A stretch of 38,684 bases of DNA from Chloroflexota bacterium (lineage in GTDB: Bacteria; Chloroflexota; Anaerolineae; Aggregatilineales; Phototrophicaceae), in NCBI GenBank assembly GCA_026713245.1, contig JAPOOU010000207.1, forward strand, positions 1-38,684. The letters are read 5' to 3'. Shown one piece after another: positions 1 to 38,684 of the stretch (position 1 is its first letter; each line of letters begins with the position of its first letter). A program made the translations under genes and the position numbers. Under the pieces are notes generated by a model. That model was not told the DNA's origin, ran no database searches, and worked only from the letters and a program-made list of their open reading frames with translations.

Positions 1-2
1 AT

Positions 3-125
3 GCCCACAGCGAAGACGGCATGCTCGCAAGACTCGCCGCCAAAATGGCTGCATACAACACTGCTATATGGCTCAATCGCACCTGCGGAAGACCAGATGG
101 AGCGATGCAAACTCTGATCTGCTAA
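3..125 (+). CDS. C-terminal fragment of a probable transposase (cut by window edge)
   Basis: The frame is open from the left edge to a TAA at 123-125 and gives about 40 residues. It contains LARLAAKMAAYNTAIWLNR followed by GRPDG. This Leu-Ala-rich stretch and the NR..GRP motif resemble the last residues of DDE transposases as I remember them (IS982-like or a related family), but 40 residues are too few to assign a family. The stop lies only 6 bases before the convergent stop of the kinase gene, so the right end of the element, if present, should fall at or inside the 3' end of that gene. No terminal inverted repeat could be recognised without the other end. It could also be a chance open frame at the edge. 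Confidence 0.45.
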   Translation, partial: AHSEDGMLARLAAKMAAYNTAIWLNRTCGRPDGAMQTLIC

Positions 126-131
126 TACCAA

Positions 132-1034
132 TCAAGCCTTATAGGGCCGCGTGAACCAACTCGCGGGATCAGTCATCGGTCGGACGCTGGCGGCCAGCTC
201 GCTGATCGGCAGATTCGGCAGTTCCCAGCCCGTTTCCGCCTGATAGACCTGCGAGAACGTATCGGCCGCCTCTGGAAGACCTTCCAGGAAATACTCCATG
301 CGAGCGTATGCGACGTCACAAGCGGCGTCGCCATAGCCGGCTTCCTCCCAGTCCACCACCGCCGAAATCTCATCGCCCAGCCACAAGATATTCCCCGACC
401 AATAATCCGTGTGCTGAAAGCATGGCGTGGTCAACTGGCGCTGATGCCAATGATCGTTGATCAGACGCCAGATCATTTCACCGTCCGCATCTTCCCGCAT
501 ATAGTCTGGAATCACTCCCTCTTTTATGAACCAGGCGACTTCCACATCGTCGTTCATCAGGAAAGGCTTGTCGGCCTCGCTGAAGGGCGTCTGATGAATC
601 CGCGCCAGCATCCGCGCGTTGGTCGCCGCCATTTGGCCCCAGTGCGGCGCTTCGGTCGGCGGCTCGATCTGGCTGCCTGGCATAAACTCGGTCACAATGC
701 CGGGCAAGCCCAAAAGGCTGCCATCTCTATCGAGCAGCAGGGGCGGCGGGGCGGGAATGCCATGCTCGCGCAGCAAGCGCAGCGCGTGGAATTCGCTGAC
801 CGGCTTGTCATGCCCCTCTTCATCGTATTCGGGATTATATCGGCGCAGGATGATATTCCGCGTCTCGGCGCCTTCCGCCTCAATACGGAGCATTTGCGTG
901 AAATTGGAATAGCTGCCGGGCAGCGACTCGACGCCGCAAGAAGCGCCAGCGTGACCTAGCGCATCCAATACCGCCATGATCGTTTTCTTTGATAAGCCCG
1001 AAGTCGCAGTCGTCAACCTAAAGTCACCTTCCAT
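132..1034 (-). CDS. Aminoglycoside phosphotransferase (APH)-family small-molecule kinase
   Basis: A 300-residue protein of the APH/choline-kinase-like fold, which transfers phosphate from ATP to a small hydroxylated substrate in the cytoplasm. The catalytic loop HTDYWSGNIL (HxDxxxxN) and the metal-binding segment VVDWEEAGYGDAACDVA are both present in the C-terminal half, in the order and spacing expected. The N-terminal lobe carries IILRRYNPEYDEEG, where an ATP-contacting lysine is usually found; here only arginines are obvious. The start ATG at 1034 lies inside the 3' end of the upstream fucosidase gene (22-base overlap), which suggests translational coupling as the last gene of the cluster. 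A second ATG at residue 20 is possible. The substrate is unknown; a sugar or sugar-derived alcohol would fit the context, but this is inference. The 3' end abuts a transposase-like fragment. Confidence 0.8.
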   Translation of the reverse strand: MEGDFRLTTATSGLSKKTIMAVLDALGHAGASCGVESLPGSYSNFTQMLRIEAEGAETRNIILRRYNPEYDEEGHDKPVSEFHALRLLREHGIPAPPPLLLDRDGSLLGLPGIVTEFMPGSQIEPPTEAPHWGQMAATNARMLARIHQTPFSEADKPFLMNDDVEVAWFIKEGVIPDYMREDADGEMIWRLINDHWHQRQLTTPCFQHTDYWSGNILWLGDEISAVVDWEEAGYGDAACDVAYARMEYFLEGLPEAADTFSQVYQAETGWELPNLPISELAASVRPMTDPASWFTRPYKA

Positions 1035-2467
1035 GCTGCCGCCAGATTTGTTATGAATTCACTACTCGAGGCGTCAATTGTCAGTCCCTGCGCCGATTGC
1101 GTCCAGGTTACAGGCTGGTCGGATTCCAGCATCGACACCGATTCGATAGCCACGTCGTCGCTCAGCGCCTCAAATGTCACGGACTGTGACGGGATTCCCA
1201 ACGTCATCGCATAGACGGTCCGTCCGTCTTTGGATCGTGTGTAGCGCCGGTCGTCGGCGGTGCACTTGTCATAGGTCCAGAATCTGTGATCGTTGCGATA
1301 TTCGAATAGCTTTTCCATATCGCCTTCGGCATGAGTCGTCCAAGGCACGGTGCCGTAGATCGCCTCGCCATTCAGTTGCAGCCAGGCGCCCATTTCCAGC
1401 AGCGGCTGTCGCTGACCCTGCGGTATGCTGCCGTCCGCCCTGGGCGAGAGCGATAGCATCATGGTGCCGCCGCGCGCCGTGCAGTCGATCAGCTTGCTCA
1501 GCAGTGTATGTCCGTCGGCATAGATCTGATTTTCCACCCAGCCCCAGGACCGATCGCCGATGCGCATATCGTCGTTCCAGGGCCGCTCGTAGATCGCCGG
1601 ACGATCCCGCCCTTTTTCGAAATTGATCACGCCGAAATCGGGATGGAAATTGTACTGCATGCTGACCGGCAGTTTATTGAGCACCAGGACTTCTTTGTTC
1701 CAGCGCAAGCCTTGATTGAGATAATGCGCCAGGATTTCCAGCGCGGTCTCTTCGATGCCGTCCTCGCGGAACTTGCCGCCGTCGAACCACATCAAGTCCG
1801 GCTGATACTTGTCGATGACCTCGCGCACTTTGCTTTGCCAATCCGCGAAGAAATCAGCGAATTGGCTGGTTTGCTGCACCCAGTAGAAATCGGCGTATGC
1901 CGGATCGAAAAGGTCCCAGCCTTCCGCTATGCCGCGCTCGACTGCCTCCGCGTCAAAAGTCTGGTCCCATTGGTTCCAGCCGGCGAGAAACCAATTGAAG
2001 CCGCGCACGATATGGAAGGGCGCCACCAAGCGCAAGCCGCGCTCCCGCAGCGCCGTCGCCAGTTCGCCGTAGAGATCGCGTTTCGGTCCCATCTTGCCGA
2101 CATTCCAGCGATAGACATCGCTGTCCCATAACCCGAATCCGTCATGGTGCGCCAGGGAGAAACCGGCGTAACCGGCGCCGCTGGCTGCGAAGAGTTCCGC
2201 CCATTCGTCGGGATCATAGTGTTCGGCCGTGAAATCAGGGATGAAATCCTTATAGCCGAATTGCGCCGGCGAGCCGAATCTTTCCACGTGCTCGCGATGA
2301 ATCTCGTGCGAGGGGTCGTACATCCATTTGCCGTACCATTCGTTGCCGAAGCCCGGCACAGCGTAAACCCCCCAATGCGCGTACAAGCCGAATTTGCCAT
2401 CGCTGAACCAGTCCGGCACTCGGTGTTGCCCTAGCGAATCCCAATTCGCTTGATACGTCCCGCTCAT
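1013..2467 (-). CDS. GH29 alpha-L-fucosidase, copy 1
   Basis: A 484-residue glycoside hydrolase family 29 enzyme, which removes alpha-linked L-fucose by a retaining mechanism. Family marks are FGLYAHWGVYAVPGF (residues 26-40), the active-site stretch LAHHDGFGLWDS (105-116) and PDLMWFDGGKF (223-233), in which Asp229 is the expected nucleophile. The later GGTMMLSLSPRADGSIP (333-349) is also typical. No signal peptide is visible, so it should act in the cytoplasm on imported oligosaccharides. The ATG at 2467 is preceded by a strong AGGAG site 6 bases upstream. It lies 97 bases after the second MFS gene and overlaps the kinase gene by 22 bases. The sequence is clearly different from the two other GH29 enzymes in the window, so their linkage preferences probably differ. 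Confidence 0.93.
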   Translation of the reverse strand: MSGTYQANWDSLGQHRVPDWFSDGKFGLYAHWGVYAVPGFGNEWYGKWMYDPSHEIHREHVERFGSPAQFGYKDFIPDFTAEHYDPDEWAELFAASGAGYAGFSLAHHDGFGLWDSDVYRWNVGKMGPKRDLYGELATALRERGLRLVAPFHIVRGFNWFLAGWNQWDQTFDAEAVERGIAEGWDLFDPAYADFYWVQQTSQFADFFADWQSKVREVIDKYQPDLMWFDGGKFREDGIEETALEILAHYLNQGLRWNKEVLVLNKLPVSMQYNFHPDFGVINFEKGRDRPAIYERPWNDDMRIGDRSWGWVENQIYADGHTLLSKLIDCTARGGTMMLSLSPRADGSIPQGQRQPLLEMGAWLQLNGEAIYGTVPWTTHAEGDMEKLFEYRNDHRFWTYDKCTADDRRYTRSKDGRTVYAMTLGIPSQSVTFEALSDDVAIESVSMLESDQPVTWTQSAQGLTIDASSSEFITNLAAAWKVTLG

Positions 2468-2523
2468 ATTGACTCCTGTCTCATTTCCATGAACCCCTTG
2501 CTCATTAAGGCAGCCTTGTTCAT

Positions 2524-2569
2524 TCCGTGTGAGCGCGGCGGACCTTCTTGCTGCCGCCGAGCGCTTATG
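2524..2569 (+). repeat. Dispersed GTGAGCGCGG repeat, partial copy C
   Basis: A short partial copy of a roughly 90-base repeat whose fuller copies lie at 17195-17286 and, inverted, at 32830-32916. The shared core here is GTGAGCGCGGCGGACCTT followed by CTGCCGCCGAGCG. It overlaps the last few codons and the stop of the MFS gene at 2565, so the C-terminal tail of that transporter is partly encoded by the repeat. Function unknown. Confidence 0.6.
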
Positions 2570-3857
2570 CTTTAGCCGTTTGCGCCGTTCTTGGCTCGTG
2601 TACCCACCATCGGAGCAATGCCGCGCCGACGATACCGCAGATTAGCGATATGACAAATAGCGCCTCGATATTAAGAGTCGCGGCTATCCATCCGCCAAGG
2701 ACAGGTCCGACAAATGTGACTGGCGCGATCAGGGTGTTGGTCAGCCCGATGAAAGTCGGTTGATCGGCCGGCGACGCGAATTCCAGCACGATATTGAAAT
2801 GAGACACGCCATCGGCAGCGATCGCGCAGGCCAGGCAGACGAAAGCCGGCAGCAGGCCGATGACGCTTTCTGCGGCTAAAGCGAAAAACGCCGCCAGCGC
2901 CATGCTGGCGGCCGAAAGCGCCAGATTACGTTTGTGCCCCCAGCGATCCCCCAGCCAGCCAAAAGCCAGGCGCATCACGGCCTGGCTGCCAATGAAAACC
3001 GCATTCAGCAATCCGACGTCCGCGCCGCCCAGGTTGAAGGCTGTATCGGCGAATACGATGTAAAAGCTCACCGCCATCATGCTCAGGTGAACCAGCGCAT
3101 AGGCGATGAGGAAGCGGCGATAATTGTCATGGCGCCGCAGCACCGCCGGCAATTTCTTAAAATAATGTCGCAAGGGAATCGCCGGCTTGACTTCGTCGCT
3201 TGCCGGTTCGCGGGTTAGCGCCAGCCAAACCCAGGATATCGCCATCACGACGCCCGCAATCATGAACAGCAGCGAGAAATTGCCCGGGAATGCCACTTGA
3301 TCCAAAATCAGGCCGACGAAATAGGCGCCGATGATCCCCATAAACATGCCGCCGCCGTCCGCCAGGCCGAAGAAAATGCCGCGCCGCCGGATGGGCACGA
3401 CCTTGCCGATCATTGTGAACCAGGCCGGCGTGACGACGCCGCCGCCAAATGCCGCTGTCGCAATCCCGATGAAGAATAGCGCCAGCGCCAGCCCGGGCGC
3501 ATCGACTGCGAAGAACAGCAACGCCAAGCCGATCAAGGGAAAGGGCAAGCGCTGCAGGGTGCCACTCAAGAGAACGACGAAGGGCAGTTTTCGCTTGAGG
3601 CCTTCGGCGTGGTTGGCGACGAAAAGCTGTGGCAGCAGAAAGGACAAGCTGAATATGCCGGGGATCAGACCGACGGCCAGCGGCGAATCGGTGAGGCGGC
3701 TGACCAGAAGCGGCATAATGGTTTCCTTGGAAACCAGGCTGATCGCCAGGGCAAAAAACATGTTGTCCAGCACATTGACCGTGAAATTCCAGTTGAGGTT
3801 TTTCTCGACAAGGCCGTCTGCATGGGGCGCCGGGGCAGCTTCAGATCTGTCGGTCAC
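2565..3857 (-). CDS. MFS transporter, tandem copy 2
   Basis: A 430-residue major facilitator superfamily protein with about 12 hydrophobic segments. It carries the MFS-like loop WLGDRWGHKRNLALS between transmembrane helices and IRRRGIFFGLADGGG in the first half. The N-terminal segment NLNWNFTVNVLDNMFFALA and HAEGLKRKLPFV are shared almost residue for residue with the upstream MFS gene, so the two are tandem paralogues. The gene starts with GTG only 3 bases after the stop of its paralogue, inside the fucosidase cluster. The likely role is uptake of fucose or fucosylated oligosaccharides, or export; the substrate cannot be read from the sequence. The C-terminal TAKA is encoded within a dispersed repeat. 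Confidence 0.88.
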   Translation of the reverse strand: MTDRSEAAPAPHADGLVEKNLNWNFTVNVLDNMFFALAISLVSKETIMPLLVSRLTDSPLAVGLIPGIFSLSFLLPQLFVANHAEGLKRKLPFVVLLSGTLQRLPFPLIGLALLFFAVDAPGLALALFFIGIATAAFGGGVVTPAWFTMIGKVVPIRRRGIFFGLADGGGMFMGIIGAYFVGLILDQVAFPGNFSLLFMIAGVVMAISWVWLALTREPASDEVKPAIPLRHYFKKLPAVLRRHDNYRRFLIAYALVHLSMMAVSFYIVFADTAFNLGGADVGLLNAVFIGSQAVMRLAFGWLGDRWGHKRNLALSAASMALAAFFALAAESVIGLLPAFVCLACAIAADGVSHFNIVLEFASPADQPTFIGLTNTLIAPVTFVGPVLGGWIAATLNIEALFVISLICGIVGAALLRWWVHEPRTAQTAKA

Positions 3858-3860
3858 GGC

Positions 3861-5156
3861 CTATGCCGCCTCTGGCCCGGGCATGGGCTGCGGCGGGATA
3901 TGGCGCGGTTCCTTAACCCAAAGCGCCAGCAGCGCTCCACCCGTGACGCCGCAAAGCAGCGTCAGGGTGAACAGGCTGTTGTAGTCGAAACTCGTCGCCA
4001 CCCAGCCGCCCAGGATGGGCGCAAAAAATGTGACGGGCGCCAGTAGCGTATTGGTTAAACCGATAAATGTCGGTTGATCTTCCGGCACGGCAAATTCCAG
4101 CACGATGTTCAAGTGTGAAATGCGGTCGCTGGCCAGCGCGGCGCCTAGCAGGATAAAAGCGGGTATCAGGTTGAAGAGATCGCTGGCGGTGATCGCTACC
4201 AGGGCCGCCAGCGCGATAGCGAAGCCAGAGATCATCAGATTGAATTTGTGCCCGCGGCGATCGCCCAGCCAACCCAGGACCAATTGCATGACGGCCTCAC
4301 TGCCGATCAAGACCGCTGTCAGCAAGGCGACATCGGCGCCGCTCAAGCTAAAGTTTTCATTGCCGTATACGATGAAGAAGCTGGTGCCCATCAAGCTCAG
4401 ACGATTGATGCAATAGCTGAGCAGAAAGCGGCGATAGTTGTGGTTCTCGCGCAGGATCTCGGGCAATTGCTTGAAATAGCGCCGTTGGGAAATCTGCTTT
4501 TTGACCACCGGGCTTTCCGGCTCGCGGTTGAGCGACAGGCCGATCCAGGAAATGCCCATGAAGACGGCGGCGATCAGAAACAGCGTGGCGAAGTTCTGCG
4601 GATAGCCGAAATCGTCCAGGATGATGCCGACGAAATAAGCGCCGATGATACCCATCAGCGTGCCAAGGCCCGAACTGAGGCCGAAGAATATGCCGCGCCG
4701 ATTGACCGGCAAGACCTTGCCAATCATGCTGAACCAGGCTGGCGTGGCTACGCCTGCGCCGAAGGCGCCCAAGCCGATCACCAGATACAGGCAGAGCAGG
4801 GCAAGCAGCGGTGCGCTCTCGGCGAAGAGCAGTATCGCAAAGCCTGCAAAGAGATACGGCACGCGCTCTAGAACGCCGCCGATAAACATCACGAAGGGCA
4901 GCTTGCGCTTCAAGCGTTCGGCGTGATTGGCCGCGAACAACTGCGGCAAATAAAACGAGATGCTGAAGATCGCCGGTACCAGGCCGATGGCGATCTTGGA
5001 ATCGGTCAAGTTGCTGACCAGCAAAGGCGTGATCGTCTCGCGCGAGATCACGCTGAAGGCCAGGGTGATGAAGGTGATGTCAATCAAATTGACCGAAAAA
5101 TTCCAGGGCAAGTTCCTGCGAACAAAGGGATCAATTTTGCGCGCCAATTTACTCAC
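3861..5156 (-). CDS. MFS transporter, tandem copy 1
   Basis: A 431-residue inner-membrane MFS protein with about 12 predicted helices. It shares with the following gene the blocks RRGIFFGL, MGIIGAYFVGIILDDFG, HAERLKRKLPFV and DQPTFIGLTNTLLAPVTF, over the full length and with almost no length difference, which indicates an old tandem duplication. The start is a GTG at 5156 that overlaps the stop of the upstream fucosidase by 8 bases, so translation is probably coupled. Sitting directly between two cytoplasmic fucosidases, it is a good candidate for the sugar importer that feeds them. This is inferred from position only. A loop reading LGDRRGHKFNLM corresponds to the conserved MFS cytoplasmic loop. 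Confidence 0.88.
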   Translation of the reverse strand: MSKLARKIDPFVRRNLPWNFSVNLIDITFITLAFSVISRETITPLLVSNLTDSKIAIGLVPAIFSISFYLPQLFAANHAERLKRKLPFVMFIGGVLERVPYLFAGFAILLFAESAPLLALLCLYLVIGLGAFGAGVATPAWFSMIGKVLPVNRRGIFFGLSSGLGTLMGIIGAYFVGIILDDFGYPQNFATLFLIAAVFMGISWIGLSLNREPESPVVKKQISQRRYFKQLPEILRENHNYRRFLLSYCINRLSLMGTSFFIVYGNENFSLSGADVALLTAVLIGSEAVMQLVLGWLGDRRGHKFNLMISGFAIALAALVAITASDLFNLIPAFILLGAALASDRISHLNIVLEFAVPEDQPTFIGLTNTLLAPVTFFAPILGGWVATSFDYNSLFTLTLLCGVTGGALLALWVKEPRHIPPQPMPGPEAA

Positions 5157-6543
5157 CTGTACCGGAGATTTTCAGCGAATGGGCGTGAGCCTGCGGCAGG
5201 TCCTGCGGCAGTTGGATCGCCAGATCGGCGCTGCTCTGGCGCCAGGTCAAATCGGCGTCATGGCCCAACAGTTGAACGATCGCTCCGGCAGGCGCTTCCA
5301 GCCCTTCAATGACGATTTCGCTCTCGCTGGGCGCGCCTAGCAGCGTGACATAGATCGCTTCGTCAGTCGTTGTGAAGCGCAGATCCAGCCCTTGGCTTGT
5401 CTTGCCATTGGCGCGGCGCCAGGGACGCGTATCGAAGATCGCTTCGCCGTTGCGGTCCAGCCAGCGTCCCAGGGCGCGCAGTCGCCCCGCCTGGTTCTCC
5501 GGAATGCTGCCATCGGCTCTTGGCCCCACATTGAGCAGCAGATTGCCATTTTTGCTGACGATATCGACGAACATATGGATAAGCTCGTCTTCGGCCAGCA
5601 AGCGCTCATCGCCTTCGTCGCGGTTGTAGCCGAAGGAGTGCCCGATCCCGCGGCAGCATTCCCATTTCAGTTCCTGGATATCGTCGAAGGTGGCGTATTC
5701 GGGCGTGATGTAGTCGTAGTGAGGTCCACGCGGCGTCGAGAGCGGTTCGCCGGCCGTCGGAACCTGATCGCGGGACTGCGTGAACCGATCGTTGATCACC
5801 CCTTCGGGTACGCTGTTGTAGTAGTAGGCGAAAAGCTCGCCGAGATCGGCGTCCTTCGGGTAACCGATGTCGTTCCACATGATCGACGGCTGGTAGCGGT
5901 CGATCAATTCCTTCCAATGTTTCACCGAGTATTCGACGAACTCGGGACTCTGCACGATCGTGCCCCACACATCTTGCACCTGCTCGACGCGCGCTTCATT
6001 GAACGACCAGTCCAGGCCGCCGGAATAGTAGATTGCCATGCGCATGCCGCGCGCGCGCACGGCATCGGTTAACTCGCCAACGACATCGCGCTGCGTCTGG
6101 TAATCCGCCTTGCGCGGGCAGGGATACTCGCTCGGCCACAAGGTGAAGCCATCGTGATGCTTCGAGGTCAGGACGACATAGCGGGCGTTGACCTCGCTAA
6201 ACAGCCCCGCCATCTCCTCCGGTTGCCAGCGCTTCAGCACCGAATTGAAACCGGCGGCAAAGTCGTCGTACGAGAAGTCGCTGCCGTAATTCTTGTTGTG
6301 ATATTCGCGCGTGGGGCTGTCCGCGAATTTGAGCGTGTTCAAGTACCACTCGGCGTAGGAGTTGTTCCGGAACCAGTTGCTCATGTCGCCGCTCTCGAAT
6401 ACCTCGCCGATGTCGCCGCCATGCGGCGCCCAGGCTGGTACCGAATACAAGCCCCAGTGAATAAAAATGCCCAGCTTGGCATTCATATACCAGTCCGGGA
6501 CCTCATGCGTGCGAACCGATTCTATTGTGGGTTCAAATGCCAT
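5149..6543 (-). CDS. GH29 alpha-L-fucosidase, copy 2
   Basis: A 464-residue GH29 family enzyme. Visible marks are LGIFIHWGLYSVPAW (residues 24-38), VLTSKHHDGFTLWPS (124-138), and PSIMWNDIGYPKDAD (219-233), with Asp225 as the expected nucleophile; NGNLLLNVGPRADGSIP (332-348) follows. The long segment DIGEVFESGDMSNWFRNNSY and the AEWYLNT block are typical of standard-length bacterial alpha-L-fucosidases. No signal peptide is seen, so it is probably cytoplasmic. The ATG at 6543 has AGGA 8 bases upstream. It follows the propeller gene by 67 bases and overlaps the first MFS gene by 8 bases. Together with the other two GH29 genes it makes fucose release the clearest function of this region. Confidence 0.94.
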   Translation of the reverse strand: MAFEPTIESVRTHEVPDWYMNAKLGIFIHWGLYSVPAWAPHGGDIGEVFESGDMSNWFRNNSYAEWYLNTLKFADSPTREYHNKNYGSDFSYDDFAAGFNSVLKRWQPEEMAGLFSEVNARYVVLTSKHHDGFTLWPSEYPCPRKADYQTQRDVVGELTDAVRARGMRMAIYYSGGLDWSFNEARVEQVQDVWGTIVQSPEFVEYSVKHWKELIDRYQPSIMWNDIGYPKDADLGELFAYYYNSVPEGVINDRFTQSRDQVPTAGEPLSTPRGPHYDYITPEYATFDDIQELKWECCRGIGHSFGYNRDEGDERLLAEDELIHMFVDIVSKNGNLLLNVGPRADGSIPENQAGRLRALGRWLDRNGEAIFDTRPWRRANGKTSQGLDLRFTTTDEAIYVTLLGAPSESEIVIEGLEAPAGAIVQLLGHDADLTWRQSSADLAIQLPQDLPQAHAHSLKISGTGE

Positions 6544-6610
6544 GTTCTTGTTCCTCAGTTACGAATAAATCGCTGTTTCGAGTTGCGAATCACCACAGAA
6601 ACCGCAAGCC

Positions 6611-7513
6611 TTACACTGCTACGCGCTGCACGCTGCCATCCGCCATGCCCAGCAGCAAGGCACTGCCGTCTTCGCTCTTTGCGGCGACATGAACGTCCGC
6701 CGCCGCCAGTTGCCGCCAACTACTGTCGCCGGTCTCATAGGCCAACGCCGAGTCGTCCACTTGAATCGCCAGCCCCGCCAGGGTTGGCAGGCAAACTATT
6801 GCATTGACCGCGCCCTGGCAGCGATAAAACGATTCCCAAGTCAAGCCGTCATCATCCGAGCGCAACAACCCATGCGACTCCGTGCCGGCCAATATAGTTC
6901 GGTCGTCGGCATATTCGGGTGAAAAGGCCAGGCTAAGCACCGCTTCGTCGCCGGCGGGCATGGTGAGATCCTCCCATAGCCGTCCGCCATTGACGCTGCG
7001 GTATACGCCGCTGCTCGTACCCGCCATGACCGCGCCATCGACGGAGTACTCCGGCGAAAGCGCCAGACAAAAGATCTTGTGATCAAACAAGCCAAAGTTG
7101 AAGGCCGCCCAGCTCTGCCCACCGTCGTCGGAGAGAAATATGCCGTCCTCGTAGCTGCCCGCCAGTACGCGCCGGTCGTTGGCAAAACCGGGCGAAAGCG
7201 CCAGACATGTGACAAGTGGCGCGGGCACGCGCATGGCCAGGGCTGCCCAGGTTGCGCCACCATCTTCGCTGCGGGCGACGCCTCCGTTGATGCCTGTCAA
7301 TATCAAGCCATCCCGGGAGAAACTCGGCGACATCGCGATGTCAAGCGTCGCGATTGCACCCTCGGGCTGCCAGCCTTGATAGAGACTGCGCGCCGCGCCA
7401 TTCGAGGACGCCAGGCGATACAAACCGCTCTGTCGCGCGACTAAGTAAGCCCCGTCAACTTCGGCTATCGAGTAGGTCCGGTCTACGGTCGCGTGTTCGC
7501 GCTCTTCGCTCAT
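6611..7513 (-). CDS. Four-Asp-box beta-propeller (BNR/Ycf48-like) protein
   Basis: A 300-residue protein made of BNR/sialidase-type propeller blades. Four Asp-box motifs are visible: SEDGGATW (82-89), SDDGGQSW (128-135), SVNGGRLW (173-180) and SDDDGLTW (219-226), each preceded by a blade core of the type LALSPGFANDRRVLAGS. No catalytic residues of a sialidase are apparent, and there is no signal peptide, so a cytoplasmic scaffold or binding role is more likely than glycan hydrolysis. The ATG at 7513 lies one base after the stop of the GroEL-like gene, and its GGAG site is inside the end of that gene, so the two are almost certainly co-translated. The resemblance to assembly factors such as Ycf48/HCF136 is at the fold level only. 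The partner and function are unknown. Confidence 0.82.
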   Translation of the reverse strand: MSEEREHATVDRTYSIAEVDGAYLVARQSGLYRLASSNGAARSLYQGWQPEGAIATLDIAMSPSFSRDGLILTGINGGVARSEDGGATWAALAMRVPAPLVTCLALSPGFANDRRVLAGSYEDGIFLSDDGGQSWAAFNFGLFDHKIFCLALSPEYSVDGAVMAGTSSGVYRSVNGGRLWEDLTMPAGDEAVLSLAFSPEYADDRTILAGTESHGLLRSDDDGLTWESFYRCQGAVNAIVCLPTLAGLAIQVDDSALAYETGDSSWRQLAAADVHVAAKSEDGSALLLGMADGSVQRVAV

Positions 7514-7514
7514 G

Positions 7515-9122
7515 CTAGGGCTCCGTCATCGTTTCCGGATCTCGATGCAAGACCAGCACATCAATTGTCAATGCCAGCGCGGCGCTGGTGACGGCGCGCT
7601 GCAGCGCTTCAACTTGCACACCCGCCACATCAAGAATGCCGGCCCGCGCCATTTCGACGAATTCGCCTTTCATAATGTCGAAGCCGAATCCGCAGTCGTA
7701 TAATCCCAGTTGCGCCAGGATCTCGCTGGCGTCGTAGCCGCCGTTATCGAGCAAGGAACGTATGGGCGCTTCCAGCGCCGCTGCCATGATCTGCCGCGCC
7801 GCTCGCGCTTCGGGACTCTCGTTGTCGCCGGCCGCATCCCGCAAGCCGCGTCCGCAGTTCAAAAGTGAGACGCCGCCGCCCGGGATCACGCCACCCGCGA
7901 GCGCGAGCCGCAAAGCGCGGATGGTACGTTCCGCCACATCCTTGCGCCCTTTGATTTCGTCATCGGCGATGCCGCCGACTTGCACCGTGGCTACGCCTCC
8001 GTTTAGCATTCCTAGCCGCTTGAGCAGGCGCTCGCGATCATCGTCGTCTTCCGCCTGCGTGTGAGCTTGCCGCAGCATGCGTACCTGGCGCCGAATCCGG
8101 ATCGGATCGCCCTCGCCGCTGGCGAAGCCGAAGTTCTTGTCGTCCGCCCAAACCCAGCGGGCATGACCGAAGTCGCCGTCGTTGACTTCGTCCAGGGATT
8201 GGCCGGCGGCGCCGAGTATTGGCCTGCCACCGGTCAACAAGGCGATATCCCGGCAGGCCTGGAGCAATTCGTCTTGCAGATAGCTGTCAATCTTGACCAC
8301 GACCGTCTGAATCTTGCTGCGCAAACGGTCATCGAGCACCACCGATATGGCCGTATCCGATATGGATTTGACGATCAACAGCAGCTTGCTGATTTCGCTG
8401 CGCAGCGCCAATTGCATCAGCGGTACCAGTTCGCTCGGTTCTTCGATTTCCATATCCGTGACAAGAATCGCGGCGTCCTCCATTTCGGCAACCAGCCGAG
8501 CCGTACCGCGAAGCATCTCTTTGGATTGGACGCCGCCCTTCCAATAGGCGCCGTCGACATAGCTGTGTTCCATGCCCCGTCCATGACCGGCGCGGATATC
8601 AACTTGTCCGTATTGACCGACCGTGTCGATCACCTCGCCCAGCACAGACGCCATTTCTTCGTCGTAACAGACAGATAAGGCGATCGCCTCGAGTTCTTTG
8701 GCCTTGGTCAGAATCTGCGCCTGGGAGAGCAGGGCATCGGTCAACTGTGGCAGGAGTTCCCTCAAGTTCGCTCGCAGCCGCATCGCGTCGGCGCCGGCGG
8801 CGATGAAGCGCAGTCCCTCGTTGTAGATGCTCTCATAGAGAACGGCGGCGGTGGCCGCGCCGTCGCCGACTTGTTGATGCACCTGCCACAGTACCTGTCG
8901 CAAGAGCATGGCGCCGACGTCATCTTCTCTGTCCGCCAGCGCGATAATACGCCTGGCGATCAGGCCGCCGTCATCCAGTATCTCGAACTTCGCCTGGTTT
9001 TGAGCGACCAGGCGACGAGGCAGGGGGCCCAGCGTCGGACGAATGGCGTTTCCCAGGACCGCTACGCCGCGGCGAATCGCTTCTTGCGTCCGTGGCTCGT
9101 GGATGACTTTTGGAACGGGCAT
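7515..9122 (-). CDS. Divergent GroEL-like chaperonin paralogue with altered ATPase site
   Basis: A 535-residue group I chaperonin homologue that aligns end to end with GroEL: TLGPLPRR (30-37), LDDGGLIARRI (49-59), VGDGAATAAVL (85-95), GGVATVQVGG (375-384), GGVIPGGGVSL (410-420) and MARAGILDVAGV (491-502). Aligned by hand to E. coli GroEL, Asp52 and Asp87 are kept (D51, D87), but Asp398, needed for ATP hydrolysis, falls on Arg399, and the TTT after GDG is AAT. The GGM-rich C-terminal tail is absent. No co-encoded groES and no CIRCE element (GAGTGCTAA-type repeat) was seen upstream. It is the first gene of the fucosidase/MFS cluster and is coupled to the propeller gene. It probably folds or binds a specific client rather than serving as the housekeeping chaperonin; this is inference. 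Confidence 0.88.
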   Translation of the reverse strand: MPVPKVIHEPRTQEAIRRGVAVLGNAIRPTLGPLPRRLVAQNQAKFEILDDGGLIARRIIALADREDDVGAMLLRQVLWQVHQQVGDGAATAAVLYESIYNEGLRFIAAGADAMRLRANLRELLPQLTDALLSQAQILTKAKELEAIALSVCYDEEMASVLGEVIDTVGQYGQVDIRAGHGRGMEHSYVDGAYWKGGVQSKEMLRGTARLVAEMEDAAILVTDMEIEEPSELVPLMQLALRSEISKLLLIVKSISDTAISVVLDDRLRSKIQTVVVKIDSYLQDELLQACRDIALLTGGRPILGAAGQSLDEVNDGDFGHARWVWADDKNFGFASGEGDPIRIRRQVRMLRQAHTQAEDDDDRERLLKRLGMLNGGVATVQVGGIADDEIKGRKDVAERTIRALRLALAGGVIPGGGVSLLNCGRGLRDAAGDNESPEARAARQIMAAALEAPIRSLLDNGGYDASEILAQLGLYDCGFGFDIMKGEFVEMARAGILDVAGVQVEALQRAVTSAALALTIDVLVLHRDPETMTEP

Positions 9123-9227
9123 TGATTCCGCGTGAATTCCGGTTGGCTTAGTCGGGTCGCTTCATCAGACGCGCGTGCAACGCGATTCGGCTTTCGCGGA
9201 CTGCGTGTCGGCAAGCGAACGCCGGTA

Positions 9228-9256
9228 AGCATACCACATTTGATTTTGCCTGCCAA
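9228..9256 (-). promoter_or_regulatory. Sigma-70-type promoter for the chaperonin-fucosidase cluster
   Basis: Reading on the minus strand, TTGGCA at 9256-9251 is followed after 17 bases by TATGCT at 9233-9228. The -35 box matches the consensus at five of six positions and the -10 box at four of six. Transcription would begin near 9221, leaving a leader of about 100 bases before the ATG at 9122. No operator-like palindrome was seen close to it. Confidence 0.45.
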
Positions 9257-9345
9257 AGCGCTGCCGCTAGCGATTCTCATGCGGTAAAAAATCTTTATAG
9301 CCAGTTTTCCACATGCGATCCGCATCCCAAAAATACGTACGACGT

Positions 9346-9412
9346 TGGCAGGGGCGACTGAACTGCAGCGTCGGCGGTCAGTGTCGCAGGGCTGTGTCGA
9401 CGCGCCCTACGC
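9346..9412 (+). repeat. Degenerate copy of the GTAGGGGCG hairpin-repeat family
   Basis: Starts GGCAGGGGCGACTG and ends GTCGACGCGCCCTACG, with CGGCGGTCAGTGTCGC at 9372-9387. The 14-base string CGGCGGTCAGTGTC recurs inverted at 35767-35780, and CGGTCAGTGTCGAAG occurs near 23767. The rest of the 540-base gap between the divergent clusters (9123-9661) holds the two promoters and the operator described separately; no gene was found in it. Confidence 0.4.
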
Positions 9413-9486
9413 GCTCAACGACACCTTCGGCGCCCTAAGTGCTTAATTGCCAATAATCTGAAATGCAGCCTGCCGAAAACCGGATT

Positions 9487-9515
9487 TTGACAAAATCCCC
9501 GATTTCATCTAATAT
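9487..9515 (+). promoter_or_regulatory. Sigma-70-type promoter of the sugar ABC operon
   Basis: A perfect TTGACA at 9487-9492 is followed after 17 bases by TAATAT at 9510-9515 (four of six matches to TATAAT). The start of transcription would fall near 9522, inside the palindrome at 9513-9534. The binding-protein ATG at 9662 has the strong site AAAGGGAGAG a few bases upstream, so the leader is about 140 bases. Confidence 0.6.
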
Positions 9516-9534
9516 ATGATACACGTACCATATA
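9513..9534. promoter_or_regulatory. Imperfect palindromic operator over the -10 and start site
   Basis: A 22-base inverted repeat. Its inner 20 bases are ATATGATACACGTACCATAT (9514-9533), and 18 of the 22 positions are symmetric. It overlaps the end of the -10 box and the predicted start of transcription, the usual position for a repressor site. The LacI-family gene at the end of the same operon (14780-15790) is the obvious candidate to bind it. The centre is AC rather than the CG usual for LacI operators, so the assignment is tentative. Confidence 0.5.
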
Positions 9535-9661
9535 AATGTCCTATGCAACTTTGTCGATAACCATCGTTGGCTAGGCAGGAGTGCGGGGAGGTGCAATTGG
9601 GAGAAATGTCAAAGCCCCATCCAGTTCTGAGTAGAGTCTTTTACTAGAGAAAGGGAGAGTC

Positions 9662-10978
9662 ATGAGCACCAAACAGTTGTCACGGCGCAATTTCCTTAAG
9701 CTGGCGGCGGCGTCGAGTACCGGCGCTGTGGTCGGTTATCTGGGTCCTTTGAGCAACATCGCCAGCGCGCAGGACACGGTCGAGTTGACTTTCGGGCGCC
9801 ACTGGGAGGCTGCCTTCCGCCCGCGCCAGGCCGAGTACGATGAAGGCTTCATGGAGCGGCATCCGGACATCAAGATCAATATCACCTACAATACCTGGGC
9901 AGACCACAATAACGTGGTGCCGGCCTGGGCGGCCGCCGGCACTTTGCCGGATATCATCTATGTCCATGGCAGCCGCGCCACCCCTTGGGCGCACGAGGGC
10001 ATCATCATCGACATCCACGATATCGTCACAGCCGACGAAGAGTTCAACGTCGACGGCATGTGGGAAGAATCGGTGCGCCTCTATCGCGTCAACGGCCGCA
10101 TCCACGCGCTGCCCTACGATCATGGTCCCATCATCCTTGGCTACAATGTCGATATGTTCGACGAAGCCGGCATGGATTACCCCACCGAGGACTGGACGAT
10201 GGAAGACCTTGCTGCCGCCGCCGCCACGCTGACCAATGCCGACATGGGCATCTATGGCTGGGACGGCCGCTTCAACCTGGGCAACGGCGCGAATGGCTTC
10301 TTCTTGAACGCTTGGGGCGCAACCAACATGAACGACGACGAAACCGAAATGACCGTCGATACCCCGGAAGCCCGGGAAGCGATGAACTTCTGGTACGGTC
10401 TGATTCATGAAGAGAATTCCGCGCCCAGCGGCACCGAAGCGGAAGCCTTCCCCAATCAGCATCCCTTCCGCGCTGGCGCCGCCGCCATGTCGCACATCGC
10501 CACCTGGGATACGCCCAGCATGCGCGCGCAAGCGCCCTTCAATTGGGATGTCGCGCCTGTGCCCATGGGCGCCGATGGCACCCGCGCCACGACTTCCTTC
10601 GGCAGCGGCTATGGCATCACGCCGACCAGCGACAAACCCGACGTCGCCTGGCGTTATCTGCGCGAATACCTCTCAGTCGATGGCATGATCTTCATGTGGA
10701 GCCTCTCGGGCCGTGGCTCGCCGGCGCGTCCGGAAGGCTTGGAAGCCTGGCTGACATCGGATCCGGCGCCGCCCAACGGGCGCTATTTCCTGGAAGCCAT
10801 GTTTGACTATGCCACGACGGGCCACCCGTACTCGTCCCTCGCTTCGGCGGAGGTGAGCAATATCCTGGCGCGCGAAGCAAATCTCTTGCGCCTGGGCGAA
10901 GCAAGCGTCGACGAAGTCATCGCCACCATCATGGAAGAAGGGCAGGCCGCTCTCGACGCTGTCGCCGAAGACATGTAG
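9662..10978 (+). CDS. ABC sugar transporter, extracellular solute-binding protein (Tat-exported)
   Basis: A 438-residue family 1 (MalE/UgpB-type) solute-binding protein. The N-terminus has a twin-arginine signal, SRRNFLK at residues 7-13, followed by a hydrophobic stretch and a probable cleavage site after ASA (34-36). The mature part begins DTVELTFGRHWE and shows the family pattern: TLPDIIYVHGS, GRIHALPYDHGPIILGYN, an aromatic-rich ligand-facing surface (WGDGRF-like, NFWYGL, MWSLSGRGSP) and a C-terminal hinge helix region. It captures a carbohydrate outside the membrane and delivers it to the two permeases downstream. In this setting a fucose-containing oligosaccharide is likely, but this is inferred. 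The gene is separated from the permeases by a strong hairpin, which often favours higher levels of the binding protein. Confidence 0.92.
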   Translation: MSTKQLSRRNFLKLAAASSTGAVVGYLGPLSNIASAQDTVELTFGRHWEAAFRPRQAEYDEGFMERHPDIKINITYNTWADHNNVVPAWAAAGTLPDIIYVHGSRATPWAHEGIIIDIHDIVTADEEFNVDGMWEESVRLYRVNGRIHALPYDHGPIILGYNVDMFDEAGMDYPTEDWTMEDLAAAAATLTNADMGIYGWDGRFNLGNGANGFFLNAWGATNMNDDETEMTVDTPEAREAMNFWYGLIHEENSAPSGTEAEAFPNQHPFRAGAAAMSHIATWDTPSMRAQAPFNWDVAPVPMGADGTRATTSFGSGYGITPTSDKPDVAWRYLREYLSVDGMIFMWSLSGRGSPARPEGLEAWLTSDPAPPNGRYFLEAMFDYATTGHPYSSLASAEVSNILAREANLLRLGEASVDEVIATIMEEGQAALDAVAEDM

Positions 10979-11002
10979 TCCAGTCTCGTAAGCTGGAACC
11001 TG

Positions 11003-11033
11003 TTGAGGGAGATCGCATAACGGTCTCCCTCAA
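11003..11033 (+). promoter_or_regulatory. Intercistronic stem-loop between binding protein and permease
   Basis: TTGAGGGAGATCG (11003-11015), loop CATAA, CGGTCTCCCTCAA (11021-11033): a 13-base-pair stem with one G-U pair. It is followed by TTCTAATGG, too poor in T for a full intrinsic terminator. It lies in the 86-base gap after the binding-protein stop. It may act as a partial terminator or as a 3' RNA stabiliser, a common arrangement in sugar ABC operons. Confidence 0.65.
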
Positions 11034-11064
11034 TTCTAATGGCGGATTGACGAGTGAGTAACTT

Positions 11065-11979
11065 ATGTTTCGGCGCTTAACACGACCCATATCGCCAAGC
11101 GCCCGGCGCGAAGAGCGAATCTTTTATCTGTTCATCTTGCCCTGGCTGATCGGCTTGGTCTTATTCAACGCAGGTCCTATCCTCGGTATGCTGGGGCTAA
11201 GCTTCACCGATTGGCGCATCTCGCTGGATGATCTTCAATTCATCGGCTTGGAAAACTATAACGCGCTTTTCGCTGACCCCATCTTCTGGACCTCCGTGGG
11301 CAACACGCTTTATATCGTCGTCGGCAGAGTGATATTCGGCACGGCATTCGCGCTATTGCTGGCGATACTGCTCAACCAGAAGGTGCCTGGCATCCCCTTC
11401 TTTCGCGCTGTCTATTACCTGCCAACGGTTACGGCGGGGGTGGCGGTGGCGCTAGTGTGGATCTGGATTTTCAATCCACGCCTCGGCATCTTGAATTACA
11501 CCTTGAAGCAGATTGGCATCCAGGGCCCGCCCTGGATATACAGCTCGACCTGGGTCAAGCCGTCGCTTATCCTGATGAGCTTGTTTCAGGTAGGACCCAA
11601 TATGATCATCCTGCTGGCGGGCTTGCAGGGCGTCCCCAAAGAACTTTATGAATCAGCTGAAATTGACGGCGCCGGCAATTGGGCGAAATTCCGCAACGTC
11701 ACCCTGCCCATGCTTTCCCCGGTACTCTTTTTCGTGATCATTATTTCTGTCGTGAGTTCATTCCAGAATTTCACTGAAATCCGCGTGATGACAGAAGGCG
11801 GACCGGGCGAATCGAGCAATGTCTTGATCTGGTACTTATGGGAGAACGCCTTCATTTTCCTGAAATTGGGCATCTCCGCCGCCGTCGCCTGGATCATGTT
11901 TCTCATTCTCATGGCGCTGACCGGCATCCAGTTCCGCGTGGGCAGGCGCTGGGTTTACTATGAGGGTGAAGCGCGATGA
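11065..11979 (+). CDS. ABC sugar transporter permease, MalF/UgpA type
   Basis: A 304-residue integral membrane protein with about six helices, of the binding-protein-dependent transport family (PF00528). The N-terminal RREERIFYLFILPWLIGLVL and the loop SFTDWRIS..FIGLENYNALFAD are typical of the MalF/UgpA branch. The cytoplasmic EAA loop, which docks the ATPase, reads ELYESAEIDGAGNWAKFRN about two thirds along, followed by VTLPML. It pairs with the next gene, whose start overlaps its stop by 4 bases. No ATPase gene is present in the window; such systems commonly share an MsmX/UgpC-like ATPase encoded elsewhere. The Shine-Dalgarno site is weak, which fits translation at a lower level than the binding protein. 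Confidence 0.93.
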   Translation: MFRRLTRPISPSARREERIFYLFILPWLIGLVLFNAGPILGMLGLSFTDWRISLDDLQFIGLENYNALFADPIFWTSVGNTLYIVVGRVIFGTAFALLLAILLNQKVPGIPFFRAVYYLPTVTAGVAVALVWIWIFNPRLGILNYTLKQIGIQGPPWIYSSTWVKPSLILMSLFQVGPNMIILLAGLQGVPKELYESAEIDGAGNWAKFRNVTLPMLSPVLFFVIIISVVSSFQNFTEIRVMTEGGPGESSNVLIWYLWENAFIFLKLGISAAVAWIMFLILMALTGIQFRVGRRWVYYEGEAR

Positions 11980-12872
11980 CGACTCTTTCGCCCCCCAAGC
12001 GCAAGCATAGCACCGCCTGGCGCAAGTCAATCAAAGGACGCCGCGCCATCGGCATTATTCTCACCTTCGCCTTGCTGATCCCGATTGGCATCGTCTTCGT
12101 CATGCCCTTCATCGTCATGGTCTCGACCGCGCTGAAACCACTGAACCAAGTTTTCGCTTTTCCGCCGCGACTGATCCCCGAAACCCCGCAATGGCAGAAT
12201 TTTCCTGACGGTTGGTATGGGTATGGCTACGTCGACTTCACCACTTGCACCTGGAATTCGCTCAAGATCACCGTCAACAACATCATCGGCAATCTGGTCT
12301 CCTGCACGCTGGCGGCTTATGCCTTCGCGCGCTTGAAGGCGCGCGGCAAGAACTTTTTCTTCGCCATCGTTTTGGCGACCATGCTACTGCCCACGGAAGC
12401 GCTCGTTGTTCCTCAGTATGTTCTTTTTAACAGGTTCGGCTGGCTGGATACCCACCTGCCCTTGATGGTGCCGCCCTGGTTCGGCTGGCCTTTCTTCATC
12501 TTCCTGCTTCGGCAATTCTTCCTCACTATCCCGGAAGAGTTGGTTGACGCCGCCAAGATTGACGGCGCCGGGCACGCGCGCATCCTGGTGCAGATTTTCG
12601 TCCCGCTGTCCAAACCGGCGCTGGCGACCCTGGCCATCTTCGCCTTCATCGGCAATTGGAACAACTTCTTCGGTCCACTGCTCTATCTGCGCACGCCCGA
12701 CGTGCAGACGCTGCCGGTTTGCCTGGTCCAGTATCAAGGCGCTTACGGCAATACCGACTGGCACTTGATGATGGCGGTAGCGACGATCGCGGTCATCCCG
12801 GTCTTGCTGATCTTCATCTTCGGCCAGCGTTACTTCGTCGAAGGCATCGCCACCTCGGGCGTCAAGGGCTAA
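11976..12872 (+). CDS. ABC sugar transporter permease, MalG/UgpE type
   Basis: A 298-residue membrane protein of the MalG/UgpE branch, with about six helices. The EAA loop reads EELVDAAKIDGAGHARILVQ and is followed by IFVPLSKPALATLAIF, both characteristic. The stretch ATMLLPTEALVVPQYVLFNRFGWLDTHLPLM, before the EAA loop, is the usual signature of this branch. The start ATG overlaps the stop of the other permease by 4 bases (ATGA-type junction), so the two are translationally coupled and form the heterodimeric membrane channel. After the stop there is a 282-base gap that contains two GC-rich hairpin repeats before the FG-GAP gene, which may or may not be in the same transcript. Confidence 0.93.
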   Translation: MTTLSPPKRKHSTAWRKSIKGRRAIGIILTFALLIPIGIVFVMPFIVMVSTALKPLNQVFAFPPRLIPETPQWQNFPDGWYGYGYVDFTTCTWNSLKITVNNIIGNLVSCTLAAYAFARLKARGKNFFFAIVLATMLLPTEALVVPQYVLFNRFGWLDTHLPLMVPPWFGWPFFIFLLRQFFLTIPEELVDAAKIDGAGHARILVQIFVPLSKPALATLAIFAFIGNWNNFFGPLLYLRTPDVQTLPVCLVQYQGAYGNTDWHLMMAVATIAVIPVLLIFIFGQRYFVEGIATSGVKG

Positions 12873-12961
12873 GGCTACAGCGTCACAGCCCTTCGAAAGT
12901 CACGACTTGGCTCACACAAAACTATGAACAGGCCAGGCACTAAAGCCAATCCCCGTCTAAT

Positions 12962-13054
12962 TCTCCCCCCATTGCAACGGGGGGAGATTTTATTCGCGCA
13001 ATCAGCGCCAATCCACTTTCGATGCGCTCCCCTCCCCAATGCCTTGGGGAGGGG
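12962..13054 (+). repeat. Pair of G/C-tract hairpins (small dispersed element)
   Basis: Two very stable hairpins in the permease to FG-GAP gap. The first has 9-base arms TCTCCCCCC and GGGGGGAGA (12962-12970 and 12979-12987). The second has 11-base arms CCCCTCCCCAA and TTGGGGAGGGG (13029-13039 and 13044-13054). After the second comes CCGGGGGTGGGGTAGG. A related C-rich stretch with a TCCCCCG/CGGGGGA hairpin lies at 23655-23704. They look like mobile or structural intergenic repeats; they also create a false N-terminal extension in the reading frame of the next gene. Confidence 0.6.
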
Positions 13055-13154
13055 CCGGGGGTGGGGTAGGACAGCGAGAAATCGGGGTTCATTAATAAGA
13101 TGGCGCGGCGGCCTGGAGCGTACAAAGATAGCGCCCGTCATTCATTATCAGCGA

Positions 13155-14759
13155 GTGAAGTCCTATGTTGTTCACTCCGCCCTATTGATCCTTTGCATTC
13201 CCTTTCTCACCGCCATCGGCAAGCTGGATCCCTTCGTCGACGTCAGCGAAAGCGCCGGCATCAGCGCTACGCACCGCGGCGAATGGGAACTATTTGACGA
13301 CGATTTCGCCACCGGTTATCTGGGCATTGGTCAAGCCTGGGGCGACTACGACAAGGACGGCTGGCTCGATCTCTATGTCACCGGCAACAGAGATCCAAGC
13401 GTACTCTACAGAAATGAGGGCGATGGCACGTTCTCGGTCTCGGCCTTGACGCCGCAAGTCGCCCTGGCAGACGTAGAGACCGGCGGCGCCGTCTGGGTCG
13501 ACTATGACAACGACGGCTGGCAGGACCTTTATGTCGTGAATCATGGGCCCAACACCCTCTTTCACAATGACGGCGGCGAGGGCTTCAGCGATGTCACTGA
13601 CGTAGCGGGCCTGGGGGACGCGGGCAAGGGCACGACCGCCACCTGGGGCGACTATGACGGCGACAGCCACCTCGATCTCTACGTCGTCAACTGGTCCTGT
13701 TTCCCCGAATGCGGCGATCCCAATATTACATTGAACCACGCCGCCGCCCGCGACACGCTCTACCACAACCGGGGCGATGGCAGTTTCGTCGATGTCAGCC
13801 ACTTGCTGGAATATGATCTGCTGCTCGGGGCGGGATTCACCGCCAGTTTCACCGACTACGACAATGACGGCGATGCCGATATCTATGTGGTAAACGACCA
13901 GTTTAAGAATATGCTGGGCAACATCCTCTGGCGCAACGACGGCGCAGGTTGCGATGGATGGTGCTGGACCGACGCCTCGATCGAAGCGGGCGCGCGTACT
14001 TTTATCCACGGCATGGGTTTGGCTGTCGGCGACTACGACAACGACCTCGACCTCGACTTTTATTTTTCAGACATGGTCAATGGCATGGTTCTATTGCAGA
14101 ACCAGGGCGATGGCACATTCGATGATGTTGCCGATGACGCCGGCGTCGCCGTCGGTCCCAGCAGCGCGGTCGGCTGGGGCACGATCTTTTTCGATTATGA
14201 CAATGACAGTTGGCTCGATCTTTACCTCACTTCCACCGAATTCCTTCAGTTCGATATCGCTAGCGGTCCCGAAGGCATGATGTTCGAGTATCGCGAATTC
14301 TTGTTCCGCAATCCCGGCGACGGCAGCTTCGCCGACGTTACGCCGCAGAAGTGGATTGATGATGCCGTTCCAAGCATGGGATTGGCCTACGCCGACTATG
14401 ACAAGGACGGCTGGCTGGATTTTGTGCTGGGCAACTGGAATCAAGGTTATGTCTTGTACAGGAATACCGGCGGCGTCACGCATGACCGCAATTGGATCAA
14501 TGTGCGCTTGCGGGGCGGCGGCGATATCAACCGTGATGCGATTGGCGCCCGCGTATATCTCACCACCGATAGCGGCCGAACGCTGATGCAGGAGGTCAAG
14601 TGCGGCTCCAGCCTGGGCGCCGGCAACGATACCGCCCTGCACTTCGGATTGGGCGACGACGCCATCCGCGAACTGCGCGTGCGCTGGCCCAACGGTGAAG
14701 AATCCTTGCTAAGCGATGTCGATGTCAATCAATTCCTGGAAGTGAACTATGTCGGTTGA
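13155..14759 (+). CDS. Exported FG-GAP/VCBS repeat protein with C-terminal UnbV/ASPIC domain (CRTAC1-like)
   Basis: The frame is open from 12924, but the first 77 residues come from the intergenic hairpin repeats. A GTG at 13155 gives MKSYVVHSALLILCIPFLTAIG, a clean signal peptide, and a 534-residue protein; this start is preferred although its ribosome site is weak. The body has repeated beta-propeller blades with calcium-loop motifs of the type GDYDKDGWLDLYV, VDYDNDGWQDLYV, GDYDGDSHLDLYV and TDYDNDGDADIYV. The last 80 or so residues (NWINVRLRGG, RDAIGARVYL, LRVRWPNGEE) form the ASPIC/UnbV domain. Such proteins act outside the membrane, probably in binding polymers or surfaces; the ligand is unknown. 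It sits between the ABC permeases and the LacI gene, which suggests a role in glycan capture. Confidence 0.85.
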   Translation: MKSYVVHSALLILCIPFLTAIGKLDPFVDVSESAGISATHRGEWELFDDDFATGYLGIGQAWGDYDKDGWLDLYVTGNRDPSVLYRNEGDGTFSVSALTPQVALADVETGGAVWVDYDNDGWQDLYVVNHGPNTLFHNDGGEGFSDVTDVAGLGDAGKGTTATWGDYDGDSHLDLYVVNWSCFPECGDPNITLNHAAARDTLYHNRGDGSFVDVSHLLEYDLLLGAGFTASFTDYDNDGDADIYVVNDQFKNMLGNILWRNDGAGCDGWCWTDASIEAGARTFIHGMGLAVGDYDNDLDLDFYFSDMVNGMVLLQNQGDGTFDDVADDAGVAVGPSSAVGWGTIFFDYDNDSWLDLYLTSTEFLQFDIASGPEGMMFEYREFLFRNPGDGSFADVTPQKWIDDAVPSMGLAYADYDKDGWLDFVLGNWNQGYVLYRNTGGVTHDRNWINVRLRGGGDINRDAIGARVYLTTDSGRTLMQEVKCGSSLGAGNDTALHFGLGDDAIRELRVRWPNGEESLLSDVDVNQFLEVNYVG

Positions 14760-14779
14760 AATCGAGAGGCAATCGCTCG

Positions 14780-15790
14780 ATGCCAAACATCCGTGATGTG
14801 GCTGAGCGCGCGGGCGTCGCGCCGATAACGGTTTCGCGCGTCATCAATGACACCGGCTACGTCAGCGACGAATTGCGCCAACGCGTCGAACAGGCGATCA
14901 GCGATCTCAACTACGTGCCCAATCGCCTTGGTCCCAGCATGCGCTCTAAGCGGTCCAATACCGTGGGCCTGGTGGTGGCCGATATCACCAATCCCTTTTG
15001 GACGACGGTTGTGCGTGGCGTGGAAGACGCCGCCTACAAAGCCGGTTACCATCTCTTTCTTTGCAACAGCGACGAATCCGTCTACAAAGAACGAGAGTAT
15101 GTGGAACTGCTTTTGTCGCGGCAAGTGGACGGCTTTTTGATCGTGCCGGCGGAGACCCAGTTTGATGTCCTGGAGTTGATTCAAAAGCAGGAGAAAGCCA
15201 TCGTGCTGCTGGATCGTTACGTCCAGACGCGCGCAATCGATATCGTGCGGGGCGATTCTGACGGCGCGGGGTATCTATTGACGCGCCATCTGCTGGACCT
15301 GCAACACCGGGACATTGCCATGCTAAACGGACCTCGTATGGCTTCGACCGCCGTCGAGCGCGCCAAAGGCTACCGGCGCGCGATGAACGAGGCCGGACTT
15401 TCGGATAAATCTGAACGTATTTTGTGGGGCGCGTACACGCAAGAATCCGGCTATTACCAGACCTTGGAGGCGCTGCAATGGCGTCCGCGTCCCACAGCCT
15501 TGATCGCGGCCAACAACTTCATTGCCCTGGGCGTCGTGCGGGTGCTCGACAACTTCGGCTTGCGCATCCCGGAAGATTTATCGCTGGTCGTATTTGATGA
15601 CCTGCCGGTGGAGGTCAATATGCGGCCCTTCTTCACCTCCGCCGACCAACCCGCGTACGAAATGGGATTTTTGGCGGCGAACACGCTATTTGAACGCCTG
15701 GCGGGAAACCGGAACAGCGCATTTAAGGACATCGTGCTGCCCTTCGCGCTCACGGTTCGTTCCTCAAGCGGTCCAGCACCCGGGCCCTAG
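14780..15790 (+). CDS. LacI-family transcriptional regulator
   Basis: A 336-residue LacI/GalR-type repressor. The helix-turn-helix and hinge are at the N-terminus: NIRDVAERAGVAPITVSRVI, then NLNYVPN-like hinge residues near 45-55. The rest is a periplasmic-binding-protein-like effector domain with TVGLVVADITNPFWTTVVRG, DGFLIVPAE and LSLVVFDDLPVEV. The start is placed at the ATG 14780, which has GAGAGG 10 bases upstream and gives the standard length; a TTG 24 bases earlier is less likely. The gene is 20 bases after the ASPIC gene and is probably the last of the ABC operon. It likely controls this operon from the palindrome at 9513-9534, with a fucose-related sugar as inducer; both points are inference. 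Confidence 0.93.
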   Translation: MPNIRDVAERAGVAPITVSRVINDTGYVSDELRQRVEQAISDLNYVPNRLGPSMRSKRSNTVGLVVADITNPFWTTVVRGVEDAAYKAGYHLFLCNSDESVYKEREYVELLLSRQVDGFLIVPAETQFDVLELIQKQEKAIVLLDRYVQTRAIDIVRGDSDGAGYLLTRHLLDLQHRDIAMLNGPRMASTAVERAKGYRRAMNEAGLSDKSERILWGAYTQESGYYQTLEALQWRPRPTALIAANNFIALGVVRVLDNFGLRIPEDLSLVVFDDLPVEVNMRPFFTSADQPAYEMGFLAANTLFERLAGNRNSAFKDIVLPFALTVRSSSGPAPGP

Positions 15791-15812
15791 ATCGCGGTCG
15801 CGGCCGGCAATC

Positions 15813-17054
15813 TCAGGACTTCAAATACAGTTTGATCACAGGCGCCTCGGCTTTTGGCTGCAGCACCGGCAATTGCAGTTGCGCAGAGTTGTCGTCGCCT
15901 ACAGTGAAAGCGACTTCGCTGCCGTCGTGCAAAAATTCGGCATAGGCAAGGCGATCGCCAATCCCGTCCAGGTAAAGATGGCGGAATGGATAGGCGAAGA
16001 CGTGCACATATAGCAAGTCGCCATTCTGTGTCAGCCGGCAATCCTGCGGCGCGGCAAAAGCGCTGGCGGTGCAGCCGTAAATGGCTTCGCTGTGCTGCGT
16101 CATCCAGTCGCGGTAGACGCGCAAGGCGTCCACCGCGCGGTAATCCAGCTCGCCGGACGCGGTCGGTCCCACATTCATCAGCAGGTTCCCGCCGGTGGCG
16201 ACGGTATTGACCAACATGCGAATCAACTGCCCGGGGCTTTTCCAGGTGGCCTCGTCGCGGTGATATCCCCAAGATCCGCTGAGGGTCTGGCAGGTCTCCC
16301 AGACGACCGGCTCGCCATCCACCCGCACCCATTCACGGGGCTGAAATTGCTCCGGCGTGTGAAAATCGACCGACGATGGCAGATCGAGCCGGTTGTTGAT
16401 GATGATCTCCGGCTGTAAGGACCGCGACAAGGCTTCAAGACCCTCGCTGTCCCAGTCGTCGCGACCCTTGCCGTCTTCGCCCGGGTAGGAAAAGTCGTAC
16501 CAGATGACGTCGATTTTGCCGTAGTTGCTCAGCAACTCACGAACCTGATTCTTCATGTAGTCGCGGTACTTGCTCATATCGCGGCCGCGGTTTAAGCCGG
16601 CGCGATCGGGATGATTGCGCCGCGAGTGAATGCGATCCAAGGTGAAATCAGGATGATGCCAGTCGATCAACGAATAGTAGAACCCGACTTTCAAACCCCG
16701 ACTGCGGAAGGCGTCGACAACTTCCGCCAGCAGGTCTTTTCCCCAAGGCGTATTGGTCGCTTTGTAATCGGTAAATTGAGAATCCCAGAGGCAGAAACCT
16801 TCATGGTGCTTGGATGTGATCACCATGTATTTCATGCCGGCATCGCGCGCCAGGTCCGCCCATTGGCCGGGATCGAAACGGATGGGATCAAAGTACTTGA
16901 AGTAGGGCGCATATTGCTCGTCGGTCAGTTCCTCACGCTGTTTGACCCATTCATGGCGGGCCGGAAGCGCGTACAAGCCCCAGTGGATGAACATGCCAAA
17001 ACGGTCATTCACGAACCACCGGGTATTGCCTTTGGTGGGTTTTGTTTGATGCAT
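15813..17054 (-). CDS. GH29 alpha-L-fucosidase, copy 3
   Basis: A 413-residue GH29 enzyme, the shortest of the three. Motifs: FGMFIHWGLYALPAR (19-33), VITSKHHEGFCLWDS (78-92, with HHEGF where the others have HHDGF), and IDVIWYDFSYPG (181-192), in which Asp187 is the expected nucleophile; GGNLLMNVGPTASGELD (288-304) follows. The start is the ATG at 17054, preceded by GAAAGGAA; the frame stays open upstream to 17153 but without a better site. No signal peptide is present. It is convergent with the LacI gene, 22 bases apart, so there is little room for a terminator. The Ldh2-type gene lies upstream on the same strand, 301 bases away, across several repeats. Confidence 0.93.
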   Translation of the reverse strand: MHQTKPTKGNTRWFVNDRFGMFIHWGLYALPARHEWVKQREELTDEQYAPYFKYFDPIRFDPGQWADLARDAGMKYMVITSKHHEGFCLWDSQFTDYKATNTPWGKDLLAEVVDAFRSRGLKVGFYYSLIDWHHPDFTLDRIHSRRNHPDRAGLNRGRDMSKYRDYMKNQVRELLSNYGKIDVIWYDFSYPGEDGKGRDDWDSEGLEALSRSLQPEIIINNRLDLPSSVDFHTPEQFQPREWVRVDGEPVVWETCQTLSGSWGYHRDEATWKSPGQLIRMLVNTVATGGNLLMNVGPTASGELDYRAVDALRVYRDWMTQHSEAIYGCTASAFAAPQDCRLTQNGDLLYVHVFAYPFRHLYLDGIGDRLAYAEFLHDGSEVAFTVGDDNSAQLQLPVLQPKAEAPVIKLYLKS

Positions 17055-17086
17055 CTGCAATTCCTTTCGGACAGAGACGGACAGAA

Positions 17087-17110
17087 GTAAATCCAGGTAA
17101 GTCGTGCAAG
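17087..17110 (+). repeat. Dispersed 24-base motif (AATCCAGGTAAGTCGTGCAA)
   Basis: GTAAATCCAGGTAAGTCGTG plus CAAG. An inverted copy with two differences lies at 35969-35992, and a weaker copy at 18620-18643. All three lie close to the GTAGGGGCG hairpin elements. It is about 30 bases upstream of the third fucosidase gene, so it could also belong to its 5' region. Confidence 0.4.
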
Positions 17111-17171
17111 AAATTTTAACTACAGCGGACACAGAGTGCACAGAGAAAAACAACAGAGAAATGTACTTTGC

Positions 17172-17192
17172 GGGCGTTTCGGCGAAACGCCC
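17172..17192 (+). repeat. Single hairpin of the GTAGGGGCG element family
   Basis: GGGCGTTTCG, one central G, CGAAACGCCC: 10-base arms. The arm sequence GGCGTTTC is the same as in the left hairpin of the element at 35883-35953. It is directly joined to the repeat copy that starts at 17195. The whole 301-base gap (17055-17355) consists of such elements; no gene is seen. Confidence 0.55.
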
Positions 17193-17194
17193 CT

Positions 17195-17286
17195 GTTTAC
17201 GTTAACCGCGTCGCTCATGCGACGAGCCGGCTTACGATTTTGCGTGAGCGCGGCAGACCTTTTCGCTGCCGCCGAGCGGCTACAGG
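17195..17286 (+). repeat. Dispersed GTGAGCGCGG repeat, full copy A
   Basis: A roughly 90-base element that begins GTTTACGTTAACCGCG, has a small hairpin CGTCGC-TCAT-GCGACG, then TTGCGTGAGCGCGGCAGACC and TTTTCGCTGCCGCCGAGCGG. An inverted copy at 32830-32916 matches along nearly the full length. Copies B, C and E share the central parts. It lies in the gap between the Ldh2 gene and the third fucosidase. Confidence 0.7.
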
Positions 17287-17355
17287 TTGTCTCTATTGAT
17301 GATTCTCATTGCTTACTTTCGCCTACCGAGAGATCCTTGAAGGGAACTTGGCCGG

Positions 17356-18399
17356 CTACGTGTTGCCCGCGAACGCCAGGCCCAGATCTCGCGCCACTCC
17401 TCGCAGATCGTCCCAAACGGCATCCGGCAGGGGAATGCCGTTTTTGGCACGGTCTCGATACGATCTCGTCTCCGGCTCGCCGGGCAACAGCACCTCATCA
17501 AATCCTTCTGCCGGCGCCGCCGCCTTCACCCGCCGCATCAGCGCGCCGACGTGCCGTCGGAAATCGCTGTCTTCGTCAAATGCCCGCGGATCCAGCGCCA
17601 TCATCAAGGTCGGATTGCCAAAGTGAAAGTCGGGGGAAGTGATCGGGCGGTGCCCGGCCAGCAGCGTCGGGATAATCTCCATCATCATCGCCAGGCCCGA
17701 ACCCTTGTGGGCGCCCATCGGCAACAAGACAGCGCCTTCGTCCAAAACAGAGGCGTCGGTCGTGGGCCGGCCATACTTGTCTAACATCATGCCGGTTGGC
17801 ACGGGTGTCCCTTTGGCGCGCGCCAGCACAATTTTGCCGTGTGCCGCGCCAGCCGTGGCGAAATCAAGCAATAACGTACCCGAATCGTCGCTAGGTACGG
17901 CGAAGGACATCGGATTGGTGCCGAAGACGCGCTCGCGCCCGCCAAAAGGCGTCACCCAGCCACGGAACATCGTGCCGCTGGTGAAGCAGATGCCAATCAA
18001 ATTCTCGGCGGCGATCATGCCCGTATATTCTCCCAAGCGTCCGATGTGCGTACATTGCCCCAGCGAGACGGCGCTGATGCCATGCTGCTGCGCCAATTCG
18101 ATGGCGAGCTCCGCTGTGCAGCGGGCGCCGATCTGCCCGAAGCCGTATCCGCCGGTCACCATGGCCGTCGCGCCGAAGCGGCGCTTGACGCGCGGGCGTT
18201 CGCGCGGCTTAATCATGCCGTCGTTGATCATGCTGACATATTGCTTGACACGCAGTACGCCGTGCGAGTCGTGGCCGAAGAGGTTGGTCAATACCAGCGA
18301 CTCAGCGACCGCTGACGCGATGTCCTTTGGCGCGCCGGCCGCGTCGAAAATGTCGCAGCACAGGCGCTGCAGCGATTCGGCTTGAATGGGTTGGGTCAA
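17356..18399 (-). CDS. Ldh2-family NAD(P)-dependent 2-hydroxyacid dehydrogenase
   Basis: A 347-residue member of the malate/lactate/ureidoglycolate dehydrogenase family (PF02615), which is unrelated to classical lactate dehydrogenase and reduces 2-oxoacids or oxidises 2-hydroxyacids in the cytoplasm. Family motifs are FGHDSHGVLR (41-50), CTHIGRLGEY (116-125, with the expected catalytic His118), FGTNPMSFAVP (159-169) and AHKGSGLAMMMEI (230-242). The start is a TTG at 18399 with AAGG 8 bases upstream. Family members act on malate, lactate, sulfolactate, ureidoglycolate or diketogulonate; the substrate cannot be read from the sequence. Near fucosidases, a role with lactate or a keto-deoxy acid from fucose breakdown is possible. 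Confidence 0.9.
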   Translation of the reverse strand: MTQPIQAESLQRLCCDIFDAAGAPKDIASAVAESLVLTNLFGHDSHGVLRVKQYVSMINDGMIKPRERPRVKRRFGATAMVTGGYGFGQIGARCTAELAIELAQQHGISAVSLGQCTHIGRLGEYTGMIAAENLIGICFTSGTMFRGWVTPFGGRERVFGTNPMSFAVPSDDSGTLLLDFATAGAAHGKIVLARAKGTPVPTGMMLDKYGRPTTDASVLDEGAVLLPMGAHKGSGLAMMMEIIPTLLAGHRPITSPDFHFGNPTLMMALDPRAFDEDSDFRRHVGALMRRVKAAAPAEGFDEVLLPGEPETRSYRDRAKNGIPLPDAVWDDLRGVARDLGLAFAGNT

Positions 18400-18686
18400 G
18401 CGATTGCCTTAACGTGGAGATCGATAATCAACGGGAGTGTAACGTCTGCATTTGACGGGCGCAAGGCGATCGGGAACCTGCAGCGTATCCTCTTCGGTTG
18501 AAACAAAAGAACTGACGCCGAGAACGCCGAGGGCACCGTGCTCTTGGCTTGGGTGGCGCTGGAGGGCATGTGGGTTTGCCGGGCACGGTACAAGTTTTCG
18601 TCACCTTGGAGGCACAGCAGCAAATCCGAGAAAGTCGTGCGACAAGATCGAACAACATAAGTAAGCCCAACTAGATAATTAAAACG

Positions 18687-18759
18687 GTAGGGGCGACTCG
18701 CTGAGTCGCCCGATTTGCAGAATTCAATTAACATTGGGCGAGCCATGGCTCGCCCCTAC
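18687..18759 (+). repeat. Two-hairpin GTAGGGGCG element, copy 1
   Basis: A 73-base unit bounded by GTAGGGGCGA (18687-18696) and its inverse TCGCCCCTAC (18750-18759). Inside are two hairpins: GGGCGACTC-GCT-GAGTCGCCC (18691-18711) and the perfect 20-base palindrome GGGCGAGCCATGGCTCGCCC (18736-18755). The element at 35883-35953 has the same plan. The surrounding gap (18400-18872) has no gene; it also holds a GACGCCGAGAACGCCGAGGG-type tract near 18515 and ACTTACTTGCG near 18786. Confidence 0.7.
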
Positions 18760-18872
18760 GAATCCATACATATATTGGAATTGTTTTACTTACTTGCGCA
18801 TACTGAGGCTTTTGTCAGGTTACTCCGTGAGTCTCCCGCATTATGTCCCACTGTGCCCTTAGTGATTCCAAG

Positions 18873-20285
18873 CTAACCACCGGCTTCGGCCACCTGATCG
18901 CCTTTCCCTAAAGCCGCAAGCATGTCCTCGACAGTGGTGAACTTCACGCGGCTTCGACCGCTCTCGGCGCCACGCTGGCGCTCGATTGCATCCAGCCTTT
19001 CCCAGTCAGCAAAGCTGCAATATGTCGGTTTGCGCGACTGTATCAGCTCGAGAATGGTCTCACTGCGCGTATCGACCGGTCTAAGCACGCGATCCACTCG
19101 CAAATCTTCCAGGAAGCGATTGGCCGACTCGATCGCGTCAGGCTTGTTGGTGCCGATGATGCCGCTGGGTCCGCGTTTGATCCAGCCGACGACATAGTTG
19201 CCGTCCAGGCATTCTCCCCCCTCATGTTCTGTCAAGACGCGCCCGTGATCATTTGGAATCGTGCCCCAACGGTCATAAAACGGGACATCGGGCAGCCGGA
19301 CGCCGCGATATCCGACCGAACGAAAGACCATATCGACCGGCAGGGTTTCCTGGCGCTGTGTAGCCCTGGGACGCAATGAGCCGCGCTGATCCAGATACAG
19401 TTCGTTGCGGACAATTCGTATAGCCTCTACTTTGTCCTTGCCGAGCAATGCGACCGGCGATACCAGAAATCGCATGACGATGCGTCGAGAACGCCCGCGC
19501 AACTCGCGTTTGGCATAAGATCTCAGTATTTCCACATTGCGCGCGGCCGCGCGGTCGCCGCTGGCTTTCAATTCAGCGGCGCTGAGCTTGTCCAGCGTCG
19601 CCTCTTCCAGCGAAACGACGATGTCCGCGTCCGCCATTTCTCCCAATTCCTTTATCTCCGGATTGGTGAATGCCGCCTGTGCCGGACCGCGTCGTCCCAG
19701 CACAATAATTTCTTCTACCTCGCTGCTCTGCAAAGACTTGAGCGCGTAGTCGGCGATATCCGTTTCATAAAGTTCTTCGCTTGTGCGCGCCAATATACGC
19801 GCCACATCCATGGCGACATTGCCCACGCCGATCACGGCAACGCGTTTGATACCGGTCAAATCGAAGTCGTAATCGTGATAGTCCGGATGACCGTTGTACC
19901 AACCTACGAACTCGGTTGCGGCAAAGCTGTTCAGCAAATCTTCACCTGGAATCCCCAGCTTTTTGTCGGTCTGGGCGCCAACTGCGTATATGATGCCATG
20001 ATAATGTTTGTTGAGATCCGCTCTCGTAACGTCCGTGCCGAACTCGATATTGCCGAAGAAATTGAATCGCTCGTGCCGGGCGATCCGACTATACAATTTT
20101 GTGACCGACTTGATCTTGGCGTGGTCGGGCGCGACGCCGCCGCGTACCAGGCCAAATGGCGTCGGCAGCCGTTCGTACATATCGACGCAAATGAGCGGCT
20201 CGCCCTGTTTGAGCAAGTGGTCCGCAGCGTAAAAGCCCGACGGACCGGACCCGATAATGGCGACGCGTATCTGAGCCGATGCCAT
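18873..20285 (-). CDS. Ferredoxin-NADP+ reductase, adrenodoxin-reductase (FprA) type
   Basis: A 470-residue FAD-dependent reductase that moves electrons between NADPH and a ferredoxin in the cytoplasm. The FAD-binding site is VAIIGSGPSGFYAADHLL (8-25); the characteristic LPTPFGLVRGGVAPDHAKIK (40-59) is the mark of the adrenodoxin reductase branch; the NADP site is VAVIGVGNVAMDVARIL (149-165). The C-terminal part GYRGVRLPDVPFYDRWGTIPND and GWIKRGPSGIIGTNKPDA are also family hallmarks. The length is normal for the family. The ATG at 20285 has GAGGAGA just upstream. It follows the M24 gene by 97 bases, which contain a dispersed repeat. No ferredoxin gene is adjacent, so the partner is unknown. 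Confidence 0.94.
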   Translation of the reverse strand: MASAQIRVAIIGSGPSGFYAADHLLKQGEPLICVDMYERLPTPFGLVRGGVAPDHAKIKSVTKLYSRIARHERFNFFGNIEFGTDVTRADLNKHYHGIIYAVGAQTDKKLGIPGEDLLNSFAATEFVGWYNGHPDYHDYDFDLTGIKRVAVIGVGNVAMDVARILARTSEELYETDIADYALKSLQSSEVEEIIVLGRRGPAQAAFTNPEIKELGEMADADIVVSLEEATLDKLSAAELKASGDRAAARNVEILRSYAKRELRGRSRRIVMRFLVSPVALLGKDKVEAIRIVRNELYLDQRGSLRPRATQRQETLPVDMVFRSVGYRGVRLPDVPFYDRWGTIPNDHGRVLTEHEGGECLDGNYVVGWIKRGPSGIIGTNKPDAIESANRFLEDLRVDRVLRPVDTRSETILELIQSRKPTYCSFADWERLDAIERQRGAESGRSRVKFTTVEDMLAALGKGDQVAEAGG

Positions 20286-20310
20286 GTTCTCCTCACAATC
20301 TACCGATTTT

Positions 20311-20396
20311 GTACATTACGTCGCGCATGCGACAAGAGACTTATTCTCTTGCGTGAGCGCGGCTGGCTGATCTTTTCTCCGGCTACGCGCCGAGCG
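20311..20396 (+). repeat. Dispersed GTGAGCGCGG repeat, copy B
   Basis: Contains TACGTCGCGCATGCGACAAG, then CTTGCGTGAGCGCGGCTGGC and TTTTCTCCGGCTACGCGCCG. Most like copy E (inverted, 25899-25985), which shares GGTTACGCGCCGGG at the matching end. It overlaps the last codons and stop of the M24 peptidase gene, as copy C does at the end of an MFS gene. Confidence 0.6.
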
Positions 20397-21639
20397 ACCC
20401 TTCGACTGGCCCTTTACCAAGTGGAATCACCAAATCCTTGCGGAAGGACGACAACGAAACCAGCGCGCCGCTCTCGTCAATGACAAAAAGGTCTTCCACC
20501 CTTACGCCATAACCACGGTCAGGATAATACAGTCCCGGTTCAATGGTCAAGACATTCCCGATCTGGAAGACATCGTCGCGTCTTGTGTGACTAATAGACG
20601 GACTCTCGTGAATGTCGATGCCAACGCCGTGGCCAAGCGTATGAATGTAACCCTCCATCGTACGCGGATCGGAGCGGATTGTCGGATGTCCCTTGCCTTC
20701 ATAATGGTCCAATACCGCTTCCTGCATTAGATGGGTCGGCTTGTTCAACCCAAAGCTCTCTACTGAAATGTCGAAGGCCTCCATCACAGTGTCGTAGGCT
20801 TCTCGCACCTCGGGCGGGGCATAGCCAATACACCAGGTTCGCGTCATATCGTGGTGGTATCCACCGCCCTGCTCTCTCGGGAACAAGTCAAAGACAATTG
20901 CCTGGCCGACTCTTAGTGGCATGTCCGGTTCTCCGCGGCTATGGGGAAAACCCGCGTCCCGCCCTTGCGCGAAAATCGTGTTTGTGTCTTCCAAACCACA
21001 TGTCATCAGTTCGCGCCGTACCAAGCTTTTGATATCGCCAATGGTCACTCGGCGGCCGGATTCGTCGACAAGGAACTCGCCTTCAACATCCAGCCCGGCG
21101 ATATATTCCCAAGCGCTTTCCATCACCGAATTTGCGCGTTCCGCCACCGACTTGAGCCGGTCAATCTCCTGCTGATCTTTCGTCAGCATCGCTTCTTCAA
21201 AGAGCGTATTCTTGCCTTCCGCCACGAATTGGTACTGAGGAATGTGCTCGCCCAGTACTTCCAGCAGTTTTATTGTCTTGTTGATCTGCCAGGCGCCGTA
21301 TAGTCCGACGCGTCCCCTGTCTAAACCCATCTCCAACAAAACATCCGCCCACAACTGCGCGGTCGCCTTATAGCTGTTGCCCTCCGCCGCCGCCAGCCGC
21401 TCGTGAAAGCCCAGCTCGGCATCTGTCCGCACCGTCAAGCCGCTCTTCTGCGCTTCTTCCAGTTCCATACGGCTGCACACGAGCAGCGCCTCCTGGTCCC
21501 GCGCTTTGAAGATAGATCCATGTGTGATATGCGCGCCATTGCTCAGGTAGAACCGAATTGCGTTGAATTCTTCGCCGCCCGTGACCACAAAAGCGTCCAG
21601 GTCGCGCTCCCCCATCAACCGGTCCAAATCAGACTTCAT
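20383..21639 (-). CDS. M24-family metallopeptidase (Xaa-Pro aminopeptidase/prolidase-like)
   Basis: A 418-residue creatinase-fold peptidase, which cleaves peptides next to proline using two metal ions, in the cytoplasm. All five ligands are visible: Asp251 (VFDLFP), Asp264 (YHHDMTRTW), His337 (HTLGHGVGIDIHE), Glu367 (TIEPGLYY) and Glu382 (GVRVEDLFVI). The creatinase-type N-terminal domain precedes them. The start is placed at the ATG 21639, with AAAGGGAA upstream; another ATG at 21678 lies inside the end of selA and would add 13 residues of little family similarity. It is downstream of selA in an apparent operon. The C-terminal residues GSLGA are encoded in a dispersed repeat, so the natural end may have been altered. 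Confidence 0.9.
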   Translation of the reverse strand: MKSDLDRLMGERDLDAFVVTGGEEFNAIRFYLSNGAHITHGSIFKARDQEALLVCSRMELEEAQKSGLTVRTDAELGFHERLAAAEGNSYKATAQLWADVLLEMGLDRGRVGLYGAWQINKTIKLLEVLGEHIPQYQFVAEGKNTLFEEAMLTKDQQEIDRLKSVAERANSVMESAWEYIAGLDVEGEFLVDESGRRVTIGDIKSLVRRELMTCGLEDTNTIFAQGRDAGFPHSRGEPDMPLRVGQAIVFDLFPREQGGGYHHDMTRTWCIGYAPPEVREAYDTVMEAFDISVESFGLNKPTHLMQEAVLDHYEGKGHPTIRSDPRTMEGYIHTLGHGVGIDIHESPSISHTRRDDVFQIGNVLTIEPGLYYPDRGYGVRVEDLFVIDESGALVSLSSFRKDLVIPLGKGPVEGSLGA

Positions 21640-21664
21640 GACTGCGTTCCCTTTCCCGTTATTT

Positions 21665-23038
21665 TCACCTGTCTTCATCTACCGCAAGCCCGGACAAGAC
21701 TCGCAACAGGTCCGCCTCTTGCTCGGGCAAAACTGTGCGCGGATCCAGCAGCACATCACTCTTCGCAACGCGGGCTATCACCGGTGGATCCGCTTGCCGA
21801 AGCCCCGCGACAAAACGAGCCGGAAAAGCAGCCGGGATCGCCAGTAGGCGCGTGGGAAGATCTGTGCCCGGCAAACTGCCCCCGCCGACCGTCGATCGCC
21901 CATCCACAACCTTGCCGCCGATTTGCGCCGCCCAGCGCTCGGCTGTCGTACCGATTTCTTTGAGCGGCCGCGCGATCATTCGCCAAATTGGCACCTGTTG
22001 CATAGCGACGTCGCCAAGATAATGTTGCAAGGTCGCGATGAGCGCGGCATAGGTCAGCTTGTCAACGCGCATCGCGCGCGCAAGCGGGTGACGCTTCAGT
22101 CTCGCGATCAATTCCGCCTTCCCAACAATGATTCCCGCCTGCGGTCCGCCAAGCAGTTTATCCCCGCTAAAACAGATCAGATCAAATCCCGCCGAGACAC
22201 TGTCCTGTATCGTCGGCTCGTATGCCAATCCGAATTCTCTGGTATCGATGAGTGTACCGCTGCCAAGGTCGTCAACCGCCAGCACTCCACGCTGGCGGGC
22301 GCATGCGGCCAATTGCCGCAAGGATGGCTGCTCAACGAAGCCGAGCTGGCGAAAGTTTGAGGCATGAACGCGCAGCAACATGGCGGTTTGCTCATTCACC
22401 ACCGCTTCAAAATCCTCAATTCGCGTACGGTTTGTTGTGCCCACTTCAACCAGCGTCGCTCCGCTCTCTTGCATGATGGCTGGAATACGAAATCCGCCGC
22501 CGATTTCAACCAACTGACCCCGTGAAATGATAACCTCGCGACCGCTCGCCAGCCCACTCAAGATCAGAATCAACGCGGCGGCATTGTTGTTCAGCACAAT
22601 CGCATCTTCGGCGCCGGTCAAGGCGCGCAGGAGTTTCGCGGCGTGAACCAGACGGCTACCGCGCTCCCCCTCTTCCAGGTCGTATTCCAGCGTATTGTAC
22701 GCGCCGGCCACGGCAATCATTGCCGCCTGAGCTGCCTTAGACAATGGCGCCCGCCCCAGATTCGTGTGGATTATTACGCCCGTCGCATTGATGACGGGGC
22801 GCAGGCTCGCCTGAAAACTCATTCCCAATCCGTAAATAACCCGATCCAACACTGCGGATTCCGATATGTCGAGCTTCTGCTTGGCGAGGATGCCCCGACG
22901 CGCCGACTCCAGCTCAGCGCGGATTGCCTCAACCACCAATCGGTGACTATAGTCTTTGATCAAGTTTTGGACACGCTTGTGTGACAGCAGTCGATCGACG
23001 GACGGCAGCTTGCGCAACCAATCCCGCTTATCGTCCAT
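21665..23038 (-). CDS. selA: L-seryl-tRNA(Sec) selenium transferase
   Basis: A 457-residue PLP enzyme that turns Ser-tRNA(Sec) into Sec-tRNA(Sec) with selenophosphate. The match is full length: LPSVDRLL (11-18), VINATGVIIHTNLGRAPLS (82-100), YNTLEYDLEEGERGSR (114-129), VVLNNNAAA-like LNNNAAALIL (149-158), AVDDLGSGTLID (254-265) and CFSGDKLLGGPQAGI (289-303) with Lys294 as the PLP-binding residue. It overlaps the upstream membrane-protein gene by 11 bases and ends about 25 bases before the M24 start. No selB, selD or tRNA-Sec gene was recognised in the window and no gene here shows a clear in-frame TGA, so the rest of the pathway and its clients must be elsewhere if the gene is active. Confidence 0.95.
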   Translation of the reverse strand: MDDKRDWLRKLPSVDRLLSHKRVQNLIKDYSHRLVVEAIRAELESARRGILAKQKLDISESAVLDRVIYGLGMSFQASLRPVINATGVIIHTNLGRAPLSKAAQAAMIAVAGAYNTLEYDLEEGERGSRLVHAAKLLRALTGAEDAIVLNNNAAALILILSGLASGREVIISRGQLVEIGGGFRIPAIMQESGATLVEVGTTNRTRIEDFEAVVNEQTAMLLRVHASNFRQLGFVEQPSLRQLAACARQRGVLAVDDLGSGTLIDTREFGLAYEPTIQDSVSAGFDLICFSGDKLLGGPQAGIIVGKAELIARLKRHPLARAMRVDKLTYAALIATLQHYLGDVAMQQVPIWRMIARPLKEIGTTAERWAAQIGGKVVDGRSTVGGGSLPGTDLPTRLLAIPAAFPARFVAGLRQADPPVIARVAKSDVLLDPRTVLPEQEADLLRVLSGLAVDEDR

Positions 23039-23477
23039 GCGCCAATTCTCGGTTGCGGAGGAAGATCTCGATAACCAGCAGAATCAATACCAGGATCAAC
23101 ACGAACGGGAGTGACAAAGCGCGCGGGATCAATAGCCAGGCGCTGCCGACAACCAGCATCCCGGCCCAGACGCTCCGTCGCACAATGACGCCTGCCGGCA
23201 GCGGATCATCATTGACCGACGTAAAGCGCAGGCTGAAAAAACGAAAAACCGGCAACACTGATCCAGTAACCGCAATTTGTAGCAAAATAAAAAACAGCCA
23301 TAGTTCGCCGCCGATGCGGGGACGTGTCGTGGCTACCAACTGAAGCAAACCGCCCCAGCCAACAACTGCCATGACAACCGCCGCCAGAAGCACACCATGC
23401 TGTTCTGCGGAAGACTTGGTTTCTCGGGCATTCCCGGACGAAACCGACTGCAATTCCGGCAATCGACTGGGCAACAT
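23028..23477 (-). CDS. Small four-helix membrane protein of unknown function
   Basis: A 149-residue protein that I do not recognise. Four hydrophobic segments are visible at about 28-49, 58-79, 103-120 and 122-140, with a polar N-terminus of 27 residues and a basic tail RNRELAHGR. The pairs of helices are separated by the loop RFTSVNDDPLPAGVIVRR. The start is placed at the ATG 23477, with AGGAAGAG just upstream; a TTG one codon earlier is less likely. The stop overlaps the start of selA by 11 bases, so it is translationally coupled to selA as the first gene of that operon. A link with selenium metabolism, such as transport, is possible from position only. Confidence 0.7.
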   Translation of the reverse strand: MLPSRLPELQSVSSGNARETKSSAEQHGVLLAAVVMAVVGWGGLLQLVATTRPRIGGELWLFFILLQIAVTGSVLPVFRFFSLRFTSVNDDPLPAGVIVRRSVWAGMLVVGSAWLLIPRALSLPFVLILVLILLVIEIFLRNRELAHGR

Positions 23478-23518
23478 CAACTCTTCCTAGGATGAAACCG
23501 GTTATCTTCGACGCTGTC

Positions 23519-23527
23519 AGTATATCA
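23519..23527 (-). promoter_or_regulatory. Possible extended -10 promoter of the selA operon
   Basis: On the minus strand TGATATACT reads as an extended -10 (TGN-TATACT), with the -10 box at 23524-23519. No good -35 box is seen 17 bases upstream. The start would be near 23512, about 35 bases before the first gene of the operon. Confidence 0.35.
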
Positions 23528-23886
23528 GAATGATAATAAAATGGCGATCCATTGAGTACAGATCGCCAGAGCAGCCGCGCCAGAACCGATATTCGTGGAA
23601 TGTAACATTAGTCCAGGTTGAAGGCGAGCGACGCTCATGAGGCTGTTGAAGGACCACCCCCACCCCAGACCCAATACCCCCTCGGTCCCCCGCCTAACGG
23701 GGGATGCATTTCAACAGATGCCACAAAGCCGCCCAGGAAAAAGGGCTGCAATATCTCGGCGCTGCCGGTCAGTGTCGAAGTACAGTGTCCGCCTGCCCTG
23801 TGCGACACTCGGTGTCCTCGGTGGTCAAGAAAACCAGCCGCGATTGCTCATTGCGGATCGCCAATCGGTTGCGCGCGAAATCGCGA
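23528..23886. other. Gene-free gap with C-rich and GGTCAGTGTC repeats
   Basis: No gene is seen. The stretch holds a C-rich tract ending in the hairpin TCCCCCG-CCTAA-CGGGGGA (23686-23704), related to the element near 12962, then CGGTCAGTGTCGAAG near 23767 (shared with 9372-9387) and CGGTGTCCTCGGTGGTCAAG near 23812, of which GTCCTCGGTGGT recurs near 26139. It seems to be a mosaic of small repeats between two minus-strand genes. Confidence 0.5.
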
Positions 23887-25182
23887 CTATTGCCCAAGAG
23901 CGCGTAATAGCGCCTGCGTTTCCTCCGAGGGCGCGACACCGAGCGTTCTCTTAAGCATGCGCTCCAACAAAGTATACTGCTGGCGCGCATCGTCACCGCG
24001 ATCCAAATTGATGTACATTTGTATGACTTTCCGGTGAATGTCTTCACGCTGCGGTGTTTCCCGCAGTACTCTGACGTAGGTACCGAGCGCCCGCTCCCAT
24101 TCTCCCCGCCCGGCTTGCAGGTTCGCCAAGCCGATTAACGCTTCGGCGTACATTGTTTGTAGCTGCTTCCGTCTCGCATCCACCCACGCGAGCTTGACCG
24201 TATGCAAAAATGGCGCTTTGTAGATGTCCACCGCGTGTCTGAACAGTACTTCCTTCTCGTGCAAATTGTCGGACATCAAAGCCCCTTCCATGGCCTGCTC
24301 GAAATCGGCAACATCGTAGTGGCGCACGATCTTGTCGCTCGGCACATAGAATCCGGCGGAATAGGTCGTGAGTTCGTAATTCTCCTCATCGTCGACTTGC
24401 ATCGAGATTCGTTCGGTTATCTTGCGCTTGGTCACATGAAAGACATTGGTTGCATCTTTTATAGACAGCTTGGGCCAGAAGATCTCGAATATCTGGTCCC
24501 GCGTGACCAAGGGATTGTCGACGAAATAGAAGAAAAGATTCCGAGGCAGCGCGCCGTCCCAACTGCGGATTTCCCGCCCGTTAGAAATAGCGTGGCCACG
24601 GCCAAAAGCGTAAACCTCCAACTGCGGTTTGGGCGTCGCTTCTTTGGTGAACATAAGATTATTGGAACGATGCTCAGTACCCAACACCACAGCCTGATCC
24701 TTGTTGACCCAGTTGATCCATGGCTCATACGTGAGCAATCGGGAATTCAACGCCAATTGCGTGTTCGCCGGCAAATTGTCGACGAGAGCGGTCATAAAGG
24801 CGCGGAATTCCGCATCTTGGGGCACACGATCCAACTCGTCAAGAAATAGTACCGCCCGTTCCAAATCTATATGTTCGAAATCCGCTGCCAATGCGGCGCC
24901 CATTTCCTCTGCGGACGCCCCCGCCAACGCTTCAGAGAGTCCCTCGCCAAAACCGTCCAATACTAACTGTAACTCTTCCAGCAGCCCTTTTAGCCAAACC
25001 TGCAAACTGTCGGCTTCCCCCTGGATTCGATGATACAGCAGCCCTTCGCCGATATCGTTCAGAAAATAACTCAAAAAGACGTTTCTAAAATTAGCCCAGG
25101 GATATAGCAGTATCACTCGCTTGCCCCTGGCGAGCTCTCTAAACGACTCGAACGAAACATTCGCTACTTCATGGGGTAACAT
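23887..25182 (-). CDS. BTAD-domain (SARP-like) transcriptional regulator with P-loop-less N-terminal domain
   Basis: A 431-residue regulator in three parts. Residues 1-175 look like a degenerate AAA/STAND module: KRVILLYPWANFR occupies the place of the first strand but lacks a Walker A GxxxxGK, while AVLFLDELDRVP (110-121) resembles Walker B. Residues about 188-282 (YAFGRGHAISNGREI, PRNLFFYFVDNP, DQIFEIFWP, NVFHVTKRKI) are a winged-helix DNA-binding domain of the SARP type. Residues about 288-430 are the bacterial transcriptional activation (BTAD) helical repeats, ending in the usual LLERMLKRTLGVAPSEETQALL. The ATG at 25182 has AAAGG 8 bases upstream. It stands alone, next to a 1.07 kb gene-free stretch, so its targets are unknown. 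Confidence 0.83.
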   Translation of the reverse strand: MLPHEVANVSFESFRELARGKRVILLYPWANFRNVFLSYFLNDIGEGLLYHRIQGEADSLQVWLKGLLEELQLVLDGFGEGLSEALAGASAEEMGAALAADFEHIDLERAVLFLDELDRVPQDAEFRAFMTALVDNLPANTQLALNSRLLTYEPWINWVNKDQAVVLGTEHRSNNLMFTKEATPKPQLEVYAFGRGHAISNGREIRSWDGALPRNLFFYFVDNPLVTRDQIFEIFWPKLSIKDATNVFHVTKRKITERISMQVDDEENYELTTYSAGFYVPSDKIVRHYDVADFEQAMEGALMSDNLHEKEVLFRHAVDIYKAPFLHTVKLAWVDARRKQLQTMYAEALIGLANLQAGRGEWERALGTYVRVLRETPQREDIHRKVIQMYINLDRGDDARQQYTLLERMLKRTLGVAPSEETQALLRALGQ

Positions 25183-26250
25183 TTTGAAACCTTTCGGTGC
25201 ATTTACAGCGATGGTGGCGTCTGTATCCCGCAGGCTACAAACAATAACGGTGGCACAATTGCATAACTATAACACCTATGAAGCCGCCCTACAAACGATA
25301 TCGTCCCCGCTAGCCTGCAAAGAATTCATTACGATTTACTAGACCATAACATATTATCGACTATCTGAACAATACAATTAGTCACCTCGGGTTATTTCAC
25401 AGACATTGAAGTACGCTTCGTACATGTCACTTTCATCTCTACATACTAGGATTAACCTCATTTCATTCTACAAAGACCAACAACCTTGTTTAATTGGAGT
25501 GTGCGGCTAATGTCATAATTCGCTTCCCAGTAGCGACAGCCGGCGATCGCAGGTTACGGATACCTGACAGGCCCCACGCAAACTAAAGAATATTAAACCT
25601 GTCACGCAATAATGCTTTCGATTGTCGAATGCAAGACTCCAGCATTAGACCAGCGGCAATCCGACTTGACCGACAATATCATCCTTACAAACAGCTTATA
25701 ATCGAAATTGTAACGCCGGTTCAATTCGAAAGCAAACGAAATCGCCTTCAATTGCCGGTCGATATGCGCTAACTCCCGCGCAAGGCTGGCATCACAAGAA
25801 GATTACGGGAATGATGACTTACGATCGTATCGGCAATGAAACAAGCAACGGCGTATGAACCGGGGCCAATCGATCTAAACTGTGTTGACCACAGCCGCCC
25901 GGCGCGTAACCGGCGAAAAAGTGCGCCGCGCTCATACAAATTAACAAGCTTTCTCGTCGCATGCGCAGCGCGGTCGGTTACAAAAGGGGGCCTAGCGTTT
26001 AGAGAGTCCTAGCGACTATTCTTCTATATCCGTCGCCTGAATATGGCACAGTCGCCAGCGAAGCGTCAACCGTCGCGCAAAAGCGAGCCTGAAATATGAC
26101 GAGAACATCTATTCCTTGCTTTTCTCGGCGTCTTTGGCGTCCTCGGTGGTGAATAATCTGTCCAACTTCGCATCATGTCGGTCGCCATAAGTTTGAAGCG
26201 ATTGCCCGGTTATAAACCGGACTTGGCTTGGCCGCGTCAGCGACTTTCAG
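25183..26250. other. 1.07 kb without a recognisable gene
   Basis: No convincing reading frame or RNA gene is seen on either strand. The first half (about 25200-25740) is AT-rich for this window. The second half contains an inverted copy of a dispersed repeat (25899-25985), a tract TCTCGGCGTCTTTGGCGTCC near 26123 and a perfect inverted repeat CCGGTT-ATA-AACCGG near 26206-26220. It separates the BTAD regulator from the cyclophilin gene; the 5' part probably contains the promoter of the former. Confidence 0.5.
25899..25985 (-). repeat. Dispersed GTGAGCGCGG repeat, inverted copy E
   Basis: Read on the minus strand it has GCGCATGCGACGAGAAAGCT, TGTATGAGCGCGGCGCAC and TTTTTCGCCGGTTACGCGCC. It is closest to copy B (20311-20396). 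It is the only copy far from a gene end. Confidence 0.55.
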
Positions 26251-26775
26251 CTAGCGCTCTACTATCGCGACGCTCGTGATCTTGTCGGCCACGATGGCCT
26301 TGTTCGGACGCTGAGGATCAATCCGCTGCAACGCGCTCAACACCTGCAAGCTTGCTTCATCGTTCACGCGACCGAAAACGGCATGGCGCCCGTCAAGATG
26401 CGGCGTCGGCGCGAAAGTAATGAAGAACTGCGAGCCGTTCGTATTGGGGCCGGCGTTCGCCATGCTCAAGGTGCCGGGCGCATCGTGCCGGATTCTCAGG
26501 GCGGCATCCTCGTCGTCCCAGCGGTATCCCGGTCCGCCGCGACCGCTGCCCGTGGGGTCGCCGCCTTGCGCCATGAATCCGTCCAGCACGCGATGGAAGA
26601 TGACATCGTCATAGAATCCATCGCGGGAGAGGAAGACGAAATTGTTGACCGTGATCGGCGCGCGGTCGGCGAAGAGCTCGATTGAGATTGCCCCTTTGCT
26701 GGTTTCCATTTTGGCGCGGTAAGCCTTTTTCGGGTCAATAACCATGGCGGGTGGGCTGGCGTATTGTTTCGGCAC
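26251..26775 (-). CDS. Cyclophilin-type peptidyl-prolyl cis-trans isomerase
   Basis: A 174-residue single-domain cyclophilin that speeds up proline isomerisation during protein folding. Catalytic and structural motifs are all there: [18 protein letters not shown] (32-49), [19 protein letters not shown] (60-78, with Arg62), [20 protein letters not shown] (101-120) and [12 protein letters not shown] (126-137). No signal peptide is present, so it is cytoplasmic. The start is a GTG at 26775, supported by AACAGGAG 8 bases upstream. It lies 24 bases downstream of the STAND-type gene on the same strand but has a clearly higher GC content, and is probably an ordinary housekeeping gene rather than part of a system with it. 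Confidence 0.95.
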
Positions 26776-26799
26776 TGGGGATCTCCTGTTAGTTGAAAG

Positions 26800-28785
26800 C
26801 TAAATTTTCTTGTCAAGTAGACCGCTAAGTTTTTCAAGGGCACGTCTATGCATGGCAAAGTCAGCTAAATCAATCTCCTTCGCATGTGCATCTGGTCGAT
26901 CATTAATGATGTCACAGTTTTGCTCAAAATCTCTCTTGTCAGAAAATACGGGATCAAATAGTCGCCATTCTTTAAGAATCAGCTTCGTTAAGTCTGTCCA
27001 GAGAAATCTTGCCACAATCTCGTCGCTGGTCAATTCAGCTAGTTGTGCACGGCGTTCCTTGGGAATAACTTGAAGCAACCTGTCCTTTACTCCTTTATGG
27101 CTATTGCCATGCAGACTGTCATATCTCAAGAAACCAAGTGCCGTTTCACGCAGCCTATGTTCTAGCTTATTCCGTTTCCGGTTCAAGATTGCAAGATTTT
27201 CGGCCCAGTCATCCAATGATTCGGATTCGGATATCATTTGCGCTGATCCGGTAACGGTACCTTCAGGACTCTGAGCCTCCAAGTGCAATGCGAGACCGGC
27301 CTTAATCATTTCTCCTTTTAATTGATTGCCATCAGAATCGGGAGTTATGATTCCGTATCTACGAAGAGTTTCTAAGTGAATCTTCGCGCACTTGTCTCCC
27401 TGGCCCTTAGAGCATTCCAGTGCAACTGACTCCAATTCTGGATAAACGGTAAACAAATGCCCAAGAGCAATGCGCGCCAAAGTCCCACCTTCGTACTCTA
27501 CAAACTCCCTCAATAGTCTAGCTGTTTCATTTGCATTTGGTGTATATGGTCGGATTTCAATACGTATATTCCGGTGGATGAAAGAACATGCTTTCCGTAC
27601 CCAGTAGGGCATATCAGCGGCGACTGTAGCAATATTTTTTCTTGCGTCTTCATCAAATACAATCCCAGAAGCACGTGAAAGCCTTTTTATCATGGCCTTG
27701 GTCGCGTCTGTCGGGAGAGGACTCAAGTACTCCTCTGGTATAAAGGCCAGCGCAGCGTTTTCAACGTTCTCAATCATTGATACTGAAAACCACCTACTTG
27801 AGATACCGCTGACAAGTAGTGATAGATTTCGATTATCTGACCGGGTCAATTCTTGAAAAGTTACTCTAAAATTCCGCCAGAAAACATTGAAGTCTTTCTT
27901 CCAATGTGCGGCCGTGGGGCTGCTCGGAGAAATATAGTCGAATTCATCCAAGAATATAATGACCGTTCGATTGCATCGAACAATGGATTGTGTCAATTGT
28001 TCGCGGCTGTTAGAAATCGGCATCGGATTGCTTGATGCTGAAACAGCCACGTAGTTCCGATCGCTTTCAATAGCCTCTCTTATGTGTTCTGCGATAGACC
28101 ACATTAGGCCATTAGCATTTAGCGTCCAGATATCGTCTTTCGAACAGTCAATCATAACACATAGCACGGTATCATCATAACGAAGATTCTTAATGATGCG
28201 ATTTACAATTGATGTCTTTCCGATCTTGCGTATTCCAAGGCAAGCGCGGATCTGACCGGTCTTTAGTTTCCGCGCGAGTTCATGTGCCTCGTTTTTTCGC
28301 CCGTAGAATTGATTATCTTCAGAAACAGGACCAACAACTTCAAAATGATCGTGACTATAAAGTTCTGTGCTCAATTCACGCTCAAAATTATCTCCAGATG
28401 GCATGTTACCATTAACATATATTGGTAGCACGGTATATCCTTCCTCTCTTCCCCAATCAACGAGCTTTTCGTTTCCACTACGATCTTTATGCACGATAAT
28501 CAGTATGTTTGAGTCAAGCCGGCCTCTAGACTCCCTGATGGTCTTACGTGCGAAAAATATCGTGCGCATTTGCTGATTCTCGAAATTCGAGAAAATAACG
28601 GCGATTTCTTTATCGACTGCTAGTATTGTTCGAAGCCGCCTAGACAATTTAGCAAAAACAATTCCATACTTTGCTCGGTCAAAACTCCATATGTTGCTCT
28701 GAGATACCGTTAGCAGACTCGCGGTACAGTTAGCGAAATCATCCATCATTTCAGCCAATAATTCGCTGGGGTTCTTAGCGATCAT
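26800..28785 (-). CDS. STAND-type NTPase with HEPN-like C-terminus, candidate defence protein
   Basis: A 661-residue protein. Residues about 50-145 form an alpha/beta domain (KEIAVIFSNFENQQMRTIFF, NILIIVHKDRSG, EGYTVLPIYVNG) that I do not recognise. FYGRKNEAHELARKL introduces the NTPase, with Walker A GIRKIGKTS (184-192) and Walker B VIIFLDEFD (275-283), then LLVSGISSRWF and a winged-helix-like stretch. The C-terminal ~135 residues (LDDWAENLAILNRKRNKLEHRLRE, WTDLTKLILKEWRLFDPVF, NDRPDAHAKEID) resemble Swt1-type HEPN domains; RPDAH (630-634) would be the RNase-type R...H motif. The ATG at 28785 has AAAGGTGG upstream; a GTG 21 bases earlier is less likely. The gene is AT-richer than its neighbours, which suggests horizontal acquisition. 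An anti-phage or abortive-infection role is inference from architecture. Confidence 0.72.
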   Translation of the reverse strand: MIAKNPSELLAEMMDDFANCTASLLTVSQSNIWSFDRAKYGIVFAKLSRRLRTILAVDKEIAVIFSNFENQQMRTIFFARKTIRESRGRLDSNILIIVHKDRSGNEKLVDWGREEGYTVLPIYVNGNMPSGDNFERELSTELYSHDHFEVVGPVSEDNQFYGRKNEAHELARKLKTGQIRACLGIRKIGKTSIVNRIIKNLRYDDTVLCVMIDCSKDDIWTLNANGLMWSIAEHIREAIESDRNYVAVSASSNPMPISNSREQLTQSIVRCNRTVIIFLDEFDYISPSSPTAAHWKKDFNVFWRNFRVTFQELTRSDNRNLSLLVSGISSRWFSVSMIENVENAALAFIPEEYLSPLPTDATKAMIKRLSRASGIVFDEDARKNIATVAADMPYWVRKACSFIHRNIRIEIRPYTPNANETARLLREFVEYEGGTLARIALGHLFTVYPELESVALECSKGQGDKCAKIHLETLRRYGIITPDSDGNQLKGEMIKAGLALHLEAQSPEGTVTGSAQMISESESLDDWAENLAILNRKRNKLEHRLRETALGFLRYDSLHGNSHKGVKDRLLQVIPKERRAQLAELTSDEIVARFLWTDLTKLILKEWRLFDPVFSDKRDFEQNCDIINDRPDAHAKEIDLADFAMHRRALEKLSGLLDKKI

Positions 28786-29035
28786 ATTATCCCACCTTTG
28801 AAGCACCGCTTCGATAAGTAATTGTTTCTATTGGAGCTAAGAAATAATATGTCATCGGATGCTTATAATCGAGACCCGAAATAGAGTGGTTAGCTGACTT
28901 GAACTCATAGCAAACTGTTGTTGGTCTTGAAAACGCGACTGTGTGCTTGACAACTCCACATGTATAATCCGTTACAGATACGAATTAACCATGGAATCTA
29001 AAGTTGGCGACAGAACGCAGTAAGACCCACATCCC

Positions 29036-31450
29036 ATGTCCCAAATAACCGAACTCTTCCACTCCATGAGCTACGGACCCGCGCCGGAATCCGCCGCCGC
29101 CGCCGAGGCCTGGCTGGACGCCCACAAGCGCCAATTTGATCTCTTCATCAACAATAGCTGGATCCCGCCGGCCCAGGGCAAGACCCTCACAGTCGCCAAC
29201 CCGGCCCGCGAAGAAACCCTGGCGCAAGTCGCAGACGCCTCCGCCGCCGATATTGACGCCGCCGTCAAGGCCGCGCGCGCTGCTTACCAAGGCTGGAACG
29301 CGCTCAGCCCCCACGGGCGCGCGCGCCACCTTTACGCCATCGCCCGCAACGTCCAAAAGCACGCGCGCCTGCTCGCCGTCGTCGAAAGCCTGGACAACGG
29401 CAAGCCCATCCGCGAATCGCGCGATATCGATATCCCGCTGGTCGCGCGCCACTTCTATTATCATGCCGGCTGGGCGCAATTGATGGCAAGCGAATTGCGC
29501 GATTATCAATCCCTGGGCGTCGTCGGGCAAGTGATACCCTGGAACTTTCCGCTGTTGATGCTGGCATGGAAGATCGCGCCCGCCATAGCCATGGGCAATA
29601 CCGTGGTTATCAAGCCTGCGCCTTACACGCCGCTTTCGGCCTTGCTCTTCGCCGAGGTTATCGCGGAAGCCGGCTTGCCGCCCGGCGTCGTCAACATCGT
29701 CACAGGCGGCGACGAAGCGGGGGCGTCGCTGGTGGCGCACAGCGACCTGGACAAGGTCGCCTTCACCGGTTCGACAGCGGTCGGGCGCGCCATTCGCCGC
29801 GTGACAGCCGGCACCGGCGTCAAACTCACCTTGGAACTGGGCGGCAAATCGCCCTTTGTGGTCTTCGACGACGCCGATCTGGACGGCGCGGTCGAAGGTC
29901 TGGTCGACGCCATTTTCTTCAACCAGGGTGAGGTATGCTGCGCTGGCTCGCGCCTGCTGGTGCAAGAAAACATCGCCGATCAATTCATCGGAAAGCTGAA
30001 ACGACGTATGTCGCGCCTGCGCCTGGGCGACGCCCTGGACAAAGGCATCGACATTGGCGCAATCGTCGATCCCGTCCAGCGAGACAATATTGCCGACTGG
30101 GTCAAGCGAGGCATCGCGGATGGCGCCGAGGTCTATCAACCGGAGATCGAATCGCCCGACCGGGGCTGCTTCTATCCGCCGACGCTCTTGACCAATGTAG
30201 AAGCGGCCTCGGCGGTTGCGCAGCAAGAGATCTTCGGTCCGGTGCTGGTGGCGATGAGCTTCCGAACGCCGAGCGAAGCGGTTGAACTGGCCAACAACAC
30301 ACGATACGGTTTGGCGGCTTCAATTTGGAGCGAGAACATCAGTCTCGTTTTGGATACCGCGCGCAAGATCAAAGCTGGAAGCATCTGGATCAACAGTACC
30401 AACTTGTTCGATGCGGCATCTGGCTTCGGCGGCTATCGCGAAAGCGGCTTCGGGCGCGAGGGCGGCAAGGAAGGCCTCTTCGCTTATCTGCGCCCGCGCT
30501 GGATTGCTCGGTCCCGTCCGCAACTGGATGATGCTCCCGAAAACTGGGGCGTCCATATCCCCCCAACTCCGCCAGCCCTGGGAACGCAAAGCGATGGCGC
30601 TCCTCTCATAGACCGCACGGCGAAACTTTACATCGCCGGCGCGCAGAAACGGCCCGATGGCAATTATACGCGTTCAGTCATAGCGCCCTCCGGCGCGCAG
30701 GTCGGGCAAGCCGGCGATGGCAACCGCAAGGACATTCGCGATGCCGTCGAAGCCGCGCGCAATGCCAGGAACTGGGCTTATTACGCGCCGCATAATCGCG
30801 CGCAAATCTTGTTTTACATCGCGGAAAACTTGTCGGCGCGCCGCGACGAATTCGCCCGGCGTATTGCCATAATGACGGACTGCGAGCCGGCAATGGCGGA
30901 ACGGGAAGTCGACGCCGCGATTGACCGGTTCTTCCACTGGGCCGCTTTCGCTGACAAGTCGGGCGGCACAGTTCAAGAGACGACCATCCGCGGCTTGGTG
31001 GCCGCCATTCACGAACCCATCGGCGTCATCGGCATCGCCTGCCCCGACGCCAGCCCGCTGCTGGCCTTCACGTCCTTGCTCGCGCCGGCGATCTCTCGCG
31101 GCAATACCGTCGTCTGCCTGCCGTCTCCGCTCTACCCGCTGAGCGCGACCGATCTCTATCAGGTATTCGATACCTCCGATTTGCCGGCGGGCGTGGTCAA
31201 CATCGTCACCGGCGATCGCGACCATCTCGTGAAGACCCTGGTCGAGCATGACGACGTCGATAGCCTGTGGTACTTCGGCAGCGCCGAGGGCAGCCGACAA
31301 GTCGAAGCGCGCTCGGCAGCAAATTTGAAGCGAACCTGGGTCAACTACGGCGCCGATCGCGATTGGTTCGACCCGATTCAGGGCGCCTGCGCCGAGTTCA
31401 TCCAGGAATCGATACAGGTTAAGAATATTTGGGCGCCAGCCGGCGCTTAA
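29036..31450 (+). CDS. ALDH16-type two-domain aldehyde dehydrogenase
   Basis: An 804-residue protein with two aldehyde dehydrogenase domains. The first (about 30-510) is complete: PWNFP (168-172), VIKPAPYTPLSAL (191-203), the NAD-site GSTAVG (245-250), Glu267 in LELGGKSP and the catalytic Cys301 in FFNQGEVCCAGS. The second (about 535-804) starts LYIAGAQKRPDGNYTRSV and keeps the NAD-fold features (EPIGVIGIACPD, GNTVVCLP, LPAGVVNIVTGD) but is truncated and has no catalytic cysteine. This arrangement matches the ALDH16 family, where the second domain is non-catalytic. It would oxidise an aldehyde to an acid with NAD in the cytoplasm; the substrate is unknown. The ATG at 29036 lacks a clear ribosome site; MSYGPAPES at residue 11 could be the start. 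Its stop shares two bases with the convergent M20 stop. Confidence 0.9.
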   Translation: MSQITELFHSMSYGPAPESAAAAEAWLDAHKRQFDLFINNSWIPPAQGKTLTVANPAREETLAQVADASAADIDAAVKAARAAYQGWNALSPHGRARHLYAIARNVQKHARLLAVVESLDNGKPIRESRDIDIPLVARHFYYHAGWAQLMASELRDYQSLGVVGQVIPWNFPLLMLAWKIAPAIAMGNTVVIKPAPYTPLSALLFAEVIAEAGLPPGVVNIVTGGDEAGASLVAHSDLDKVAFTGSTAVGRAIRRVTAGTGVKLTLELGGKSPFVVFDDADLDGAVEGLVDAIFFNQGEVCCAGSRLLVQENIADQFIGKLKRRMSRLRLGDALDKGIDIGAIVDPVQRDNIADWVKRGIADGAEVYQPEIESPDRGCFYPPTLLTNVEAASAVAQQEIFGPVLVAMSFRTPSEAVELANNTRYGLAASIWSENISLVLDTARKIKAGSIWINSTNLFDAASGFGGYRESGFGREGGKEGLFAYLRPRWIARSRPQLDDAPENWGVHIPPTPPALGTQSDGAPLIDRTAKLYIAGAQKRPDGNYTRSVIAPSGAQVGQAGDGNRKDIRDAVEAARNARNWAYYAPHNRAQILFYIAENLSARRDEFARRIAIMTDCEPAMAEREVDAAIDRFFHWAAFADKSGGTVQETTIRGLVAAIHEPIGVIGIACPDASPLLAFTSLLAPAISRGNTVVCLPSPLYPLSATDLYQVFDTSDLPAGVVNIVTGDRDHLVKTLVEHDDVDSLWYFGSAEGSRQVEARSAANLKRTWVNYGADRDWFDPIQGACAEFIQESIQVKNIWAPAGA

Positions 31451-32676
31451 GAAAGTGTCTCTATTACTTCCAATAAAGTGTGAAGCATTAAGTTCGCGCC
31501 ATTGACGCAATCGGCAGCGCTAGTGAACTCGGCCGGGTTATGGCTGATGCCACGCGCCGACGGGACGAAAAACATGGCTGCGGGACAGATCTGGGCCATA
31601 GACTGCGTATCGTGACCGGCGAAACTCAGCATGCGCCGATGGGACAGGCCGAGAGCGGCCGCCGCCCGCTCAATCGCGGACATGACCGTCTCGCTCATCC
31701 GCGCCGGATGGACGGCCGGTGTTTCCTCGAAGGATGCCCGCAAATCAAATTCGCGCGCGCATTCCTCCAGCAAGCCTAGCAGATCGTCACCCATGGCAGC
31801 CATTTCTTGCAAGGAACCATGACGGAATTCCAGCGCCATATCAACCTGGGCCGGGACGATGTTGAATGCGCCGGGTTCAGCGCCGATCATCCCGATATTA
31901 CAAACGCCCGGTGTGTAATTGTCCATGATATGTTGTCGCGCGCGCAACACAAAAGCAGCCGCCCCCCAGAGGGCGTCTCGCCGCTGTCGCATAGGCTTGG
32001 CGCCGGCGTGCGCCGCCTCGCCATACAAGCTCAATTTCAGCGAACGAATCCCGACGATGGCGTCAACCACGCCGATGTCGATGTTCTCGTCTTCCAGGCG
32101 CGTACCTTGTTCGATATGCAATTCGATCCAGGCTAGGACGTCGTCTCGGCGCGCGCCCAACATGGACTCCCGCGAGATGCCCGCGGCGTCCAGCCGCTTC
32201 GTCAGTTCTTCCGGGGCGATCTTGCTGCGCTCCAGGTCCGCCGCCTCGAGCTGCCCGACCAGCGCGCGGCTGCCCATCAAGCCCATAATCGCGCCTTCTT
32301 CGTCGGTGAAGTTGACCGCCTCCAGCGTCAGCGCCGGCCGAATGCCGTTATCCTTAATCGTTCGCAGCGCCTCGAAGGCGACCAAGAGCCCCAGCGCGCC
32401 GTCATAGCGCCCGCCGTCGGGCACGCTGTCCAAATGGGAACCGGCCAGGATGCGCTTGTCGCTGGGCGGATCGCTCCGCAGAATCGCCGATTGATTACCG
32501 GCCCCGTCCAGCGCGTAGTCGAGCCCGGCGGCGGCGATTTTGCTGCGATACCATTGACGCGCTTCAATATCATGGACAGTCAAGGCCGGGCGCGATACGC
32601 CTCCCGCAGCGGTGGCGCCAATTAGCGACAATTCGCGCAGGTCTTCGATCAAGCGATTCTCGTTGATCTTGAGCAT
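31447..32676 (-). CDS. M20-family amidohydrolase (N-carbamoyl-L-amino-acid hydrolase/allantoate amidohydrolase type)
   Basis: A 409-residue metal-dependent hydrolase of the hydantoinase/carbamoylase branch, which removes a carbamoyl or ureido group from amino acids or allantoate in the cytoplasm. Metal and catalytic residues are visible: His81 and Asp92 in GSHLDSVPDGGRYDGALG (79-96), Glu126-Glu127 in NFTDEEGA, His187 in ELHIEQGTRLE, and His379 in ARGISHNPAEFTS. The dimerisation-domain GEAAHAGAKPMRQRRDAL is also characteristic. The ATG at 32676 has a strong GGAGG 8 bases upstream. The gene converges on the ALDH16 gene with interlocked TAA stops. The exact substrate cannot be decided between N-carbamoyl amino acids, ureidoglycine/allantoate and beta-ureidopropionate. 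Confidence 0.92.
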   Translation of the reverse strand: MLKINENRLIEDLRELSLIGATAAGGVSRPALTVHDIEARQWYRSKIAAAGLDYALDGAGNQSAILRSDPPSDKRILAGSHLDSVPDGGRYDGALGLLVAFEALRTIKDNGIRPALTLEAVNFTDEEGAIMGLMGSRALVGQLEAADLERSKIAPEELTKRLDAAGISRESMLGARRDDVLAWIELHIEQGTRLEDENIDIGVVDAIVGIRSLKLSLYGEAAHAGAKPMRQRRDALWGAAAFVLRARQHIMDNYTPGVCNIGMIGAEPGAFNIVPAQVDMALEFRHGSLQEMAAMGDDLLGLLEECAREFDLRASFEETPAVHPARMSETVMSAIERAAAALGLSHRRMLSFAGHDTQSMAQICPAAMFFVPSARGISHNPAEFTSAADCVNGANLMLHTLLEVIETLS

Positions 32677-32829
32677 GGCATTATCCTCCAGTGGCGCGAG
32701 CTTAGCGCAGTTGCAGCCGCTTGACCAGCCACCGGTCAGCGTCGCCCTGTCACGGTCCTTGAATATGTTAAAGGGATTTCTTGGAGGCCATGGGGGTGGG
32801 GGGACACTATACAGGTCTTATTCACCACT

Positions 32830-32916
32830 GCCGCTCGGCGGCGGCGAAAAGGACTTCCGCGCTCGCGCACGATCGTAAGCATTCTCGTCGCATGAGCGGC
32901 GCGTTTTACGTAAACA
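32830..32916 (-). repeat. Dispersed GTGAGCGCGG repeat, full inverted copy D
   Basis: Read on the minus strand it begins TTTACGTAAAACGCGCCGCT, has CATGCGACGAG, CTTACGATCGTGCGCGAGCG and TTTTCGCCGCCGCCGAGCGG. It matches copy A (17195-17286) along nearly its full length. It lies in the 502-base gap between two divergent hydrolase genes, upstream of both. Confidence 0.7.
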
Positions 32917-32951
32917 AGCTAGAGAAGCCGAGAATAGTAAAGCGATTTGAC

Positions 32952-32981
32952 GAATTTATGCGATTTTCTATGAATTTATGC
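32952..32981 (+). promoter_or_regulatory. Tandem GAATTTATGC direct repeats upstream of a -35 box
   Basis: GAATTTATGC occurs at 32952-32961 and again at 32972-32981, exactly 20 bases (about two helical turns) apart. The second copy ends 8 bases before the TTGACA at 32990. This spacing and position suit a dimeric or tandem activator binding site; the protein is unknown. Confidence 0.4.
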
Positions 32982-32989
32982 CAAATTGC

Positions 32990-33018
32990 TTGACAATCTT
33001 GTGAAGTCGACATAATCT
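32990..33018 (+). promoter_or_regulatory. Sigma-70-type promoter upstream of the AbgB-like gene
   Basis: TTGACA at 32990-32995 is perfect. The -10 may be CATAAT at 33011-33016 (five of six, 15-base spacer) or TAATCT at 33013-33018 (17-base spacer). Transcription would begin near 33025, about 155 bases before the gene at 33179, and would first meet a terminator-like hairpin. Confidence 0.5.
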
Positions 33019-33065
33019 TATAGGCAACAAATAGATTTAATGTAAGCAGATTTATTGAATCCCCG

Positions 33066-33095
33066 ACGCCCCGCTCCCGCGGGGCGTTTCCATTT
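33066..33095 (+). terminator. Terminator-like hairpin in the leader of the AbgB-like gene
   Basis: ACGCCCCGC (33066-33074), loop TCCC, GCGGGGCGT (33079-33087), then TTCCATTTC. The 9-base-pair stem with a short loop and a T-rich tail is typical of an intrinsic terminator, though the T-tract is interrupted. No gene on the plus strand ends before it, so it would end a short RNA of about 70 bases from the promoter at 32990, or attenuate the downstream gene. Confidence 0.55.
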
Positions 33096-33178
33096 CTGCG
33101 CCCCTGATTGGACATTCTCAAGGCAAGGCGATTGCGCTAATCTCGTGGCATGTTGACTTTAGCGCAAGGAAAGTCTCT

Positions 33179-34597
33179 ATGGATGCAAAAGGGTTGATTC
33201 TCGATCGGGTTGACCAGCAAGGCGAAGAACTCTGTTACATCGCCAAAGAAATCTGGGACCATCCGCAAATCGCTTTGGAGGAGACGTTTGCGTCTCAACT
33301 GCTGGCGGAGAAACTGGCTGCGGATGGATTCGATATTAGCTGGGGGGCCGGCGGGATGCCGACAGCTTTTGTCGCCGAGTGGGGTGAAGGCGCGCCGCTG
33401 ATCGGTTTTTTGGGCGAGTACGACGCGCTGCCGGGCTTGTCTCAGGAGCTGTCCAGCGAAAAGTCGCCCTTACACCCCGGCGGGCCCGGGCATGGCTGCG
33501 GTCATAATCTATTTGGCACGGCTTGTATGGCTTCGGCAATGGCCTTGAAAACAGTGATGCAGCAGGGCGGGATCAAGGGCAGGATCCGGTTCTACGGTTG
33601 CCCGGCGGAAGAGACCTTGGTCGGCAAGACATTCATGGCGCGCGACGGCGTATTTGACGACCTGGACGCTGCCATAAGCTGGCATCCGGGGGATAGCAAC
33701 ATCACCTGGAACGGCTCCTCTTTGGCGATGAATTCTTTCAGGGTCAATTTTTACGGGGTGGCCGCGCATGCCGGGGGATCGCCCTGGTTAGGCCGCAGCG
33801 CGTTGGACGGCGTGATGCTGATGGACGCCGGCGTCAACTATATGCGCGAACACGTGCCGCCGGAATCGCGGATTCACAGCGTCGTCACCAGCGGCGGGCA
33901 AGCGCCGAACGTAGTGCCGGCCTTCGCGCAAGTATGGTATTTTGTGCGCGCTCCCCACCGCGAACAGGTCGAAGAAATGTATCGCTGGATGAGTGACATT
34001 GCGAAGGGAGCGGCGCTGATGAGCGGCACCCGGCATGAGATCGAGTTTCTCACCGGCTGCTACGAGATTTTGCCAAATGATGTCATGTCCGATTTGCTGT
34101 ACGAAAAGATGGCGGAGATTGACGACATGCGCTTTTCGGACCAGGAACGCGAATTCGCCAAAGCGTTGCAGGAGAGTTTTCCCGAAGGATCGGTGAAACG
34201 CGGCTTTGATTGGGCGCAAATTTCCAGCAGCGCACAGCTTGAATCAGCGGATATAGACGATCCCTTATGGGAGCGCGTGCTGCCACACTCGCCAACGCCA
34301 CCGCTGTTGGGCGGCTCGACCGAGGTGGCCGACGTTAGCTGGATCACGCCGACAGGTCAGATCACCACCACCTGCTGGCCCCTTGGCACGCCCGGGCATA
34401 GCTGGCAGACGGTGGCGTCCTCCGGATCCAGTATTGGCAACAAGGGCATGATCTTCGCGGCCAAGACGATGGCGCTGGCCGGCTTTGATCTTGTGACCAA
34501 GCCCGAGCTCTTGGCGGAAGCGAAAGCCGAATTCGAACGCGCGCGCGCTGGCAGAGCCTATGTCAGCCCCTTGCCGCCAGAAGCGACGCCGAAGTAG
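33179..34597 (+). CDS. M20D-family amidohydrolase, AbgB-like (aminobenzoyl-glutamate/aminoacyl-amide hydrolase)
   Basis: A 472-residue metal-dependent hydrolase that cleaves an amide bond of an N-acyl amino acid. It carries the AbgB-type motif GPGHGCGHNLFG (102-113), the catalytic pair in YGCPAEETLVGK (139-150, Glu144-Glu145), WHPGDSN (168-174) and the dimerisation-domain VAAHAGGSPWLGRSALD. FLGEYDALPGLSQE (77-90) is also typical of this branch. The ATG at 33179 has GGAAAG just upstream. Its stop TAG touches the ATG of the aminotransferase gene with no base between, so the two are one operon. In E. coli the related protein is one half of a heterodimer; here no AbgA-like partner is adjacent, so it probably acts alone. 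The precise substrate is unknown. Confidence 0.9.
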   Translation: MDAKGLILDRVDQQGEELCYIAKEIWDHPQIALEETFASQLLAEKLAADGFDISWGAGGMPTAFVAEWGEGAPLIGFLGEYDALPGLSQELSSEKSPLHPGGPGHGCGHNLFGTACMASAMALKTVMQQGGIKGRIRFYGCPAEETLVGKTFMARDGVFDDLDAAISWHPGDSNITWNGSSLAMNSFRVNFYGVAAHAGGSPWLGRSALDGVMLMDAGVNYMREHVPPESRIHSVVTSGGQAPNVVPAFAQVWYFVRAPHREQVEEMYRWMSDIAKGAALMSGTRHEIEFLTGCYEILPNDVMSDLLYEKMAEIDDMRFSDQEREFAKALQESFPEGSVKRGFDWAQISSSAQLESADIDDPLWERVLPHSPTPPLLGGSTEVADVSWITPTGQITTTCWPLGTPGHSWQTVASSGSSIGNKGMIFAAKTMALAGFDLVTKPELLAEAKAEFERARAGRAYVSPLPPEATPK

Positions 34598-35773
34598 ATG
34601 GGCGCCCAGTCGACTCCACAGGGCGTTGTCGCGGGGAGCATTCCGCTTTTCGCCGGTCATCCGGCGCATGAGTTGCTGCCAATATCCAGTGTTCGCCCAC
34701 TGGTGGATGCTATCTGGTCACAGCCGGATGTCCTACGATTGTTCAACTACGGCAATGAGCAAGGAAATCGGCAGCTAATTGACTTCCTGGCGGCGCGGTT
34801 GCAGCGCAGCGAGAACCTGCCCATCTGTCGCGAGAACTTGATGATCATCGGCGGTTCGACCTGGGGCGTCGACATGATCACGCATCATCTCGCAGCGCCG
34901 GGCGATACCATTATGGTAGACGCGCCCTCCTATCGAGACGCCTTGCACATTTTCCGCGATGCAAGGCTCGATGTTCAATCGATTGCAATCAACGCTGGCG
35001 GCGTCATTGTCGATGACATGGACCGGCGCCTGCGCGATCTGGCTTCTCGGCAGCGTTCCCCAAAGTTTTATTATGTCGTGCCCAACTTTCAAAACCCGAC
35101 TGGCATTACGCTCGGGACGGAAAGGCGGCAAGCGATTGTCGATTTGAGCAAAAAGTATGGTTTCGTAATTGTCGAAGATGATGTATATCGCGATATTCGC
35201 TTCGTTGACGACTTGCCGCCCAGTTTTTATGCTTTGTCGCGTGGGGAGAAGGTCTTGCGCCTGGGCACGTTTTCGAAAACGCTCGCGCCCGGGCTACGAA
35301 TCGGATGGTTGATCGGGCACGCGGACGCCGTCAAGCGCTTCGTTAGCAGTGGCATGCTGCGCATGGGCGGGGGCGCCAACCCCTTTACTGCTGCGATCGT
35401 TGCGGATTTCTGCAGCAGCGGCCGTTGGGAAAAGCATGTCGCCTGGTTGCGCAATCAGTACAGGTTGCGGCGAGATTGCGCATTGGCTGCGCTGGACGCC
35501 GCCATGCCGCGTTCAGCCCATTGGACCAGACCCGAAGGCGGGTATTTCATCTGGCTGCGATTGCCAGAAAACCTGACTGTCGACGAACTTGAAGCTCAAG
35601 CGAAGGCGCATAATGTTTATTTTGCCTCGGGCAAAGGCTTTTTCGTCCATCCCGAAGACGGCGCTCATCACGTTCGGCTTTCGTTTAGTTACGTGCCTTT
35701 GGAAGATCTTGAGTCCGGGATCGCGACCCTGGGGCAACTTATCAAAGGCGCTCGGCGGTCGCGCAGACACTGA
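34598..35773 (+). CDS. PLP-dependent class I/II aminotransferase (MocR/2-aminoadipate-aminotransferase-like)
   Basis: A 391-residue fold-type I aminotransferase, which swaps an amino group between an amino acid and a 2-oxoacid in the cytoplasm. Motifs in order: GGSTWGVDMI (85-94), PNFQNPTG (162-169), EDDVYRDIRF (193-202) and GTFSKTLAPGLRIGW (223-237), with Lys227 as the PLP-binding residue; the substrate-carboxylate arginine region HHVRLSFSY lies near the end. It has no DNA-binding domain, unlike true MocR proteins, and is of standard length for LysN/2-aminoadipate-type enzymes. It is joined directly to the AbgB-like hydrolase, so it probably deaminates the amino acid that enzyme releases. 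Its last codons form part of a hairpin (35753-35779). Confidence 0.92.
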   Translation: MGAQSTPQGVVAGSIPLFAGHPAHELLPISSVRPLVDAIWSQPDVLRLFNYGNEQGNRQLIDFLAARLQRSENLPICRENLMIIGGSTWGVDMITHHLAAPGDTIMVDAPSYRDALHIFRDARLDVQSIAINAGGVIVDDMDRRLRDLASRQRSPKFYYVVPNFQNPTGITLGTERRQAIVDLSKKYGFVIVEDDVYRDIRFVDDLPPSFYALSRGEKVLRLGTFSKTLAPGLRIGWLIGHADAVKRFVSSGMLRMGGGANPFTAAIVADFCSSGRWEKHVAWLRNQYRLRRDCALAALDAAMPRSAHWTRPEGGYFIWLRLPENLTVDELEAQAKAHNVYFASGKGFFVHPEDGAHHVRLSFSYVPLEDLESGIATLGQLIKGARRSRRH

Positions 35774-35810
35774 CCGCCGGTCGCCCCTACAAGGCTCATT
35801 TTTTTGCGCG

Positions 35811-35855
35811 ACTTACTTGCACTTACTTCTGTGCTCTCAGTAAGCGCAAGTAAGT
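35811..35855 (+). repeat. Long ACTTACTTGC stem-loop
   Basis: Arms ACTTACTTGCACTTACT (35811-35827) and AGTAAGCGCAAGTAAGT (35839-35855), 17 bases with one mismatch, loop TCTGTGCTCTC. A single arm-like ACTTACTTGCG occurs near 18786, next to another GTAGGGGCG element. It could be a miniature mobile element or a bidirectional RNA structure; the run of T at 35800-35806 lies before it and not after it. Confidence 0.6.
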
Positions 35856-35882
35856 AATGAGAATCTTAAAAAGCGACGAGTT

Positions 35883-35953
35883 GTAGAGGCGTTTCGCTGA
35901 AACGCCCGAAAACAGTGTGTGATGGAACGGGCGGCACAGCGTGCCGCCCCTAC
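35883..35953 (+). repeat. Two-hairpin GTAGGGGCG element, copy 2
   Basis: A 71-base unit that starts GTAGAGGCG and ends GCCGCCCCTAC. Its hairpins are GGCGTTTC-GCT-GAAACGCC (35888-35906) and GGGCGGCAC-AGC-GTGCCGCCC (35929-35949). The plan and length match 18687-18759, while the arm sequences differ, which implies that structure rather than sequence is conserved. A partial inverted copy (CCGGTCGCCCCTAC) ends at 35790, and the 24-base dispersed motif follows inverted at 35969-35992. Confidence 0.7.
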
Positions 35954-36034
35954 AGCACAAGCATTTTCGTTGCACGACATACCTGGATTTACTGGGGTTT
36001 ATCAATTTAGAGTTGGAAGGACGGTGATTCCGCG

Positions 36035-36766
36035 GTGGCAGGCATTTCGACTCAGCATCTTGTGCGAAGAGAGTTGGCGGAGCAGGGTTACAGCCTCATC
36101 CGCGCCCGGGAGATCGAAATTGACGACGATTTGCGCGAGTCGTGGTTGAGCCTCTCGATTGATTTTTCCGATCTGCCCGGCGACGAATACTTGCCCGGTG
36201 ACGGCAAGTATCGCTTTCGTCGTTATGGGCGCTTCCGCTTCGTGCCCGCCAGCGGCGAATTGACGCCCTTGCCGCATGTGGACTATTTCCAGAGCGCCGA
36301 CATCAATCGCGTGACCGGGGGCTATATTCGCAAGTTCGCGCCCTTGCTGGACAGCACGTTTGGCAATCCCTTCCTGCGCGCGCTCATTCGCTTCGATTTC
36401 GATCAGTTTCCCCTCAGTCTCGAAGAGAGACAATCCGTTTGGGAAGTGCAGGCGCATCTAATCCGCGTAACCGCCAGCGCGGTGGAGCAGGGTCATCCGA
36501 CGCCGGAAGGCATTCACCGTGACGGCGCCGAATATGTTTCGGTCCATTTGGCGGAATTGTTGAATGCCGGGGGCGGCGATGTTTCGATCTATGATGACGA
36601 CAAGCGACTGCTGGCCAGCTTTCGCCTGGAAGACATCATGGATTGCTACCTCTTTCGCGACGCGAGCTTGTGGCATCAAGCGAGTCCCATATCGCCATTC
36701 GATGAAGCGCATCGCGCCACCCGCAGCATTTTGACATTTGACTATCACTTCAGGTCTGATCGCTAG
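36035..36766 (+). CDS. 2-oxoglutarate/Fe(II) dioxygenase, PF10014 (L-isoleucine hydroxylase-like) family
   Basis: A 243-residue non-haem iron oxygenase. The iron-binding triad is visible: His161 and Asp163 in TPEGIHRDGAEYV (156-168) and His214 in SLWHQASPI; Arg230 in ATRSILTFDYH is the likely 2-oxoglutarate contact. The order PEGIHxDG...WH...R matches the 2OG-Fe dioxygenase family that includes the bacterial L-isoleucine 4-hydroxylase. The family hydroxylates free aliphatic amino acids. The start is the GTG at 36035, the only usable start codon after an upstream in-frame stop; the GGAAGG site lies rather far (14 bases) upstream. It follows the aminotransferase on the same strand after 261 bases filled with repeats, so co-regulation is possible but not shown. 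Confidence 0.88.
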   Translation: MAGISTQHLVRRELAEQGYSLIRAREIEIDDDLRESWLSLSIDFSDLPGDEYLPGDGKYRFRRYGRFRFVPASGELTPLPHVDYFQSADINRVTGGYIRKFAPLLDSTFGNPFLRALIRFDFDQFPLSLEERQSVWEVQAHLIRVTASAVEQGHPTPEGIHRDGAEYVSVHLAELLNAGGGDVSIYDDDKRLLASFRLEDIMDCYLFRDASLWHQASPISPFDEAHRATRSILTFDYHFRSDR

Positions 36767-36794
36767 AAGCGCGGACGGGACGGGGCGACAATAC

Positions 36795-36818
36795 AAAAAA
36801 GCCTGCCCTTGGGCAGAC
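36795..36818 (-). terminator. Intrinsic terminator of the tRNA-Gln gene
   Basis: On the minus strand GTCTGCCC-AA-GGGCAGGC (8 base pairs with one G-U) is followed by TTTTTT. It begins 12 bases after the 3' end of the tRNA. Read on the plus strand the same hairpin lies 34 bases after the dioxygenase stop but has only a weak T-tail. Confidence 0.85.
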
Positions 36819-36830
36819 TTCAGTTTGCTC

Positions 36831-36902
36831 AGCGAGGAAAGGACTCGAACCTTTAACCTTGTGCTCCAAAGGCACCTGCTCTGCCAATTGAGCTACCTCG
36901 CT
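36831..36902 (-). tRNA. tRNA-Gln (anticodon UUG)
   Basis: A 72-base cloverleaf on the minus strand. The acceptor arms AGCGAGG and CCTCGCT pair over 7 bases; the D-arm has GCTC...GAGC, the anticodon loop reads CTTTGGA with TTG at positions 34-36, and the T-arm has the canonical GGTTCGAGTC core. The first anticodon-stem pair (G-A) does not match. CCA is not encoded. The anticodon UUG reads CAA, hence glutamine. Confidence 0.9.
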
Positions 36903-36994
36903 AGATAGGGCGCCTATTGTAGCAAAACGCGCGCGAACCTCAAGTGCGAAACCGACGCCAGAAAGCCCCAGAGCCTGACGTTCACGAAACTAAT

Positions 36995-37024
36995 TTGACG
37001 GGTCGCCGCTTGCTGCGGTATATT
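36995..37024 (+). promoter_or_regulatory. Promoter of the first cysteine-repeat protein
   Basis: TTGACG at 36995-37000, an 18-base spacer and TATATT at 37019-37024. The spacer and -10 (GGTCGCCGCTTGCTGCGGTA plus TATTCC) recur with three changes at 38197-38222, before the second gene, so they are part of the duplicated unit. The leader to the ATG at 37132 would be about 100 bases. Confidence 0.6.
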
Positions 37025-37131
37025 CCGCTCCGTTGGCTGCGGTCCATTATCGACAATATCCAAGATCCGGCATCCCGGCGTGATTGGATCATTTCCAAGC
37101 GCATCGGAGATTATCAGAAAGAAATTCGCTA

Positions 37132-38196
37132 ATGAAGATCAGGTTAGTCGCTGTAGTAGCAGCCGCGCTTACCCTGTGCGGCCTTGCATCGGCGCAAATT
37201 GACAACTGCTGTTTTGTTGACAGGCAATGCAGCAGCAACCAGGAATGGACGAACGGCTACTGGGCATTCCAGAATGGGCAATGCGTCGCCCCCGCGTCGT
37301 CCGGGCCGCCCGCCAACTCGTCCGCGCCGGTGGATAACTGCTGCGGCATCGACCGACAATGCAGTACCGACGCGGAGTGGCTAAGCGGCTGGCAGGCCTA
37401 TCAGAACAATCAATGCGCCGCCCCCGCGCCGCCTCAGCCAGCGCCGCCCACCCAGCCCGTGGCCAGCACGCCGGCAACCGTAGACAACTGCTGCTTCGTT
37501 GACCGACAATGCAGTACCGACTTGGAGTGGATGGCCGGCTGGCACGCCTATCAGAACAATCAATGCGCCGCGCCCGCGCCGCCCCAGCCGCAGTCATCCC
37601 CAGCGCCCGTGGGCAATATCCCCGCGAATGTAGACAACTGCTGCCGTGTGAATCGTCAATGCGCGACCGAACGAGATTGGACGAATGGCTGGGCAGCCTA
37701 CAAGTTTTTACAGTGCCGTACGGATATTCCAATTCCAATTGATGGATCGCCAACCTTCATCAACTGGATGTCAGGATACTTGAATCAGCTGAGGGACGGT
37801 GCGCCGCAATGGTATCACTATGTCATCACTGGACTGAGGAAGATAAGAGAGGTGGTGGGGACAATGCCAGGATCGGGCAAAAGCTATATCAACGTGTTTC
37901 TAGATACGGGGACAGCCAATTATCACAGCAATTTGATGTGGGAAATGATCAACACCCCCCAAGAGGCACAGATCCCGTTTTTCTTACTCTCGTCGCTCGT
38001 TCACGAAGCCTGCCATGTACACCGCTACAATGCCGGATTGCATACAAACATCGTGTGGAAAAACGAACTGCCCTGTTATCAAAAGGAACTTGAGCTTGCG
38101 CAGTTTTATGACCCTACCTGGGTACCGCATCTTCAAAATGTTATCGTACAAATCAAGACTCCAGGTTCAGGGTGGCGGAAGGTCGCTGAAGAATAA
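37132..38196 (+). CDS. Exported cysteine-pair repeat protein with C-terminal HExxH (zincin-like) domain
   Basis: A 354-residue protein starting at ATG 37132 with signal peptide MKIRLVAVVAAALTLCGLAS and likely cleavage before QIDNCC. Four repeats of about 28 residues follow at 23-51, 68-95, 117-145 and 168-195. Each has the pattern DNCCxVDRQCSTDxEWxxGW and then AYQNNQC, with four cysteines, so probably two disulfides per unit. They are joined by Pro/Ala/Ser-rich linkers. The last 160 residues form a separate domain with SSLVHEACHVHRYNAG; HEACH (291-295) fits the zinc-binding HExxH, and a downstream Glu in KNELPCYQKELEL could be the third ligand. It should act outside the cell, perhaps as a protease anchored by the repeats. 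I cannot assign a known family. A 62-residue frame upstream that ends at the ATG is not considered a gene. Confidence 0.8.
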   Translation: MKIRLVAVVAAALTLCGLASAQIDNCCFVDRQCSSNQEWTNGYWAFQNGQCVAPASSGPPANSSAPVDNCCGIDRQCSTDAEWLSGWQAYQNNQCAAPAPPQPAPPTQPVASTPATVDNCCFVDRQCSTDLEWMAGWHAYQNNQCAAPAPPQPQSSPAPVGNIPANVDNCCRVNRQCATERDWTNGWAAYKFLQCRTDIPIPIDGSPTFINWMSGYLNQLRDGAPQWYHYVITGLRKIREVVGTMPGSGKSYINVFLDTGTANYHSNLMWEMINTPQEAQIPFFLLSSLVHEACHVHRYNAGLHTNIVWKNELPCYQKELELAQFYDPTWVPHLQNVIVQIKTPGSGWRKVAEE

Positions 38197-38222
38197 GGTC
38201 GCCGCTTTCTGTGGTATATTCC
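38197..38222 (+). promoter_or_regulatory. Duplicated promoter-like block before the second cysteine-repeat gene
   Basis: GGTCGCCGCTTTCTGTGGTA followed by TATTCC is nearly the same as 37001-37026 before the first gene. TATATT (38215-38220) is the -10; the matching -35 is GAATAA instead of TTGACG, so this copy may be weaker. It begins at the first base after the stop of the upstream gene. Confidence 0.5.
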
Positions 38223-38253
38223 AATCCATATGCCTCACGGCGGGAGATAATCT

Positions 38254-38684
38254 ATGCGAAGCAAGTTTATCGCAGTTCTGATCGCGTTCTGTACGCTCAT
38301 CGCCCTGGCATCGGCGCAAATTGACAACTGCTGTTATGTCGACCGGCAATGCAGCAGCGACCAGGAATGGACGAACGGCTATTGGGCATTCCAGAATGGG
38401 CAATGCGCCGCCCCCGCGCCGTCCGGGCCGCCCGCCAACTCGTCCGCGCCGGTGGATAACTGCTGCGGCATCGACCGACAATGCAGTACCGACGCGGAGT
38501 GGCTAAGCGGCTGGCAGGCCTATCAGAACAAGCAATGCGCCGCGTCCGCGCAGCCTCAGCAAGCGGCGCCCACCCAGCCCGTGGCCAGCACGCCGGCAAC
38601 CGTAGACAACTGCTGCTTCGTTGACCGACAATGCAGTACCGACGCGGAGTGGCTAAGCGGCTGGCAGGCTTATCAGAACAATCA
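38254..38684 (+). CDS. Second exported cysteine-pair repeat protein (5' part, runs off the window)
   Basis: An open frame from the ATG at 38254, with GGGAGA 7 bases upstream, that continues past the window edge (143 codons seen). It starts MRSKFIAVLIAFCTLIALAS and then AQIDNCCYVDRQCSSDQEW, a signal peptide followed by the same repeats as its neighbour. Three units are visible (DNCCYVDRQC, DNCCGIDRQC, DNCCFVDRQC). It is collinear with the first gene at a constant offset of 1122 bases from the ATG onward, and a 111-base block (37299-37409 and 38421-38531) is identical by eye, so the two are a recent tandem duplication or are kept alike by gene conversion. Whether it too ends in an HExxH domain cannot be seen. 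Confidence 0.85.
   Translation, partial: MRSKFIAVLIAFCTLIALASAQIDNCCYVDRQCSSDQEWTNGYWAFQNGQCAAPAPSGPPANSSAPVDNCCGIDRQCSTDAEWLSGWQAYQNKQCAASAQPQQAAPTQPVASTPATVDNCCFVDRQCSTDAEWLSGWQAYQNN

Follow-up and report, generated by a model that had tools for sequence, protein, structure and literature searches.

Chaperonins are usually taken as general ATP-driven folding machines, and several described systems depart from this picture or touch on it from outside. The vertebrate proteins BBS6, BBS10 and BBS12 are CCT-related and act with CCT on the BBSome, whereas the small proteins TorD, DmsD and NarJ (REMPs) serve redox enzymes that await export. For the chlamydial chaperonins GroEL2 and GroEL3 we know of no link to a propeller protein or to an importer. 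The GroEL mutant D398A is reported to bind ATP normally, to have 3% of the ATPase activity and still to encapsulate and fold (PMC3326522). Loss of Asp398 therefore need not end chaperone action, and by analogy with this mutant it would end fast cycling. A phage chaperonin that lacks two of the salt bridges also absent from the protein studied here is reported to be ATPase-active (PMC7185714). GroEL2 and GroEL3 are described as duplicated group I chaperonins with altered GroES-binding and ATP regions (PMC1892554), and in BBS6, BBS10 and BBS12 ATP binding is thought to be kept while the hydrolysis residues are changed (PMC2846930). The Tat pathway, in turn, is reported to export folded proteins.

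A GroEL paralogue with Arg at the place of Asp398

The window, i.e., the whole stretch of 38,684 nt of a Chloroflexota bacterium that was analyzed, encodes CPN (7515..9122, minus strand), a 535-aa divergent GroEL paralogue of subtype A, as defined by the ORF list, Pfam and alignments. Pfam placed CPN in Cpn60_TCP1 (PF00118; 131.5 bits vs a 34.3-bit cut-off) and a Pfam search found no domain beyond it. The top matches of CPN among solved chaperonins were GroELs, with nearly the whole length covered, which bears out the end-to-end alignment on which the sequence-only reading was built. That reading had also placed an Arg where GroEL has Asp398. MAFFT, hmmalign (with a profile of twelve canonical GroELs only) and hhalign, i.e., three of three methods, aligned CPN Arg399 (codon CGT, 7926..7928, minus strand, counted from 9122; helix 387-410 of the model) with Asp398. 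A profile alignment had been named beforehand as a possible refutation, and it placed no Asp at 398; a shift of Asp395 onto this position was rejected, since all three methods put Arg399 there. The two other acids were correctly described as kept, with CPN Asp51 and Asp87 matched by hhalign to GroEL Asp52 and Asp87. A first MAFFT alignment had suggested that Asp52 was lost and that Asp51 lay at position 51, and this was dropped in view of a one-residue insertion near residue 60, which is shown by hhalign and by intermediates that keep Asp398 (NDGATIARRIVELPD).

In the MAFFT alignment CPN keeps the nucleotide-site residues Asp87, GDG, Gly-Pro 32-33, Gly414-416 and Asp495. The motif GDGAAT instead of GDGTTT and a C-terminus without the GGM tail, both noted before, were found again in the CPN sequence. 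In addition, the apo salt bridges of GroEL are gone, and a Glu occupies the position of Tyr203, which we take to be a GroES and substrate contact in GroEL; the Y203E change in E. coli GroEL is reported to abolish binding. Structure prediction assigns CPN the GroEL fold, and none of the three domains is missing from the model. The model prefers the closed state, a preference given little weight, as no ordinary-GroEL control prediction stands alongside. With the GroEL equivalog model TIGR02348, CPN scored 306.7 bits, below the cut-off of 582.1, and the ordinary GroEL of the same genome 794.7; two paralogues that keep Asp398 also stayed under this cut-off (552.5 and 529.7 bits). The models for chlamydial GroEL2 and GroEL3 (NF038370 and NF038369) gave 77.7 and 135.6 bits vs 600, and the thermosome/CCT (group II/III) models gave only partial C-terminal matches of at most 40.2 bits vs cut-offs of at least 400.

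The genome carries four cpn60 genes, one in an ordinary groES-groEL with a CIRCE (1 mismatch) upstream, and three divergent ones: CPN and paralogues of subtypes B (contig C136) and C (contig C101). The sole groES match of the genome sits at the ordinary groEL, and no CIRCE was detected in the window with up to 3 mismatches allowed, so that the earlier remark that CPN has neither groES nor CIRCE next to it holds. The dN/dS between CPN and five close relatives was ~0.2, which says that CPN is a gene in use under purifying selection. A duplicate that has lost a catalytic residue could also be a decaying copy heading for disappearance. However, this has next to no probability, given that dN/dS, the fact that most of the 120 subtype A matches listed are 535 aa long, an intact Asp87 in all 393 sequences surveyed below, and at least one member in 29/29 genomes of the genus that were seen (none of the genus appeared among the no-match rows listed, with 55 more such rows beyond the list).

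Residue 398 among relatives and its history

The survey comprised 393 sequences (392 distinct): 121 of subtype A (CPN and 120 listed database matches), 119 of B and 120 of C (120 listed matches each, one short B row being dropped), and 33 further loci of the order (14 of D, 2 of E and 17 others); the subtype labels follow match score and genomic place and do not come from the tree. With hmmalign, Asp was present at 398 in none of the 393 sequences and at 87 in every one. Relatives with Arg at 398, the search for which had been proposed, make up nearly the whole of subtype A: among the matches listed together with CPN, Arg is found in 119/121 and Ala in 2/121. In B (119) the residue is Arg in 47, Ala in 35, Lys in 14, Ser in 10, Asn in 6 and others in 7, and in C (120) it is Arg in 111, Lys in 8 and Gly in 1. 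P0205, one of the listed matches of the B/C-type database search, bears the name Spirillospora in its source record. A further 20 paralogue loci of the phylum, hand-picked and non-random, from ranked matches in 301 genomes, have Asp (10), Arg (5), Glu (2), Ala (2) or Ser (1). Of the 121 genomes sampled within the order, 46 gave a match with an E-value no worse than 1e-150; 29 of these belong to the same genus, 8 to the same family but not the genus, and 9 to other families.

The Asp52 equivalent is kept in 120/120 C sequences and in most A sequences (101/121 with hmmalign, 115/121 with MAFFT, the 52/398 pair counts for A being somewhat alignment-dependent), and the acid is often lost in B, with Ser or Asn in 84/119. 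Within B the residues at 52 and 398 are paired (Fisher p 4.5e-9, a statistic that ignores ancestry), and in subtype D (L143-L146, L149-L156) the pair is Lys52 and Glu398, the reverse of the Asp-Arg pair of A. The other two of the 14 loci labeled D, L147 and L148, have Asn-Arg instead, and the tree places L147 together with L119. The 83/327 charges are reversed, not lost, in 2/30 A loci, and an acid-base pair is kept there in 15/21 C and 14/14 D loci. At the Tyr203 position Glu or Asp is found in 112/121 A and 101/119 B sequences. The Val264 position, presumably also a substrate/GroES contact, has an acid in 113/121 A sequences in the MAFFT alignment (hhalign agrees for CPN, and a second MAFFT alignment has a gap here). 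Many of the other substrate/GroES surface positions are still hydrophobic, above all in subtype C.

These residues bear on whether CPN still hydrolyzes ATP through another residue, e.g., Glu397 or Asp51. In that case it would be no more than an additional foldase that is expressed together with the sugar genes described below. The Asp52 equivalent retained in most of A and all of C, Asp87 in all sequences, a Glu397 that is nearly fixed in A (117/121) and the reported activity of a chaperonin that lacks apo salt bridges (PMC7185714) are consistent with such an activity. However, the basic residue at 398 in 119/121 A and 119/120 C sequences, and the frequent lack of an acid at 52 in B, argue against it, and we regard an active foldase as distinctly unlikely.

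A tree with SH-aLRT support values was built by a quick method from 72 cpn60 rows, and in it the divergent chaperonins separated from canonical GroEL with a support of 100; CPN and its kin belong to a second chaperonin lineage of Chloroflexota. The basal members of this lineage keep Asp398, some of them near a groES gene, and the GGM tail is already missing in members that keep Asp398. The fewest changes on the tree correspond to two losses of Asp398, one in L080 and L085 and the other in a 52-row clade (support 97) in which 0 members keep it. Asp398 was lost at least twice, after the lineage parted from ordinary GroEL. In L080 (8707-10362) and L085 (7566-9419), which adjoin a propeller protein of ~700 aa, Glu is found at 398 and Asp87 is replaced by Asn (GNG instead of GDG); this separate lineage probably represents an independent ATPase loss. 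The basal paralogues L082 and L083 have Asp398, lie near a groES and carry NDG at 51-53, presumably as in group II chaperonins; they may belong to another GroEL system of other Chloroflexota, a complete one that exists beside the first.

A propeller gene next to the chaperonin

The sequence-only reading overlooked the two most telling features of the locus, the adjoining propeller and the sugar-importer loci. PROP (6611..7513, minus strand), a 300-aa BNR/Asp-box protein predicted from Pfam and structure prediction to be a 7-bladed propeller, starts 1 nt past the CPN stop. A propeller gene was found downstream of the chaperonin in 30/30 A loci, on the same strand, in 16/16 B loci and in 2/2 E loci; the first propeller count took no account of strand, and at one locus, L114, the propeller is convergent. 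No propeller was found near the chaperonin in C (0/21) and D (0/14), 11/20 phylum loci are without one, and 3/10 phylum loci that keep Asp398 have one. Some neighbor ORFs are wrong-frame fillers; the neighbor counts rest on homology matches. At L111 and L112 the ORF calls overlap or are broken. The genome of CPN has 15 propeller-family matches, and the two strong ones both adjoin chaperonin paralogues.

PROP might be a partner of CPN, acting as a lid or an adaptor, or its client. If it were the client, the pair would be a bacterial counterpart of CCT, which is reported to fold 7-bladed WD40 propellers (PMC8544692). The constant linkage in A, B and E, its presence already at some loci that keep Asp398 and the place of the two strong family members in the genome would all fit. 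Against this, more than half of the phylum loci are propeller-free, as are C and D, which nevertheless share the Asp398 loss and the nearby importers, and a ring that barely hydrolyzes ATP would be an odd folding machine. Hence, we consider it rather unlikely that PROP is what CPN folds.

Sugar-uptake genes around the chaperonin

The same-strand run that starts with CPN and PROP continues with FUC2, a GH29 alpha-L-fucosidase (5149..6543), MFS2, an MFS transporter that overlaps FUC2 by 8 nt (3861..5156), a second MFS transporter, MFS1 (2565..3857), and FUC1, another GH29 alpha-L-fucosidase (1013..2467), all on the minus strand. On the plus strand, divergent from CPN, lie the genes for an ABC importer: a solute-binding protein with the twin-arginine signal SRRNFLKLAAA (9662..10978), permease 1 (11065..11979) and permease 2 (11976..12872). 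Elsewhere in the window are a selenocysteine synthase SelA (21665-23038; PF03841, 439.8 bits) and two tandem genes with repeated Cys-rich units (DNCC..DRQC; 37084-38684), the first of them without a Pfam match. This arrangement recurs in subtype A, where a GH29 fucosidase follows in 29/30 loci, usually accompanied by another fucosidase and a pair of MFS transporters. The genes for a Tat-type binding protein and two permeases lie divergently upstream, so that importer and chaperonin do not form one operon. Importer permeases are found within 7 kb in 20/30 A loci; seven of the ten others are cut by contig ends within ~1 kb upstream, and L008, L033 and L034 (3/30) have 6 kb upstream that is permease-free.

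In the other subtypes the chaperonin is often the last gene of an SBP-permease-permease operon. A permease gene of the same orientation stops no more than 200 nt ahead of the chaperonin gene in 20/21 C, 12/14 D, 2/2 E, 9/16 B and 6/17 other loci, and in 0/10 phylum loci that keep Asp398. The junction is 4-5 nt (mostly 5 nt) or an overlap in 20/21 C loci, and a 3-nt overlap in 8/14 D loci. These few-base junctions carry more weight than mere nearness of an importer. The genome of CPN (4.87 Mb) has a large importer set, with 87 SBP_bac_1 matches, 85 of them over the cut-off, and roughly one gene in four is no more than 7 kb away from such a match, so that being near an importer alone means little. 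Some distance downstream of the B paralogue the same genome has a GH32-type gene, and a PhyH gene follows the C paralogue. At the subtype C locus the gene for a Tat-type binding protein seems to be split between the end of contig C261 and the start of C101.

Another explanation of these operons is that CPN has left folding altogether. As a ring that senses nucleotide, or as a scaffold, it would tether the importer or regulate it, and the propeller would be the adaptor. The terminal position of the chaperonin in importer operons and the changed contact positions (the acids at Tyr203 and Val264 in most of A) point in this direction, as might the result of a motif scan, which found no ABC ATPase gene in the available stretches of the 120 chaperonin loci. 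However, such importers often rely on a common ATPase that is encoded elsewhere, so the missing ATPase gene says little; furthermore, much of the contact surface is still hydrophobic, especially in C, and Pfam recognizes nothing but Cpn60_TCP1 in CPN. Such a scaffold seems to us unlikely.

Twin-arginine signals of the neighboring binding proteins

A recognized binding protein of >380 aa was present at 66/120 chaperonin loci, and the nearest one was scored in each case. A twin-arginine signal was found in 64/66. The exceptions were L093, where the miss is a start-codon artefact and the motif lies further in, and L016, which is of the Sec type; at L069, L072 and L076 the binding proteins missed by the first search also have RR motifs. 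The linked count includes L075, L086, L114 and L125, in which the nearest binding protein is >4 kb away, and L073 and L075, which both keep Asp398. Among the unlinked binding proteins of the same genome that have an N-terminus, 15/81 carry a Tat signal, i.e., 15 Tat-type binding proteins have no adjoining chaperonin. In genome G353 the signal was found in 5 of 30 binding proteins taken from a set of 38, and in genome G311 in 5 of 30 taken from a set of 35, one of them linked. The linked vs unlinked comparison gave a Fisher p of 2.6e-24, a test that treats relatives as independent. The linked proteins are scattered over the binding-protein tree, with 10 label changes, and an independent-pairs test on this tree was not significant (6 supported pairs, 2.6 the same way and 0.3 opposite, median p 0.5). 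Shared ancestry of the binding proteins may thus explain the Tat link, and because of the pairs test we keep this link as an inference. TatC is encoded in the genome. As Tat exports folded proteins, a Tat-type binding protein has to be folded in the cytoplasm before export, and a chaperonin that guards it until it is folded would fit the company that the chaperonin gene keeps.

Discussion

We favor, tentatively and with somewhat less than even confidence, the explanation that CPN is a selected GroEL paralogue without Asp398 that forms a GroES-independent, hardly hydrolyzing ring serving the neighboring uptake system. By analogy with GroEL D398A, ATP would bind to the ring and be split very slowly. 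Residue 398 may pair with residue 52 and hold helix M down over the nucleotide, and this pairing could keep the ring closed or slowly cycling. The ring would work without GroES and hold or fold parts of the uptake system, most likely the binding protein before its Tat export. CPN is likely a holding cage dedicated to sugar uptake, not a general folding machine, and its likeliest job is that of a slow or one-shot cage for the neighboring uptake system, with a propeller partner in some subtypes. Several observations weigh against this explanation: the non-significant pairs test for the Tat link, the divergent importer genes of A and the three A loci with no permease upstream, the 15 Tat-type binding proteins that have no adjoining chaperonin, the ATPase-active phage chaperonin, the 83/327 charges that are reversed at two A loci and still paired in most C and all D loci, and the lack of a propeller in C, in D and at 7/10 phylum loci that keep Asp398. 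The earlier proposal of a slow or locked, specialized chaperonin without housekeeping duty gains from the absence of Asp398 in 393/393 sequences, the ordinary groES-groEL elsewhere in the genome and the low dN/dS; its locked part is weakened by the phage chaperonin that is reported to hydrolyze ATP although two of the salt bridges missing in CPN are missing there too (PMC7185714). A bolder combination, in which a 52/398 salt-bridge latch stands for the ATP switch, a propeller cap stands for GroES on the seven-fold ring and the cage is importer-specific, is in our opinion improbable. If it were true, it would be a transporter-specific chaperonin folding Tat-exported binding proteins, unlike any known.

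A lineage that has lost Asp398 at least twice and mostly lost its groES link, and that often has a propeller neighbor and lies in or near transport operons, would show a chaperonin becoming the dedicated part of another system. Its members, which range from those that keep Asp398 to those that have lost it, could reveal which step of the GroEL cycle goes first, and the CPN-PROP pair would offer a simple model, in bacteria, of how chaperonins and propellers work together. No earlier description of such a chaperonin-importer system was found in the open-licence literature searched.

Compared with the known systems, CPN resembles GroEL in its whole-length fold and in Asp87, Gly-Pro, Gly-Gly-Gly and Asp495, and it resembles the D398A mutant in lacking Asp398. 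It differs from GroEL in its sequence, which is ~25-28% identical to those of the ten GroEL/Hsp60 structures that match best, in Arg at 398, in having no adjoining groES, in the lost apo salt bridges and in a score below the TIGR02348 cut-off. Like chlamydial GroEL2 and GroEL3, CPN is a duplicated, divergent group I chaperonin, but it falls far below the cut-offs of their NCBI models. CPN would parallel BBS6, BBS10 and BBS12 in binding ATP with altered hydrolysis residues, but these are eukaryotic and CCT-related, whereas CPN is a bacterial group I protein. With CCT itself it shares a tie to a 7-bladed propeller (PMC8544692), but CCT is active, general and hetero-oligomeric, and the tie of CPN to PROP is one of gene linkage only, to a propeller of the BNR/Asp-box type. 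Finally, CPN would guard its client before Tat export as the REMPs are reported to do (PMC3316669); these, however, are unrelated small proteins, and here the guard would be a chaperonin and the clients putatively sugar-binding proteins.
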